Below the pieces are notes generated by a model that searched no databases, was not told the DNA's origin, and saw nothing but the letters and a program-made list of their open reading frames with translations. DNA of 64,000 nt from Stygiolobus caldivivus (GTDB lineage: Archaea; Thermoproteota; Thermoprotei_A; Sulfolobales; Sulfolobaceae), in NCBI RefSeq assembly GCF_019704315.1, contig NZ_AP024597.1, forward strand, positions 1,798,001-1,862,000. Direction: 5' to 3'. Within the stretch, counting starts at the first letter, position 1. Each line of letters begins with the position of its first letter. The translations under genes and the position numbers were made by a program. Positions 1 to 64,000 of the stretch are shown one piece after another.

Positions 1-530
1 AAACTGAGAGTAGGGTCTATATTTAACGCTAAGTCATATCTGTACACAAAGAGGAACATAAAAGGTAAAATTATAAAATATGCGAACGCAGAACCAGCTG
101 CGAAAAGGAGAACAGCAGGAATTATTGTTTTTCTGACAAATTTCTTCTCATGTTCATATAAACCTGGTGCAACAAAAGCCCAAAATTCTCTAGCTATAAA
201 AGGAGATGCTGAAAATATTGCTAAGTATGCTGCTACGGATAACCCAGAAAATATTGGGTCTAGGGTGTTAATTGTTATAGGCTTAAGACCGGGAGGTATT
301 TCTCTATCTATAAAATCCCTTACAAACAGCACAGCGATACTGTGGTATAAAGAAGGATAAGGGATTGGAACCCGATAAGGACCCAACTGGATAAAGGTTA
401 TCCCAAAAGTGAAATAAAGAATGAAGAAAAAAGCCAAAATCATTATAACCCTCTTTAGTCTGGTCAGTAATTCCCTAATGTGGTCGAGTAAAGGCAGTTC
501 TTTATCTTGGGTTTCCTTCTGGTAACTCAT
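1..530 (-). CDS. tatC: Sec-independent translocase TatC (truncated by window edge)
   Basis: Multi-spanning core subunit of the twin-arginine translocase, which exports folded proteins across the cytoplasmic membrane. Translating the minus strand from the ATG at 530 gives an N-terminal cytosolic segment with the TatC-type stretch LLDHIRELLTRL, hydrophobic segments, and the family signature FWAFVAPGLYEHEKK. The reading frame runs off the left edge, so the C-terminus is missing. Its ATG overlaps the stop of the preceding gene (ATGA), which implies translational coupling in a tatA / tatA-B-like / tatC operon. Family assignment is firm. Confidence 0.93.
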   Translation of the reverse strand, partial: MSYQKETQDKELPLLDHIRELLTRLKRVIMILAFFFILYFTFGITFIQLGPYRVPIPYPSLYHSIAVLFVRDFIDREIPPGLKPITINTLDPIFSGLSVAAYLAIFSASPFIAREFWAFVAPGLYEHEKKFVRKTIIPAVLLFAAGSAFAYFIILPFMFLFVYRYDLALNIDPTLS

Positions 531-880
531 TTACTGACGCCACCTTGCTTCTTTAACCTTTCAATCTCATCCTCTAGCTCCTTTATTCTTTCTTCTAATA
601 TTTTCACCCTTATGTCGTCAGCTGCCTGGTTTAAGGTCGTTGATGTTTCTCTGAAAGCCCTAGAAGTAACATCATTAGTCTCCCTCACAATTTCATTAGT
701 TGAACTTGATACGTCCTCTAGCTCCCTCCTTAATTCGTTCATTAACTCACTTTGCTTCTTTTTCAGCTGGTTATATCCCCTAATGGCTGATTTTATAGTA
801 GATAGGGAGTTTTTATCCCCAGAGAATAGTAAAAGCCCAAGTAAAACTATAACTAAAAAATCGTCTATTGAATTTATCAT
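527..880 (-). CDS. TatA/TatB-like membrane-anchored coiled-coil protein
   Basis: Small protein with a single N-terminal hydrophobic helix (about residues 6-20, ending FSGD), an amphipathic stretch, and a long charged C-terminal coiled coil (IKELEDEIERLKK). This is the TatA/TatB architecture, and it sits between tatA and tatC, overlapping the tatC start by 4 bp. The classic FG hinge is replaced by SGD, so it is a divergent second TatA/B-type subunit. I place the start at the ATG at 880 because AGGTGG lies just upstream; a GTG at 889 is the alternative. A TatB-like role in substrate recognition is inferred from context only. Confidence 0.75.
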   Translation of the reverse strand: MINSIDDFLVIVLLGLLLFSGDKNSLSTIKSAIRGYNQLKKKQSELMNELRRELEDVSSSTNEIVRETNDVTSRAFRETSTTLNQAADDIRVKILEERIKELEDEIERLKKQGGVSK

Positions 881-899
881 TTCCCCCACCTAATGGGGT

Positions 900-1187
900 T
901 TAGCTGTTTTGTTGCTTCTGCTCCTTTTTTAAATCTTCTAACTGTTTTTGTAACTCATCAATTTTCTTCTGAAGGTCTGCCTCTTTAGAAGATTGATTAG
1001 GTTGTATGTTTTGGTTCTGAGCTTGTTGCATTTGCATAAGCTCCATTTCTGCTTCCATTTTTCCCTTCTTGAACTCGCCTGTAGCTCGGCCTAACGACCT
1101 AAATATCTCAGGAATTTTAGTAGCTCCGAAGAACAGTATTATAGCAACCACAATCAGTATTATTATGTCATTAGGAACTGGCCCCAT
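900..1187 (-). CDS. tatA: Sec-independent translocase TatA
   Basis: Pore-forming subunit of the twin-arginine translocase. It has one N-terminal transmembrane helix (about residues 7-21), the FG hinge in ILFFGATKIPEIFRSLGRA, an amphipathic helix, and a Gln/Glu/Lys-rich C-terminal coiled coil (about 60-95). The length of 95 residues is normal for TatA. GTGAT precedes the ATG as a Shine-Dalgarno-like element. It is first in the minus-strand tat operon; the TatB-like gene starts about 20 bp after its stop. Identification is strong from hinge and topology. Confidence 0.93.
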   Translation of the reverse strand: MGPVPNDIIILIVVAIILFFGATKIPEIFRSLGRATGEFKKGKMEAEMELMQMQQAQNQNIQPNQSSKEADLQKKIDELQKQLEDLKKEQKQQNS

Positions 1188-2011
1188 ATTTTATCACATT
1201 TAATAGTTGTCGGCCATACTAATAAACTTTCACTTCATTAATATGTTACTTATATTAATCTATTTATTCACCAAACGAGAATTATCTCTGGGTAGAGTAA
1301 GTATATAAAAGAGGATTTTATTTTAGTCATATACTCATGAATAATTGAGAAATTATTACATGATATTCAAGTAGTGAATCGTTCCCGAGGTAATTTAGGT
1401 ATCTTTTACGATTTCCGTCTATCTAAGTATGGTTTTAGATTATAACTTAATTAAATGTACAGACATAACAATAATTATTAAATAATTAATACATGATATC
1501 GTATAAAAGCGTATTATAAAGAGGTTATAATTTAGGCTATCCACAATGATTCTACGTGTACTATATATTTATGCATTGAATTATACTAATTTTATGGATA
1601 AAATTACAATTTGCAGAGGAACAGTAAAAGGCCCTTGTGTGATTTAAGCACTTCTTATATTCACATTTATCAAATTTCAATAATAGAAAAAGATTTTGTC
1701 CATTATATTTCTAATATTAAACTATACTCCCAATATGTAAAGGACAACAATATCCCTATTATAGTGTAGTTAGACCCCCAGCATATAAAGACATAGACCT
1801 TGACTTCGAAGGTATAACTAAGTATAAAATGGTCGTATCCCTATAAGTTTAAATTTTTATATCAGTATTATAAATTAATTTGTTCTAAAATTAAATGTTC
1901 CAATATATTTATTATGGGCTAAGAATTCTACTTACATTTAAACCCATTTTTTTACGCTTAATCGATTTGACCTAAAATATTCCCCTCTAGATCAAGAGTA
2001 AAACTTTTAAA
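1188..2011. other. Long AT-rich intergenic region with possible gene remnant
   Basis: About 820 bp between divergent tatA and the ABC operon. I see no intact gene. At about 1588-1755 on the plus strand there is an open stretch of roughly 54 codons without a start, containing the readable peptide FVHYISNIKLYSQYVKDNN; at about 1740-1846 a second frame is open and reads VVRPPAYKDIDLDFEG before a stop. Together they look like a frameshifted remnant of a longer gene, but I cannot name the family. Several TATA-like runs occur, including one near 1300 and one at 1973-1980. Confidence 0.45.
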
Positions 2012-2830
2012 TTGTTAAAAGACCTTTGCCTTAGGTGGTCAGATGGAAGAATATTAGAGACAATAGACTTAGGTTATGCCTATGTTGAGGATAACTTTGT
2101 AATAAGACATGTCAATATGGAAATGTATGACCATGAACTAGTAGCTATTGTAGGGCCATCAGGGATAGGAAAGTCTACTCTACTGAGAATTCTTGGAGGA
2201 TTTGTACCACCTAAAGAAGGAGAAGTCAGACTTATGGGTAAAAAAGTGCTTCAGCCTTCTCCCAAAATAGCGTTAATCCACCAATCAATAGCAACTTTCC
2301 CTTGGATGAGCGCACTAGATAATGTAAGGCTAGGGTTAAAATATAGAAAGCTTCCTAAAGATGAGGAAATAAGAATCGCAAAAAAGATGCTCGATTTAGT
2401 AGGCCTCTCCGGGTTTGAAAACTTCTATCCCAAACAAATGAGCGGAGGAATGAGGCAAAGGATCGCAATAGCGAGAGCACTAGCAGCAGACCCTGTTGTC
2501 CTTCTTATGGACGAGCCTTTCTCACACCTAGATGAACTAACAGCTGAGGGGCTTAGGCAGGAAGTCTATCAGATGTTATTCAGTGATGAGTCACCTTTAA
2601 AAACAGTAGTCCTTGTGTCCCATAACTTGTTCGAAGTCGTGGAGTTAGCTGATAGAGTTTATGTATTAAACGGTATCCCGGCTACAGTCGTAGGTAATAT
2701 AAAAATTGAACTACCAAGGCCTAGAGACCAACATGATCCTAAGTTCCAGGAATATGTAGATACACTTTACAAGTTACTAAGCCCTGCTCTAAAGAAGAAA
2801 ATTACGGACGGAAAAGGTGAAACTATATGA
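2012..2830 (+). CDS. ABC transporter ATP-binding protein (nitrate/sulfonate/taurine-type)
   Basis: ATPase of a two-gene ABC importer. Visible motifs are Walker A GPSGIGKST (residues 48-56), the Q-loop Gln near 91, signature MSGGMRQR (143-150), Walker B VVLLMDEPF (162-170) and the H-loop His in VSHN. Helical-domain length matches the anion/organosulfur importer ATPases. The start is uncertain: TTG at 2012 is the only usual start codon after an upstream in-frame TAG at 1988, but a TATA-like TTTTAAA lies only a few bases before it. The gene overlaps the permease by ATGA and no substrate-binding protein gene is visible. The substrate is unknown. Confidence 0.88.
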   Translation: MLKDLCLRWSDGRILETIDLGYAYVEDNFVIRHVNMEMYDHELVAIVGPSGIGKSTLLRILGGFVPPKEGEVRLMGKKVLQPSPKIALIHQSIATFPWMSALDNVRLGLKYRKLPKDEEIRIAKKMLDLVGLSGFENFYPKQMSGGMRQRIAIARALAADPVVLLMDEPFSHLDELTAEGLRQEVYQMLFSDESPLKTVVLVSHNLFEVVELADRVYVLNGIPATVVGNIKIELPRPRDQHDPKFQEYVDTLYKLLSPALKKKITDGKGETI

Positions 2831-4464
2831 ACGAGCTTATTTCATTATTCCCTACCCTTGTTTTAGCTTCTTTAGCATCTATAGGTAGAGTCTGGCTAAC
2901 GATATTGGCTTCTATTATAAGTGGATGGTTTCTTGCTTGGGCTTCAATCAAGAGCAAAGTTTTTGAGAATACTTACATTAGCCTGAGCGAAGTTTTTGAA
3001 TCCGTCCCAGTTTTCAGTTTTCTCCCCATAGTATTCATCTTCTTTGTCTATGATATTGGAGGAAGTCTGGGTATAGAACTAGCAGTACTATTTCTAGTAT
3101 TTACTGCAACAGTGTGGAATATTTGGATGGGAATATATCAGGCTTTCAAGACCGTCCCGCACGACCTTGTGGAAGTAAGTGAAAATTATAAGTTCGGGTT
3201 TTGGGGTAAGATGTTAAAGCTTTACGTACCCTATTCTATTCCACGGATATCTTCCGAGTTAATGTCAAGTTTTTCAGACGGACTATTTTACATAACTGTG
3301 AGTGAAGTCTTCAGTGTAGGGACAAAAAACTTTGAAGTATTTGGCATAGGGTCTGTAATAGCTAACCTAACACAAGAAGGTAACTATCTGGGCGCACTTG
3401 AAGGGCTTGCAATATTAGGGGTCTTCGTAGCAATAATTACATATCTACTTAGAGAATTTGCAAAATACAGTGTATCAAAATATGGTCTAGACACTGAGAT
3501 GCGGGTTAGTAAAAAAGGGAGACTAAATATAAGGGGCTCATTAAGGTTAACTAATAGTCTACCTACATTTACAAAAATCGCAAGAGTATTTCCTACAGTA
3601 GATAAGCTTAGAAGGTATTCATATGAGGACTATTATGAAGAACCCCATAAGAGAGACCGTTTATGGAAAATTATAGGAGTCTCTGTAGGTATATTATTAC
3701 TGGGACTAATCATATATGGTGCTATTGGCATTATCCTATCAGTCTCTGTTACTGAATGGCACCATTTAATAGCGTCAATACCAGAGGATCTGATAGCAAT
3801 AGGAGTCGACTATATTAGGGTAGGTATAATAACCGGTGTTTCCTTTTTACTCGCCGTATTCCTAGGCTATTATTTAGCCACTCATGAAAAGGTGGAGAAA
3901 GTTGCAATACCGGTGATTCAGGCTTTTGCAGCGTTCCCTGCTCCAGCGTATTTCCCCTTACTCTTTCTAGCTACAATAGGGATTTTCCGTGCTATATTTG
4001 GGCCATTTACTAATGAATTCTATGTGCTACTTATAGGGTTTATATCTACATTCTATTATGTGTTCTATAGTTTCTGGTTAGGTGTTAAGAACATGCCTAC
4101 TCAATACTGGGAGATCATGAAAAACTACCAACTAAGTTTCTTGGATAAAATGAGGAAGATAATAATACCCGCTACACTACCCTATATAGTTACGGGTCTC
4201 TCAAGCACAATAAATAGCGCGTGGGGAGGTCTAGCAATAGCGGAATATTGGCCTGACATAGTCAACGGGTATAACCTATATGTTAGAACCGGAATGATGA
4301 AGGACATAGTCTACTATACCAATGTGGGAGATATTGCAGATGCGGCCTGGTTATCTTTCCTATTCGGGATTATAGTAGTCATATATTCTATCCTGTTTAC
4401 GAGAAAACTAATGGACTTATCTAGGCAGAAATATATTGCTGAAGAGGGAATATACCTAGCTTAA
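2827..4464 (+). CDS. ABC transporter permease, duplicated (two permease domains in one chain)
   Basis: A 545-residue membrane protein made of two BPD-type permease domains, about residues 1-215 and 285-545, joined by a basic cytosolic linker (about 220-275). Each half carries an EAA-like cytoplasmic loop that contacts the ATPase: SENYKFGFWGKMLKLYVPYS in the first and MKNYQLSFLDKMRKIIIPAT in the second. This matches the archaeal 'duplicated permease component' type of anion transporter (family knowledge). One chain can form the whole membrane channel, pairing with two copies of the upstream ATPase. It is translationally coupled to the ATPase. No binding protein is seen, and the substrate cannot be told. 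Confidence 0.87.
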   Translation: MNELISLFPTLVLASLASIGRVWLTILASIISGWFLAWASIKSKVFENTYISLSEVFESVPVFSFLPIVFIFFVYDIGGSLGIELAVLFLVFTATVWNIWMGIYQAFKTVPHDLVEVSENYKFGFWGKMLKLYVPYSIPRISSELMSSFSDGLFYITVSEVFSVGTKNFEVFGIGSVIANLTQEGNYLGALEGLAILGVFVAIITYLLREFAKYSVSKYGLDTEMRVSKKGRLNIRGSLRLTNSLPTFTKIARVFPTVDKLRRYSYEDYYEEPHKRDRLWKIIGVSVGILLLGLIIYGAIGIILSVSVTEWHHLIASIPEDLIAIGVDYIRVGIITGVSFLLAVFLGYYLATHEKVEKVAIPVIQAFAAFPAPAYFPLLFLATIGIFRAIFGPFTNEFYVLLIGFISTFYYVFYSFWLGVKNMPTQYWEIMKNYQLSFLDKMRKIIIPATLPYIVTGLSSTINSAWGGLAIAEYWPDIVNGYNLYVRTGMMKDIVYYTNVGDIADAAWLSFLFGIIVVIYSILFTRKLMDLSRQKYIAEEGIYLA

Positions 4465-4550
4465 AACGATTTTTCTACGTCTCCTTACTTGCTTTTCCTA
4501 ATTTTTAGGCTAGACTTAAGAATTTATTATCTTGGATTGGTATTTTGTCT

Positions 4551-4604
4551 CTGATGATGTGGAATCCGGGAACTGAACATGATGACAAAGCGCGAGCACT
4601 GAAC
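4551..4604 (+). ncRNA. C/D box sRNA (2'-O-methylation guide)
   Basis: A full C-D'-C'-D series fits the archaeal C/D sRNA layout: C box TGATGA at 4552-4557, guide of about 15 nt (4558-4572), D' box CTGA at 4573-4576, C' box ATGATGA at 4579-4585 (perfect RUGAUGA), second guide of 13 nt (4586-4598), and D box CTGA at 4599-4602. A TATA-like TTTATTA at 4523-4529 lies about 26 bp before the C box, and a T-rich run (4605-4613) follows. It sits free in the gap before accC. Targets were not determined; the guides are GC-rich, as expected for rRNA or tRNA targets. Confidence 0.75.
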
Positions 4605-4644
4605 TTTCTTTTTTAAATTTACACGAAACAATTTGTAAAGTTAA

Positions 4645-4658
4645 AACCTTTTAAACCC
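4645..4658 (+). promoter_or_regulatory. TATA-box promoter of the acc operon
   Basis: CCTTTTAAA at about 4648-4655 has the crenarchaeal TATA form and lies about 30 bp upstream of the accC ATG at 4685, predicting a transcript with a leader of only a few bases. No Shine-Dalgarno element is visible in front of accC, which agrees with leaderless or near-leaderless translation. Confidence 0.55.
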
Positions 4659-4684
4659 CTAAAACAATAATAGTATGACTTAGA

Positions 4685-6220
4685 ATGCCACCATTTAATA
4701 AAGTTCTCGTAGCAAATAGGGGAGAAATTGCTGTAAGAGTAATGAAGGCAATTAAAGAGATGGGGATGAAGGCAGTAGCCGTGTATTCAGAAGCCGATAA
4801 ATATGCTTTACACGTTAAATATGCTGATGAAGCCTATTACATAGGACCCGCACCTTCCCTACAGAGTTATTTGAATATCCAAGCCATAATAGACGCAGCT
4901 GAAAAAGCTCATGCTGACGCAGTACATCCGGGTTACGGCTTCCTCTCAGAGAACGCAGATTTTGCAGAAGCTGTTGTCAAAGCTGGAATGACATGGATCG
5001 GCCCCTCAGTAGAGGCTATGAGGTCAATAAAAAGCAAGTTAGACGGAAAAAGGATAGCAAAAATGGCAGGCGTACCCATATCCCCTGGGTCTGATGGACC
5101 ACTTGAGAGCCTAGACGAAGCTTTGAAGCTTGCTGAGAAAATAGGATACCCTATAATGGTAAAAGCCGCGTTTGGAGGAGGAGGTACTGGAATAACCAGA
5201 GTTGACACTCCAGAACAGTTGCAGGAAGTCTGGGAGAGGAATAAAAGGTTAGCGTACCAAGCTTTCGGTAAAGCAGACCTTTACATAGAAAAAGCTGCTG
5301 TTAACCCCAGACATATAGAGTTCCAGTTAATTGGGGACAGACACGGAAATTACGTAGTAGCATGGGAAAGAGAATGTACTATACAAAGGAGAAACCAGAA
5401 GCTAATTGAGGAGGCCCCTTCACCTGCTTTGAAGATGGAAGACAGAGAAAAGATGTTTGAACCTATAATTAAGTTCGGTCAAATTATAAAGTACCACACA
5501 CTGGGAACCTTCGAGACGGTCTTCTCAGACGTAACTAGGGACTTCTACTTCCTAGAGCTAAATAAAAGGCTCCAAGTAGAGCACCCAGTAACAGAACTGA
5601 TCTTCAGAATTGACCTAGTTAAATTACAGATAAACCTTGCTGTAGACGGATATTTGCCGTTTACCCAAGAGGAGTTAAATAAGAGGTATAGGGGACACGC
5701 TATAGAATACAGAATAACTGCGGAAGACCCCATAAACGACTTCACCGGTAGCTCTGGTTATATTACCTATTATAAGGAGCCGACAGGACCTGGCGTAAGA
5801 GTAGATAGCGGTATAATAGAAGGTAGCTACGTCCCACCATATTATGACTCTCTAGTGTCTAAACTAATTGTATACGGCGAGAGTAGAGAATATGCAATAC
5901 AAGCAGGTAATAGGGCACTGAATGACTACAAGATAGGTGGGATTAAGACTGTTATTGAACTGTATAAGTGGATAAACAGAGATGAGGACTTCATAAAAGG
6001 AAAGTTCACTACCGCGTACATTTCAGAGAAGAGGGACCAATTCGTTAAATACCTAAAGGCTAAAGAAGACATGAAAGCTGCGTTAGCGGCTGCAATTTAT
6101 GAAAGGGGTTATATGAAGAAGGCTGCACAAGCTGCACAGCAGCAAGCACCAACCAGGAAGAGTTCAGGTTGGAAAACCTATGGTGTTATGGCCCAGTCCT
6201 CTTATAGGGTGATGTGGTAA
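4685..6220 (+). CDS. accC: Acetyl-CoA/propionyl-CoA carboxylase, biotin carboxylase subunit
   Basis: ATP-dependent carboxylation of biotin on AccB, the first half-reaction of acetyl-CoA/propionyl-CoA carboxylase. In Sulfolobales this bifunctional enzyme supplies malonyl-CoA and methylmalonyl-CoA to the 3-hydroxypropionate/4-hydroxybutyrate cycle (established for the order). The N-terminus begins KVLVANRGEIAVRV; the ATP-grasp glycine loop KAAFGGGGTGITRV is near 160-173, and ELNKRLQVEHPVTE near 290 carries the catalytic region. An Ala/Gln-rich tail (about 465-500) precedes the end. Length 511 aa is normal. Its TAA shares a base with the accB ATG (TAATG), so the two are coupled. Confidence 0.95.
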   Translation: MPPFNKVLVANRGEIAVRVMKAIKEMGMKAVAVYSEADKYALHVKYADEAYYIGPAPSLQSYLNIQAIIDAAEKAHADAVHPGYGFLSENADFAEAVVKAGMTWIGPSVEAMRSIKSKLDGKRIAKMAGVPISPGSDGPLESLDEALKLAEKIGYPIMVKAAFGGGGTGITRVDTPEQLQEVWERNKRLAYQAFGKADLYIEKAAVNPRHIEFQLIGDRHGNYVVAWERECTIQRRNQKLIEEAPSPALKMEDREKMFEPIIKFGQIIKYHTLGTFETVFSDVTRDFYFLELNKRLQVEHPVTELIFRIDLVKLQINLAVDGYLPFTQEELNKRYRGHAIEYRITAEDPINDFTGSSGYITYYKEPTGPGVRVDSGIIEGSYVPPYYDSLVSKLIVYGESREYAIQAGNRALNDYKIGGIKTVIELYKWINRDEDFIKGKFTTAYISEKRDQFVKYLKAKEDMKAALAAAIYERGYMKKAAQAAQQQAPTRKSSGWKTYGVMAQSSYRVMW

Positions 6221-6723
6221 TGAAAATCCTCAGGGTCTTTTCGGATTTAGGCGACGTTACCACAATGACTTATGACCAGCAAGGTAATAAGGACAAAATA
6301 AAGACAGAACTGGGAGAATACGAGATAGAATATGTAGGGCAAGGTTGGAGAGAAGGAGAATTATTGTTCAAGATTAACGGAGAGGTTCACAGGGTCTACT
6401 TCGATAAAGGGTTTATTATAATAGATGATGAGACGTTCTTCAAGGTAGATAGGGTCTCGGAGAGCGCAGTAGAAGAAGGAAAGTCGTTAGAGGAACTAAT
6501 AAGAGGAAAGGAGGGAGAAGTCTTATCACCAATGCAAGGCAGGATTGTCCAAGTAAGAGTAAAGGAGGGAGACGTAGTAAACAAGGGGCAGCCCTTACTG
6601 TCAATTGAGGCAATGAAGAGCGAGACCGTGATCTCGGCTCCCGTTTCGGGGACAGTCCAAAAGATAATGGTAAAAGCTGGACAAGGTGTAAAGAAAGGAG
6701 ATTTATTATTAATAATTAAGTAA
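6220..6723 (+). CDS. accB: Biotin carboxyl carrier protein subunit
   Basis: Carries the biotin that moves CO2 from AccC to the carboxyltransferase. The C-terminal biotinyl domain (about residues 95-167) contains EAMKSE with the biotinylated lysine at about 133, and the surrounding hairpin PMQGRIVQV...APVSGTVQKI is typical. I choose the ATG at 6220 overlapping the accC stop; a GTG at 6214 would add two residues. It lies between accC and the carboxyltransferase gene, the usual archaeal arrangement. Confidence 0.94.
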   Translation: MKILRVFSDLGDVTTMTYDQQGNKDKIKTELGEYEIEYVGQGWREGELLFKINGEVHRVYFDKGFIIIDDETFFKVDRVSESAVEEGKSLEELIRGKEGEVLSPMQGRIVQVRVKEGDVVNKGQPLLSIEAMKSETVISAPVSGTVQKIMVKAGQGVKKGDLLLIIK

Positions 6724-6748
6724 TTAGATTTTTTGAAATGTTTAAAAT

Positions 6749-6796
6749 GTATAAAAGTTTAAAACTCCGTGTGTAAAGATAAACGCGTATAGGTGA
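6749..6796 (+). promoter_or_regulatory. Separate TATA promoter and Shine-Dalgarno site for pccB
   Basis: TATAAAAGT at about 6750-6758 lies about 50 bp upstream of the pccB ATG at 6805, so the predicted transcript has a leader of about 25 nt. Unlike many genes here, that leader holds a good ribosome site, AGGTGA at 6791-6796, eight bases before the ATG. The carboxyltransferase can therefore be transcribed independently of accCB. Confidence 0.5.
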
Positions 6797-6804
6797 ATAA
6801 CTAA

Positions 6805-8373
6805 ATGTCGTCCGAAAAATCCGCATATGAAAAATTATTAGATGAGTTAAAGCAAAGGAAGGAAAAAGCGTACAAAGGTGGAGGAGAAGAAAGAATAAAA
6901 ACCCAACACTCTAAAGGTAAGCTAACCGCCAGGGAGAGGCTTGCACTATTATTTGACGAGGGAACGTTTAACGAGGTAATGACATTTGCGACTACTAGGG
7001 CAACTGAGTTTGGCCTAGATAAGGAGAGATATTATGGTGATGGTGTAGTAACCGGGTGGGGGAAAGTCGATGGCAGGACAGTCTTTGCCTACTCACAAGA
7101 CTTCACGGAAATAGGAGGGACTTTGGGGGAAACCCACGCGGCTAAAATAGGAAAGGTTTACGAACTAGCACTTAAGGTAGGAGCACCGGTAGTGGGGATT
7201 AATGATTCAGGAGGTGCCAGGATCCAAGAAGGAGCTATGGCTCTAGAAGGCTATGGCCTTGTCTTTAAAAATAACGTGATGGCCTCTGGTGTAATACCGC
7301 AAATAACCATAATGGCAGGCCCTGCTGCTGGAGGAGCAGTGTATTCACCAGCACTCACTGACTTCATTATCATGATTAAAGGTGACGCCTACTACATGTT
7401 CGTGACAGGCCCAGAAATTACTAAAGTAGTATTAGGTGAAGAGGTTACTTTCCAAGATTTAGGAGGGGCAGCGGTTCACGCTACAAAGTCTGGTGTGGTC
7501 CACTTTATGGTCGATAGCGAACAGGAGGCAATAAACACAGCAAAGAGGTTACTGTCCTACTTACCTTCAAATAACATGGAAGAACCACCCTACATGGATA
7601 CCGGTGACCCAATTGACAGGGACGTAAGTGGAGTAGACCAGATAATGCCTGATGACCCAGCTAAACCATATAATATGAAGGAGATAATTACAAGGATCGT
7701 TGACAATGGTGAATTCCTTGAAGTTCATAAACACTGGGCAAGGAACATAATAGTCGGGTTTGCAAGAATTGGTGGAAATGTAGTAGGGATAGTTGCGAAT
7801 AACCCAGAGGAGTTCGGCGGGTCAATTGATATAGACGCAGCTGATAAAGCTGCGAGGTTCATAAGGTTCTGCGACGCGTTTAATATACCGTTGATAAGTT
7901 TAGTCGATACACCAGGTTATGTCCCTGGGACTGACCAAGAATATAAAGGGATAATTAGACACGGGGCTAAAATGCTGTACGCATTTGCTGAAGCGACTGT
8001 ACCTAAAATTACGATGATCGTAAGAAAGTCGTACGGGGGTGCTCATATCGCAATGAGCATTAAGAGTTTAGGTGCTGACCTGGTTTACGCATGGCCTACA
8101 GCAGAGATCGCTGTAACCGGACCTGAGGGAGCAGTAAGGATACTGTACAGAAGGGAAATCCAGCAAGCAAGTAACCCGGAGGACTTCATAAAGCAAAAGA
8201 TAGCTGAATATAGGAAACTGTTTGCAAACCCGTATTGGGCAGCTGAGAAAGGACTAGTAGATGACGTTATTGAACCTAAGGACACCAGGAGGGTGATAGC
8301 AGCAGCTCTAGAAATGTTAAGAAATAAGAGAGAATATAGGTATCCTAAGAAGCACGGGAATATTCCACTATAA
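6805..8373 (+). CDS. pccB: Acetyl-CoA/propionyl-CoA carboxylase, carboxyltransferase subunit
   Basis: Transfers CO2 from carboxybiotin to acetyl- or propionyl-CoA. The 522-residue chain has both crotonase-like halves fused, as in PccB. Seen directly: the N-terminal GKLTARERLALLFDEGTFNE, the oxyanion-hole glycines NDSGGARIQEG and AGPAAGGAVYSPALTDF, and the C-terminal half with SLVDTPGYVPGTDQE and RKSYGGAHIAM. It completes the accC-accB-pccB set for CO2 fixation. Its last 29 bp overlap a small convergent ORF on the minus strand. Confidence 0.95.
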   Translation: MSSEKSAYEKLLDELKQRKEKAYKGGGEERIKTQHSKGKLTARERLALLFDEGTFNEVMTFATTRATEFGLDKERYYGDGVVTGWGKVDGRTVFAYSQDFTEIGGTLGETHAAKIGKVYELALKVGAPVVGINDSGGARIQEGAMALEGYGLVFKNNVMASGVIPQITIMAGPAAGGAVYSPALTDFIIMIKGDAYYMFVTGPEITKVVLGEEVTFQDLGGAAVHATKSGVVHFMVDSEQEAINTAKRLLSYLPSNNMEEPPYMDTGDPIDRDVSGVDQIMPDDPAKPYNMKEIITRIVDNGEFLEVHKHWARNIIVGFARIGGNVVGIVANNPEEFGGSIDIDAADKAARFIRFCDAFNIPLISLVDTPGYVPGTDQEYKGIIRHGAKMLYAFAEATVPKITMIVRKSYGGAHIAMSIKSLGADLVYAWPTAEIAVTGPEGAVRILYRREIQQASNPEDFIKQKIAEYRKLFANPYWAAEKGLVDDVIEPKDTRRVIAAALEMLRNKREYRYPKKHGNIPL

Positions 8374-8527
8374 GAGAACATAAGTTATCGTTTATTTTCT
8401 CTATTTTTCCCTTTCTGCCTAACGCCTCCACGAGTAATAGAAATTTTCTTATGGTCTCACAATCGCCTTCAAACTCATTTTCTCCCGATAAAAATCTAAG
8501 TAATAGCTCTTGCAGCCTCTCTGACAA
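8345..8527 (-). CDS. Small unknown protein downstream of Hel308
   Basis: A 60-residue ORF, acidic at first and then basic, beginning [20 protein letters not shown] and looking helical. It starts inside the last codons of hel308 (32-bp overlap, different frame) and ends inside the 3' end of convergent pccB (29-bp overlap). Heptad-like leucines and the operon-type overlap suggest a real coupled gene, but I do not recognise a family, and the double overlap makes a chance ORF possible. Confidence 0.45.
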
Positions 8528-10616
8528 TTTTCTCGCCTAGTTTAGGCCCTAATAACTGTTTTACTTTTTCGGGGTTCATAAGTATTTCCTCCGGTGTTTT
8601 TATACTGTGAGAGTAAAGAAGCCTTGCCCTTACTCTACCTATACCAGATACTCTTATTAGAGGTATGAGCTCTTCTTTCACCCCGTCCTTAACCCTTAGG
8701 TGTAATTTTTCCAGTATTTTTTCATGTTCTTCTAAGCCCAGCACTGAAGCTACATGATAGCCACTATAAGTTAGCCAGTCCATAGTGTCTGTAATTGCCC
8801 TTAAATCTCCCGATCCTATTCCGTACCTCCCTAATATCGTGTCTTCATCCACTTCTTCTATCCAGTCTCTCATTATAAACGCTACTTTAAGCGAAGATAA
8901 ATAGTTTGAGAGTTCGAATTCGTCATAGGGCTCTTCGATGAAAAGTTCACAATCTAATTCGTCCAAAATAACGTCTTCTTCAGCCTTACTTACGCTCACC
9001 AAAGGACCATCGGGAGTATACGCTAATAAATGGAAATAAGCTATTTCGCATCCTTTCTCGCTCTTTAGTAAGGCGTCTTTTATAGTGACCGCCGTGAACG
9101 GGTTGAGGTATAAGTCCGATATGCGTCTTCCAAACCTAGTTAAAACCAAGTAATCGTCTTTTTGTCCAATAAAGTCGTTGCTCATTAACCAACTTATCGC
9201 TTGCTTGTAATATTTCTTAGCTAATTCCTTAGGGAGTAATGTATCTTGGACATAACTGCTTAACGTTTTTTCTGTAACACCTTGCTCAGAGGATATAATA
9301 CTGAGGATAAAGGAATAGAATGCGCTTTCTGAGCCTAGCTTAGACTCTAATGGTTCTACATCTGAATTTAAGTATTTCTGCGTTATCTTCTCGACTTCGC
9401 TCTTAGACCTCACAATCACTACCGATTCACCGTATTCGTCGAAACCAGGTCTTCCGGCCCTACCGCTCATCTGTTTATATTCCATCACAGGGATGTATTC
9501 CGTAAACCCTATAACTTTCCTATTAAACCTGTGAATATCGCCTATAACTACTGCCCTAGCGGGTAAATTCACACCCGCAGCTAGGGTAGGGGTAGCAACT
9601 ATTACTTTTATTATCCTCTCTCGGAAGGCTCCTTCTATAATGTCCCTTAACCCTTTAGAGAGGCCTGCATGATGATATGCGACTCCTTTCAGGATGAGAT
9701 TGTATAAAGACTCTTTTTCGTTACTCCCCGCGTCTTCAACTTCCTTTACTTTTTGAGCCACTTCGTGGAGTTTTTTATTGTCTAATTTTACTAATGACAT
9801 ATACTGTGAAATTTTAACCGCAGTAGATTCAGCATACTTCCTTGAAGACCTAAAGACCAGAACTTGACCGTCTCTACTTACAGTGTCTAAAGTATAAGCT
9901 ACTATGGGACACTCTCCATATACTTTTTTACTGGAGCCATCCTTATACAAGACTATAAAATCCTTCTTTTTGTTACTTGTATACAAGACTCCCTCTTTAA
10001 GAGGTACCGGTCTCCAGTTAGTAGCAACTACGTCTGCCTTTAGCCACTTCGCCACTTTATCATAGTTGCCTATTGTAGCGCTTAATGCAAGGACTATACC
10101 TCTTCTCTTTGCCCTAACAGCAACGCTTTCTACCACCGGTCCCCTCTCTGTATCGTTCATGTAATGGAACTCGTCTAGTACAAAATAATCGACTTCCTTA
10201 AGCCATGAAGAGTTATGCCTCCATAAAGAGTCAAGTTTCTCGTAGGTAGCAACAATTATATCGTAGTCTTTTAACCAATAGTCATCAGTATCATAATCCC
10301 CGCTTGTCATTGCGACTTTCAGTCCTAGCTGTTCCCAGTCCTTAAAAGTGGCATATTTTTCGTTCGTCAGAGCCCTGAGAGGTGTGACGTACACCGCTTT
10401 TCCGCCTTTATTGAGTAAGTGGCTTACCATTCCTAGTTCCGCCATTAATGTCTTCCCTGACGCGGTAGGCGATACAATGAGTAATGGTTTATCTTCTAGT
10501 AATCCTTTCTCAACTGCTTCAGATTGAGGTGGATTTAACCTTTGGATACCTCTATTTTTAAGTATATCTTTTATCCTCTGGTCTACTGGTAACGAATCAA
10601 CGTTGATGCATCCCAT
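8496..10616 (-). CDS. hel308: Hel308/Hjm-type Ski2-like DNA helicase
   Basis: A 706-residue superfamily 2 helicase that remodels stalled forks in archaea (family knowledge). Motifs run in order: [12 protein letters not shown] (Q motif), Walker A SPTASGKT (about 49-56), [11 protein letters not shown] (Ia), DEFHYMND (DExH, about 147), LSATIGN (III), [13 protein letters not shown] (V), and [17 protein letters not shown] (VI). The C-terminus holds the winged-helix and ratchet domains and a helix-hairpin-helix-like [15 protein letters not shown]. The length matches the family. The gene is monocistronic apart from the small overlapping ORF. Confidence 0.96.
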
Positions 10617-10813
10617 CTTTAAAATTTAATTATTTATCCCAAAACCCATTTTAAGCATTTTTGCGACTAACTAAGCCAGTGGTACTTGGTTTTTTCACGC
10701 TTTCTCTACGTTTGGTCTAGCTAATAACCCGATAAGGTTTATCTATCACTATAAAAAGATTACTAGCCTCTTTTACTTGGAAAGATTTTTCTGAATAAAA
10801 GAAATAGGGAATT

Positions 10814-11029
10814 ATGATTCCTATGAACGGCGTCAAAAAGTTAGACGAAATTACGTATGAACTTGAATTCAATAGCGTTAAAACAATTTCTTTCAAGTTA
10901 GATGAAGATTTCCTCAGAGAAATAGATGAAATGGTAAAAATTATGGGATATAGTAATAGAAGCGACTTAATTAGAGATGCAATAATAGCATATATTAGGG
11001 AGCTAGAAGCAAAGCATGTTAATGAATAG
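10814..11029 (+). CDS. Ribbon-helix-helix (CopG/NikR-like) DNA-binding protein
   Basis: A 71-residue protein whose central part reads TISFKLDEDFLREIDEMVKIMGYSNRSDLIRDAIIAYI, a textbook RHH fold: a beta strand for the major groove (about residues 24-29), then two helices with the SNRSDLIRDAI turn. It lacks a C-terminal metal-binding ACT domain, so it is CopG-type rather than full NikR. Its last codons overlap the phosphate transporter start by 8-14 bp. Control of phosphate uptake or autoregulation is a contextual guess. Confidence 0.85.
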   Translation: MIPMNGVKKLDEITYELEFNSVKTISFKLDEDFLREIDEMVKIMGYSNRSDLIRDAIIAYIRELEAKHVNE

Positions 11030-11996
11030 TTCAGTAGTGCTTGAATATTTTATATTCACAGTAGGTTTATTCTCGTCGTTTTTAGTGGGAGGAAATAACT
11101 CAGCGATAGCATTAGGCATTTTAGTATCTACTAACGTCTTGAGAAGAAAACTTTCCTACCTAGTTAACGCTATATCTCTCTTTATAGGTGCATCTATAGG
11201 GAGCGTAACCATGGAGTCAAGCATATACGGGCTGGTAAACTCTAGATATTTTATCCTTTTAGAGATTCTACTTTCTTCAATATTATTTTCATCAACTATA
11301 ACATTCTATTACTTAAATAAAATAGGAATTCCAGCATCGTTAAGCCAGATGATTTATCCTTCTACAGCTGGAGTAGTCCTAATTGCTAGAGGCGCTATAG
11401 GTTTCGACTGGGGTAAATTCGATTTTACTGTATTGTCTTGGTTACTTTCGCCAGTCATAGCGATCGTGACTTCACTCTCTATGTATTTCCTTCTGAGAAA
11501 GGCCCTAACGGGCGAAAAGAATTTTATAAAGGAGATAAGATATTATAAGTACGGTCTAATTGCCTCATCTATCTTTACTTCTTTCGTAACTGGAGCCAAT
11601 GCAATTGGTATAATTATTTCTGCTGGGCTAATAACTGAACCGTTCTACATTACTGCTCCACTTTACGCTCTTGCGGCTACTTTAGGAATCTATTTAAGCT
11701 CTAGAAAGACTGTAATCACAGTGGGCTTCAGAATAACCAGGTTAGGATATACTGCTGCGTCTTCAGCACTTATTGGAAGTGATATAATATCAGAAGTCTT
11801 CACCCTATTTGGGATCCCAATCTCTATAACCCAGACTATTATGGGGGGAATTATAGGGCTGAGCCTTAGAAGTTTTGGTTATGATGTGGAGAAACAGTTA
11901 AAGCAAATAGCTAAGGGATGGATAGTTTCACCTATACTAGCCATAATTGTAAGCCTAGCTGCTTATGGAGTTTTACGGAGTATATTAGGACTTTAG
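11016..11996 (+). CDS. PiT-family inorganic phosphate permease
   Basis: A membrane protein of 326 residues with about 9-10 hydrophobic segments. The duplicated PiT signature is seen as GGNNSAIALGILVSTN (about residues 24-39) and TGANAIGIIISAGL (about 190-203). The family imports phosphate, usually with a cation. The start is ATG 11016 or ATG 11022, both overlapping the RHH gene. It converges on and overlaps by 12 bp a DUF47/PhoU-like gene, the classic PiT partner, which supports the assignment. Confidence 0.9.
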   Translation: MLMNSSVVLEYFIFTVGLFSSFLVGGNNSAIALGILVSTNVLRRKLSYLVNAISLFIGASIGSVTMESSIYGLVNSRYFILLEILLSSILFSSTITFYYLNKIGIPASLSQMIYPSTAGVVLIARGAIGFDWGKFDFTVLSWLLSPVIAIVTSLSMYFLLRKALTGEKNFIKEIRYYKYGLIASSIFTSFVTGANAIGIIISAGLITEPFYITAPLYALAATLGIYLSSRKTVITVGFRITRLGYTAASSALIGSDIISEVFTLFGIPISITQTIMGGIIGLSLRSFGYDVEKQLKQIAKGWIVSPILAIIVSLAAYGVLRSILGL

Positions 11997-12644
11997 AGTA
12001 GCATATAATACCTCTATGCTTAGCGTAGCATCTTCCATGAAATCCAGGATATCATCTAAGAAGAAAATTACATCTCTCATTTGAAGTATTGTTATTAAAT
12101 CTATGTCCTTTTCCATAGAGTAGAGCTTTGAAATGAGCATATCCTTTAGTTCGTCTCCGCTTCTTTCTAGCATCTGAATTTCCTTTCCGACTTTTAGTGC
12201 TTCGTTGATATCACTTGATAACTTTGATAGCATCTCAACTAGACGTTCTGAGGCTTCATTTATTGTAGATAGGTAAGCTAATATACTTTCTCTCATACTG
12301 ACTAAGCATTTTTCCGCTGGTTTTCTGGACGATATAGCTCTCCCCGAATCTTTAATAGCAGAGCTTGTTTGATATAGGGATTGTGTAAGCATGACCATAG
12401 CTTCTTTGAAATCTGGTAAAAACGCTCCACCGTAAATTATCGATAGAGTTTCTTCCCTAGACATAGCTATCCTTTCTGTTATACTCTTAATTTTAATTAG
12501 ACTGGAGTTAATCATATCGTCTTCATTGTTTAAAGCTCCTATAAACAGTTGTTTAAGACTATCACAAGCTGTTTTTAGATCCTCTCCCATTTTCACTAAT
12601 TTGCTGAATAGTTCTTCTTCTTTATTTAATTTAAACTTAATCAT
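11985..12644 (-). CDS. DUF47/PhoU-like phosphate transport regulator
   Basis: An all-helical 219-residue protein of the PhoU-like DUF47 family, usually encoded beside PiT permeases. PhoU-type features are the repeated acidic helix segments, for instance LERSGDELKDMLISKLYSME (about 155-174) and MRDVIFFLDDILDFMEDA near the C-terminus, where acidic residues can bind metal. It is convergent with the permease and overlaps its 3' end. The likely role is modulation of phosphate uptake; this rests on family and context. Confidence 0.85.
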   Translation of the reverse strand: MIKFKLNKEEELFSKLVKMGEDLKTACDSLKQLFIGALNNEDDMINSSLIKIKSITERIAMSREETLSIIYGGAFLPDFKEAMVMLTQSLYQTSSAIKDSGRAISSRKPAEKCLVSMRESILAYLSTINEASERLVEMLSKLSSDINEALKVGKEIQMLERSGDELKDMLISKLYSMEKDIDLITILQMRDVIFFLDDILDFMEDATLSIEVLYATLKS

Positions 12645-12697
12645 TTAGTCTAACTCATGCGGTCAAGTTAAAAAATTACTTTAAAATATCTTAACGT

Positions 12698-13822
12698 TTA
12701 CCTACTGTCTAAGGGTATATATTTTCTACCTACCTCTCCTTTGTAATAAGCCTTAGGCCTAATTATCTTGTTGTCTTTTACGTACTCTAAAATATGGGCT
12801 ATCCAACCTGTAACTCTGGCAGATGCAAATACTGTTGGAAAGAACTCAGGCTCAAACCCCAGTGAATAAAAGACTATACTGGAGTAGAAATCTACGTTAG
12901 GATAAATACCCCTTGAACCCAGATATTTAATACCGATTTCCTCAACTTTTTCAGCAATGTCATACAGTTTCTTTATCTCTCCGCCCTTTTTTTCAGCTAA
13001 TAACTTAGCATATGTTTTCAGTATCCTCGCCCTAGGGTCATAAGTCTTGTATACTCTATGCCCGAAACCCATTATTCTTTGTTTGTTTGAAAGTTTAGTT
13101 AGGATATACTTTTCCACGTTATCTACGTCACCTATTTCTCTGAACATCTTTAGCGCCTCATAATTTGCACCGCCATGCAAAGGGCCTTTTAATGCCGAGA
13201 TCCCTGCTATTATAGATGAATATAGATCAGATAACGTAGACGCTACTACTAAAGACGCGAATGTCGATGCATTCATTTCATGATCCATATGCAAGATCAT
13301 TGCAACGTCCATTGCCTTAGACTCCTCTTCGCTAGGTTTAGAACCGTTTACCATATAAAGGAAATTAGAGGCATGAGATAATTCTGGATCTGGCTCGACC
13401 GGTTCCAGATCCCTCTTTAACCTAATATAATAAGCAACTATTGTGGGGAACTTAGAAATTAAATTAACTATACTTTGATCAGATATAGAGTAAACATGAG
13501 TGTTTTCTTCTAAGCCCATGATACTCACAGCAGTCCTTAACACGTCCATCGGATTCGCATCTTTCTTAACGCTCTTTAGGAATTCCCTTAATCCATTAGA
13601 GATAGATCTAGATTCTTTTAAGGACCTTACGAAGTTTTCATATTCAAATATATTCGGAAGTTTCCCATATAATATGAGATAACTAGTCTCTTCAAAATTG
13701 GAGAACTCTGCTAGGTCATAAATTGAATATCCTCTATAATATAATCTTCCTAACTCACCGTCTATATACGTAATTTCGGTTTCCTTCACATAAACGTCTT
13801 CAAGCCCCTTCTTTATCTCCAT
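12698..13822 (-). CDS. gltA: Citrate synthase
   Basis: Condenses acetyl-CoA with oxaloacetate, entering the oxidative TCA cycle. The catalytic elements are visible: His in GPLHGGANYEALKMF (about residue 215), His in GFGHRVYKTYDPRARIL (about 255), and the Asp in PNVDFYSS (about 310). The length of 374 aa is that of archaeal dimeric citrate synthases. Its ATG lies inside the end of the DUF763 gene (23-bp overlap), so the two are co-transcribed. Confidence 0.95.
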   Translation of the reverse strand: MEIKKGLEDVYVKETEITYIDGELGRLYYRGYSIYDLAEFSNFEETSYLILYGKLPNIFEYENFVRSLKESRSISNGLREFLKSVKKDANPMDVLRTAVSIMGLEENTHVYSISDQSIVNLISKFPTIVAYYIRLKRDLEPVEPDPELSHASNFLYMVNGSKPSEEESKAMDVAMILHMDHEMNASTFASLVVASTLSDLYSSIIAGISALKGPLHGGANYEALKMFREIGDVDNVEKYILTKLSNKQRIMGFGHRVYKTYDPRARILKTYAKLLAEKKGGEIKKLYDIAEKVEEIGIKYLGSRGIYPNVDFYSSIVFYSLGFEPEFFPTVFASARVTGWIAHILEYVKDNKIIRPKAYYKGEVGRKYIPLDSR

Positions 13823-14945
13823 ATTTAGCCAACTCCTTTAATTTAGTTAAAGCAAACTCTTTATCTTTCTTTTCCACTTTTATTTTTTCAATAATATCTT
13901 CTAACGTATAAATTACCTCGTATGCGACCTTTCTATTGACCGGGAATGGCACTCCGTCCTTTCCGCCTATTGCATAAGCGTACTTGAACGGCTCATAAGG
14001 GAAGTTAACTGGGTCTTCGTAAGAAGGCGGTTCATTATATATTAAATCCGCAACCAGATAAAGTGCCCTAGCCGTAGAAGGGCCTAGTCCGCTTAACAGC
14101 ATTTCTTCTATGTTATTTGGGCTATTATCATATATGACCTCCAAGACATTCTTTACTTTCCTTAAATCGTTTGGCCTCATATAAATTGCCTTAATTTGAT
14201 CAGATATTTTAATATTAAAAGCATGAGAAAATAGAGTGGTCTGACCTCTTATTAATTTTTGTGCAAGTTCTATTTGTGAAATGACCTTTGAAGGCTTTTC
14301 TCTAGCTAGGTCTAAGACGACTTTTCTCGTATTTTCCTTCTCCTTTTTTACTGCATTAATAGCTATATCCTGCTTCACCCCTGCTATACCTCGGTGTGGT
14401 TCTATTGAAAACCTTTCAACTTCAAACCAATGATATCTCCTTGCATACCTTGTCTTCAAATTCATTCCCTGCTGTATAACGGCCCACTTCCCGTTCTTCG
14501 TGACTAACATCGAATGGTGGTACAGAGTATGGCCGTCTTGTACTAGCACGCTATCTACTTTAGCTACTAGCCTGCTCGCTCTTTCTAGTTTCTCTACATC
14601 TAGATTCATATTTTTCCCTAAAGCCTTTAACTCTTCAGGTACTTTGAGCGCGTTTTTACCTTTACCGCCTAAGACTACAAAACCTTCCTCATTTATACTG
14701 ACAACTTCTTTAAGTATACCTAGGGTCACGGTGGTAGAACCTGAAGAGTCCCAGTCCATACCAATAACATTATTAAATGCTTGAAACCATAAAGGATTAG
14801 ATAACCTTTCTAGGACTTTATCTTCTCCCCATTCTATAATCATCACATCAATTATAGCCTTGGATAACCTTTTCATTATAGAAGCTAACCAAGGCGGTAC
14901 TTTTCCCTCATGGAGAGGTAAATCAGCGATACCCTCAAGTTTCAC
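13800..14945 (-). CDS. DUF763 family protein
   Basis: A 381-residue soluble protein beginning MKLEGIADLPLHEGKVPPWL, the characteristic N-terminus of DUF763, a family of archaea and some thermophilic bacteria without a settled function. Other conserved-looking stretches are LVQDGHTLYHHSMLV and QQGMN.KTRYARRYHW near the middle, and LLSGLGPSTARALYLVADLI, which resembles a helix-hairpin-helix nucleic-acid-binding motif. It is upstream of and overlaps citrate synthase. Any nucleic-acid role is inference from the HhH-like segment. Confidence 0.8.
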   Translation of the reverse strand: MKLEGIADLPLHEGKVPPWLASIMKRLSKAIIDVMIIEWGEDKVLERLSNPLWFQAFNNVIGMDWDSSGSTTVTLGILKEVVSINEEGFVVLGGKGKNALKVPEELKALGKNMNLDVEKLERASRLVAKVDSVLVQDGHTLYHHSMLVTKNGKWAVIQQGMNLKTRYARRYHWFEVERFSIEPHRGIAGVKQDIAINAVKKEKENTRKVVLDLAREKPSKVISQIELAQKLIRGQTTLFSHAFNIKISDQIKAIYMRPNDLRKVKNVLEVIYDNSPNNIEEMLLSGLGPSTARALYLVADLIYNEPPSYEDPVNFPYEPFKYAYAIGGKDGVPFPVNRKVAYEVIYTLEDIIEKIKVEKKDKEFALTKLKELAKYGDKEGA

Positions 14946-14981
14946 AATACTTTTCTATTTGTTAGGAGTAAATATAAATTA

Positions 14982-15662
14982 ATGCTAATAGCTGCCACTT
15001 CGGATCTGCATTCACCGAAATACCTTACACAATTCTTTGCCTCCTTTAGCAAAATTAGAGAACTTGAAATATCACTATTTCTCCTTGCAGGCGACTTATG
15101 TGAACGGGGTGAATATAAACATTTTACGCCCATATACGATATGCTAAAGAAGTACACCACTGTTGCAGTTTTTGGAAATGAAGATTTCACAGATAAAAGA
15201 GAGTATTATAAGAAATTTTTTAATGAAATAAGATGGTTAGAAGATGAAAAATTAACATTAGAAGCACAAAATTTGGAAATAGATATAATAGGGAGCGAGG
15301 GAGTTTTAGAAAAACCTACGAATTGGCAGAAACTCCACGGGATTACTGAAGAGATATATGAGAAAAGGAGAGAAAAAATAGAAAAATTATTATGTGAAGC
15401 TAGAGGAGATATAAAGATTTTGCTAACTCACTATGCATCTACATTTAAAACAGTTTTTGGCGAAAGAAAAAGTATCTACCCAAATTTAGGTTATAGAATA
15501 TTAGAAACCACTGAGTGCAGTCCTGATTTAGCTATTCACGGGCATGCCCATTATGCTAAAGCTACTTACGGCGAAATTGGGAAAACACGAGTATATAACG
15601 TAGCATTTCCAGCTAATAAAAAAATAGTTATAATAGATTTAGACCCTTTGATCAGGAGGTAA
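14982..15662 (+). CDS. Calcineurin-like metallophosphoesterase
   Basis: A 226-residue hydrolase of the calcineurin-like fold. Metal-binding motifs appear in order: SDLHSP (residues 7-12), LAGDLCERGEY (about 37), FGNED in place of the usual GNHD (about 67), LLTHY (about 146), and HGHAHY (about 186). The divalent metal centre is thus complete apart from the His-to-Glu change in GNHD. Substrate is unknown; relatives cleave phosphodiesters or cyclic nucleotides. It overlaps the convergent peroxiredoxin gene by 24 bp. Confidence 0.88.
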   Translation: MLIAATSDLHSPKYLTQFFASFSKIRELEISLFLLAGDLCERGEYKHFTPIYDMLKKYTTVAVFGNEDFTDKREYYKKFFNEIRWLEDEKLTLEAQNLEIDIIGSEGVLEKPTNWQKLHGITEEIYEKRREKIEKLLCEARGDIKILLTHYASTFKTVFGERKSIYPNLGYRILETTECSPDLAIHGHAHYAKATYGEIGKTRVYNVAFPANKKIVIIDLDPLIRR

Positions 15663-16286
15663 TTCTTCGTATTTCTTAAAGAGTAAGTACCATGCTTTTG
15701 CATTGGGTAACTTGACCCTCATTTCAGCCTCATCAAATACTGGTGGAGGAGGAACTATGACGTCTTGCCCAGGCTGCCAGTTAGCTGGTAAAACTACCTT
15801 AGCCTTATAGTTAACTATAGCTGCTTTAGTTATTCTTAATAATTCGTCAATATTCCTACCATACTCCAGCGGGTATTGGGCTACAAACCTTATTATACCA
15901 TCTGGAGATGCTAGAATTACAACCCTTATCGTTTGACCTGAGGCTTCGTCTAACGCATCTAGCATCCTTGCTAACTTCTTATCAGGGTCAGCTATTACCG
16001 GGAACGGAACTTTTACACCGTATCTCTGTTCAATATCCATTAGCCATTGTATATGGGAGTAAACACTGTCTACGCTCATTCCTATTAGTTCAACACCTAA
16101 TTTTTTGAACTCTTCATACTTCTGTGAGAACGCTACAAATTCTGTAGTACATACTGGAGTAAAGTCAGCTGGGTGTGCGAATAGGAATAGCCATTTTCCT
16201 TTTCCAAATACGTCCTTATAGAAGTCTATTGGACCTTTAGTAGTTAAAACTTGTGTATCAGGGAATTTCTGGTATAGTTTGACCAT
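15639..16286 (-). CDS. Peroxiredoxin, archaeal Prx6-type, single peroxidatic cysteine
   Basis: Reduces hydrogen and organic peroxides. The active site PADFTPVCTTEF (peroxidatic Cys about residue 46) is intact. This Cys is the only one in the 215 residues, so it is a 1-Cys enzyme like the 215-residue Bcp2 described from Sulfolobus solfataricus, and unlike relatives with resolving cysteines near the C-terminus. The long C-terminal extension (about 160-215) is typical of Prx6. The gene stands alone; a TATA-like run lies in the A/T-rich leader before 16286. Confidence 0.93.
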   Translation of the reverse strand: MVKLYQKFPDTQVLTTKGPIDFYKDVFGKGKWLFLFAHPADFTPVCTTEFVAFSQKYEEFKKLGVELIGMSVDSVYSHIQWLMDIEQRYGVKVPFPVIADPDKKLARMLDALDEASGQTIRVVILASPDGIIRFVAQYPLEYGRNIDELLRITKAAIVNYKAKVVLPANWQPGQDVIVPPPPVFDEAEMRVKLPNAKAWYLLFKKYEELPPDQRV

Positions 16287-16391
16287 TTAGAATCACTATA
16301 ATATAAGAGTTCCTTGAGTTTTTAAAGTATTTCTAATCAAAAGTAAAACGAAAAACCTTTTATTTTAATTGGAGATTATAAAAGTTTAGCT

Positions 16392-17369
16392 TTACATTGT
16401 TACGTTTCTCTTACCTTCATAGGGGGTAAACCCGGTTTCACTTATAACTTTTTCAACAATCTTTGACGCCCAATTCAACATAGGACTCCTGATCCCGAGC
16501 CTATTAAGGAGGAATCTCCAAAAAGGGGCTTTCAGTCCTGCCCCAGCTGCTAGAACGTGCCCGCCACCGCCTAATTTCTCAGCGAATTTTCTTACATCTA
16601 TGCTGTTACTTCTGAAAGATATAGCTTTTCCATTTACTGATGCATAAACTATAGCCCCATATCTGTTCATTAGAAATTGTGATGCATAACTTATATCTGG
16701 AGGGCCTCTCCATCTAACGGCTACTACTATTTTCTTACCTCCCACATCTAGCACTTTGACATATTTATGTAAGTTTTCATAACCCTTTAATTCTTTATCT
16801 ACCTGCTCTAGGAGTATCCTTTCAAACTCCTCATCCCATAATATCCCCTTGTAAAACTTCTGGATTAAATATTCTTTCCATTTATAGTCTTTATTATATT
16901 CTACTACACGCCTTAGTTTTTCGCCCATAGGGTCGTCATGAAGCCATATATCTACAGAGCAGTCTGCACTAGCCAGTTTCTTTGAGAACTCGTCTTCTGG
17001 GTTCATGTTCTTGTTTACTACACCTGCTCCACAAGTAGACGTGTCGTGGTATACCTTTATACCTACATCTTGAAGTTTTTTCTTCCACTCATCCTTCCAC
17101 ACGTGATGATCAAACCACTCTATTTCAGCTCCTTGACTCATTAGTTTTTTCAGGTTTTCTATTACACTATCCAAGGTAGAAGCGTTGAGCCCTATATCAG
17201 CGATCATAACCTTGTATACACCTCTTAGCTCTAGGTTCTTTAGCAAGTTATGAATCTTAGTAGGCTCTGTAAAGAATACTTTTTTAGGCAGTGAACCCAC
17301 AGCCCTAGCATATACTGCTGCAGATGCTGTACCGTCAAAATCGTTGTGGACTATAGCGTAATAATCCAT
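16392..17369 (-). CDS. DHH/DHHA1 family phosphoesterase
   Basis: A 325-residue member of the DHH superfamily (RecJ, NrnA, archaeal GAN-like proteins), which hydrolyses short RNA/DNA or cyclic dinucleotide products. Motifs: HNDFDGTASAAV near the N-terminus, ADIGLN (about 57), DHHVW (about 91) and the DHHA1 glycine motif GGGGHVLAAGAGL (about 268). Metal ligands are all present. It is followed upstream on the same strand by the isochorismatase-like gene 13 bp away, so the two probably share a transcript. The substrate is not determinable here. Confidence 0.9.
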   Translation of the reverse strand: MDYYAIVHNDFDGTASAAVYARAVGSLPKKVFFTEPTKIHNLLKNLELRGVYKVMIADIGLNASTLDSVIENLKKLMSQGAEIEWFDHHVWKDEWKKKLQDVGIKVYHDTSTCGAGVVNKNMNPEDEFSKKLASADCSVDIWLHDDPMGEKLRRVVEYNKDYKWKEYLIQKFYKGILWDEEFERILLEQVDKELKGYENLHKYVKVLDVGGKKIVVAVRWRGPPDISYASQFLMNRYGAIVYASVNGKAISFRSNSIDVRKFAEKLGGGGHVLAAGAGLKAPFWRFLLNRLGIRSPMLNWASKIVEKVISETGFTPYEGKRNVTM

Positions 17370-17382
17370 AGTCCATCATTCT

Positions 17383-17991
17383 TTACTTTCTAGTAATAAA
17401 CTTTATCCCGGCCGAGGTAGAGATCTTTCCTTTATACAGAAAATCCACTTGTCTTAAGGATGCGTAATAGTCGAAGTCTGTTAATGCTGAAATGCCGTCC
17501 TTAGCAACTACGACATTATACCACCTTAAAGCTGCACTACCTGCAGTATGTAGAACGCAAATATTAGCTACTGTACCAGTCATTATAACGTTCTTAATAC
17601 CTTTAACCCTTAGAATGTAATCTAGAGGGGTTTCGAAAAACGCATCATACCTATATTTTTTTATTATGAAGTCGTCTTTCTCCGGTCTTAATTCATCAAC
17701 TATTTCAGCTCCCCAAGTCCCCGCTAAAGCATGTTCTCCCCAAATCTTAAACTCTGGATCGTCTTTCATATGCCAATCTTGAGTGTAAATAATATAGGTA
17801 GAAGACTCTCTAGCCTTCTGAATTAATTTTTTGATTGCTGGTATAGTTTCTTCCGCTTTAGGAACGTATAGTTTACCTTCTCTCCTTACAAAATCATTCT
17901 GCATATCAACTATGACTAAAGCGGTTTTTGATGGTTCTAGCTCTATTTCTTTCTCCTCAGGAATATCAGGAGTTTCTAAAGTAACTTTCAC
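17383..17991 (-). CDS. Isochorismatase-like cysteine hydrolase, probable nicotinamidase
   Basis: A 202-residue hydrolase with the catalytic triad of the family: Asp in LVIVDMQNDF (about residue 29), Lys in FIIKKYRYDAFFETPL (about 113), and Cys in VANICVLHTAGSA (about 146). TQDWHMKDDPEF supplies the metal-site Asp/His residues expected in nicotinamidases. Such enzymes recycle nicotinamide to nicotinate, which would fit the NAD genes elsewhere in the window (nadM, nadB, nadC). Another amidase activity is possible. Confidence 0.82.
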   Translation of the reverse strand: MKVTLETPDIPEEKEIELEPSKTALVIVDMQNDFVRREGKLYVPKAEETIPAIKKLIQKARESSTYIIYTQDWHMKDDPEFKIWGEHALAGTWGAEIVDELRPEKDDFIIKKYRYDAFFETPLDYILRVKGIKNVIMTGTVANICVLHTAGSAALRWYNVVVAKDGISALTDFDYYASLRQVDFLYKGKISTSAGIKFITRK

Positions 17992-18025
17992 AAATTGATA
18001 CTCTCTCTGCCTCTTTTTTATTTTT

Positions 18026-18625
18026 TCAACTATTTTTTCCCTTAGCTTCTTTGGAGAGTTTATCCGCCAATTTTAGAATCTCTGGGTAACCTTTTCTTGC
18101 CAATACTTTTACGTCGTTAAGGTCCACTTTGTTACCTATGCTAAAATAAAATTTTCCTTTCTTTATACCTACTTTTTCACCGTGAGCTAATATGTAAATT
18201 TCTGAATCCTCCTTTACTTCTTCTCCAAATAACCTAGATTTTGCTACACCTATAGTTGGGATATCCAATAAAACACCTATAACTGTAGCTATCCCACTTT
18301 TTCTTGGATGAGCTAAGCCGTGCCCGTCTATTAAGGTCAGTTGACATTGGTCTTGATATTTTTCTAAAGCCTTAATCATTAGGGGAGCTTCTCGTATGAA
18401 TAAAAAGGTAGGAATATAGGGGAACTTAACCTCATCTATTACCACATTGTGGTCATACCCTTGCCCATCAAAATACACCGCAACAGCATATCCTTTATTC
18501 CCTTTATAAGCGACGTCGAGGGCACAGATTTTGTTAACGTTTTCTACTCCCAGATGGCTGATAACCACGTTTCGTGCAACCAAACTTTGAAACTTTACTA
18601 AAAAGTTCAAGAGTGGATCTTCCAC
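18026..18625 (-). CDS. nfi: Endonuclease V (deoxyinosine 3' endonuclease)
   Basis: Repairs deaminated adenine by nicking near deoxyinosine. Motifs: CALDVAYKG with the catalytic Asp (about residue 35), [27 protein letters not shown] (about 97-113) and [11 protein letters not shown] (about 124). The length of 199 aa is slightly short of bacterial Nfi but normal for archaea. Its 5' end overlaps the phosphatase gene upstream by 19 bp. Confidence 0.94.
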
Positions 18626-19077
18626 TTTTCTTTCAGCCTTTCTATCTCAAATACAAATAGTTCTTGCTCATAAGTTTGTATTGCCCCAGGCTTATACCTT
18701 CTTACCTCTTCTATTGCTGATTCAGCGTCTAAGCCTTCAACTAAAACCAGATAACTAGCGATTATAGTGCCAGTTCTCCCCATCCCACCTATGCAGTGGA
18801 CAAGGTTCCCTTTTCCCTTTCTAAGCCAGTTAAAAATACTAGTAAACTGGTTCATTTTAGGCGGGTGACCGTCTGGGATCCTTACGTGAAGATATTCTAA
18901 CCCTAGTTCATTAAGTGTAGAGTAATAATAATCAACACTACCCCATGCTTCTTCAATCTCCCAATCTTCAGGTAAGATAAGGACTCTCTTAACTCCGTTT
19001 CTTTTCCATTCCTCTATCTCATCTCTAGTATAAGGAATTGGAGATCCGCCTATTTCACCTTTTCTAACCCAATACAT
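18607..19077 (-). CDS. Small protein tyrosine phosphatase
   Basis: A 156-residue phosphatase with the P-loop [10 protein letters not shown] (HCxxGxGRT, catalytic Cys about residue 93) and a general-acid loop with Asp in [10 protein letters not shown] (about 68). It closely resembles the well-studied Sulfolobus PTP of about 161 residues (N-terminus [13 protein letters not shown] segment) as I recall it. It acts on phosphotyrosine, with reported Ser/Thr activity in relatives. It is the first gene of a minus-strand pair with endonuclease V. Confidence 0.93.
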
Positions 19078-19225
19078 TCATCATCACACTCTGCAGATCC
19101 GCTGTTCTTCATCTACTTTATTTTTAAAGTAAATGCGACATAAAAATTATTTCCGCATGTAAAGACTATAGGAAGAGGAGATATTGCGTCAAAGCATAAT
19201 AATTGTTTTATTAGTCCTGAATATG

Positions 19226-19232
19226 TATAAAA
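19226..19232 (+). promoter_or_regulatory. TATA box of the GlcD-type oxidase gene
   Basis: A perfect TATAAAA whose centre lies 26 bp before the GTG at 19255. This spacing predicts a leaderless mRNA starting at the GTG and is my main reason for choosing that start. Confidence 0.6.
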
Positions 19233-19254
19233 CTGATTAAAGCAATAATTTAAT

Positions 19255-20589
19255 GTGTTAGATGGTTTAGAAGTAGAAGAAGGCAAGGAACGAGAGGATT
19301 TTGCAGGGTTTAAAATAAGACCTAGGTTAATAGTTTACCCTAAAAATGAGGAAGAAATAGTTAGGGTAGTAAATTATGCAAGGGATAATAAGATACCTAT
19401 TGTTACTTATGGTGCAGGGACAAGCCTATCAGGACATTTGCAGTGTGAGGGATGTATATTACTCGACATGAAATACATGAACCAAATTATTGAGATTAAC
19501 GATATTGACTGGTATACCAGAGTTCAACCCGCCGTAAACCTTGAAAAGTTAAACTCAGAGTTAAACAAAAAAGGGTTTTTCCTGCCTCCTGACCCAGCAA
19601 GTTATTTCTTATGCTCCGTGGGTGGAGCTACCGCAAATGCTTCAGGTGGTATGAGAGGAGTAAAATACGGGACTTTCAGAGACTGGGTCTTAGCGCTTAA
19701 AGTGGTCTTACCTAACGGGAAGATCGTGAAAATAGGTGAGCCGTTAAGAAAGAATAGAGGGGGGTATGATCTCCTGCACTTATTTGTAGGAAGCGAGGGC
19801 ACTTTAGGAATAATTACCGAAATATGGTTAAGGATTATTCCATTACCTCAAAGGAAGACCTATACGATTATTTCCTACGTTAATGATATAGAAGAAGCTG
19901 GACAACTAATCTATCTAATAAGAAGAAATGGAATTATCCCAGAAATAGCTGAATTTATTGACGGTGAAGTTATACGAGCACTTAATAGGGAATTGAACGC
20001 CGGTCTTAGTGAAAAGGGCGGGGCATTTATAATCTCAGTTGAGGAGGATTACTTGCCTAAGCTCCAAACTCTATTAGAAAACAAAGAGTACATTATAACA
20101 GAAGGAGAAGAGGCTGAAAGAATTTATTCTATAAGAGCTCAATCTGCTATAGCGTTAAAAGCTGAGACAAAACTAATGTATGTTGAAGACATAGTAGTAC
20201 CCGTATCACGGATAATAGACGCTATAAAGAGAATAAAAGAGATCGAAAAGAAATACAATATAAGAATGCCGATTATAGCCCATATAGGCGATGGAAATCT
20301 ACACCCTAATATAATGCTAGATGACCCTAGTAAGGCTCAAATAATTTTCGACGAAGTAGCCAGGGTAGCTATTGAACTAGGAGGTTCTGTATCCGGGGAA
20401 CACGGTATCGGCGTGCAAAAAGCTAGAGTATTAGCTGAACAGATAATTTCTCATAACGGTAGGGAAGTCCTAAAAATTATGAAAGGGATTAAGGACTTAA
20501 TAGACCCTGAGGATATTATGAATCCTAATAAATTCGTCGAACTAGCATATAAGCTGAGTGAGTTAGATGAGAGCACTATTCCCAGGTAG
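19255..20589 (+). CDS. FAD-linked oxidase, GlcD/D-lactate dehydrogenase type
   Basis: A 444-residue member of the FAD-binding type 4 family, oxidising a 2-hydroxyacid such as D-lactate or glycolate. The FAD domain shows [32 protein letters not shown] (about 50-60), [13 protein letters not shown] (about 120-133) and [17 protein letters not shown]. The C-terminal cap has [12 protein letters not shown] and the closing [14 protein letters not shown]. The N-terminus is a little shorter than in bacterial GlcD. It overlaps nadM by 23 bp. The precise substrate cannot be read from sequence. Confidence 0.9.
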
Positions 20590-21088
20590 ATTTCAACCAT
20601 TTCATTTGGGACACCTTGCTGCAGTACAGTGGCTACTAAACAAGTATGACAAAGTGATTATAATGATTGGTAGCGGTCAAGAGAGCCACTCAGTTTATAA
20701 TCCGTTTACAGCAGGGGAAAGATTATTTATGATAAAAGAGAGCTTAAAAGAATATAACGTAGATTTTCGTAAGGTCATTATGTTCCCTATAATGGAATCC
20801 TTTACCAGTAAAAATTGGATAAGGATTGTAGAAGTTTATTCACCACCATTTGATGTAGTAGTAAGCGGAAACCCCTTAGTATACACTGTAGCTAAAGAGT
20901 CCGGGTATTTAACCGATAAAGTGCCTATCTTTAACAGGGAGAATTATAACGCTACTAGGATAAGAAAATTAATGATAGAGAATGACCCTAGTTGGAAAGA
21001 ATTAGTCCCAAAAAGTGTCTATAAATTTATTGAAGAAATAGGGGGCGATAATAGAGTAAGAGAGGTTATAAAATCAGACTACTGTTAA
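20567..21088 (+). CDS. nadM: Nicotinamide-nucleotide adenylyltransferase (archaeal NadM)
   Basis: Makes NAD from NMN (or the nicotinate form) and ATP. The nucleotidyltransferase alpha/beta phosphodiesterase signature [11 protein letters not shown] is at residues 7-17, and the second motif appears as [11 protein letters not shown] (the ISSTxxR-type site, about 126-136). The length of 173 aa matches archaeal NMNAT. It starts inside the end of the upstream oxidase gene, so it is co-transcribed with it. Confidence 0.95.
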
Positions 21089-21091
21089 ATA

Positions 21092-22642
21092 TCAGATTAT
21101 TTTACGATCCGATACGCCTTCACCTTTACCGAAGACTTTTTCAAAGAACCCACCTTTGGTTATTAACTTAATGGTGTGTCCAGGATTAGGCTTAGTATAA
21201 ATTTCAAAATCTTTTATTACTCCTTCTCTATTCACCGTTAATTCGATTTTTTCTAGGTCAGGACTAATACTAGAACCCCTTATACCATTAACAGCTAATA
21301 CTTCATCAGATGGAAATAGACCTGCTATATCGGCTGGTGAACCATCTTCTACAAACACGATTTTGCTACCATCAAGCCTAATGCCAAGATAAGGTTTCCC
21401 CTTATCTACAAATTCAATATCTACGTAGTCCGAGAGATAGCTAAATATGGGAGGATCCCTCTTGTAAACTAAATCGTCTAAAAAATCCACCCCGAATTCA
21501 GCTGCTATTTCCTTGACATCAGCATAGGTATATCCGTTATCTCTACACTTTTTATAAAGGGATTTGAAAAAGGTGAAAAAGTCCTTCGTATTCTCGCTCT
21601 CATCCCTAATTTTCATATCCATAATTAGCCCTACTATAAACCCGAGGTCGTAATATGAAACGCCTACGTTAAGGAAGTTCTCATCACGTCTATACAGTTT
21701 TATCCACGTTAACCGGGAAGATTCCGCTAAACTCATTCTTCTAATACCCGGATAAGTGAGGTTTGAAAGTATGTTAGCTATTGACTTTAATGCTTGTTGT
21801 GTATCAGTCACTCCTACTGCTACTGTAGACAGAAACGCCATATAGTCCGTTAAACCTTCTGCTACCCATAATAGGTCTGTATAGTTCTCTCTTTCATAAC
21901 TGAATGATAAGAACTCCTTGGGCTTTAGAGTCTTAATGTTCCATCTGTGGATATATTCATGAGTAAAAAGCCAAAAGAGGTCTTTCCTATCCCATTGGAC
22001 TACAATCGCAGAAGAGTGGCTATGTTCTATTCCACCATAACTTACATCACTTCTTCTAAAGAAGAAAATATAGTCTTTTCTACTATTATTCTTGGTTTTA
22101 TTTTCTTGGTATATCTGATCTAAAAACAAGAGGATTTTACCTAACTTTTCTACATCTTCAAGCTGGTGAAGAGTAGAAATATAATGAGACTCGGTAATCT
22201 TGATCAGCTTCAGATTTGGGGAAGCTTGGATCGGGGAATCAGCAAACTCGTGATAGTTATCGCCACAATAAGCCTCCCCGACCTTTTGTAATGTAGTGTG
22301 GACAACCCAGTTGCTCGGAAGCTTAAGCTTTACGCAATACTGTTCATCCACTTCTTGAAAGGGAAAGACCGATACGGGGTTTATAAACAAGTATTCGCTA
22401 GTGGATATTGCTTCCCTTTGATCCTTTGAAATAGCAGAGTAGAAGTATTCAAACTCCTCATCTGTTAAATAATATCTGTTTTTTGCGGTGAAGATCGCAC
22501 CTTTAAGGAAAGTAACGTTCCTCTCTTGTTCTCTAACAAAATATGACCCTGGGACCCAAGTTGGAAAAGTTATCTCTCTACCAACAGTTCCCTTACCCTT
22601 AACGTAGATGTACCTATTTCTGGGTTCGACTTCAAAATACAT
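21092..22642 (-). CDS. M61-family metallopeptidase with PDZ domain
   Basis: A 516-residue zinc peptidase. The thermolysin-type site HEYIHRWN (HExxH, about residue 228) is followed by WVAEGLTDYMAFL, whose Glu is the third zinc ligand. The N-terminal part matches the M61 beta domain (begins YFEVEPRNRYIYVKG, with WVPGSYFVREQ near 29-39). A PDZ domain occupies about 410-500 (PYLGIRLDGSKIVFVEDGSPADIAGLFPSDEVLAVNG region, read across about 416-452). The glycyl aminopeptidase subgroup is likely. It lies 10 bp after the AIM24 gene in the same operon. Confidence 0.9.
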   Translation of the reverse strand: MYFEVEPRNRYIYVKGKGTVGREITFPTWVPGSYFVREQERNVTFLKGAIFTAKNRYYLTDEEFEYFYSAISKDQREAISTSEYLFINPVSVFPFQEVDEQYCVKLKLPSNWVVHTTLQKVGEAYCGDNYHEFADSPIQASPNLKLIKITESHYISTLHQLEDVEKLGKILLFLDQIYQENKTKNNSRKDYIFFFRRSDVSYGGIEHSHSSAIVVQWDRKDLFWLFTHEYIHRWNIKTLKPKEFLSFSYERENYTDLLWVAEGLTDYMAFLSTVAVGVTDTQQALKSIANILSNLTYPGIRRMSLAESSRLTWIKLYRRDENFLNVGVSYYDLGFIVGLIMDMKIRDESENTKDFFTFFKSLYKKCRDNGYTYADVKEIAAEFGVDFLDDLVYKRDPPIFSYLSDYVDIEFVDKGKPYLGIRLDGSKIVFVEDGSPADIAGLFPSDEVLAVNGIRGSSISPDLEKIELTVNREGVIKDFEIYTKPNPGHTIKLITKGGFFEKVFGKGEGVSDRKII

Positions 22643-22652
22643 TATAACACCT

Positions 22653-23345
22653 TTAAAAGGGCAGCTGGATTCCTCCTTGCTGTCCGCTGGGTAAATACGG
22701 GATAAGAGACATTGCTAGCTGTTCTGCAGTGAGAGTGTGTAGCCACACTCTGCCAGGTCCGGTAATAGTTACGAAGAATAACCCTTCGTGAGCAAAGAAT
22801 ATGGACCTCAAGCCTCCGACTAGTTGAACACTATACGGCATTCCTTCTTGGAATGCCATTAAATGGGAAGCCTCAACTTGAATAGTCTCACCGGGCTGGA
22901 GATCCCTAACGATCAGTCCCCCGTAAGAGTGTAAAAATACGTTACCGAACCCGTTAAACTTCGCTAAGAAGAGCCCTTCACCGCCCAATATCCCAGCAGT
23001 AAGCCTGGCTAACTGTGCGTCGTAGTTTACACTCGTCTCGGCTGCTAAGAATGAGTGAGATTCAGCTAGGATCCCTCTTCCCTCTAAAGGTATCTGAACA
23101 ATTTTTCCGGGGAATATACCTGATAAAACTACTTCACCCGGTCCATAAAACTCTGTAACAAAGAAAGACCCGCCAGTTAAAGCCCTCTTAATTCCAGATA
23201 AAAGACCTCCTCTCATTCTTGTTTGTAAGTTTACAGTTGCTGTCTTCATAACCATATGTCCAGCGTCAGCGTATATCCCCTCATTTGGAGCTAAATACAC
23301 TTTGAGATATTGCAAATCATCTCCTTGAATTTCGTATTGAGGCAT
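22653..23345 (-). CDS. AIM24/TIGR00266 family protein
   Basis: A 230-residue all-beta protein of the AIM24 family (TIGR00266). Visible signs are the opening MPQYEIQGDDLQYLKVYLAP, YADAGHMVMKTATVNLQT, GPGEVVLSGIFPGKI, and repeated glycine-rich beta hairpins. The biochemical function of the family is not settled. It is first in a minus-strand pair with the M61 peptidase and divergent from proC, 38 bp away, so their promoters are shared in that gap. Confidence 0.87.
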   Translation of the reverse strand: MPQYEIQGDDLQYLKVYLAPNEGIYADAGHMVMKTATVNLQTRMRGGLLSGIKRALTGGSFFVTEFYGPGEVVLSGIFPGKIVQIPLEGRGILAESHSFLAAETSVNYDAQLARLTAGILGGEGLFLAKFNGFGNVFLHSYGGLIVRDLQPGETIQVEASHLMAFQEGMPYSVQLVGGLRSIFFAHEGLFFVTITGPGRVWLHTLTAEQLAMSLIPYLPSGQQGGIQLPF

Positions 23346-23383
23346 AAGAAATTATATTTAAAGTGATTATAAAAGTCTTCTAA

Positions 23384-24169
23384 ATGGTTTCAATATCTAT
23401 TTTGGGTGCAGGTAAGATTGGAACAGCAATAGCCAAGTCTATAAAGGATAACTTTGAGGTGATAGCAACCGCAAGGAGTGAAGCTAGTTTAAAAAGAATT
23501 CAAGAACTAGGGATAGCTTCAACTAGAGATAATTCTTATGCTGTAAATAAATCAGATATAGTAATAATTAGTGTAAAGCCTCAACATTTTAGGACATTAC
23601 TTACTGAAATAAAACCTGAGCTCTGGATAGGTAAAAAGGTAATTTCGGTAATGGCTGGAGTTAAGCTCCTTACACTGTCAAGATTACTCAAAGGAGCAAC
23701 GGTATTTAGAGCGATGCCAAACATAAATGCCGTCGTCGGAAAAGCGACAACTGCTATATCGCCTCAGAAGGACGAAACTGTAGAGAAGATCTTTTTATCA
23801 ATAGGGAATGTTTACTGGGTTCAGGAAGAGCTCTTGGATGCGTGGACTGCAATTATAGGGAGCGGCCCAGCCTTCTTGGCTGAAATAGTTGACGCGTTTG
23901 CGTTAGGTGCAGTAGCTTGCGGAATGCCTAGAGAACTCGCATATGATGCGATTTTAGACATGGTTGAAGGGACAGTTTCACTGCTTAAGAAATGTAAGAC
24001 TCACCCCGTATTCTTACGCGACCAAGTGACCACACCTGCTGGGACGACTATAAGAGGGCTGATGGTCATGGAGAGTGAAGGAGTGAAATCTGCTATTATT
24101 AAGACCGTAGAATCAGCATATCAGAGGGCTGTAACTATTGGGAAAGAAATAGATAGCTCCGTTCAGTAA
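23384..24169 (+). CDS. proC: Pyrroline-5-carboxylate reductase
   Basis: Last step of proline synthesis: NAD(P)H reduction of pyrroline-5-carboxylate. The Rossmann nucleotide site ILGAGKIGTAIAKSI is at the N-terminus (about 5-19), VISVMAGVKLLTLSRLL at about 86-102, RAMPNINAVVGKA near 108-120, and the C-terminal substrate signature with PAGTTIRGLMVME near 224-236. The length of 261 aa is typical. Confidence 0.94.
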   Translation: MVSISILGAGKIGTAIAKSIKDNFEVIATARSEASLKRIQELGIASTRDNSYAVNKSDIVIISVKPQHFRTLLTEIKPELWIGKKVISVMAGVKLLTLSRLLKGATVFRAMPNINAVVGKATTAISPQKDETVEKIFLSIGNVYWVQEELLDAWTAIIGSGPAFLAEIVDAFALGAVACGMPRELAYDAILDMVEGTVSLLKKCKTHPVFLRDQVTTPAGTTIRGLMVMESEGVKSAIIKTVESAYQRAVTIGKEIDSSVQ

Positions 24170-24239
24170 CTGAAAATAAATATTACTTCATATTAATTTT
24201 GAGTTAAATTCAAAAGTAGAGACTATAATTTAAATAGTG

Positions 24240-25598
24240 ATGGCTGAGATAAGAGAAATTAAAAAAGTAGAAAGAGAAAAGGCATCAATTCATAGTCATA
24301 TTTCAGGTTTAGGGCTTGACGAAAAAGGTAAGCCAATATTTAAAGCAGATGGGCTAGTAGGACAAGTAGAAGCAAGAGAAGCTGCAGGTATAGTGGTGCA
24401 ATTAATAAAGCAAGGTAAAATGGCCGGTAAGGGGATCCTCTTCGTAGGCCCACCCGGTACCGGGAAGACGGCCTTAGCAATTGCTATAGCGAAAGAATTG
24501 GGCGAAGATACTCCGTTTACCATAATGAATGCGTCTGAAATTTACTCAACTGAACTGAAAAAGACCGAAATTCTTACTCAAGCTATAAGGAAGTCGTTGG
24601 GATTAAGAATAAAACAAAGGAGGACCGTTTATGAGGGAGTCGTTAAAGACATTAAGCTTAAAGTAGCAAGGAGTAAGTTTAACCCTTATGCAGTGATGCC
24701 TAGAGAAGCTCAAATCACACTAGCAACTAAAGACGATGAAAGGACTTTAAATGTGGGCGATGCTATTGCAGCTCAATTAATGAAAATGAATATCAGAAAA
24801 GGAGACGTAATCTGGATTGATGCTGAGACAGGTGAAGTGGCCAGAGTGGGTAGAGCAAAGGGGACTGAAGGAGAAAAAAGCTACGATATAGATGTAGTTA
24901 AACAAGTTGACATACCGACAGGACAAGTCAGAAAAGAAAAAGATATTACATTTACAGTAACTCTTCACGACCTAGACTTAAATATAGCAGCTCAAAGTAT
25001 ATCAATAACTGCCCTATTCAGCTTCTTTACAGAAAGAGAAATTAACCAAGATATAAGGAGACAAGTAGATAAACTGGTAAAGGACATGGTTAATAAAGGA
25101 GAAGCTGAACTAATACCGGGCGTATTGTTCATAGACGATGCCCACATGTTAGACATAGAAGCTTTTTCATTTCTTACTAAAGCGTTAGAATCTGATTTAG
25201 CACCTATATTAATCCTTGCTACTAATAGAGGAATAACAAAAATCAGGGGTACAGATATAGAATCACCTCACGGTATGCCATTGGATCTACTAGACAGGCT
25301 GCTTATAATACCAACAAGGCCTTATAACCAAGATGAAATAAGAGAAATAATCAAAATACGTGCTGATGAGATAGAAGTAAAACTTGATGATAAAGCACTA
25401 GATTTATTAACAAAGTTAGGCGTTGAAAACAGTTTAAGATACGCAGTACAGTTACTAGAACCGTCCTTAATAATCGCACAAAAGAAAGGAAGAGATAATA
25501 TATCGCCAGAGGAGGTAGAGGAAGCGGCAAAGCTGTTCAGCGATACAAAGAGAAGCGTAAACTATGTAAAGGAGTATGAAAATCTACTACTCAAATGA
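24240..25598 (+). CDS. TIP49/RuvB-like AAA+ ATPase
   Basis: Archaeal homologue of eukaryotic RuvBL1/RuvBL2 (TIP49), hexameric ATPases of chromatin and snoRNP assembly; its archaeal role is unclear. Seen: the N-terminal [31 protein letters not shown], Walker [12 protein letters not shown] (about 70-80), an OB-like insertion (about 125-235), Walker [10 protein letters not shown] (about 295), and sensor LATNRG. I choose the ATG at 24240 over the adjoining GTG. Its stop codon lies inside the C box of a C/D sRNA, which is notable given the role of TIP49 in C/D snoRNP assembly in eukaryotes. Confidence 0.94.
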
Positions 25599-25646
25599 TG
25601 ATTGAAGACGGAACCGAACAGTGAAGAGTCGTTGCCGGACTGATCA
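25593..25646 (+). ncRNA. C/D box sRNA overlapping the 3' end of the TIP49 gene
   Basis: Box order and spacing fit archaeal C/D sRNAs: C box ATGATGA at 25595-25601 (containing the TIP49 stop), a 12-nt guide (25602-25613), degenerate D' box CCGA at 25614-25617, degenerate C' box GTGAAGA at 25621-25627, a second 12-nt guide (25628-25639), and D box CTGA at 25640-25643. Both guides are exactly 12 nt, the preferred archaeal spacing. The RNA probably comes from processing of the TIP49 transcript, as no own promoter is evident. Targets were not identified. Confidence 0.65.
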
Positions 25647-26096
25647 GTGCCCTAAGCAGATCTGGTATAACTTTTTTTCAATTACATCTTTGAGTATACG
25701 ATAAGTCATGCCCCATATTTTTAAATCCCCATAGTAGAATGACTCTTGATTAACTTCTAGATCTTGAGGTCTAATCCATATAGCCTTATCGACTTCGTCC
25801 TTTTGGATAACTGGTTCAAATTCTCTTTCTACGCATCCTAAAAACGCTTTTACTTTCATATCAGGTGCATTGTTAGGAAAATAAGTTCCTAATTCTTTAA
25901 CTATTTTAGGTCTTATTCCTACTTCTTCATAACACTCTCTCATAGCCGCTTCATAACACGATTCTGAGTTCTCCCTTCTCCCTCCTGGAAAGGCTACATG
26001 TCCACTCCACGGATCTCTTGGATTTTGCTTTCTCTTTATAAGCAAAATGTAACCGTTTTTTGACACTATCACGGTTACAGCGGCTTTGCATTCCAT
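25644..26096 (-). CDS. NUDIX hydrolase, CoA-pyrophosphatase-like
   Basis: A 150-residue NUDIX protein. The Nudix box GGRRENSESCYEAAMRECYEEVGI (GxxxxxExxxxxxxREUxEExGU, read over about 37-60) is complete, so it should bind metal and hydrolyse a nucleoside diphosphate derivative. The preceding LLIKRKQNPRDPWSGHVAFP resembles the signature of CoA-type Nudix enzymes. It lies 2 bp after the nadB stop on the same strand. Confidence 0.88.
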   Translation of the reverse strand: MECKAAVTVIVSKNGYILLIKRKQNPRDPWSGHVAFPGGRRENSESCYEAAMRECYEEVGIRPKIVKELGTYFPNNAPDMKVKAFLGCVEREFEPVIQKDEVDKAIWIRPQDLEVNQESFYYGDLKIWGMTYRILKDVIEKKLYQICLGH

Positions 26097-26098
26097 AT

Positions 26099-27586
<1,488 letters not shown>

Positions 27587-27602
27587 CTACATTTCAATTA
27601 CT

Positions 27603-28169
27603 GTGAAAATAGCCGTAATTTATTTCGGTGGACAGTACAACCATCTTATTGTAAAGGACCTAAAGTATTTGGGAGTAGAAGCTGTTGCAGTAACGCCTGA
27701 TAAACCAGTGGAATTTCTTAATAATTTTGATTGTATAATTTTTGGAGGGGGGCCCTATTCAGTAGCCAATGAATTAGATAAGATGGGTAACGCTAAAGAG
27801 TACGTATTAAAGACACAATCACCCAAAATGGGGATATGCTTAGGTCACCAGTTAATAGCAAAAGTATTAGGAGGAGAAGTCACAAGAGCCAAGAACCCAG
27901 AATATGGCTTGGTAAACGTAGTGGTCGATGATGAGGATACCTTACTACAAGGGTTAAAGCCCTCTATTAGAGCTTGGGAAAGCCATACAGATGAAGTCGT
28001 AAATGCACCTCAAGGTTTTAGAGTATTAGCCCACAGTGAAAATGCAAGAGTTCAAGCTATGGTAAACAGCAATAATACTATATTTGGAGTCCAATTCCAT
28101 CCTGAAGTTAAACATACTGAAAAAGGGATAGAAGTATTCAAAAATTTTATTCAGGCTTGTAGAAAATGA
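27603..28169 (+). CDS. guaAA: GMP synthase, glutamine amidotransferase subunit
   Basis: Class I glutamine amidotransferase supplying ammonia to GMP synthetase. The nucleophile Cys lies in GICLGHQLIAKVLGG (about residue 78), and the His-Glu pair in FGVQFHPEVKHTE (about 166-168). The length of 188 aa is that of the stand-alone archaeal subunit; the partner ATP-pyrophosphatase subunit is not in this window. It starts with GTG. Its stop overlaps the nadC ATG by 4 bp, so it is coupled to NAD synthesis here. Confidence 0.93.
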   Translation: MKIAVIYFGGQYNHLIVKDLKYLGVEAVAVTPDKPVEFLNNFDCIIFGGGPYSVANELDKMGNAKEYVLKTQSPKMGICLGHQLIAKVLGGEVTRAKNPEYGLVNVVVDDEDTLLQGLKPSIRAWESHTDEVVNAPQGFRVLAHSENARVQAMVNSNNTIFGVQFHPEVKHTEKGIEVFKNFIQACRK

Positions 28170-29002
28170 TCGTAGAAAGACTAGCAGTACAGAAATTATT
28201 GGCAATGCTAGAAGAGGATGTCCTTCCTGAAGATGTTACAAGCAAAGCGGTAAAAGGGATAAAGTCTAGAGCCTCTATCATAGCTAAGGAAGACGGATTA
28301 TTAGCGGGAAACAAGTTTATCATTTTATTTTTAGAACAACTAGGGTTTAAAATTCTCGATAAAATGACTGATGGAAGTGCGTTTAAAAAAGGAGATAGAT
28401 TACTTGAGTTTGAAGGAGACGGAGAAGATATACTAGTCGTGGAGAGGTTAATTCTAAATATATTAAGCAGATTATCTGGTATAGCTACAATAACGTCACA
28501 TATGGTTAAGCTTGCTAGATCCGTTAATCCGAACATAATAATAGCTGGGACGAGGAAAACAACTCCTGGACTAAGGATCTTTGAAAAATACGCAATAGAA
28601 GTGGGCGGAGGGGATCCACACAGATATAATTTATCAGACATGGTACTGATAAAGGACAACCATATTGCTCTGTTAGGAGGAGTTAAACCAGCAATAGAAA
28701 AAGTTAAAAAATATGTAAGTTTCTCTAAAAAGATCGAAGTTGAGGTCACCAGCCTTAAAGAGGCATTAGAGGCATATGAAGCAGGGGCAGATATTATCTT
28801 ACTCGATAACATGTCCCCTAAAGAAATCGAAGAAGTAGTAGAACGTCTTAAAGGGAAAATACTGTTAGAAGCATCTGGAAGAATAACACCAGAAAACATA
28901 TTAGAATATGCGAAAACCGGAGTAGATATTATATCCAGCGGTTATATAACTCATAGTGTGAAATCTATAGATCTTTCACTAGATATTAAAAAAATAGATT
29001 AA
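28166..29002 (+). CDS. nadC: Nicotinate-nucleotide pyrophosphorylase (quinolinate phosphoribosyltransferase)
   Basis: Converts quinolinate and PRPP to nicotinate mononucleotide. Signatures: EEDVLPEDVTSKAV at the N-terminus (about 15-28), LNILSRLSGIAT, GTRKTTPGLRIFEKYAIEVGG (read over about 131-151), HRYNLSDMVLIKDNH (about 155-169), IEVEVTSLKEALEA and DIILLDNMSP. The length of 278 aa is normal. It completes, with nadB and nadM in this window, most of the de novo NAD pathway. Confidence 0.95.
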   Translation: MIVERLAVQKLLAMLEEDVLPEDVTSKAVKGIKSRASIIAKEDGLLAGNKFIILFLEQLGFKILDKMTDGSAFKKGDRLLEFEGDGEDILVVERLILNILSRLSGIATITSHMVKLARSVNPNIIIAGTRKTTPGLRIFEKYAIEVGGGDPHRYNLSDMVLIKDNHIALLGGVKPAIEKVKKYVSFSKKIEVEVTSLKEALEAYEAGADIILLDNMSPKEIEEVVERLKGKILLEASGRITPENILEYAKTGVDIISSGYITHSVKSIDLSLDIKKID

Positions 29003-29023
29003 TTTAGCGTATCTTCTTCCTTT

Positions 29024-29725
29024 CTATACTAAATTTTGTATAGTTTCAACTTTATTTTTAATAAAGGTAGTATTTAGATGTGTAATTAAATATTGTGGAG
29101 ACATACCTTGAATAAATGAAGGATTATACATGTATCCAATAAGTAAATACGTTCCCTTATCTCCGGATATTAAAATAAGTGTTGGAATATGTGGTGGGTT
29201 CCCCATATATGCAGCAGCTTGGAAAAAGCCACCTTGAGCCCATTTCTCTACTACGTATTCCTTAATTAATTTGTAATAATTAGGGAAATCCTTTTGTATT
29301 TGATTTAAACCATATTGTATATAATTACTTATTTGAGAACCGGATGCAGTTGCATTAAGATATCTATTATAAAGATATAAAAATCTGAAATGGATAGAAG
29401 AATTCGGCTTAAAAGATAGAAATATAAGGCTAGGCGTATTAGGATATACATCATAAGGATCTGAATAAGAAAAATTATAGTAAATCTTACCATAGTGAGA
29501 AAGAAATGCATATAAAACCCAGCTATCCGCTGCACCGAAAGGACAGCCATACCATGAAATAAATATGATACATGAAATCCCAGCCTGAGCTAAATCTTGG
29601 TTGCTAACCTTGATGAAAGAATTAAGAGGAACTTCGATCGGATATAATAAATAAGGAAGAATTAAAAATATTAAAAATATAATTACCAATGGAAGAACGA
29701 ACAAGCGCATATTAATTTTTCTCAT
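29024..29725 (-). CDS. DUF929 family membrane-anchored protein
   Basis: A 233-residue protein with one N-terminal hydrophobic anchor (about residues 8-28), so it is probably exposed outside the membrane. The segment FISWYGCPFGAADSW (about 55-69) is the hallmark of DUF929, a Sulfolobales family with a thioredoxin-like look (CPFG instead of CxxC). Start is uncertain: the TATA box is only about 15 bp before the ATG at 29725, so the in-frame ATG at 29710 is a good alternative for a leaderless mRNA. The function is unknown. Confidence 0.82.
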   Translation of the reverse strand: MRKINMRLFVLPLVIIFLIFLILPYLLYPIEVPLNSFIKVSNQDLAQAGISCIIFISWYGCPFGAADSWVLYAFLSHYGKIYYNFSYSDPYDVYPNTPSLIFLSFKPNSSIHFRFLYLYNRYLNATASGSQISNYIQYGLNQIQKDFPNYYKLIKEYVVEKWAQGGFFQAAAYMGNPPHIPTLILISGDKGTYLLIGYMYNPSFIQGMSPQYLITHLNTTFIKNKVETIQNLV

Positions 29726-29736
29726 CTTATTATATC

Positions 29737-29761
29737 CGTATAAAACTTACTTAAGTAAGTT
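29737..29761 (-). promoter_or_regulatory. Promoter with 18-bp perfect palindrome upstream of the DUF929 gene
   Basis: Reading the minus strand, the palindrome AACTTACTTAAGTAAGTT (29744-29761) abuts a TATA-like TTTTATA (about 29738-29744). A perfect 9+9 palindrome overlapping the BRE/TATA site is well placed for a dimeric repressor or activator. No binding protein can be named. Confidence 0.45.
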
Positions 29762-29866
29762 ACTCCTATTTTTACTTAATTATGTAAAAATTACAAAAAT
29801 CATATAATATAGAAAGCGATAAGCAAAGCATATAAAGTTAACAATTATCTAGAGACTAATACAAAT

Positions 29867-30220
29867 TTAGTAGTGGTAATTCTCTTTGTGAGTAGGCTTC
29901 TCGATCTCGCTAAGTTCTCCTCTTATTAGTTTAGCTACAACTTCCTCTACAGTAATTTAAAGAGTTAAATATATTTTTACTTACCTTGTTTTTAACAGCC
30001 TTACACCATGCATACCTATTTCGATTACAATAATAGAATCAACTGTCTTATCTAAAGCTGATTTAAGCATATATACCTCTTGTTACACTTACTTTTAGTG
30101 CGGGTTCTTATTTTTTCAATTAAGTGCGGTTTACCATCCTTTTATTTCAAAAATTACCGCTTCAAATCCCTATCCTGGCTCATCTACTATTCCATTAGTG
30201 ACTGGTATAGCTACTTTCAT
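29867..30220 (-). pseudogene. Decayed NifX/NafY-type (dinitrogenase FeMo-cofactor family) gene
   Basis: The minus strand still reads a full-length protein in pieces. From the ATG at 30220 it gives MKVAIPVTNGIVDEPG then a TAG; after a frame change GKPHLIEKI is legible (about 30128-30100) and then a LKVSVTRGIY stretch in a third frame; from 30070 MLKSALDKTVDSIIVIEIG; after two further in-frame stops ITVEEVVAKLIRGELSEIEK, ending HKENYHY and a stop at 29867. Start, end and spacing fit the small NifX/NafY/YiiQ-like family (PF02579), about 117 codons. It is clearly dead: several stops and at least two frameshifts. Confidence 0.75.
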
Positions 30221-30240
30221 CGATATCAATTTTGATATCG
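30221..30240. repeat. Inverted repeat directly upstream of the NifX-like pseudogene
   Basis: Two perfect 9-bp arms, CGATATCAA and TTGATATCG, with a 2-bp spacer, ending exactly one base before the pseudogene ATG. It may be a relic operator of the dead gene. The 180 bp beyond it up to the next stop codon (30241-30422) show only AT-rich sequence. Confidence 0.5.
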
Positions 30241-30422
30241 GAAGTTAGAAAAATATCCTTGACTTAGTTATATTTAAAAATCTAAAGGATTTATTATGAA
30301 ATGAGCCAGCATTATCTTAAGTATAATTAATTGTTAAAATCTTACTCTACTAATATAAATCATTAAGGAAATATAGGTTATCTAATTTACTTCTCCTAAT
30401 AAATTATTTATAAAGAAAAAAG

Positions 30423-32045
30423 TTAAAATAAGACAGACTGATAATCTGGTTCTATTTTAACATTTATCACATTAATTCTATTGGGATCTATATTTAATAA
30501 CGCGCTCTTAAGATCTGAGACCCCTACTACGGTAACAGCCTTTAGTTCTCTTTCTAAAACATTATCATAATTCTCACTGCGCGGAGTCTTACTTATTGTT
30601 GGTATATCGGAAGAAGCAACGTCTATAGCGGTAGCTCCATTATCGTTCATTACTAGTAGGATACCTTTTGACTTATTAATACGGGTGCTTAGTATTCCTA
30701 GGTTGGAAATTACTCCTTCTACATCAGTAATAGCAATATTATGGGGGTCATTTGACCTTACTATACCCCCTATAGCTATTGTACGTTCAAGCAGGGATTC
30801 ACTGGTGATCCACGTATAAGGTCTCTCGATTGGTAACCGGACAAAATCTAGAGTAGGAGCTGTTAGGTCAATAAAAACTTTTGAGAACTGATATTGTTGT
30901 ATTACCCTGACCACATCATAGGGCCACAAACCTCCGTGCGAATTTAATATGTAAATTTTTCTATATGTTTTTATTTTCTCTTGAGAGCCTCTCTTTATCG
31001 CCTCCTTAAATTTAGATTTCATCACAGTCAAAAGTTCCCTGAGGAATAAGCTAGTATCCGCGACTAACGGTACGTGAGCCATAAATACTTTACCTATATC
31101 TTCGCCGTCTATATTGTTATGAACCAAATACCCCTTAATCTTCATAGACCAACCTGCAGTTGTCAGCTGTGTGAATCTGGTACCTATGGCTAATATTACA
31201 TCTGCATCTTCAAGTAATTTAGAACCTTCGCTAGTCGCAAAAAGTCCTAATCCTTCTCCTGCACTTAGAGGATGAGATGCGGGTATGGAGCCTTTAGCCC
31301 TGAACGTGGTAATAACCGGGATATCTAATAGTTCGGCTAACTCTATTAGTTCCTTAGTTGCTCCTGAAGCAAGTACCCCATAGCCGGCTACAATAACTGG
31401 GTTTTTGGAATTCCCTAGCAGTTCACCTATTTTTGCAACAGTGTTTTTATCAGGGGTCCTTTTCTCAGGCTTTTGCTCTGCAGGCGAAAGGGGATATGCC
31501 TTAAGCTTAAAGAGGTCTTCTGCTATCTCTATATATACTGGCCTGTTTCTGTTACTTAAAGTTTCTTTATATCCTTTCTCTACTGTTACTGTAATTTCTT
31601 CTATACTTACTACCCTTTCTCTCAACTTAGTTATTGGGGCTAAAATAGAAGATACGTCATCCGGTGTACGTAGTTCTCCTATTCTACTCCTTCCAGTATC
31701 TCTGTAAGACCGTACTGTAGATATCACGAGAAGGGGCTGTGAATCTATATAAGCCTGGGCAATTACATCAGTTGCTTCTAATACCTTGTTACCTGGAACT
31801 ATTAATGCAGTGCCCACGGTATTATTTTCCCTCGAGTAGGAATCAGCCATCAAGATGGCTTCTCTTGCTGAGGTAGTAACATTTGCATTAATCTCGTATT
31901 GCTTAAGCCTTTCAAAAATAAATTCAGGAGCACTATAAGGTATAAAAACGTCTTTAATTCCAAGTTCTTTTATTACATAAGCTAATGCTTCATCCCCTTT
32001 CATTTCTTTACCTACTGTTTCCTCTTTCCTTTTTGGTTGGCTCAC
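30423..32045 (-). CDS. Thiamine-diphosphate enzyme-like protein (acetolactate synthase fold), atypical active site
   Basis: A 540-residue protein with the three domains of the acetolactate synthase/pyruvate oxidase family: Pyr-type domain (about 15-180), central domain (about 195-340, NPVIVAGYGV and GTRFTQL) and PP-type domain (about 360-540). The residue aligned with the catalytic Glu of the usual RHEQGA motif is Ala60 in TTSAREAILMAD, and the ThDP motif GDG...NN appears as TDVEG...NDNG. It may be an unusual ThDP enzyme, a decarboxylase of the Glu-less type, or a non-catalytic protein. The GTG start is 26 bp from a TATA-like TTTATACTT, so leaderless. Confidence 0.75.
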   Translation of the reverse strand: MSQPKRKEETVGKEMKGDEALAYVIKELGIKDVFIPYSAPEFIFERLKQYEINANVTTSAREAILMADSYSRENNTVGTALIVPGNKVLEATDVIAQAYIDSQPLLVISTVRSYRDTGRSRIGELRTPDDVSSILAPITKLRERVVSIEEITVTVEKGYKETLSNRNRPVYIEIAEDLFKLKAYPLSPAEQKPEKRTPDKNTVAKIGELLGNSKNPVIVAGYGVLASGATKELIELAELLDIPVITTFRAKGSIPASHPLSAGEGLGLFATSEGSKLLEDADVILAIGTRFTQLTTAGWSMKIKGYLVHNNIDGEDIGKVFMAHVPLVADTSLFLRELLTVMKSKFKEAIKRGSQEKIKTYRKIYILNSHGGLWPYDVVRVIQQYQFSKVFIDLTAPTLDFVRLPIERPYTWITSESLLERTIAIGGIVRSNDPHNIAITDVEGVISNLGILSTRINKSKGILLVMNDNGATAIDVASSDIPTISKTPRSENYDNVLERELKAVTVVGVSDLKSALLNIDPNRINVINVKIEPDYQSVLF

Positions 32046-32082
32046 AACATATTACGGCTTACAAAAGTATAAATTTTTTAAA

Positions 32083-32172
32083 AGCCGGGGGCGGGACTTG
32101 AACCCGCGGAAATAGCGGGTGCCAGCTATTAATCTCTGCGGCCCGCCGCCTTAACCGCTCGGCCACCCCGGC
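32083..32172 (-). tRNA. tRNA-Cys (GCA) with a 15-nt intron
   Basis: Acceptor GCCGGGG pairs with CCCCGGC, the T arm is GCGGGTTCAAGTCCCGC, and the discriminator is U73, the hallmark of tRNA-Cys. The anticodon stem GCGGG/CCCGC is split by an intron: anticodon GCA at 32137-32139, intron at about 32121-32135. A bulge-helix-bulge can be drawn with 3-nt bulges AGA and GCA, cutting after G37 and before A38. Position 33 is C (32140) instead of the near-universal U. No CCA is encoded. The total of 90 nt falls to about 75 after splicing. Confidence 0.82.
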
Positions 32173-32238
32173 AACTAAAAATAGGATATGTCATAAAAGT
32201 ATTTTAAGGTTATTGTGGTGATTGTTTAGCGTGAGATT

Positions 32239-32799
32239 TTGATACCGTATTCAAAGGTAGGTGAAGTACTGAAGGAAATTAGACAACTTACTGACTTTAT
32301 AATTATAGGGGATACTATTGTCGACCTAGAACTAGGCAAAAAAGGCACAGAAAGCGATGTAGATCTTTTCGTCTTGTCAGTAAGCGTATTTATAGATGAA
32401 GATAGAATAAGGGAATTCGCATTTGATCGTGGCTGGGATTTCGGAAAAACACCTATAGATACGCCTAGATTGGTAGTAGGTGTAGACGATGAACAGTTAC
32501 AAATAGATATGTATGAAAATATTCAGGACTTTTTTGTCCCGCAGGAAATTATCGATAACGCGACCGAGAGAAAAATAGGTAATGAGCGTTTTAGAGTTAT
32601 TAGAATAGAAGACTATATACTACTAAAGGCCAATGCGTTTAGAGAGGAAGATGAAGATGAATTGAAGACCTTGGTATATCTAATTGGAAGCGGGAAAATA
32701 GAAATAGATAAGAATTATTTAAAATCCCACATCCAATTCTTTGAAGAAAATACAAAAAGTATTGAAGATCGACTTAAAAGTATAGGTATTAAGGTCTAA
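32239..32799 (+). CDS. Nucleotidyltransferase-fold protein
   Basis: A 186-residue protein whose N-terminal half has the nucleotidyltransferase pattern: [14 protein letters not shown], then ESDVDLFVL, with paired acidic residues in the position of the DxD metal site, and a third acidic residue in LQIDMYE (about 94). The substrate is unknown. The start is TTG at 32239, since an in-frame TAG lies four codons upstream. It lies just after tRNA-Cys in opposite orientation and converges on rpl40e. Confidence 0.72.
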
Positions 32800-32966
32800 C
32801 CTTTCTTGGCTGGTAATTCTTTCTTCTTTGGTCTAAGATTTTTACTGTGACATCTTCTGCATTTTGTTGCTCTCATCGAATTCAGAGCTCCGCATTCTCT
32901 ACATACTTTCTTTATAAAAACCCTTTGTTGTACTATTTGTAGTTTCACGGGATCGGTGAGTGGCAT
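32796..32966 (-). CDS. rpl40e: 50S ribosomal protein L40e
   Basis: A 56-residue zinc-ribbon ribosomal protein. The sequence opens [20 protein letters not shown] and has the two metal pairs CRECG and CRRCH, followed by a Lys-rich tail ([10 protein letters not shown]). I choose the ATG at 32966 because archaeal L40e proteins begin MPLTDP; four more upstream codons are open in frame. The gene overlaps the convergent nucleotidyltransferase gene by 4 bp. Confidence 0.95.
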
Positions 32967-33034
32967 TTTTAACCCCAATTCACATATATCAAACAGTTCA
33001 AAAAACTTTGTGTCAGAGGCGGAGTTGAATTAGG

Positions 33035-33541
33035 ATGAAGATACCATTGGACTACATTTGTGTTAAAAGCGGGCTTTTATGCAACCGTTGTCAATCTATG
33101 ATAGATCGTGGTGAAGTAGAAAATTTTGAAGTAGAAGTAATGAAAATTTTGTTGGATCTAGAAGAAACACAGTTTAAAGAGTTAAAAGACACCACGTACC
33201 ATAAGGCATTCAAATTAGACAGTTTGCTGATATTAATAGTCACCAGCGGCCCGTCAATGACTTATCAGAAATGGATTAAAGTTGCTAAGATTCTACAGGA
33301 TAAATTAGGAGTAAAAGTAAGAATCCTAGAGAAAAGCAACAATATAAAATCTACTGCGAGTCAGCTTTTAACGCCAGCTAGAGTTCTAGGCGTAAATACA
33401 GTATGGTTACCTGACGGGACTGTCCAGTATGTAGTGAGAGTATCTAAATATGAAAAGAAGTTCTTACCGGCAGACGAAACATCATTAGAAACAGCTTTAT
33501 CAAAAATCCATGCAATCCCAGTCAGAATAAGGGTGGAATAA
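33035..33541 (+). CDS. NusA-like KH-domain RNA-binding protein
   Basis: A 168-residue protein with an N-terminal cysteine cluster ([12 protein letters not shown], about 9-20), then a basic alpha/beta part resembling the single KH unit of archaeal NusA-like proteins ([20 protein letters not shown] and [21 protein letters not shown]). It is annotated in related genomes as transcription elongation/termination factor NusA-like (family knowledge). aspS follows after 3 bp, so it belongs to an information-processing operon. Confidence 0.75.
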
Positions 33542-33544
33542 GAG

Positions 33545-34834
33545 TTGCTTAAGAACTATTATAACAACCAAATATTACCAGAGCTTGACGGTAAAGAAGT
33601 TATTGTAGCTGGTTGGGTTCACAACATAAGAGACCTTGGAGGAAAGAAATTTATAGTGCTTAGGGACGTAAGCGGGCTAGGTCAAATAGTAGTAGATAAG
33701 GATAGCCCTGCATTTAAGATAGCTAATGAGTTAACTCAAGAGAGTGTAATAAGAATAAAGGGGAGAGTAAAAGCCGATAAAAGAGCACCTAGAGGCGCAG
33801 AAATACATGCTGAAGAGATAGATGTATTAAGTTTAGCTAAAGCACCATTACCGTTAGATGTCAGTGGAAAAGTAAAAGCTGATATCGATACAAGGCTAAG
33901 AGAAAGGGTTCTTGATTTAAGAAGACCTGAGATGAGTGCAGTAGTTAAAATACAGTCTACAGTACTTAGGGCATTCAGAGAGACCTTATATAATGAAGGG
34001 TTCATAGAGATTTTTACACCTAAAATAATAGCTTCCGCAACAGAAGGAGGCGCCCAGCTTTTCCCAGTAATTTATTTTGGCAAGGAGGCATTTCTAGCTC
34101 AGAGTCCCCAGTTATACAAGGAGCTTATGGCTGGTGTAGTTGAGAAAGTCTTTGAAATTGCCCCCGCATGGAGAGCAGAAGAATCCGATACACCTTACCA
34201 TCTAGCTGAGTTCATAAGCATGGATGTAGAGATGGCCTTCGCAGACTATAATGATGTAATGGAACTTATCGAGAAATTAATTTCCAACATCGTAACTAAA
34301 GTAAATGAGAATTGTGCGGAAGAGTTAAAATTACTTAACTATACTCTTCCTAAAATTAATTTACCTATCAAAAGAATACCATATAAAGAGGCAATAGAAA
34401 TTTTACAGAGTAAAGGACTAAATATTAAATTCGGAGATGATATAGGAACACCAGAATTAAGAGTGCTTAATGAGACTATAAATGAAGAACTGTACTTTAT
34501 AATAGATTGGCCTACTATGGCTAGACCTTTTTACACTAAAATTAAGGACTCTGATCCCGAGGTCAGTGAGAGTTTTGACTTAATATATAAATGGCTTGAA
34601 ATAGCTTCTGGGAGTACAAGGAATCATAAAAGAGAAGTATTAGAAGAAGCTATTAAGAAGAGAGGACTAAGGCCTGAGAGTTTCGAATTCTTTTTGAGGT
34701 GGTTTGACTACGGAATGCCACCTCACGCAGGGTTCGGAATGGGATTTGCGAGGTTAATGGTCATGCTTACCGGCATACAGAACGTTAAAGAAATAGTGCT
34801 GTTCCCAAGAGACAAAAAACGCCTAACGCCCTAA
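33545..34834 (+). CDS. aspS: Aspartyl-tRNA synthetase (archaeal type)
   Basis: Class II synthetase charging tRNA with aspartate; archaeal forms can be non-discriminating for Asp/Asn. The N-terminal OB fold (about 1-105) shows [21 protein letters not shown]; the catalytic domain has SPQLYKELM, motif 2 [21 protein letters not shown] (read over about 207-227) and motif 3 [15 protein letters not shown] (about 403-417). The length of 429 aa matches archaeal AspRS. The start is TTG three bases after the NusA-like stop. It converges on truD with a 4-bp overlap. Confidence 0.95.
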
Positions 34835-35931
34835 GTAAAACTTCTTGGATCAGCACGACTAATTTCTCTTATTACTAATGTGGCATACATACCGCGATCT
34901 AAGGAAAAAGAAATTTTTTTAGTTTCACTTTTTGTCTCTACCCTGACATTTCTCAACCTCATAAAAGCCCTTCTTCTTAAATCCTTTAAATTTACTTTAA
35001 TTTCAGGGATATGAAAAGAATATCCTAATATTCCCTCTTCTATCGCTATTTGTCTAATTATGGGATCTAACGGTTCTGTAAACTTTTTAGGAATAGTTAA
35101 AAATACATCGTCGCTCTCCCTTCCTCTTAAGTTATCTGCTACTAGAGAAAGGTATTTATTGAAAAGGTATGACTGATATGCCTCGACAAAAAACCTGAGC
35201 GGCGTCTTAACCTTTTTTAAGGCTGATAGACAATCCTCACCTTTAGCTAAGGCTTTTATAACCTCTCGTTCGTCCCTAAACTTTTTAGGAAAGAGCTGTA
35301 TAGCTTTCTCGTAGTCACCCTTTTCATAAGCGAGCCTTGCCTCCTTAACCTTATCGTTTTCGCTTTCGAAAGGACGTCCTGCTAACCATCTTATAGATTC
35401 ACACCAGTCTCTAAGCAACAAATATTTACCTACAATATGGGTATTAGGCCTTATGGTTCCGAATCTTTGATAACCTATATAAGCAAACAAGTACTTAGTA
35501 TTACTCATCACTGACAGTCTTCTTTCTAATTCTCTGTTATTGTCACTAACAAGTTCTATTTCAAACATATTACCAGTGTGGTTGAATTTTTCGTCTGAGA
35601 ATCCCAAAAATATTAATTCAAATTTGTCGTTTCTATACTCGTTAATTTCAGGTTTTGAAGTAAAATATATTATTTGTTCAGTTACAGCGTTAGTATCTTT
35701 GATCCCTATGTAACTTGGTTTCATTTTACAGATGGTACTGATTTTATCAATTACCGTAAAGTGATCTATCCCAACTTTTCTCAGGAGGTATACTGCATAT
35801 CTTCCCTTATCTTTTCCTTTCCATTCGCTTACTGGCTTATTTGATATCTCTTCGACCACTTTAAAACCATAGGGCCTCGGTATAGTTACACTTATCGGCT
35901 CCCAGTTTTCATTTATATAGTATTTTTCCAT
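34831..35931 (-). CDS. truD: tRNA pseudouridine synthase TruD
   Basis: Makes pseudouridine in tRNA (TruD/Pus7 family). The catalytic Asp lies in [13 protein letters not shown] (about residue 79), followed by the TruD-type [11 protein letters not shown] and a rim segment [21 protein letters not shown] (read over about 152-172) that matches the family GxxxNYFGxQRFG region. The length of 366 aa is on the short side, with a reduced insertion domain. It converges on aspS and follows pth2 by about 30 bp in the same direction. Confidence 0.93.
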
Positions 35932-35960
35932 GCCTAAAGAAATATCTAAAGGGTGTGGAG

Positions 35961-36326
35961 TTACAGTAATTTTAGGTCACCAGTTATCTTATCAATAATT
36001 TCTGATGGGGCGGGGCCTATTCCAACACATGTTGGAGTACCGGGCTCTAATTGCGTTTTACCAGCATCCTGAATAATAACAAATGGAAGATTATAATCTT
36101 GAGCAAGTTTTGATCTCCTTAACATTTCATCCAAGCTATTTACTTTAACTACTATTTTAGGTTGGCCCTCAGATAACCATTCCTCTAACCATTCTCGCCA
36201 GTTATTTTTCCCCTTATACAGTATATCTAAAACTAAAGATACTGCTGCATGGGCTGCTTGTGCAGCTATTTTCCCTTTTCCCATCTCTAAATCTGTCCTT
36301 ACAACTATAACCATTTTTATAGGCAT
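35961..36326 (-). CDS. pth2: Peptidyl-tRNA hydrolase Pth2
   Basis: Releases peptides from peptidyl-tRNA; archaeal/eukaryotic Pth2 type. Signatures: VVRTDLEMGKGKIAAQAAHAAV at the N-terminus (read over about 8-29), KIVVKV, LPFVIIQDAGKTQLEPGTPT and the C-terminal GIGPAPSEIIDKITGDL. About 121 residues, the normal size. I choose the ATG at 36326; a TTG at 36332 or ATG at 36314 are alternatives. It is divergent from the Zn-ribbon gene. Confidence 0.94.
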   Translation of the reverse strand: MPIKMVIVVRTDLEMGKGKIAAQAAHAAVSLVLDILYKGKNNWREWLEEWLSEGQPKIVVKVNSLDEMLRRSKLAQDYNLPFVIIQDAGKTQLEPGTPTCVGIGPAPSEIIDKITGDLKLL

Positions 36327-36372
36327 AAGCAAAGAGAGAATTTATAAGCCCATTAAAAAAGTATTGTAAGCA

Positions 36373-36576
36373 ATGAGTATTTCATTTAGGTTAAGCTTAA
36401 AAGAGGAAATAGAACCGCCAGTCTGTTCAAGTTGCGGCAAGATAATACACCCTAGAGAAAAAGGAGTAGAATTCATTTGCCCTAATTGCGGAGAGGTAAT
36501 AATAAGGAGATGTTACGAGTGTAGAAAACAAGGAGTTACATATATATGCCCCAAATGCGGGTTTGAAGGACCATAA
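36373..36576 (+). CDS. Zn-ribbon RNA-binding protein (translation-associated)
   Basis: A 67-residue protein with four Cys pairs: CSSCG, CPNCG, CYECR and CPKCG, forming two zinc ribbons. This matches the archaeal predicted Zn-ribbon RNA-binding protein family that is usually next to elongation factor 1-beta, as it is here. The aEF1B start lies within a few bases of its stop. Confidence 0.87.
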
Positions 36577-36577
36577 G

Positions 36578-36862
36578 GTGAAAAAGGTGACGGATGTCTT
36601 AGTAATACTAAAAGTGTATCCAGAGAGCGATGAAATAAATCTAGATACTTTAACTGAGGAGATTAATAAAAAATTACCACAAGGCTATAAGCTTGTTAGA
36701 AAAGATACTGAACCAATAGCATACGGGCTAAAAGCCCTTGTAGCATACATACAGATGCCAGAGAATACCGAAGGGGGAACTGAAGCCCTTGAAGATATAG
36801 TAAACGGAATACAAGGAGTAAGTCACGCTGAAGTAGTAGGAGTTACAAGATTAGGTTTTTAA
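36578..36862 (+). CDS. ef1b: Elongation factor 1-beta (aEF1B)
   Basis: Guanine-nucleotide exchange factor for aEF1A. The small domain reads VLVILKVYPESDEINLDTL, then YKLVRKDTEPIAYGLKALVAYIQMP and the closing DIVNGIQGVSHAEVVGVTRLGF, typical of archaeal EF1B (about 90 residues). I take the GTG at 36578, one base after the Zn-ribbon stop; a GTG at 36587 would match the shorter relatives. Confidence 0.93.
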   Translation: MKKVTDVLVILKVYPESDEINLDTLTEEINKKLPQGYKLVRKDTEPIAYGLKALVAYIQMPENTEGGTEALEDIVNGIQGVSHAEVVGVTRLGF

Positions 36863-36907
36863 GGCCTCGTTATTTTTAACCAATAAAAAGAATATAATAA
36901 TAGTTGA

Positions 36908-39259
<2,352 letters not shown>

Positions 39260-39263
39260 GAGA

Positions 39264-39494
39264 ATGTGGAGAGAAATACCTTTACATTATGTTATTTTAG
39301 AAAGATTAAAAAAGCGTACAGGACCCGTGACCGACGAGGACTTATACGAAGAAGTTAGAAAGTCTACCGATTATGAAGTACCTTATTCTGATTTTTTAAA
39401 AGCATTAATGAAACTAGAAATGAGAGGGTATATCACGGTAACACTAATAAAAGAGAATGTACGAATGATCACATATATAGGTGATAAAGAATAG
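39264..39494 (+). CDS. Small winged-helix-like protein between vat and fen1
   Basis: A 76-residue protein beginning MWREIPLHYVILERLKKRTG. The pattern of helix, DEDLYEEVRKSTDYEVPYSDFLKALMKLEMRG (recognition-like helices, read over about 22-53) and a hairpin YITVTLIKENVRMITYIG fits a winged helix. It is 4 bp after vat, and its stop TAG overlaps the presumed fen1 start. A DNA- or RNA-related role is inference; the family name is not known to me. Confidence 0.72.
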   Translation: MWREIPLHYVILERLKKRTGPVTDEDLYEEVRKSTDYEVPYSDFLKALMKLEMRGYITVTLIKENVRMITYIGDKE

Positions 39495-40552
39495 GAGTAG
39501 ATCTTTCAGAGCTGGTTGAAGACATAAAGAGAGAAGTTAGCCTAGGTGAGCTTAAAGGTAAAAAAATAAGTATTGATGCTTATAATGCTCTATATCAGTT
39601 CTTGGCTGCTATTAGGCAACCAGATGGGACACCCTTAATGGATTCTCAAGGACGAGTTACGAGCCATTTAAATGGACTTTTTTATAGGACTATTAGTATC
39701 TTGGAAGAAGGAGTTATACCAATCTATGTTTTTGATGGTAAACCGCCTGAACAGAAAAGCGAAGAACTTGAGAGGAGGAAAAAAGTTAAAGAAGAAGCTG
39801 AGAGAAGATTAGATCAGTTAAAAAAGGAAGGTACAGGTGAAATAAAAGAACTTAAAAAGTATTCGCAAATGTCTATTAAGCTAACTAATGAAATGGCTGA
39901 AGAAAGTAAAAAATTATTAGACCTTATGGGGATACCCATAATACAAGCTCCAAGTGAGGGAGAAGCTGAAGCCGCTTATATTAATTCTCTAGGCTTATCT
40001 TGGGCTACAGGTAGCCAAGATTACGACTCACTCCTTTTTGGTGCTACGCGTCTTGTGAGAAATCTTACCATAACTGGGAAAAGAAAATTACCTAGAAAAG
40101 ATGTATACGTGGAGATAAAGCCAGAATTAATAGAGCTAGCAGAACTCCTTAGAAAACTCGGGATAACTAGAGAACAATTAATAGATATCGCTATACTCAT
40201 AGGTACTGACTACGACCCTGAAGGAATAAAGGGAATAGGAATTAAGACAGCGTATAGGATAATTAAAAAATACGGGAAAATTGAAACAGCTGTGGAAAAA
40301 GGGGAAGTATCAAAACAAAAGATCACCTTTAACATAGAGGAAATAAGGAATCTTTTCCTTAATCCATTAGTTAAAAGACCAGAAAATAACCTCGAGTTAA
40401 AAGATTGTGATGAGGAAGGTATTGAAGAACTTCTCGTAAAAGAGCATGATTTTAATGAAGAAAGAGTAAAGAACGCAATAGAAAGGCTAAAGAAAGCTAA
40501 AAGAGAAGCTAAAGGGGCTGAAAGACAGAAAGGATTAGATCAATGGTTTTAA
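39491..40552 (+). CDS. fen: Flap endonuclease FEN1, apparent ATA start
   Basis: Structure-specific 5' nuclease of Okazaki-fragment maturation and repair. The frame from ATA at 39491 reads (M)GVDLSELVEDIKREV, the conserved FEN1 N-terminus, with the catalytic Asp in SIDAYNALYQF (about 27-37), VFDGKPP (about 77) and SEGEAEAAYI (about 153-162); the PCNA-binding tail is KGLDQWF. No ATG, GTG or TTG occurs in frame until TTG 39602, which would remove the catalytic Asp. GGTGAT at 39480-39485, a perfect Shine-Dalgarno, sits 5 bp before the ATA. The length is then 353 aa, as in Sulfolobus FEN1. Confidence 0.92.
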   Translation: MGVDLSELVEDIKREVSLGELKGKKISIDAYNALYQFLAAIRQPDGTPLMDSQGRVTSHLNGLFYRTISILEEGVIPIYVFDGKPPEQKSEELERRKKVKEEAERRLDQLKKEGTGEIKELKKYSQMSIKLTNEMAEESKKLLDLMGIPIIQAPSEGEAEAAYINSLGLSWATGSQDYDSLLFGATRLVRNLTITGKRKLPRKDVYVEIKPELIELAELLRKLGITREQLIDIAILIGTDYDPEGIKGIGIKTAYRIIKKYGKIETAVEKGEVSKQKITFNIEEIRNLFLNPLVKRPENNLELKDCDEEGIEELLVKEHDFNEERVKNAIERLKKAKREAKGAERQKGLDQWF

Positions 40553-41037
40553 TTTGTCTAAAGAATAGTCAATTGTTAAAAAACATGGTATCATCACTGA
40601 GCTATGAGTTATCGATAGAAGGAATATCGCTCTGGAGTAACAGTATGGAGCATTGGTAGCATTTATTGAAAATCGAGCAGTAGAGTATTATACTAAATAC
40701 TTACATTTGTATTTATATTTCATTTCATGTTAAATACCTAAGAGCAGGAGCCTAAGTCTTAAATTTTGGTATATTATATACTTAAATTATATACTTAAAA
40801 TCAATAAAAACATGCCAAACGTAACAATTTTACGTAAACTACTATATTGACATAACATACCTTAAGAAAAAGTTTTACAGATATTACGACTTAATTTTCG
40901 CAGTTTTTCGTATAAATACTATCTAGTATCGCAAATAATAGAATGATATAAAGTTTGTGGCATTTTAGAAAATATAAATAGCTTAGTGGAAGGTGCTACG
41001 ACCAGAAAATAACAATTATTTATTCTAGTCAAAAAGC
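40553..41037. other. AT-rich intergenic region left of the orphan gene
   Basis: About 485 bp without a convincing gene. It holds a perfect tandem duplication of the 13-mer TTATATACTTAAA (40774-40786 and 40787-40799) and one copy of the palindrome TTTACGTAAA (40829-40838). A 24-codon ORF at about 40585-40659 is too short to judge. Confidence 0.5.
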
Positions 41038-42684
41038 TTAATATTCCATACATGTTATTCCTTGATCCTTTAAATACTTTCCCAACTCATACTCTAAGAA
41101 CGAGAGTATCTCCTCCTCACCCTCCCTAGCATTAAGACTATACATCAACCCATTAAGATAATCTTGTACTTGCTGAACATATATTATCTTCTCATTCCTC
41201 GTCAAATTAGGCTGAGATTCTATACAACTACTAGCGAAGTTCAGAGCCTCATTATACACCTTATTCAACTTCTCCACATAACTCCCAGCATTACCAACTA
41301 TCTCCTGCTCATCACCCCACTCCTCAACAGCCATCACTGCTGAAAAAGCAATACCAGCAAGAACCCCAGAAGTAATAAGGCTACTAATAGCCCTCTTAGC
41401 ACTCCTCACGCTACCCAAGACAATACTAACAGCATCCTTCTGCTTTAGACCGTCAATAAAGTTATCGATATCAGAAACACTAGGAACCTTCATAATAGAA
41501 AGTATATAAAAACCCCACTCAAAGTCCTTTGGAGGAGGCTGCAAAAGCAAACTCCGATCATTATAAAACACTTGCCCATCGGCACCTGTCGCAAAACTCA
41601 TAATACCGCTCACTAGCCCTAAAACACCGTAATCCGTACACATGTCAGAATCACTAGGGTTATCCTTACTCAGATAAACCGGGGCACCAACAGACATACT
41701 ATTCAACATGAAATTGCTTGACACAAAACTGTCGTAAAATTCGGGATATAGTAGGGATCCTTCGGATTTTTTGTAGAATGGTGAACCTTTCGGGAAGTTG
41801 GCCACTACGACTCGCATATACCCTAGGAATAACTGGTTAGGGTAGCCTTGAATTGCCGCACCAGCTCCATAGTACCCAGGGTAGAGATAGGGGAACTTAC
41901 TACTTAAGTCTAGCAGGTAATTAAGTACGGATTTACTTATATATGTATGCCTTTCTTTAGTATATTTAAAATCGGAGATCTTATAGATTGCTAAATAATT
42001 TAATGCAGGTTGGTATGTTAGTAGTTGGGGTGTCGCCGACGGGAGTACTAACTGGTCTACAGATTTTTCATAGTTAATATCACCCCCAAGGCTATAGTAC
42101 ACGGGGTCTTTCCAAGTGCCATAAAGTCCAGATTTGGCTAAAACGGGTATTATACAGACTTGCATAGAGTTCTCGTTTAATGACGCGGCGTATTGATTTA
42201 ACGCCTCTGCAGTTATCCTAGTTCCCCCGCCAACAGTTAAATCCGACTTAAAATAGCCAAATTGTGCCCCACCTTGGAACACATAGTATTTTCCAGATCT
42301 CCAGTGGCTTGGGTCACACCCACCGATAAACCACATTAACCCTTCCTCATTAGACTTTATCAAAACCCCTTGTCTTATAATCTCCACTAGCGACGTCGTA
42401 TCCGACCTCATCCTTTCTGGGACTATTATTGCCGGGTAAAGCCAGAACATGTTGTCCCTATAAGCCCTCCTGTTACCGAGGACTTGACACTTAGCGTTTT
42501 TCAGGTATTCCTCTGGGACACCTTCACGCCCGCCTGCTACGGCATTAGTGTACTCCCCTTCAAACTGTCCTATCGTCTCGTTGTTAGCTTGATTATTTTT
42601 CTCTATAAAATTCCGATATATAGCATAGTTATAATCGGCATTTTGAGTTGAGATCTCTTCTAATTCTTGCTGTTCTTGAGACAT
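41038..42684 (-). CDS. Orphan 548-residue protein of unknown function
   Basis: I do not recognise a family. The chain is acidic at the N-terminus (MSQEQQELEEIST), aromatic- and Gly-rich in the middle with beta-like character (for example YYVFQGGAQFGYF, YPGYYGAGAAIQGYP), contains scattered Cys, and has one hydrophobic Ala-rich segment near 428-452 before a Glu-rich helical tail. No signal peptide is evident. Codon choice changes within the gene: the C-terminal third uses mostly T/G-ending codons, the middle does not. It stands alone with long non-coding flanks and a consensus promoter, and may be an accessory or virus-derived gene. Confidence 0.7.
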   Translation of the reverse strand: MSQEQQELEEISTQNADYNYAIYRNFIEKNNQANNETIGQFEGEYTNAVAGGREGVPEEYLKNAKCQVLGNRRAYRDNMFWLYPAIIVPERMRSDTTSLVEIIRQGVLIKSNEEGLMWFIGGCDPSHWRSGKYYVFQGGAQFGYFKSDLTVGGGTRITAEALNQYAASLNENSMQVCIIPVLAKSGLYGTWKDPVYYSLGGDINYEKSVDQLVLPSATPQLLTYQPALNYLAIYKISDFKYTKERHTYISKSVLNYLLDLSSKFPYLYPGYYGAGAAIQGYPNQLFLGYMRVVVANFPKGSPFYKKSEGSLLYPEFYDSFVSSNFMLNSMSVGAPVYLSKDNPSDSDMCTDYGVLGLVSGIMSFATGADGQVFYNDRSLLLQPPPKDFEWGFYILSIMKVPSVSDIDNFIDGLKQKDAVSIVLGSVRSAKRAISSLITSGVLAGIAFSAVMAVEEWGDEQEIVGNAGSYVEKLNKVYNEALNFASSCIESQPNLTRNEKIIYVQQVQDYLNGLMYSLNAREGEEEILSFLEYELGKYLKDQGITCMEY

Positions 42685-43369
42685 TAAGACCTACTCTTAG
42701 CTCACATTTTATAACCTTTTCATAATATTAGAGAGCGGACATAGTGCTGTCATTGAGCTAAAAGTCTCTTCACAGTACTTAAGGCATGTTAAGTCCTTTT
42801 CCTACACCGTCGTTACAAGAGCAGGATTCTTTCATACACTATTTATAACTTAATATAAAGCACTATGATCACTCTCATATTATATAAAACATAGAAATTA
42901 TGTGTGACATTTTACGTAAAACTCTTAGTTTCGATATGTTTTTATTAATTATATTTATACCCGGTCAAAGTCTATAGGACAAGGTAACTTAAGAATATTA
43001 AGTATATTAACGAGAAAACCATCGTACTTTAATACTTGCCGAAGTATAAGATTATTTAAGATTAACATTTACCTAAAAACTTACGTATGATATTGTTTTT
43101 ACTAATTAGACGTGTCCTATTATATACTTCACGATTAGGGTTTGGGCTCTCCAAGATTTAACTAAGATTAAGTATAAGTGTGTACGTATAATTATGGTGA
43201 TAAAAGTTTTAAAAAGTGTTTAGCATAGTACTCAGCTGCGACGATTTTTCCAATAAGTGTTACCCGTGAATTAGTGGGGGAGGATTGTACTGCAGAGAGG
43301 GATTAGAGTGGTTAAAGAAGGAACCGTTATTATTATCTTTAGGCAATGTAGGTTTTACGTAAAAATACA
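42685..43369. other. Non-coding region between the orphan gene and tRNA-Leu, with two palindromes
   Basis: About 685 bp with no gene that I can support. Two copies of the perfect palindrome TTTACGTAAA occur at 42911-42920 and 43354-43363, the same 10-mer as at 40829-40838 on the other side of the orphan gene. The copy at 43354 is just beyond the 3' end of tRNA-Leu (GAG). Confidence 0.5.
42706..42714 (-). promoter_or_regulatory. TATA box of the orphan gene
   Basis: On the minus strand TTATAAAAT is centred 26 bp before the ATG at 42684, exactly the spacing for a leaderless crenarchaeal mRNA. This supports expression and the chosen start. Confidence 0.6.
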
Positions 43370-43474
<105 letters not shown>

Positions 43475-43559
43475 ACTTACATAATTAACTGATATACAAT
43501 TAAAAGTTTACGATAGTAGTTATTTTTATGTATCTCATGTGTTATTTTTTAGCTGAGTT

Positions 43560-44306
43560 TTAGCCGGGCTTGAAAGTTCCAACTTCTTCAGGTTCTTCAT
43601 ACCACTTAACTTTTCTACCTATTTTAGCTCTCATCTTCCATTTCATTGATTTAGGTTCATCTTCAATCGCCTTTTTTAAAACTAACAGTTTATCTGTTAT
43701 ACACTTGGGGGGATTAAACTCCTTTAGTAACTTCTCTATATTATCACAGACAGTAGTATAGAATCCCCAGTCATCAGCTAATAGCTTACTTATATATTTT
43801 ACGTCAATTGTTTTTTCGCTGTCTTTATCGCCTAGTTCTAAGTCGTAAAGTATGGCAAAAATGTCCTTAACATCGTTTTCTGTCATTTTAACTATCTGCA
43901 ATTTCGTTAAAAGTAAATCAGAGGGAGGAATAGTTATCTTCATAATTCCGAGCCTGTCCTTAAAAGACATTTTATGGCACATTTCAAATTCATCTAAAAA
44001 TACATCTACGTTGGAATTTAGCTCAGGGTCATAGAAAATTAACCTCCTGTCACCATGTAGAGCGTTAAATCTTTTGTTACCTTCCATCCCAAAACTTTCT
44101 AAAAGTTCGGAAATTTTCTTACTCTGTTTAGAAAGGCCGAAAAAGTCTATATCTTTATAATTTCTAGGAAATTTTTCAGCTCCTCTGGGTGCTAATAGGG
44201 CAACGGCAGCCCCTCCAATTAACCTGAGTAGTATATCTCTCTTATTAGCTTCTTCTATTATTGTAATCCCTCTTTGTAATAATTTCTCCTTTGTTATATT
44301 ACCTAT
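43560..44306 (-). CDS. Nucleotidyltransferase-like protein, probable ATA start
   Basis: The frame from ATA at 44306 gives (M)GNITKEKLLQRGITIIEE, then LIGGAAVALLAPRGAEKF and YKDIDFFG, the GG...AV...DxD pattern of nucleotidyltransferases (AbiEii-like), followed by SNVDVFLDEF and a helical C-terminus. The first in-frame ATG (44087) would delete the whole motif. A TATA box (GTTATATTTA on the minus strand, 44326-44335) is centred about 25 bp upstream of the ATA, so a leaderless ATA start is plausible. An in-frame stop lies six codons further up. About 248 aa. It could be antitoxin/toxin-related, but no partner gene is visible. Confidence 0.65.
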   Translation of the reverse strand: MGNITKEKLLQRGITIIEEANKRDILLRLIGGAAVALLAPRGAEKFPRNYKDIDFFGLSKQSKKISELLESFGMEGNKRFNALHGDRRLIFYDPELNSNVDVFLDEFEMCHKMSFKDRLGIMKITIPPSDLLLTKLQIVKMTENDVKDIFAILYDLELGDKDSEKTIDVKYISKLLADDWGFYTTVCDNIEKLLKEFNPPKCITDKLLVLKKAIEDEPKSMKWKMRAKIGRKVKWYEEPEEVGTFKPG

Positions 44307-44357
44307 GTTTATCCACCTGCCTATCTAAATATAACTTGAACCTCCTTAATATCCATT

Positions 44358-45257
44358 TTACCTTCTTTTTGAACCCTTATTAATTAAAGCATAAGTAAAT
44401 CCGTATGGAAGTCCAAACACTAAACTTAGACCCGGGATAAGATTTAACAAGTATCTCTTCGGTGATTTATAATACCTTAGTCCAAACATGATTATAGGTA
44501 TGTAAAGGAATGAGAAATAAGGGGATATAAGCAGTGATAATAGAGCAGTAACATAATAGCTACCGTAGTAAGTGTATCCAGTTAGCATCTGAAATTGGGT
44601 TAACCCGTCTAATACCAACATCATATCGTATTTTGACCTCCAGAGGTTCCGTCTCGCTTCCTTGATAGAGGAAGCCAAAGTCTCGCGCGCATGAACCTTG
44701 TTAAGGTGTAAACACCTACCCTTAGTAGGTTTAACCTTATATCCCATTTTCTTGAGTTTTGCGTATAACCAAACATCTTCATCCCTTTCATACCTTTCAT
44801 CAAAAAAACCTAATTCTCTAATTATGTCGACATTCAACGCCGAGCAACCAAGATTCGGATTTTCCTCTAAAGGATCAAACTCTTCTTCTAGTTCTTTTTC
44901 ATCGTAAGCGTAATGCATCCATGTAAACGCCGCTCCGCCTTTTAAGTTTTCAACCATCCTCGTGAAAGCGTTATTGGAAGGTATAACATCACTATCTAAC
45001 ATTATTACGTACTCTTCTTTTGCTAACTTCAACATCTCGTTCCTTAATTTAGCCATGTTTACCTTTTCAAGCCTTCTAGCTTTTATGTGAGTGACTTTAA
45101 ATTGGGAAATCAGTTTATCTAAGTCTTCTCTTTCTGAATTATCATAGACAATAACGCTATAATTTCCTTCAGATGCCAATCGGATCACTTTACTCAAAAC
45201 TATATTAAGCCAATCGCTCTTATCGCTAGGACCAACAGGTATAATTATCTCGACCAC
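44358..45257 (-). CDS. Glycosyltransferase family 2 with C-terminal membrane segments
   Basis: A 299-residue GT-A fold enzyme. The N-terminus VEIIIPVGPSDKSDWL is followed by KVNMAKLRNEMLKLAKEEYVIMLDSDVIPS with the DSD metal site (about 88-90), CSALNVDIIRELGFFDERYERDEDVWL (acceptor and ED motif, about 147-173), and hydrophobic segments near 230-265 anchoring it to the membrane. It transfers a nucleotide-activated sugar, probably in glycan or polysaccharide assembly. The GTG start is 14 bp from that of a divergent GT4 gene. Confidence 0.88.
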   Translation of the reverse strand: MVEIIIPVGPSDKSDWLNIVLSKVIRLASEGNYSVIVYDNSEREDLDKLISQFKVTHIKARRLEKVNMAKLRNEMLKLAKEEYVIMLDSDVIPSNNAFTRMVENLKGGAAFTWMHYAYDEKELEEEFDPLEENPNLGCSALNVDIIRELGFFDERYERDEDVWLYAKLKKMGYKVKPTKGRCLHLNKVHARETLASSIKEARRNLWRSKYDMMLVLDGLTQFQMLTGYTYYGSYYVTALLSLLISPYFSFLYIPIIMFGLRYYKSPKRYLLNLIPGLSLVFGLPYGFTYALINKGSKRR

Positions 45258-45271
45258 GTGTTTGTACTAAA

Positions 45272-46336
45272 GTGAATGGGGTAAAAAGTATAGCAGTAAT
45301 AGCACACGGTTACTCCAGCACTAAGTTTTCTGGCGAAGGTAAAGTGTTTTATGAAACCATTAAGGCTCTACAAGACTCAAAAATAGGCAAGATCGAATTA
45401 ATTACTTTTTCTAAGCCTAGGGAGAACTTGCCTTTTGACGTTAGGTATGTGGTGCCTTTCAGGTTGGCAAAATTTGATAAATACCAGAGGATTTTAACTT
45501 TAAGGAAAGCCAGAAGTATTAAGCCATCATTGTTTTTAAACCTCAGCGGTACTCTACTAAAACTTTCTGATATAGCACCCCATATAGCCTATTCTGCTGC
45601 CCCTGCTTTTACCACGCCAAGTAAGTATACCTCTTCTAAGTTTTGGCGTTTATATCTTTACCCATTTGAAAAATACGTAAAGACACACTTAGATAAAGAC
45701 GCTATTATTATTTCTAATTCATATTACTCAGCCAAAAAGATTGAAACGTTAGGTCTCAGCGTAAAAAAAGTCATTTACCCGCCGGTAGATGTTGAAGAAT
45801 TTATGGCTAATGATGAAAAGGGTAAAAGAGAAGAAGCAATAATCACTATAGCTAGAATAGAAAAAGGTAAGATGATTGAAAATACAATAGAAATAGCAAG
45901 ACTCACAAGACTAAAAACCTATATAGTGGGTTCCCTAAGTGATAAGACCTATTTAAAAAAGTTGAGGGAATTGTCAAAAGGCCTTGACGTACATTTCCTA
46001 ACTGACCTTCCTAAACCGGAACTAGTACGTTTAATGCATAAGGTTTCCGTCTATTTCCACCCTACAGTCGGAGAACATTTTGGAATACCAGTAGTAGAGG
46101 CAATGGCATCAGGTGTAATCCCCATAGTTCCATCAGAGAGCGGTGCTGCAGAAATAGTCCCTGGTGAACTTACGTATTCCAACTTAGAGGAGGCAGCAGA
46201 TAAAATAAAGAAATATATAACTGACGATAATAAGTTAAGAAGAGAACTCGTAAGTAGATCTAGGGATTTTTCCTCAAATATTTTTAGAAATAAGATTGTT
46301 GAAGTTGTAATGGAAACTCTTGGGATTAACAATTAA
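45272..46336 (+). CDS. Glycosyltransferase family 4 (GT-B fold)
   Basis: A 354-residue enzyme. The N-domain begins SIAVIAHGYSSTKFSGEGKV; the nucleotide-sugar C-domain has IITIARIEKGKMIENTIEIARL (read over about 189-210) and the E-x7-E type signature PTVGEHFGIPVVEAMASGVIPIV (about 270-292). It ends 2 bp before tRNA-Leu (TAG). With the divergent GT2 gene it probably forms a small glycosylation locus; S-layer or N-glycan synthesis is a guess from the order's biology. Confidence 0.9.
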   Translation: MNGVKSIAVIAHGYSSTKFSGEGKVFYETIKALQDSKIGKIELITFSKPRENLPFDVRYVVPFRLAKFDKYQRILTLRKARSIKPSLFLNLSGTLLKLSDIAPHIAYSAAPAFTTPSKYTSSKFWRLYLYPFEKYVKTHLDKDAIIISNSYYSAKKIETLGLSVKKVIYPPVDVEEFMANDEKGKREEAIITIARIEKGKMIENTIEIARLTRLKTYIVGSLSDKTYLKKLRELSKGLDVHFLTDLPKPELVRLMHKVSVYFHPTVGEHFGIPVVEAMASGVIPIVPSESGAAEIVPGELTYSNLEEAADKIKKYITDDNKLRRELVSRSRDFSSNIFRNKIVEVVMETLGINN

Positions 46337-46338
46337 GA

Positions 46339-46439
46339 TGCGGGGGGTGGGACTTGAACCCACGCAGGCCTACGCCATCGGGGTACTTACCATTGGGGTC
46401 CTAAGCCCGACCCCTTTGACCTTGCTCGGGCACCCCCGC
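46339..46439 (-). tRNA. tRNA-Leu (TAG) with a 16-nt intron
   Basis: Acceptor GCGGGGG/CCCCCGC with A73, long variable arm, anticodon TAG at 46401-46403. Stem TCGGG/CCCGA surrounds a perfect bulge-helix-bulge: helix CTTA/TAAG, bulges GGA and TAC, giving an intron at 46384-46399 between G37 and C38. The 3' half is nearly identical to tRNA-Leu (GAG) at 43370. No CCA is encoded. Confidence 0.9.
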
Positions 46440-46485
46440 ACTACAACAAATGGGCTATTAAGGTAAAAAACTTTATCTGAAAAAA

Positions 46486-46755
46486 TTAGTCTTTGACAGT
46501 CTCTAGCATAGATACAATATTCCAAATAGATATACGAGTATGAGTAGGCATATTAGGGTCTTGACTAATATCTTCTAGAATTCCAATAGCATTAGCTGCC
46601 CTAACAGCTGGGCTTAATGATTGGTCTTGTAAATTTCTTATTGCGTCCGTAGCAGCTCTTCTAATATTTCGGGGTACACTAGTATCATTTACAATTTTTT
46701 GGAGCATAGCAATTGCTTGCTTGATTTTAGACTCGTTGTCGTAAAGGGAAGCCAT
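46486..46755 (-). CDS. UPF0147 family protein
   Basis: A short all-helical protein (89 residues from ATG 46755) with the UPF0147 sequence [26 protein letters not shown] and [25 protein letters not shown] (read over two helical repeats). It is conserved in archaea, with unknown function, often near translation or RNA genes. GGTGATG precedes the ATG as ribosome site. A TTG at 46758 is the adjoining alternative. Confidence 0.88.
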
Positions 46756-46828
46756 CAAAACATCACCGACTCAATAATTAGTAATCATGGTTTTTTAGTT
46801 TATTACCCACTTATTATTAGTGGTCTAC

Positions 46829-47185
46829 ATGTCAAATACAGACTCTGTGAAGAAAGCTGCTAATCTATTAAGACAAGGTGCAACAATGTTAGATCTTGCT
46901 TGCCCCATATGTCATATGCCGTTATTTAAGCTAAAGAATGGAGACGTAATTTGCCCTACTCACGGAAAAGTGTATATAGTAGAAAACGAAGAAGAAGAGA
47001 AGAAAATCACAGGTACTATGACTCTAGAAAAACTAGAAAGTACATTATATAAAGGAATAGAAATATTAAACGAGAAACTTAATAAAGAACCATTGGACGT
47101 TGACTCTATAAATCAAATAATAAGATACTTAGAAGCTATTGAAAGAGTGACGAGAATTAAAGGTCTGATAAATAAGAATAAATGA
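46829..47185 (+). CDS. Autoantigen p27/SSSCA1-like zinc-ribbon protein
   Basis: About 118 residues. The N-terminal helix [29 protein letters not shown] leads into a zinc ribbon with CPIC and CPTHG (about 26-48), the architecture of the archaeal Sjogren/scleroderma autoantigen family. The C-terminal half is an acidic helical region. The exact function is unknown. ATG 46829 is preferred over an in-frame GTG at 46820. It converges on tmk with a 29-bp overlap. Confidence 0.83.
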
Positions 47186-47732
47186 CAGAATATACCTTGT
47201 TAACCACTTTATCTAAAGGTTCTTCTGCATTTATAATTACAATATTTTTCTCTTTTTTTGCAATTTCTAAATATCTTTCCCTAACAAGTTTCAAACTGTC
47301 TAGCTTTTCCTGAAAATTAAATTTATCATTCTTCTGAATTCTTCTTATAGCTATTTCTGGAGATAAATCTAAAAGTATAGTTAGGAAAGGCTTGGGGAAT
47401 TTAGAGTTAACTAATTCTATCCAATTTTCATCTAAACCTAAAGCTGACTGATATGCCACAGATGAATAGATATATCTGTCCATTATAACCAGATCCGGGT
47501 TTTGCGTGGATAGGTACTGTAAATGATAAGCCCTATCTGCAGCAAACAAGAGAGTTAGTGTAACTGGATCTTTCCACCCCGCTTTTTCTATCAAGCTTGA
47601 TATTTCCTCTGTGTAAGGTTCTTTAGTTAAGATTATCCTTTTACTTACGTTTCTGATTTTTTCATATACTAATTTAGATACTGTAGTCTTTCCTGACCCG
47701 TCGATTCCTTCGAATGATATTATTCGCAACAT
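47157..47732 (-). CDS. tmk: Thymidylate kinase
   Basis: Phosphorylates dTMP for DNA synthesis. Walker A is [11 protein letters not shown] (about 7-17), KEPYTEEI follows, the DRx motif is [13 protein letters not shown] (about 83-95), and the lid region is near 130-150. The length of 191 aa fits archaeal TMK. Its start overlaps the end of the upstream kinase gene by 13 bp, linking it to the clp1 operon. Confidence 0.94.
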
Positions 47733-48814
47733 CTTTTTATCCTCACTCTTTTTTCGGTGAAATCCTCGTTTAAACTGATCTCCCCCATTATAGCCCCATC
47801 ATAATTTTCCACAGGAGTTAGTATGTCGATCTGGTTATTTTCTTCCTTAATATCCTTAACCATAGCAGCTCCCACAACTTCACCTTTATATGTCAATGCG
47901 AGTAGAAGACCTAAAAGGTCAGACCTATCTATATAAAGACCACTACACGGTTTCTCCTCGACTAGTTGTAAGGTTTGATCCCATACTCTTATTAAATTCT
48001 TAGAAATTGGAACACCTAAAAGTTGGTTTACACTTAAAGTTGACACTTTGGCTTTACCGAAATATTCCTTATATTTCTGAGATCTGTATTTTCTTCTCTT
48101 CACTCTATCTCTATCTGTGCTGAGAGGAAAAGGGCGTACAATTTTCATCTTTCTCAGCAAATCTCTCGGGAAATCTGATGCTAGCCTTTCATTGAATACG
48201 ATAATATAATCTGGGTCTACACTGTAAATTAACTCTATTTTATGCTTATATGCTTGAAAACCTTTAACCCATCCATCGCTGTCTATTATAATATTTTTAT
48301 TATGACTTAGTTTCTTCAATGCAAGCAGGATTAAAGCTATGTGAAGTCTTGGGTTAAATGAAGGGGAAATATTACCGAAAAATTCAAGTCCTTTAACTGT
48401 ACGTGATACTAGTGTTAGCTTTTTTGAGTTATCCTCTGTATAGGATATGAATGTGGGCAAAAATAAGGATGATTGGCCTACGTCAGAGTCTATTAAGGAG
48501 CCTCCTAATAGGTTGACCAAGGAATTAGAGAGATAAGTCTTACCTGAATTTTCATCCCCGATAACTAATATCTTTCCACCTACTATTTCTTCAACTATTC
48601 TGTGCCACCCGAGTGATCTATAAGTAGTAACTAGTCTACAATCGGTTTCTATTTCAGTGTTATTTATAGAAGTAATAGTAAAATAGTTATATTCAGTTAT
48701 ATCTAGTTGATCGCCAGATGACAATTGAATGCCTGAAATAATTACTTTGCCTTCCTTTATGAATAAGCTGCAAGGTCCTTCTATTACAGCATCTATTTCA
48801 GGCTGAAGTTTCAT
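47720..48814 (-). CDS. Clp1/Grc3-like polynucleotide 5'-kinase
   Basis: A 364-residue P-loop protein of the archaeal polyribonucleotide 5'-hydroxyl kinase type. An N-terminal beta domain (about 1-75) precedes the P loop VIGDENSGKTYLSN (about 88-101), Walker B-like SLIDSDVGQSSLF (about 109-121), the acidic IIIDSDGWVKGFQAYKHKIEL and a beta-rich C-terminus. It phosphorylates 5'-OH RNA ends, perhaps of tRNA introns or exons. It overlaps the upstream gene by ATGA. Confidence 0.88.
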   Translation of the reverse strand: MKLQPEIDAVIEGPCSLFIKEGKVIISGIQLSSGDQLDITEYNYFTITSINNTEIETDCRLVTTYRSLGWHRIVEEIVGGKILVIGDENSGKTYLSNSLVNLLGGSLIDSDVGQSSLFLPTFISYTEDNSKKLTLVSRTVKGLEFFGNISPSFNPRLHIALILLALKKLSHNKNIIIDSDGWVKGFQAYKHKIELIYSVDPDYIIVFNERLASDFPRDLLRKMKIVRPFPLSTDRDRVKRRKYRSQKYKEYFGKAKVSTLSVNQLLGVPISKNLIRVWDQTLQLVEEKPCSGLYIDRSDLLGLLLALTYKGEVVGAAMVKDIKEENNQIDILTPVENYDGAIMGEISLNEDFTEKRVRIKRCCE

Positions 48815-49338
48815 AGAGCTGACCTAAGCGCTATAATATAGGCGGCTCTAATGTCTCTATCCTTTATTTGTACAAAAGGATTATTAGGAGAACTACTTTT
48901 GGACTCATTCACTATTTTTGCTTGGCTAAATTTTATCTTAATGATTCTATATACTAATTCACCTATCTTATTTCCTCCACCAACTCCTATTTTAAGGGAT
49001 TTATGGGGATAAGACGATATAATATCAGATAATTCATCGTTTATGTCAATTACGTTGGAAGTTCTGCTTTCTATTAGCTCTCCGTCACCTATTATTGCTA
49101 TAGATAATCTCTCCTTATTAGTATCTATACCTATGAGTAATTCATTAAAGTATTCTTTACCTCGAATTTTGCATATAATTTTACCTATTAAGACATCAAG
49201 AGGTAAGTCATTAATATCGTTATCAGTTATTACTATTTCACCTTCTTCCGATACTTTTATCCCTCTTTCTCTTAATTTACGTAGCATCTCATGATACTTC
49301 TTAGGGTCTGAGATCCTAATTGCAACTTTTTTTACCAC
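48811..49338 (-). CDS. Unknown protein with RNase H/RuvC-like features
   Basis: A 175-residue protein with a charged N-terminal part (1-65), then ELLIGIDTNKERLSIAIIGDGELIES (about 66-91), which resembles the first two strands of RNase H-fold nucleases with an Asp in GID, a glycine loop IGVGGGNKIGELVYRII, and a final DRDIRAAYIIALRSAL whose Asp could close an active site as in RuvC-like proteins. The family is not named with certainty. The GTG start abuts the start of the divergent RadB-like gene. It is coupled to the clp1 kinase. Confidence 0.6.
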   Translation of the reverse strand: MVKKVAIRISDPKKYHEMLRKLRERGIKVSEEGEIVITDNDINDLPLDVLIGKIICKIRGKEYFNELLIGIDTNKERLSIAIIGDGELIESRTSNVIDINDELSDIISSYPHKSLKIGVGGGNKIGELVYRIIKIKFSQAKIVNESKSSSPNNPFVQIKDRDIRAAYIIALRSAL

Positions 49339-49902
49339 ATGTATCTTAACATTTTTGAGGAATTTAAAGATTTGAAGATTAGTGATTATATTTTTGAGAA
49401 AGGGAGCCTAGTCTCTATATATGGAGAACCGGGAAGTGGTAAGACTATTATAGGTATACATATTGCATTAGAGCTGGGAGATAGCGTATATATATCTACT
49501 AAAGACTCTACTTACCGAGCAAGAGTAGAGAAATTAAAAGGTAGACCTAACGTATATTTTACCCAGGCTAATAATCAAATTGAACTCACTTCAGCTATTT
49601 TAAATGCATCAAAATTAAATTTAAAACTAATAATAGTAGATACCATGAATTATATTTATAAGGTAAACAGAGCTAAAAAAGAGATTGAACTACCCCTCAT
49701 GTTAATCCAAGCCTTTGTTAGGAGCGGGCTTAATAGAGCGTTATTACTTTGGGATACCTCAAGTAACAACAGAGTATTAGGGGAATTATTTATGAGAAAA
49801 TTTTCCGATGATGTATTTAGAATAACTAAAGGCGAAATAATTGGCAATTTACGGGTATGCAAATTTAAAATTCTCGAAAACGGTGTTTTAGGTTGCTTAT
49901 AA
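49339..49902 (+). CDS. RadB-like RecA-family ATPase
   Basis: A 187-residue core RecA-fold ATPase resembling the crenarchaeal RadA paralogues. Walker A is [16 protein letters not shown] (about 28-43), Walker B is [14 protein letters not shown] (about 95-108), and [13 protein letters not shown] follows. The DNA-binding loops are short and there is no N-terminal HhH domain, as in RadB-type paralogues. The start may be the TTG at 49372, since ATG 49339 directly abuts the start of the divergent gene. A recombination-accessory role is likely. Confidence 0.8.
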
Positions 49903-50390
49903 TAACTCTGATTTTGGGTATAGTATATTACATCCCAGCTCTTGTAGCAAACGGGAGTGCTCCCTTTGTCAGAAGGGGGACTCCAATAGACTTCGGAAAG
50001 AAATTAAGTGATAATAGAAGACTTCTGGGTGACGGAAAAACGTTTGAGGGGCTATTACTTGCATTGACTTTTGGTAGCACTGTAGGAGTTATAATAGCAA
50101 AATTTTTAGGAGAAGAATGGATAGTCATAGCCTTTTGGGAAAGCCTTGCGGCAATGTTAGGAGATATGCTAGGAGCATTTATTAAAAGACGGCTTGGGAT
50201 GGAAAGGGGACAGAGAGCACCTCTGCTGGATCAACTCGATTTCTTTCTTGCCTCTACCTTAGCATTATTAATACTCGGCGTGAAACTACAAGTAATCCAG
50301 GTAATATCGGTTGGTTTAATAGTAATAGGTTTACATATGTTTACCAACTATGTGGCTTTTCGATTAAAAATAAAAAGTGTGCCGTGGTAA
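49893..50390 (+). CDS. carS: CDP-archaeol synthase
   Basis: Activates digeranylgeranylglyceryl phosphate with CTP, a committed step of archaeal phospholipid synthesis. A 165-residue protein with about five membrane segments and the family motif [11 protein letters not shown] (about 11-21), [23 protein letters not shown] (about 30-52) and [20 protein letters not shown]. It starts with TTG inside the end of the RadB-like gene (10-bp overlap). Confidence 0.93.
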
Positions 50391-50399
50391 ATAATAACT

Positions 50400-50738
50400 A
50401 TGCCAAAAAGAGGAAGCGAAAAGACGTATTCTTCCATTAATAATGCATATGTGCTAATAATATTGATAATATTGATGGGAATAGCTATATTAGGAGCAAT
50501 TGCATTCCCTTACTATATTTCTCCCATAACATATTCAAATGGCGGACAGCCTCAAGCGGGGGGAATAGCAGTACTTGCAGCTATTATAATTATGGGAGCA
50601 ATTGCTGGAGTATATTTTATAGAAAACAGAAATTATGAATTAGGAGGAATATTATTAGTTCTAGCATTACTAATTATAGCCGTGTACGTATGGGTATCTT
50701 ATGGATCCGGTGCAATTAAATTTATATTTAACATCTAG
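50400..50738 (+). CDS. Small membrane protein of unknown function
   Basis: A 112-residue protein with a short basic N-terminus (MPKRGSEKTYSS) and three hydrophobic segments at about 17-39, 54-72 and 80-100. It lies 9 bp after carS and about 20 bp before the next small gene, so it is probably in one operon with them. I recognise no family. Confidence 0.65.
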   Translation: MPKRGSEKTYSSINNAYVLIILIILMGIAILGAIAFPYYISPITYSNGGQPQAGGIAVLAAIIIMGAIAGVYFIENRNYELGGILLVLALLIIAVYVWVSYGSGAIKFIFNI

Positions 50739-50758
50739 GTAAGAGGTAATGATAGCCG

Positions 50759-50989
50759 ATGGAGCCTATAAAAATTACACTCTCAAGCGGGAGAGAAATA
50801 GTTATTGATGAAAACGGGGTAAAGGTTCTAAATGAATATGTAAGAACACAAATGACATTAGAACAACTAGCTAAGAAACTTAATTTAACAGGATGGGAAG
50901 AAGCATATGATTTGATAAAGCAATTACCCCCTTATATAATGTGGACGCCTATATCAATATTATCAAAAATGGGTAATAATAAAGCATAA
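50759..50989 (+). CDS. Small unknown protein next to mcm
   Basis: A 76-residue protein reading IKITLSSGREIVIDENGVKVL, then a helical QMTLEQLAKKLNLTGWEEAYDLIKQLP that resembles a helix-turn-helix-like or ubiquitin-associated helical unit. It is convergent with mcm. I see no known family; its size and clean start suggest a real gene. Confidence 0.62.
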   Translation: MEPIKITLSSGREIVIDENGVKVLNEYVRTQMTLEQLAKKLNLTGWEEAYDLIKQLPPYIMWTPISILSKMGNNKA

Positions 50990-51044
50990 GTAAGTGTGTT
51001 CTCGTATTTTAGGAAATAACTTATAAACTTGTTAGGTTTTTGAT

Positions 51045-53105
51045 CTACACTTTTTTATAGCACTCTGGCTTTGACTCGTATATTAATCCTTGTCTCCTCA
51101 TATCTGTAAGTAATTTTTCTATGCTCTGCTTATCTATTCCTATTCTTTCTCCTTCCTTAACAATATCTTTTACTTTTGCACACTCATTCAATGATAGTGT
51201 ATCAATAATTTCTAATATCTTAGCCATTTTCTCTCTAGCACTTTTAGGTTTACCGGTCATAATAGTATCTATATCTATTTTTCCAGATTCTACATCTAAA
51301 CCTACATTCTCAAGAAATATTCTCATAATGTTTATTGCTCTTTCTGCATCTTCTTTTGTAACCTCACCCTTTAGAGCCATTTTAGCATAAGCTTCGGATA
51401 TCCTAATTAAGGCCTCTAACTGTCTTGGAGTAATAATAATAGGTGAATCTGCTGTTTCCACGCTCTTTCTCCTCATTTCTACAAAGAAGTCTTGCAGAAG
51501 TTGCTTTGCTTCTTCACTAAGCTTCGGGAAAACATTCTTTTTAGCGTATGCTATATATTTCTTTAATAAGTCTATTTCAATTGCATTTTGATCCGTAGTT
51601 CTATTTCCATGAACGTTTAAAATATGTGAGGCCAGATATACGTCACTATCACCGGGGTTATCGATCAAAATGAAGATTAGATCGAATCTTGATAATATTG
51701 TCGGGGGCAAGTTAATATTTTCTGAAATTCCTCTCTCCTTTATGTATCTACCTAATTTAGGGTTACCGGCTGCAATAACTGTAGCTCTAGCGTTTAGTTT
51801 GGCTACAATACCTGCTTTGGCTATTGATACTGTCTGTTGTTCCATTGCTTCATGGATTGCTACTCTATCATCATCTCTCATCTTGTCTATTTCATCTATT
51901 ACGGCCACACCTCCATCAGCTAAAACTAATGCACCAGCTTCTAAGTAAAAATCTCCACTATTCTTATCCCTAGTGACTGTTGCGGTTAATCCTGCAGCCG
52001 TAGAACCTTTGCCAGTAGTATACACAGCTCTAGGAGCTACTCTGGATGCAAATTGGAGTATTTGAGACTTAGCTGTTCCAGGGTCTCCTATTATTAGTAC
52101 ATGTATGTCGCCTCTAATCCTAGTGCCGTCGGCAAGAATCTTACTAACTCCACCAAATAGCGAAAGGGCAATAGCTTCTTTTATTTCCCAATGACCGTAA
52201 ATTGAGGGGGCAATAGATGAAATTATTTTTTCCCTTATCCATGGGTCCTTTGCCAAGTCTTTAATTTTCTTTTCGTCTTCCTCTGATATTCTGACTTCAT
52301 CTAACACCTTTTGTGATATTTCAATACTATTTACTTTTAAGTAAAAATCGAAAACTGACTTGCTCCCCCTTTTAACTTGTGAATCTTTCTTGATTTCTAA
52401 GATTCCTACTATTTTAACTCTATCGCCAGGTCTTGCTACATCTACTAGATCGTCTTCAAATACCACCTCTAACTGTCTAGGTAGTTGACCAGGCGGTATT
52501 TCCTCAGGTCTTTCTTGTAATACTGCTTTTTGGTAGTCCACAAAGGTCGACTTATCTTCAATTAGTTTAAATTGACCTGCTTTTCCACACATAGGACATG
52601 AAGATGGTAACTCTATTATTTCGCCCATATCTTCTTCATCAGGCGGCCAGTAGAACTCTTGCATACAATCGGGACTTATATGCTGATACACTGCCTTACT
52701 CAGCCTTTCTTTTACAGGTGTCGATTTTACCAGAATACCTTCAACAGATATTAACTTTCCAATTTCATTACTTCTAATTTTTCTTAGCTCAACAGTTCTA
52801 GGGATGTTGAGTATACGTAAATGTATATTACTTATTTCATATTGATACTCCGGATCTTTTTCTATTATATAATCATAGACTTTTTTCTCTAAGATAGGGA
52901 CTATATCTTTTGGGGAATTAATTAAAACAGTAGCTAAATTCTGGTTAAACGAGAATAGATCTGCAAAGTTTACATAAAAGCTTTTCCTCCTATAAGCTAT
53001 TATCTCATTTATTTGATTTAAATAAGATAGTCTACCCCTATTGTCTTTAAACGTGGTTATAAACTCAATGAATAATTCTCCGTAATCGATTTGTTTAGTT
53101 TCCAA
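51045..53105 (-). CDS. mcm: MCM replicative helicase
   Basis: Hexameric DNA-unwinding motor. The N-terminal domain has the zinc site (HISPDC and CPMC, about 145-173) and OB fold. The AAA+ core has Walker A IGDPGTAKSQILQ (about 338-350), Walker B VAVIDEIDKM (about 396-405), sensor 1 ATVIAAGNPKLG, and the arginine finger LSRFDLIFIL (about 467). The C-terminal winged helix (about 610-686) is present. The length of 686 aa is that of Sulfolobus MCM. It overlaps gins23 by 11 bp, the known archaeal pairing. Confidence 0.97.
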   Translation of the reverse strand: METKQIDYGELFIEFITTFKDNRGRLSYLNQINEIIAYRRKSFYVNFADLFSFNQNLATVLINSPKDIVPILEKKVYDYIIEKDPEYQYEISNIHLRILNIPRTVELRKIRSNEIGKLISVEGILVKSTPVKERLSKAVYQHISPDCMQEFYWPPDEEDMGEIIELPSSCPMCGKAGQFKLIEDKSTFVDYQKAVLQERPEEIPPGQLPRQLEVVFEDDLVDVARPGDRVKIVGILEIKKDSQVKRGSKSVFDFYLKVNSIEISQKVLDEVRISEEDEKKIKDLAKDPWIREKIISSIAPSIYGHWEIKEAIALSLFGGVSKILADGTRIRGDIHVLIIGDPGTAKSQILQFASRVAPRAVYTTGKGSTAAGLTATVTRDKNSGDFYLEAGALVLADGGVAVIDEIDKMRDDDRVAIHEAMEQQTVSIAKAGIVAKLNARATVIAAGNPKLGRYIKERGISENINLPPTILSRFDLIFILIDNPGDSDVYLASHILNVHGNRTTDQNAIEIDLLKKYIAYAKKNVFPKLSEEAKQLLQDFFVEMRRKSVETADSPIIITPRQLEALIRISEAYAKMALKGEVTKEDAERAINIMRIFLENVGLDVESGKIDIDTIMTGKPKSAREKMAKILEIIDTLSLNECAKVKDIVKEGERIGIDKQSIEKLLTDMRRQGLIYESKPECYKKV

Positions 53106-53631
53106 TTATATCACCTATTCCACGGTCAATTATATCTTTTATTATCTTGTAGACTAAAAACTCTTCATTAGTCATTCTATCAATTACGCTTTCATCAGAT
53201 ATATTTAGAAAGGCTAACTGCATTATTTTCCTTATTCTAATTGAAACTATCTCGTTTACGACCTGATCTAATTTCCTTAATTGTTCTAGTGCTTGCAGGT
53301 CATTCTTTTGCTTAAGGTTCTCCCTTAACAGCTGAACCCTATGATAGAAATCTTTAGGGAGTAGTGAAAGAGACGCCGGAGTATTTATAGTCTGCTTTTC
53401 TTGGAAAAGGACTCTACCCAGTTCGTCTACGCTCACCATATCCATTATTTTAGCCACGTTTTTTTCTTGGAGCTTTATACCTAACCACGTAGAAACTTCA
53501 TCTTCGCTGCCCTTTGATAAAGATATTTCTTCAAACCCGTCATCAAACGGACCCCAATCATCTAAGACAAGGATTTTTTTCTTTGTAACCATCATTATTC
53601 TATTAATAGCTTTAATCTTACTGTTTACCAT
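53095..53631 (-). CDS. gins23: GINS complex subunit Gins23
   Basis: Partner of MCM in the CMG-like replicative helicase. A small beta domain (about 15-75, KKILVLDDWGPFDDGFEEI) precedes the helical domain (about 90-178, with LPKDFYHRVQLLRENL and EEFLVYKIIKDII), the B-then-A domain order of Gins23/Psf2-3 type. The start at ATG 53631 is supported by a TTTTAAA box about 26 bp upstream. In S. solfataricus gins23 is also the neighbour of mcm (established). Confidence 0.87.
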   Translation of the reverse strand: MVNSKIKAINRIMMVTKKKILVLDDWGPFDDGFEEISLSKGSEDEVSTWLGIKLQEKNVAKIMDMVSVDELGRVLFQEKQTINTPASLSLLPKDFYHRVQLLRENLKQKNDLQALEQLRKLDQVVNEIVSIRIRKIMQLAFLNISDESVIDRMTNEEFLVYKIIKDIIDRGIGDIIGN

Positions 53632-53672
53632 AAGTTAAGGTTTGTATATTAGCGTTTAAAAGGTATACTATT

Positions 53673-54143
53673 GTGAAACCTGTCCTTTTAGTAACGGCTA
53701 GGAAAAATAAAGAAAACAGATGCACTATCGAGATCTTAAATAGAATATTAATTAAGGACATTAATGCCAAAGTAGATGAAATAATTAAGAATGTTTTTAT
53801 AGTTTACTCAGACTTAAATCCAATGGAAGCTTTCGGATTACTGTACTCGGCTTCTCCTTCATGTGTCTCGAAGATCTACCCTATTAACTTCTTATTATAC
53901 AGTACCAAAGAAGATGAAATAATTAAGAATGTAGTGGATTATTCACGGCAAATAGTTAGCAGTACTTTTTATGTGGATTGTTTTAAAAGGGGGGTTGAAG
54001 TCAGTTGTAGAGAAATTGAAATTGGAATAGGTCTTGGATTAAAGGGATACGCAAAGGTCGATTTTAAGCATCCAGATATAATAATTACAGTGAACGTTCT
54101 ACCTAATTTCACAACAGTTTCCTACTTAAAAAAGGTAAAGTAA
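53673..54143 (+). CDS. THUMP-domain protein
   Basis: A 156-residue protein made mainly of one THUMP RNA-binding domain, as in Tan1/ThiI-type tRNA modification proteins. Typical stretches are KPVLLVTARKNKENRCTIEIL and IVSSTFYVDCFKRGVEVSCREIEIGIGLGLKG...VDFKHPDIIITV (read over about 89-143). There is no catalytic domain, so it may be an adaptor, like the acetylation partner Tan1. The GTG start is about 25 bp from a TATA-like TTGTATATTA, divergent from gins23. Confidence 0.83.
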   Translation: MKPVLLVTARKNKENRCTIEILNRILIKDINAKVDEIIKNVFIVYSDLNPMEAFGLLYSASPSCVSKIYPINFLLYSTKEDEIIKNVVDYSRQIVSSTFYVDCFKRGVEVSCREIEIGIGLGLKGYAKVDFKHPDIIITVNVLPNFTTVSYLKKVK

Positions 54144-54203
54144 TAATTTCGGTTAAGTGTCTCAGTCAAAATATATAGTATTACTTTGAGAAATTAGTAT
54201 AGG

Positions 54204-55463
54204 GTGAAACTTTTGGTTGACATTAAGGACTTAATCGAAAATACTATTGAAGGGAGTACTGTGTTTAATAATACTTCTGCCCTTAACCCAGAGCATATTC
54301 CGGCAAATTTACCACATAGAGAAAACCAAATAAAAGAACTTACTGTATCGTTTAAGGACCTTATTATAAACCCCGGGAGCACCTCAATAAGAACAGTGAT
54401 AGTAGGAAGGACGGGTACCGGAAAAACCGTGACCGCTAAGAAATTCGGAAATGAATTAAAAGGGATAGCAAACCAAAAAGGACTTAAACTATATTATGTC
54501 CATGTTAATTGCCATAGGCAGAGGACACTTTACCTTATGTTAATGGAAATAGCACAGAACTTGAGATTACCTTTACCTAATAGGGGATTATCTTCACAAG
54601 AAACTTTCAAACTAATATATGATTACTTAGAAAGAAAGAACCTTCATTTACTTCTTACATTAGATGAATTTGACTACTTTATAAGCACGTCACCAATAGA
54701 AGATATTTATTTCCTCGTGAGAATTTATGATGAATTGAACGTCAGTGTAAAGAGGCTCCATTACATTTTCATAGTTAGAGAACTATCTACTTTATCAGGA
54801 CTAGATAAAAGTATAAAAGATCATATTATAAAGAATATAATCGAATTCTCTCCTTATACTTCTTCGGATCTTTATGATATATTACAAGATAGGATTATAA
54901 ATGAAAAAGCGTTTAAGCCTAATGCAGTTTCTGATGAAGCAATAAAATTCATATCTGATATACATGGTGCCGATAAAGGAGGAAGCGGTAATGCAAGGCT
55001 CGCCATAGAGACATTAGAGCTAGCAGGTAAAATTGCAGATACCGAAAATGCACCTATTATAACTGTTGAACATGCTAAAAAGGCTAATTCAAAAATTAAT
55101 CCTGAAATGAGCGTTATTACGGATACAATAAAAGATCTAGATTTACACTACCTCCTCCTTTTAAAAGCGATCTCTTCCTTGCATAAAAAACAAGGAGAAG
55201 ATTTCTTCCCTATGGGTAGAGTTGAAGAAGAATACAGAACCGTAGCATCACTATTAGGTGAAGAGCCCAGAAGACATACACAGATATTTGAATATATTAG
55301 AAGGCTAAAACTTATGGGACTAATACTAACTAGACACAGTAGCAAAGGTATGAGAGGAAGAACTACACTTATCTCTTTGCCCATTCCAGTCTCAACAGAA
55401 CTAGAAGAACTATTAGATGGAGAGATTAAAAGGAGGTTGCAAAAATCACGGCTGAGCTCCTAA
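54204..55463 (+). CDS. cdc6-2: Orc1/Cdc6 initiator, Cdc6-2 type
   Basis: AAA+ DNA-binding protein of replication initiation or its control. Walker A is IVGRTGTGKTVTAKKFG (about 66-82), Walker B is LLLTLDEFDYFI (about 153-164), GSGNARLAIETLELAGKIAD (sensor 2) is near 258-277, and the C-terminal winged helix is at about 325-415 (FEYIRRLKLMGLILTRHSSKGMRGRTTLISL region). 419 aa. Location near mcm and gins23 corresponds to cdc6-2 of Sulfolobus (established synteny as I recall). The start is GTG. Confidence 0.9.
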   Translation: MKLLVDIKDLIENTIEGSTVFNNTSALNPEHIPANLPHRENQIKELTVSFKDLIINPGSTSIRTVIVGRTGTGKTVTAKKFGNELKGIANQKGLKLYYVHVNCHRQRTLYLMLMEIAQNLRLPLPNRGLSSQETFKLIYDYLERKNLHLLLTLDEFDYFISTSPIEDIYFLVRIYDELNVSVKRLHYIFIVRELSTLSGLDKSIKDHIIKNIIEFSPYTSSDLYDILQDRIINEKAFKPNAVSDEAIKFISDIHGADKGGSGNARLAIETLELAGKIADTENAPIITVEHAKKANSKINPEMSVITDTIKDLDLHYLLLLKAISSLHKKQGEDFFPMGRVEEEYRTVASLLGEEPRRHTQIFEYIRRLKLMGLILTRHSSKGMRGRTTLISLPIPVSTELEELLDGEIKRRLQKSRLSS

Positions 55464-55474
55464 ATTGTGAAATA

Positions 55475-55702
55475 TTGAAAATACTTTTTATTTTATTTAA
55501 AGAAGATGAGATAAATATAACTAAATTATACAAGAAAACAAAAATAAAATATAACAAACTAGAAAAAGATATATTATTACTGAGAGATAAGAACTTGATC
55601 GAAGTAATAGAAGGGAGTAAAACTAAAGTAATTAGACTTAATTATTCAAATCCTAAAGTCATAATATTAAAAAACCTGTTTGAGGAATTAGACACTGTAT
55701 GA
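55475..55702 (+). CDS. Winged-helix protein downstream of cdc6-2
   Basis: A 75-residue protein with an ArsR-like winged-helix pattern: [46 protein letters not shown] (read over 2-47). The TTG at 55475 is the only usual start, but the open frame extends 10 codons upstream (ELLNCEI would complete helix 1), and AGGAGG at 55431-55436 precedes an in-frame ATC at 55445 by 8 bp, so the real start may lie there. It is coupled to moaC by an ATGA overlap. Confidence 0.68.
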
Positions 55703-56157
55703 CAGAAGCAAAAGTAGTAGATATTTCTAAAAAGGAAGTAGTACTAAGAGAGGCAAAAGTTGAAGGATTTATAAAATTAAAAAAAGATACTATTAACCTG
55801 ATAAAAGAAGGGAAGATTGAAAAAGGTGATGTAATAAATACAGCTAAAGTAGCAGGTTTTTTAGCTGCAAAAAGAACTCCAGAATTAATTCCAATGTGCC
55901 ACCCTATACCTATAGAGGCTGTTGATATTGATATAAAAATTGAAGAGAACGGATTGAGAGTTATTACATCAGTGAAAGCTCACTATAAAACTGGTGTAGA
56001 AATGGAAGCTTTAACAGCTACCTCTATAGTACTGTTAACAATATGGGATATGGTAAAGAAATACGAAAAAGACCCACAAGGACAGTATCCAGAAACAGAA
56101 ATAAGTAATATTAAGGTATTATCTAAATCTAAGATTTACGACGATAATACCTTTTAG
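55699..56157 (+). CDS. moaC: Cyclic pyranopterin monophosphate synthase
   Basis: Molybdenum-cofactor synthesis, acting after MoaA. 152 residues with the MoaC signatures [28 protein letters not shown] (His in MCHPI, about 67-94), [26 protein letters not shown] (about 94-119) and the catalytic Lys in that region. Overlaps the preceding winged-helix gene by 4 bp and converges on rfcL with a 29-bp overlap. Confidence 0.95.
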
Positions 56158-57454
56158 TAGTCTTACCCGTTTTTTTAGCAGGCCATTCACTAACCCTTTT
56201 CTCTTCCTCCATTTTTTCGCCAGATAGAATCGAAATTATTTCTTTTTCACCCTCTGTCAATTCGAGCTCTTTATCTAGCTTTTCTTTATACTTCCGATAA
56301 TATTGTATGAAATACGGAAGAATATCGTCTAATGTTTTAGAGGAAGAATTGTGAAGTTGATAGGATATTTTCCTCGCTAAAGAAGCTAGATTATCTCTAC
56401 TTTCTTTACTCTTAGCCAATAGCTGGATATATTGTGGAAATTGGTATTTTACCCATTTCGCCTTATAACTAGGTTTCTTCTTCTCTAAAGATGCAAAAGC
56501 CGTACCAGGACCCATTAAATCAAAAACGTACGAGAGCAAGTCCCAATCTCCTCTCTTAGCCCTACTTAGAAATATTGATGCACGGCCTAACGCATCATAT
56601 GCTCGCCATACATCTTCTATTGACTCGTACTGTAAAGGTATATTTTCATCAATCCATCTCATTAATAGCTCATAATCTATTTGAGTACTCGTTGCGGCGT
56701 TTTTAGCCTGCCAGTAATACCTTGCCCAAAATATATCTCTCAGGGCCTCAAATGGATCTAATTCTCTATCTTTTTTCCTTACTATTTCTTTTACGGCATC
56801 AATAGTGACTTTTCCATAGCCCTCAGCAACACCTTGAAGCATATTTATCGCGTATCTTGCATCACCTTCACTCTGTTCCACTATATAATCTAGTGCATCA
56901 TCACTGCACTGAATTTTTTCTGATTCACATATTTTCTTCAATATTCGTCTCATGGGATATTTCGTTAACCTCTTTAGCTCTACCATTTTAGCTGCATTCC
57001 TAAGAGGTCTTAGAGAGGGATCCCAAGGGTCATTAGCAGTTAGAATTATAGGATATTTTGTCTTTCGGACAAGTTCTAATATTGCCTCTAATGCACCAGC
57101 ATCTTGTTTAGTATTTATCCCATCTACTTCATCTAATAATATTAATTTGCCGCGTTTACCGAATAGGGATCCAGTGACAGCGGCTTGTTCAGCAATACTC
57201 CGTATCTGCACGAGATTCCTTGAATCGCTAGCATTCATCTCTATTAATTCTAAGTTATAGTCCCTAGCTAATGCTTCAGCTATAGTGGTTTTGCCTACTC
57301 CAGGTGGACCGTAGAGAAGAACAGCTCTATTCTCAGGGACTTTTCCGCTTATCCAACTCTCTATCCAGCCTTTCATCTCCTTTTTGGCATCTTCCTGATT
57401 TTCTATGTCTTGCAAGGATTTTGGTCTATATTTCAAAAACCACTGTAAGGGCAA
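56129..57454 (-). CDS. rfcL: Replication factor C large subunit
   Basis: Large subunit of the clamp loader that loads PCNA. AAA+ motifs: [14 protein letters not shown], Walker [15 protein letters not shown] (about 49-62), Walker [10 protein letters not shown] (about 104-112), sensor [10 protein letters not shown] (about 192). The C-terminal collar and a basic tail ([15 protein letters not shown]) follow. 441 aa. It starts with TTG directly after the rfcS TAA, so the subunits are co-translated in one operon. Confidence 0.96.
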
Positions 57455-58438
57455 TTATGAACCACCGTATTTTTGTGCATATAATGCTAATTTAGCTAGA
57501 AAAGCCGTTAACTGGATCTCGTCATCAGCCCCTTCCATTATTCTAAATTCAACTTCACCTGCATAGTCAACTAAAATTACCTTTAATTCATCTGGTATAT
57601 TTATTTCGTTCCCTGTAAGTTCCCTATGAACCTGCTTTATTATATCTTCGCCAGATAATCCGTAATTAACTAGTAAGTTTCTTAATTTATCTCTAGCCTG
57701 AGAGAATTTCCCTTGAATTGCTAGATTGATCATCTCTCTAACTTCTTTAGGTTGTGCAAGACCTAGAACTTTATACACAGATTCAACTGTAACTTTCCCG
57801 TATGCTGATGCAGCCTGGAGTATGTTTATCGATTTTCTCATATCACCTAATGTTATATCATATATTGTTTCCAATGCCTTTTGTTCCACTTCAACTTTCT
57901 CGTTCTTAGCAATATACATAAGCCTGCTAACCACATCTTCTTTCTTCAGCGGATAAAACCTAAATAAGGCCGTCCTAGATTGTATGGGTTCGATTATTTT
58001 ACTCAAGTAATTGCATGCTAAAATAAATCTAGTAGTTTCTGTGTATAATTCCATTGTTCTTCTTAGCGCTTGTTGAGCGTCAGCTGTCATATTATCAGCT
58101 TCATCTAATAGAACTACTTTAAAGGGGACCTCCCCTGTCACTATTGTCCTTGCGAATTCTTTAACTTTATTTCTTATTACGTCAATCCCCCTCTCGTCGC
58201 TCGCATTTAGCTCTAGGAAATATTGTCTATAATTTTGTCCATATAGATCATGAACTAATGCCAATGCTGCAGTAGTTTTACCTGTACCAGGTGAACCTGA
58301 GAAAAGTAAATGTGGCATATTTCTCTCTTTAACAAACTTTTTGAGACGCTCAACAATATCTTTTTGATTAACAATTTCATCAAGACTTTTTGGCCTATAC
58401 TTTTCTGCCCAAAGGACTTCTTCTTCCACTCTTATCAC
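57455..58438 (-). CDS. rfcS: Replication factor C small subunit
   Basis: Small subunit of the archaeal clamp loader (four copies per complex). Motifs: YRPKSLDEIVNQKDIVERL (about 14-32), Walker A GSPGTGKTTAAL (about 49-60), Walker B VVLLDEADNMT (about 108-118), ELNASDERG. The usual SRC arginine-finger motif reads SRT here (IIEPIQSRTALFRF, about 147-160), retaining the arginine. 327 aa. The GTG start overlaps the upstream PEBP gene stop by 4 bp. Confidence 0.96.
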   Translation of the reverse strand: MIRVEEEVLWAEKYRPKSLDEIVNQKDIVERLKKFVKERNMPHLLFSGSPGTGKTTAALALVHDLYGQNYRQYFLELNASDERGIDVIRNKVKEFARTIVTGEVPFKVVLLDEADNMTADAQQALRRTMELYTETTRFILACNYLSKIIEPIQSRTALFRFYPLKKEDVVSRLMYIAKNEKVEVEQKALETIYDITLGDMRKSINILQAASAYGKVTVESVYKVLGLAQPKEVREMINLAIQGKFSQARDKLRNLLVNYGLSGEDIIKQVHRELTGNEINIPDELKVILVDYAGEVEFRIMEGADDEIQLTAFLAKLALYAQKYGGS

Positions 58439-58884
58439 CTTCTTTTATACTTTCCCATAATAACTCCTTTATCTATTATGTGCCCTTCCATCATTCGTTT
58501 TAACTCATCAGCAGTGACCCCACTTTTTTCCGGTAACTCTACATCTAAGGCATAAACATTAAAATAATACCTGTGAGGTGGGTGACTCTTTGGAGGACAA
58601 GGCCCCCCATAGCCTACCTTCCCAAAGTCATTAACCCCTTGAATCATGGATGAAACGTTATTAACTTTAGGGACATTTTTAGGCAATTTATTATCCTTTA
58701 TGTTATATATGACCCAATGAATAAAGGTCCCAGCTGGAGCATCAGGGTCTTCAACTATAATTGCATAGGACTTAGCACTAGGTACCATATCCCACTCAAG
58801 GTCTGGAGAAATATCTGAACCGTCACACGTATACTCTTTGGGGATAAAATCCTCATTTTTAAATGAACTACTTTTGACGTTCAT
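58435..58884 (-). CDS. PEBP/YbhB-YbcL family protein
   Basis: A 149-residue phosphatidylethanolamine-binding-protein-like fold. The ligand-pocket motifs are SPDLEWDMVPSAKSYAIIVEDPDAPAGTFIHWVIYNI (DPDAP, about 46-50) and GPCPPKSHPPHRYYFNVYALD (about 94-114). Cytosolic; the family's bacterial and archaeal function is poorly known. Coupled to rfcS by a 4-bp overlap. Confidence 0.92.
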   Translation of the reverse strand: MNVKSSSFKNEDFIPKEYTCDGSDISPDLEWDMVPSAKSYAIIVEDPDAPAGTFIHWVIYNIKDNKLPKNVPKVNNVSSMIQGVNDFGKVGYGGPCPPKSHPPHRYYFNVYALDVELPEKSGVTADELKRMMEGHIIDKGVIMGKYKRR

Positions 58885-58915
58885 AAAGAGAATTGTACAG
58901 TATAAAAATAAAACT

Positions 58916-59554
58916 CTAACTATACTTCTTATTAAGGTAAAATTCTTGCTCCTGATGCCCAGTTTTTGTTATCTTAGCAACTATAACTCCAGTTCCGGTA
59001 TACGGATCTCTCTTTAATGAAGAGAAGATAGCCCTTTTTGCAAGTTCAGCTGCTTCATCTAAAGTTAGGTCTGGCCTATAACCGTCTTCTATTACACCTA
59101 TAGCCTCTACCGAACCGGAACCCGTAGCAGTATAGTCTTCCTCAGTAAAATCACCTAAATAATCTAGATTATATAGCCTAGGTTTATCATCTACTCCTCC
59201 TATTAATATCTGCACTAAATAGGGAAAATACTTAGAAGTAGATAAAACTGTAGCTAAGTAAGTTGACAAAGCCTTTACAGAAATAGGACGAACACCCGTT
59301 ATCAAATTATAATGGTATAAATTACGCAAAATATTATAAATATACTGTAAATCAGCTACACTTCCTGCCGTAGTGATACCTATATTATCTGCAATATACA
59401 AGACTTTTCTAACATATTTATGCGCCACATAAAATCCTGCACTAGCTCTCCTATCCGCTGCAAGGACTACACCATCTTTAGTTTTTATGCCAACGGTAGT
59501 TGTACCTTTTAGAATCTTATTACTAATATCCACGTTCTGCGGTAATTTGTTCAT
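58916..59554 (-). CDS. psmB: Proteasome beta subunit (with propeptide)
   Basis: Catalytic or structural beta subunit of the 20S proteasome. A 17-residue propeptide precedes the Thr nucleophile in [25 protein letters not shown], with Asp and Lys of the catalytic set (Asp in AADRR; Lys in KVLYIADN). [32 protein letters not shown] lies at about 152-183. 212 aa. Sulfolobales usually have two beta genes; which this is cannot be told. It works with VAT at 36956. Confidence 0.95.
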
Positions 59555-59573
59555 TTAACAAGACCCTGAATAA

Positions 59574-60767
59574 CTAATTACTTTGGTTGCTAATAAATCC
59601 AACAATACCTAAAATCCTTTCTGCTATATCAAGGACAACTCCATCTTCATAAGGAAGTCCGCTAATCATTAGACCTATAGGCAGATTATCTACTTTTTCA
59701 ACAGGTATAGAGATCGAAGGAGCTCCCACTACGTTGAAGATTTCAGTATTACTTATTAGGATATCTCTATATTCTAACTCTTTTCCCACTACATCTGCGA
59801 TCTTTGGCGCAGGAGCTTTTGTGGTAGGTGATATTAATACATCAACTTTACTAAAAATTTTTATGTATTCTCTGATGATAACATTTCTAATTCTCAACGA
59901 TTCTACATATTCATATCCTAGAATACTTTTACCTATTTCTAGTAATTTCTTAACATCCTCCGAGTAATTTTGCTTTTGAATTTCAAACCATCTCTTATGA
60001 TAAGAGTATGCCTCAGATAGAGCTATAGTTTTTCTAACAAAGGAAGCATATTTCCTTATAATCCTATTATCTATCTCTACTATATCATAATAATTAGATA
60101 ATTTATTTACAAATTTTAGTAAAGTTTTCGATGCAATATCATCACCAAATAGAAATAGCCCTATTTTCGGTTTCCTTTTCGCCTGATATACTAATGGAAT
60201 CTTATTATCTAGTACAGAATCCAATATTTTAGATAGAAGTTTTATATCCTTAGTTAAAAATCCTACTGTGTCAAAGGTCCAGCTAAAAGGTATTACTCCT
60301 TCTGTGGAAATTAATCCAGTAGTAGGCTTAAATCCTATCACTCCGCAAAGTGAAGCCGGTATTCTTATCGAACCCCCAGTATCAGTACCTACTCCTATAT
60401 CAGCTAAACCTAAGGCAACAGCTACAGCTGATCCACCACTGGAACCGCCGGAGATCCTCTCGGGATCTATTGGATTTTTTGCGGGACCTATTAACGAGGA
60501 GGTATTAGTAGCACCCATTGCAAATTCATGAGTATTCGTTTTTCCAATTATCTCGCCGCCTTCATTTAATATCTTTTGTACAATATACGCATTAGTCTCG
60601 GGTATATAATGCAAAAATCTAGAACCAGCTGTTGTAGGTAATCCTTTCACATCTATTATATCTTTAATTGCGAACTTTAGTCCGCTTAGTTTCCCCCTTT
60701 CTCTTTCTTTAACTCTTTTTATCGTTATAAAGATATTGTATTTTGAATTTAAGCTTTCTAAACTCAT
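59574..60767 (-). CDS. Amidase (amidase signature family)
   Basis: A 397-residue Ser-Ser-Lys hydrolase. Lys lies in FAIKDIIDVKGLPTTAGS (about 33), the first Ser in RISGGSSGGSAVAVALG (about 108), and the nucleophile Ser in GVGTDTGGSIRIPASLCGVIGFKPT (about 132). GatA-type glutamine amidotransferase activity is less likely, as no gatC/gatB is nearby, so a general amide hydrolase is favoured. It starts at ATG 60767, overlapped by a short upstream ORF. Confidence 0.9.
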   Translation of the reverse strand: MSLESLNSKYNIFITIKRVKERERGKLSGLKFAIKDIIDVKGLPTTAGSRFLHYIPETNAYIVQKILNEGGEIIGKTNTHEFAMGATNTSSLIGPAKNPIDPERISGGSSGGSAVAVALGLADIGVGTDTGGSIRIPASLCGVIGFKPTTGLISTEGVIPFSWTFDTVGFLTKDIKLLSKILDSVLDNKIPLVYQAKRKPKIGLFLFGDDIASKTLLKFVNKLSNYYDIVEIDNRIIRKYASFVRKTIALSEAYSYHKRWFEIQKQNYSEDVKKLLEIGKSILGYEYVESLRIRNVIIREYIKIFSKVDVLISPTTKAPAPKIADVVGKELEYRDILISNTEIFNVVGAPSISIPVEKVDNLPIGLMISGLPYEDGVVLDIAERILGIVGFISNQSN

Positions 60768-60822
60768 CTTCTGTCACACAGAACAATGGTTCTGGTAATT
60801 CAATCTCATCTCTCTTCTCCAT
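60709..60822 (-). CDS. Possible 37-residue leader/short ORF overlapping the amidase start
   Basis: From ATG 60822 the minus strand reads MEKRDEIELPEPLFCVTEDE and continues for 37 codons to a TAA at 60709, overlapping the first 59 bp of the amidase in another frame. A TTTTTTAAAA run about 30 bp upstream could be its promoter. The acidic, coherent peptide suggests a small coupled protein, but chance is not excluded. Confidence 0.3.
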   Translation of the reverse strand: MEKRDEIELPEPLFCVTEDEFRKLKFKIQYLYNDKKS

Positions 60823-61220
60823 TATAATATAAATGTTAGATAAAGACATTTTAAAAAAGTTATGCTGTAAATTTTTCTATTCGGGTCTTTCACGCGTCCT
60901 TTGCGAATTGTAATACTCTCTGTTAAATTAGTACAATTCAGTGTACAAATACTACAGTATACATAAGATCGTCCTTGGTAAACTAACTTATTAACCCATC
61001 ATCCTACACTTTTATACGGTTTTATGTATTAATATCACTTATAGTGTATATTTAATGATTATAATCTCACTCTATTTAGACAAATGAAATTCGCAAAAGA
61101 AATGTAAACCACTCTTCTATTCAAACGAGTTGATAATTTTTATTTTTCATTTTTAATTAATGGAATTATTTAACGGCTAATAGCTAAATATTTATATTGT
61201 TTATACAATTTAGATTTATC
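60823..61220. other. AT-rich intergenic region before acryloyl-CoA reductase
   Basis: About 400 bp with no gene that I can support. TATA-like runs occur near 61010-61030, 61155-61165 and 61190-61200, the last of them (TTTATATTG) 25-30 bp before the reductase ATG and the likely promoter of that gene. Confidence 0.45.
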
Positions 61221-62225
61221 ATGAAGGCTATTGTTGTCCCTGGGAATAAGCAAGGATATAAACTACAAGAAGTACCAGATCCTAGACCTGCTAAGGATGA
61301 AGTAGTAATAAGAGTTGATAGAGCAGCATTATGTTACAGAGATTTACTTCAACTTCAAGGCTTCTATCCAAGAATGAAGTATCCAGTGATCCTTGGCCAT
61401 GAAGTTGTGGGTACGATCGAAGAAGTAGGTGAAAACGTTAAAGGCTTCGAAGTAGGTGACAAAGTAATATCATTATTATATGCTCCAGACGGGACATGTG
61501 AATATTGTAAAATAGGCGAGGAAGCTTATTGTCATCATAGGCTAGGCTACTCAGAGGAACTGGATGGCTTTTTTGCAGAAAAAGCTAAGATAAAAATAAC
61601 GAGTTTGGTAAAAGTGCCAAAAAGTGTATCTGATGATAATGCAGTTCTAGTACCTTGTGTCACTGGAATGATTTATAGAGGAATTAGAAGAGCAGGCGGA
61701 ATAAGAAACGGGGAGTATGTTCTTGTTACCGGTGCAAGCGGTGGAGTAGGAATTCACGCTATTCAAGTAGCAAAAGCACTAGGGGCGAAGGTTATAGGGG
61801 TAACTACCTCTGAAGAAAAAGCAAAAGTAATTAGGCAATATGCGGACTACATAATCGTAGGTAATAAGTTCTCGGAAGAAGCTAAAAAAATAGGTGACGT
61901 AACACTAGTTATAGATACTGTAGGTACGCCAACCTTTGACGAAAGTCTGAAGTCGTTATGGATGGGTGGAAGAATTGTACAAATAGGAAATGTTGATCCT
62001 ACTCAATCCTATAATTTAAGGTTAGGATATGTTATCCTTAAAGATATAAAAATAGTAGGCCATGCGTCAGCAACCAAATACGATGCTGAACAGACTTTAA
62101 AACTTGCTGCTGAAGATAAAATAAAACCGGTTATAGCTGGTACAGTATCTCTAGAAGAAATAGACAAAGGATATCAAATGATAAAAGATAAAAATAAGAT
62201 AGGTAAGGTGTTAGTAAAACCATAA
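61221..62225 (+). CDS. Acryloyl-CoA reductase (NADPH), MDR family
   Basis: Reduces acryloyl-CoA to propionyl-CoA in the 3-hydroxypropionate/4-hydroxybutyrate cycle. The 334-residue chain from ATG 61221 matches, as I recall it, the characterised S. tokodaii enzyme almost throughout (MKAIVVPG...QGYKL). MDR features: LGHEVVG (about 56-62), structural-zinc cysteines in CEYCKIGEEAYC (about 92-103), and NADP loop VTGASGGVGIHAIQVAK (about 166-182). TTG 61197 would only add eight residues. It complements the carboxylase at 4685-8373. Confidence 0.92.
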   Translation: MKAIVVPGNKQGYKLQEVPDPRPAKDEVVIRVDRAALCYRDLLQLQGFYPRMKYPVILGHEVVGTIEEVGENVKGFEVGDKVISLLYAPDGTCEYCKIGEEAYCHHRLGYSEELDGFFAEKAKIKITSLVKVPKSVSDDNAVLVPCVTGMIYRGIRRAGGIRNGEYVLVTGASGGVGIHAIQVAKALGAKVIGVTTSEEKAKVIRQYADYIIVGNKFSEEAKKIGDVTLVIDTVGTPTFDESLKSLWMGGRIVQIGNVDPTQSYNLRLGYVILKDIKIVGHASATKYDAEQTLKLAAEDKIKPVIAGTVSLEEIDKGYQMIKDKNKIGKVLVKP

Positions 62226-62250
62226 ATGGTATTATAAAATATAATTTACT

Positions 62251-62865
62251 GTGAGAATAAAATTTACATCAATAAAAATTCCGTCTAGTCTAATTCCTCA
62301 TAGTAAGAATGAATATGACCAAGTTAAAGAGGTTTCTGAGTATATATATGAGATTATCCAAGGATCAGATACTACGGATATAATTATCGATGATAAATTA
62401 CTTTTTATATACTCTATGTTTACAAGCAAGTTATTAGAGAACGTGGTAGAGAATTCCTTTTTCTACGTTTATGGTCTTAAGGGCCATAAATATTTATCAG
62501 GCGATATGACTACGGTTTTAAGTGAATTAATCACATACTCGACACTGTTTTCCCTCTACGAAGTGAAATTAAACAACATAATCCCGTTTAGAACCGTTAA
62601 GTATCTCGGTACTATAGCAGACGCTGTTATAAACTTAGAGGAAGAAAGAAAGCTGGCTAAGGAATTAGAAACAGAAAATGGCCTATTATTCATAAATATA
62701 AGAGCTTCTATGACTCATAGGTCTTATATTCTAGTAGATAAGATTTGGAAAACTTTACTTAACATTGAACTCGTTAGATACCCAGATAATTATGGATTAA
62801 TTTCTATAATAACACGAGAAAAAGAAAGTATTAAGGAGGCATTTGTATTTATAACTCCCGAGTGA
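62251..62865 (+). CDS. Unknown protein A of a two-gene unit
   Basis: A 204-residue soluble protein, GTG start, about 25 bp after the reductase. It appears alpha/beta with no membrane segment; notable stretches are IIIDDKLLFIYSMFTSKLLENVVENSF (about 45-71), IADAVINLEEERKLAKELE (about 121-139) and a beta pair near the end. I recognise no family. Its TGA overlaps the start of the next gene, so the two proteins are probably partners. Confidence 0.65.
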   Translation: MRIKFTSIKIPSSLIPHSKNEYDQVKEVSEYIYEIIQGSDTTDIIIDDKLLFIYSMFTSKLLENVVENSFFYVYGLKGHKYLSGDMTTVLSELITYSTLFSLYEVKLNNIIPFRTVKYLGTIADAVINLEEERKLAKELETENGLLFINIRASMTHRSYILVDKIWKTLLNIELVRYPDNYGLISIITREKESIKEAFVFITPE

Positions 62866-63368
62866 GGATGATCCACTTGGATTGTAAAAACTTAACAAAA
62901 TCTTTAGTAGAGCTATGGATAGGGAATTCTAAGGAGACAGAGAAATTATCAAAAGAGTGTATGGATTCCTTAAAGGATGAAATACATGAACTTAGAGAGA
63001 AAATAAAACAAATTAAAAGAGAAGTAGAAAGTAATTATTTACTCCCTGAGCTCCTTAGAGATAATGGGATAACGTCTCAAGATTTACTAAAATTAGCCTT
63101 ATATGAATTATCAAGAAGAATGTATATCTTTAGCGGTGCTAACATTAGCAAAGAAAGATCTAATCTAAAATATATGTGGGTAGACCTAGGATTTAAAAAA
63201 ATAATAAAGGCTTTCTGTGAAGATTGTTACGGATATTTATCCGTCCAACTTGACAACGGGTTTATAATAATGGTTGACGGTGTGATTTACGCAGAATTCT
63301 TTAAAACTGATGAAAATAACGCGGTAGACCTGATCTTAGATACTATTAAATCTCGTCGCGGAAAATAA
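62862..63368 (+). CDS. Unknown protein B of a two-gene unit
   Basis: A 168-residue protein. It has a predicted coiled coil CMDSLKDEIHELREKIKQIKREVESN (about 33-58), then a helical part and a C-terminal part with CEDCYG (about 119-124) and beta-rich QLDNGFIIMVDGVIYAEFF. The GTG start overlaps the previous stop (GTGA); ATG 62868 is an alternative. It ends SRRGK about 70 bp before tRNA-Lys. The function is unknown. Confidence 0.65.
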   Translation: MRMIHLDCKNLTKSLVELWIGNSKETEKLSKECMDSLKDEIHELREKIKQIKREVESNYLLPELLRDNGITSQDLLKLALYELSRRMYIFSGANISKERSNLKYMWVDLGFKKIIKAFCEDCYGYLSVQLDNGFIIMVDGVIYAEFFKTDENNAVDLILDTIKSRRGK

Positions 63369-63402
63369 GTGAGCGAATTTGCGTGGATCCAAGAGCGTTT
63401 AC

Positions 63403-63410
63403 TTTTTATA
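63403..63410 (+). promoter_or_regulatory. TATA box of tRNA-Lys
   Basis: TTTTTATA centred about 29 bp before the mature tRNA 5' end at 63436, the expected place for a crenarchaeal tRNA promoter with a short 5' leader. Confidence 0.5.
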
Positions 63411-63434
63411 CTTTATTTTATGTTTGTTTTTTGC

Positions 63435-63529
<95 letters not shown>

Positions 63530-63535
63530 CGCTAT

Positions 63536-63766
63536 TTATTTTCTACTTAAGATCATTATTATCCCCACATATGCTAAATATCCGAAAATGATCAATATTA
63601 TTCCAAAATTTATTACCTTTATAAAGATCGGAGATAAATTAATAGCACCTATATTTATTTTAAAATTAAAAAATATAATAAGAAACGAAAGATAAATTAC
63701 AGATATAGAACCTACCAATAAAAGTAAACCTAATAATTTGACTTTAAGCCCGTAGGTTATATCCAT
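63536..63766 (-). CDS. Small two-helix membrane protein
   Basis: A 76-residue hydrophobic protein with membrane segments at about 8-32 and 48-72 and a basic end (LSRK). It starts inside the 3' end of the epimerase gene (23-bp overlap), so it is probably co-transcribed with it. No family is recognised. It might serve a membrane-bound step of glycan synthesis, but that is only context. Confidence 0.6.
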
Positions 63767-64000
63767 AAATTATATCCCTCGCTGCATATCTCACTGCTTG
63801 TGCGGATGAATATTTAGGAGCCCAGCCCAACCGTTTTATCTTTGTTACATCTAATAACATAAATCTAACATCCCCTTCCCAACCTCTACCATCTCCTCTA
63901 TCTACATACTCATGAACTGGAACTAGGCCCATTTCTTCCTCTATAATCTGAGCTATTTCATTCACTGTTATCCAATCTTCATTACCTATATTAAATGCAT
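63744..64000 (-). CDS. NAD-dependent sugar epimerase/dehydratase, C-terminal part (truncated by window edge)
   Basis: The frame enters from the right edge. The visible part reads [23 protein letters not shown], then [30 protein letters not shown] and a closing helix, the C-terminal substrate-binding pattern of the UDP-glucose 4-epimerase/dTDP-glucose dehydratase family. Rossmann domain and catalytic Tyr/Lys lie outside the window. It probably makes an activated sugar for glycans. Confidence 0.82.

Follow-up and report, generated by a model that had tools for sequence, protein, structure and literature searches.

A dead Ta1041-like PF02579 gene in Stygiolobus caldivivus KN-1 and the candidate PadR operator at its start codon

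Is the interrupted NifX/NafY-like reading frame in the 64,000-nucleotide stretch of KN-1 DNA analysed here (the window) a truly dead gene, and what might the intact protein have done? The account we favour strongly is that a PF02579 gene of the Ta1041-like clade, probably PadR-repressed and putatively metal-handling, has died in KN-1, where its candidate operator has outlived it. The pseudogene itself is an ordinary gene loss, and the candidate PadR regulon is the interesting part. The dead gene drew attention to an operator-like site that is conserved and to a PadR regulator, both common to intact copies. They offer a testable handle on what Ta1041-like proteins, so far uncharacterised, do in the archaea of acid hot springs.

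A PF02579 gene with several disabling lesions

The KN-1 genome (G000 among the genomes compared) is a single contig of 2,958,410 bases. The peptides that the original prediction had quoted across three frames are all present on one strand, between an ATG and a terminal stop codon (Table 1). Frameshift-tolerant alignments with two intact relatives gave scores of 296 and 300, against shuffle maxima of 36 and 40 (25 shuffles each). Relative to these intact orthologs the gene is disabled by three frameshifts and three stops, two of them aligned in frame and the third within an inserted codon. The read-through in these alignments is identical to the protein of the other Stygiolobus genome (G001) at 67/115 positions and to that of G013 at 71/113. 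Comparison by eye with 20 intact relatives showed that 18 of the 24 invariant columns are kept and six are changed or missing, and that the C-terminal motif (PTH, then a His-containing end) is still legible. An HMM built from 20 intact relatives found the stretch at E = 3.4e-33, reading through eight stops in one frame. The broken frame scored 20.1 bits (E = 0.0016) against the Pfam PF02579 model, below the cut-off of 26.3 because the frame is interrupted. The decay of a NifX/NafY-like gene is thus borne out by the family HMM, the PF02579 model and the alignments, and there is next to no doubt that the locus is a pseudogene, derived from a gene of the PF02579 (NifX/NafY-domain) family.

KN-1 has no other intact copy, as the family profile recovers only the pseudogene at E <= 0.1. 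A second weak PF02579 match (16.5 bits, below the cut-off) lies within a 644-aa frame, and a search of plasmid DNA was without match.

Table 1. Coordinates of the pseudogene, its lesions and its surroundings in the window
Feature	Position	Strand	Remarks
nifX-like pseudogene (PF02579, Ta1041-like clade)	29867..30220	minus	start codon 30220-30218, terminal stop 29869-29867
Pseudogene lesions, stops	in-frame at 30172-30170; extra stop codon near 29981; stop near 29957	minus
Pseudogene lesions, frameshifts	near 30139-30133, 30105, 30074-30071	minus
Inverted repeat CGATATCAA-TT-TTGATATCG	30221..30240		probable PadR operator; includes GATATC-N6-GATATC (30222-30239), set 1 nt ahead of the dead start codon
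TPP-enzyme gene (acetolactate-synthase-like), intact syntenic anchor	30423..32045	minus	86% identical to its G001 counterpart, which adjoins the intact nifX-like gene
DUF929 gene (PF06053), intact, anchor on the other side	29024..29725	minus	71% identical in G001
Short AT-rich junction, 141 bases	29726..29866		between DUF929 gene and pseudogene

Indels are typical Nanopore errors, and Nanopore reads went into the KN-1 assembly. That an intact gene was misread through assembly or base-calling error is nevertheless extremely improbable. The assembly is a hybrid of Illumina (912.7 Mb after filtering) and Nanopore data (PMC8483694), and by our own division the Illumina depth is ~300-fold. The damage goes beyond indels to the three stops and the six altered invariant columns, the nonsynonymous divergence of the pseudogene is raised, and the neighbouring genes are intact. 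Three frameshifts together with stops and lost invariant residues, in an assembly of this kind, make sequencing errors implausible.

Position, orthology and age of the loss

Comparison with G001 showed that an intact nifX-like gene of 122-125 residues adjoins the TPP-enzyme gene there as in KN-1, with a DNA match of 281 columns between gene and pseudogene. The two are orthologs by position, which confirms the proposed loss relative to kin. In the family tree the read-through groups with G001 (80/67, not a starred branch), on a branch of 0.69 vs. 0.16 for G001. One could suppose that the KN-1 gene was a transferred or duplicate copy, never the Stygiolobus ortholog, which decayed as a stranger: the read-through is slightly nearer to the G013 protein than to that of G001, and the sequences of the Saccharolobus group do not stay together in the family tree, suggesting transfers. 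The matching neighbour and orientation, the long DNA match and the position in the tree all speak against such an origin and leave it very unlikely. Inactivation took place in the KN-1 lineage, later than its split from the other Stygiolobus.

The loss had been called fresh. Given the order of events just described, the word holds in a relative sense only; the age of the loss cannot be fixed, because synonymous sites have reached saturation between KN-1 and G001, and dating by synonymous divergence was abandoned. The Jukes-Cantor nonsynonymous divergence between pseudogene and G001 gene is 0.295 over 112 readable codons, compared with 0.172 for the intact nifX-like pair of G001 and G013. Four pairs of neighbouring genes from KN-1 and G001 gave 0.069-0.21, a fifth (nadB) being left out because its frame was wrongly set. 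Together with the branch lengths, these figures suggest that constraint was held for most of the divergence and lost late. The loss thus seems recent on the scale of the genus rather than fresh.

In G001 three genes separate the nifX-like gene from the DUF929 gene, one AIR-synthase/HypE-like and two of the radical-SAM/SPASM type, and the KN-1 window shows no trace of any of them. The radical-SAM/SPASM pair (TIGR04053 and AhbC/NirJ-like; L025:8255-10416), which adjoins the intact nifX-like gene of G001, is without a KN-1 match at thresholds of E <= 1e-60 and 1e-30; it may bear on cofactor synthesis in these two genomes, an anaerobe/aerobe pair. A functional tie between the nifX-like gene and this pair was rejected as a general rule, the pair being convergent with the gene in G001 and distant from it elsewhere. 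Against this rejection, the four genomes that have no pair at E <= 1e-30 (G000, G005, G022 and G023) also have no intact nifX-like gene; six further genomes have the pair without the gene. The sole close KN-1 copy of the AIR-synthase/HypE-like gene (L071:7588-8612; G000:139588-140612) is split by a frameshift into two open frames, which possibly reflects another recent loss or an error in the sequence. A close homolog lies in one open frame in 25 of the 31 Sulfolobaceae genomes, with one partial.

Repeated loss within the Sulfolobaceae

Relatives largely keep the gene. It is intact in 21 of the 31 Sulfolobaceae genomes, always above the PF02579 cut-off, broken at full length in two (KN-1 and G018) and without a full-length relative in eight (G005, G016, G017 and G019-G023), although G020 and G021 have weak matches in open frames (17.5 and 14.9 bits). 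A search of 214 genomes from the order gave matches at E <= 1e-15 in 23, all of them Sulfolobaceae. The alignment used here (A1) holds 20 of the 21 intact genes, that of G029 (L005) being left out because it is close to that of G030.

In the G018 pseudogene (L067:9261-9620) the start codon is gone, and two stops and six frameshifts interrupt the frame. G014 and G015 keep the gene intact at this locus, beside a shared peroxiredoxin-like gene, and other genes occupy the matching interval in G016. The G018 loss is independent of that in KN-1. A small protein lost so repeatedly would be dispensable, unlike a core iron-sulphur factor. Thermoplasmata genomes (L061, L062, L065 and L066) also encode relatives, at 38-51% identity, a possible sign of exchange between acidophiles.

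Nature of the intact protein

The AlphaFold2 model of the M. javensis homolog, built with nine relatives, has a NifX/NafY-type fold with a pLDDT of 89.9, falling below 50 in the last 12 residues. Its best PDB match by Foldseek is Ta1041 of Thermoplasma acidophilum (2RE2; TM 0.88, 50% identity), followed in order by the archaeal MJ0327 and MTH1175, PH0822, the orange protein (ORP), NifX and NafY. 2RE2 is also first by sequence profile (E = 1.3e-44). Ta1041 is thus the closest solved structure by both measures and also comes from a thermoacidophile, whereas the KN-1 gene is broken. A search of open-licence papers, a weak guide to absence, found no function for Ta1041 and returned only unrelated medical papers.

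The NifX and NafY cofactor carriers of nitrogenase share the domain family and fold (PDB 9IAN chain F and 1P90). However, none of the 31 Sulfolobaceae genomes encodes a PF00148 (nitrogenase component) protein at E <= 0.001, a search that gave matches in four of 14 control genomes. None of the 20 aligned Sulfolobaceae proteins has a cysteine, and all 20 carry two to nine histidines in their last 25 residues. On these three grounds the protein is not a nitrogenase factor, and a link to nitrogen fixation is excluded as far as the 31 genomes go. The predicted metal-cluster-carrier type stays plausible from the fold and is weakened by the same lack of cysteines and of nitrogenase components. The His-rich tail suggests binding of metal ions rather than of a classical Fe-S cluster. 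Most likely, the intact protein was small and soluble, with a NifX-type domain and a disordered His-rich tail, and would have bound or buffered metal, as ions or simple iron-sulphur species.

The thioferrate storage protein IssA of Pyrococcus furiosus (PF2025) has the same domain followed by a C-terminal tail. The IssA clade was drawn by pI and a glycine-rich tail, in which the single cysteine is located (PMC5524996). The Sulfolobaceae tails are instead His-rich and Cys-free and, by the features named there, fall outside that clade. A 'NifX family protein' was reported as 1.18-fold up in cold-shocked Cuniculiplasma (PMC7285479). Apart from these two sources and PMC8351635, the open-licence papers found on NifX in Sulfolobales, on Ta1041 and on PadR in these archaea were incidental or unrelated, a thin basis for a negative.

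A perfect palindrome at the dead start codon

The inverted repeat before the KN-1 pseudogene is perfect, with 9-bp arms over 20 bases, though the gene behind it is broken. Among the intact loci, those of G013 and G027-G030 have GATATC-N6-GATAT a few bases upstream of the nifX-like gene, and that of G001 has a degenerate form. No palindrome precedes the gene in G014 and G015, where it is intact, or in G002, G006 and G024-G026. Four of the genomes with the palindrome (G027-G030) are close relatives.

Pattern matches were found at 34 places in seven genomes. The 24 viewed in context include all 11 full GATATC-N6-GATATC palindromes (both-strand matches); the other ten places are one-strand matches in G013 and G027-G030. 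Ten of the 11 full palindromes lie no more than 20 nt before a start codon. The gene that follows is padR in six cases, glycosyltransferase-like in two (KN-1 and G001), winged-helix-like in one (G001) and the nifX pseudogene in one (KN-1). The remaining full palindrome falls within a reading frame of G027. Genome-wide, the pattern is not over-represented, with 45 strand hits in the seven genomes vs. 89 for the reversed control, and this count does not support a large regulon. The case for the palindrome therefore rests on its position and its recurrence across genomes.

The perfect arms beside a broken gene could also mean that the locus still works, either as a regulatory RNA or as a decoy that titrates PadR. 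No conserved RNA was seen, a 20-bp site can persist by chance in a young pseudogene, and the upstream region outside the palindrome has no extended DNA match to G001. Continued function of either kind is accordingly given little credence, and we keep to the reading of a candidate operator that has outlived its gene.

Link to a PadR regulator and a candidate regulon

Full palindromes head a padR-ABC ATPase-ABC permease array in six genomes (KN-1, G001 and G027-G030). The KN-1 array, at L074:845-2957 (G000:2217845-2219957), includes padR at G000:2219549-2219938, and the GATATC-N6-GATATC with which it opens is perfect. In the padR genes of KN-1 and G001 the start codon was taken just after the palindrome; a longer frame begins three codons earlier, inside it. 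The arrangement resembles that of PadR-family operons with transporters, in which ABC ATPase-like and permease-like genes follow a PadR-like gene whose start carries a palindrome. Bacterial PadR/LmrR operators have the form ATGT-N8-ACAT, whereas the core here is GATATC-N6-GATATC.

Neighbouring genes were compared for 20 of the 21 intact loci, G025 being left out for its short contig. No neighbourhood is conserved across the whole Sulfolobaceae: padR recurs in Metallosphaera and Aramenus, and elsewhere genes are common within genus groups only. In eight of the 20 loci (G003, G004 and G007-G012, all Metallosphaera or Aramenus), padR lies directly upstream of the nifX-like gene; neighbourhood clustering groups seven of these padR genes, and that of G011 was found separately. 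The encoded PadR proteins have histidine-rich first residues. GATATC repeats precede padR in six of these eight loci, with a spacer of 8 nt rather than 6 nt; none was seen in G012, and the stretches viewed exclude that of G009.

From the arrangement of sites and genes, a link of the nifX-like gene to PadR through the palindrome is somewhat favoured. The simplest reading is a PadR repressor that would control both the nifX-like gene and the operon in which it is itself encoded. Most likely, a PadR-family regulator would have bound GATATC-N6-GATATC at the gene start and repressed nifX-like expression, with a matching palindrome serving the regulator's own operon. In KN-1 the coding sequence has decayed, and the palindrome and the PadR operon are still present. 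No PadR site shared with a NifX-like gene was found in the open-licence papers searched, and little weight is placed on that absence.

More tentatively, with chances slightly short of even, a Sulfolobaceae PadR regulon, recognisable by GATATC-N6-GATATC next to the start codon, may join the His-tailed, cysteine-free NifX-like protein, the ABC transporter and a His-rich winged-helix protein in an undescribed metal/redox response module of thermoacidophiles. Its NifX-like part would have been lost repeatedly (KN-1, G018 and others), with an orphan operator left in KN-1.

Small winged-helix-like proteins with His/Trp-rich ends are encoded at L086:2412-2744 (G001) and L089:2579-2871 (G013), each with a palindrome-type site just upstream; the last base of the pattern differs in the G013 site. 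At L081:2743-2765 (G000) and L087:2394-2415 (G001), the palindrome stands 4-5 nt before a glycosyltransferase-like gene that is divergent from a GH15-like gene. Glycosyltransferase-like and GH15-like genes are also located near the nifX-like gene in G027-G030.
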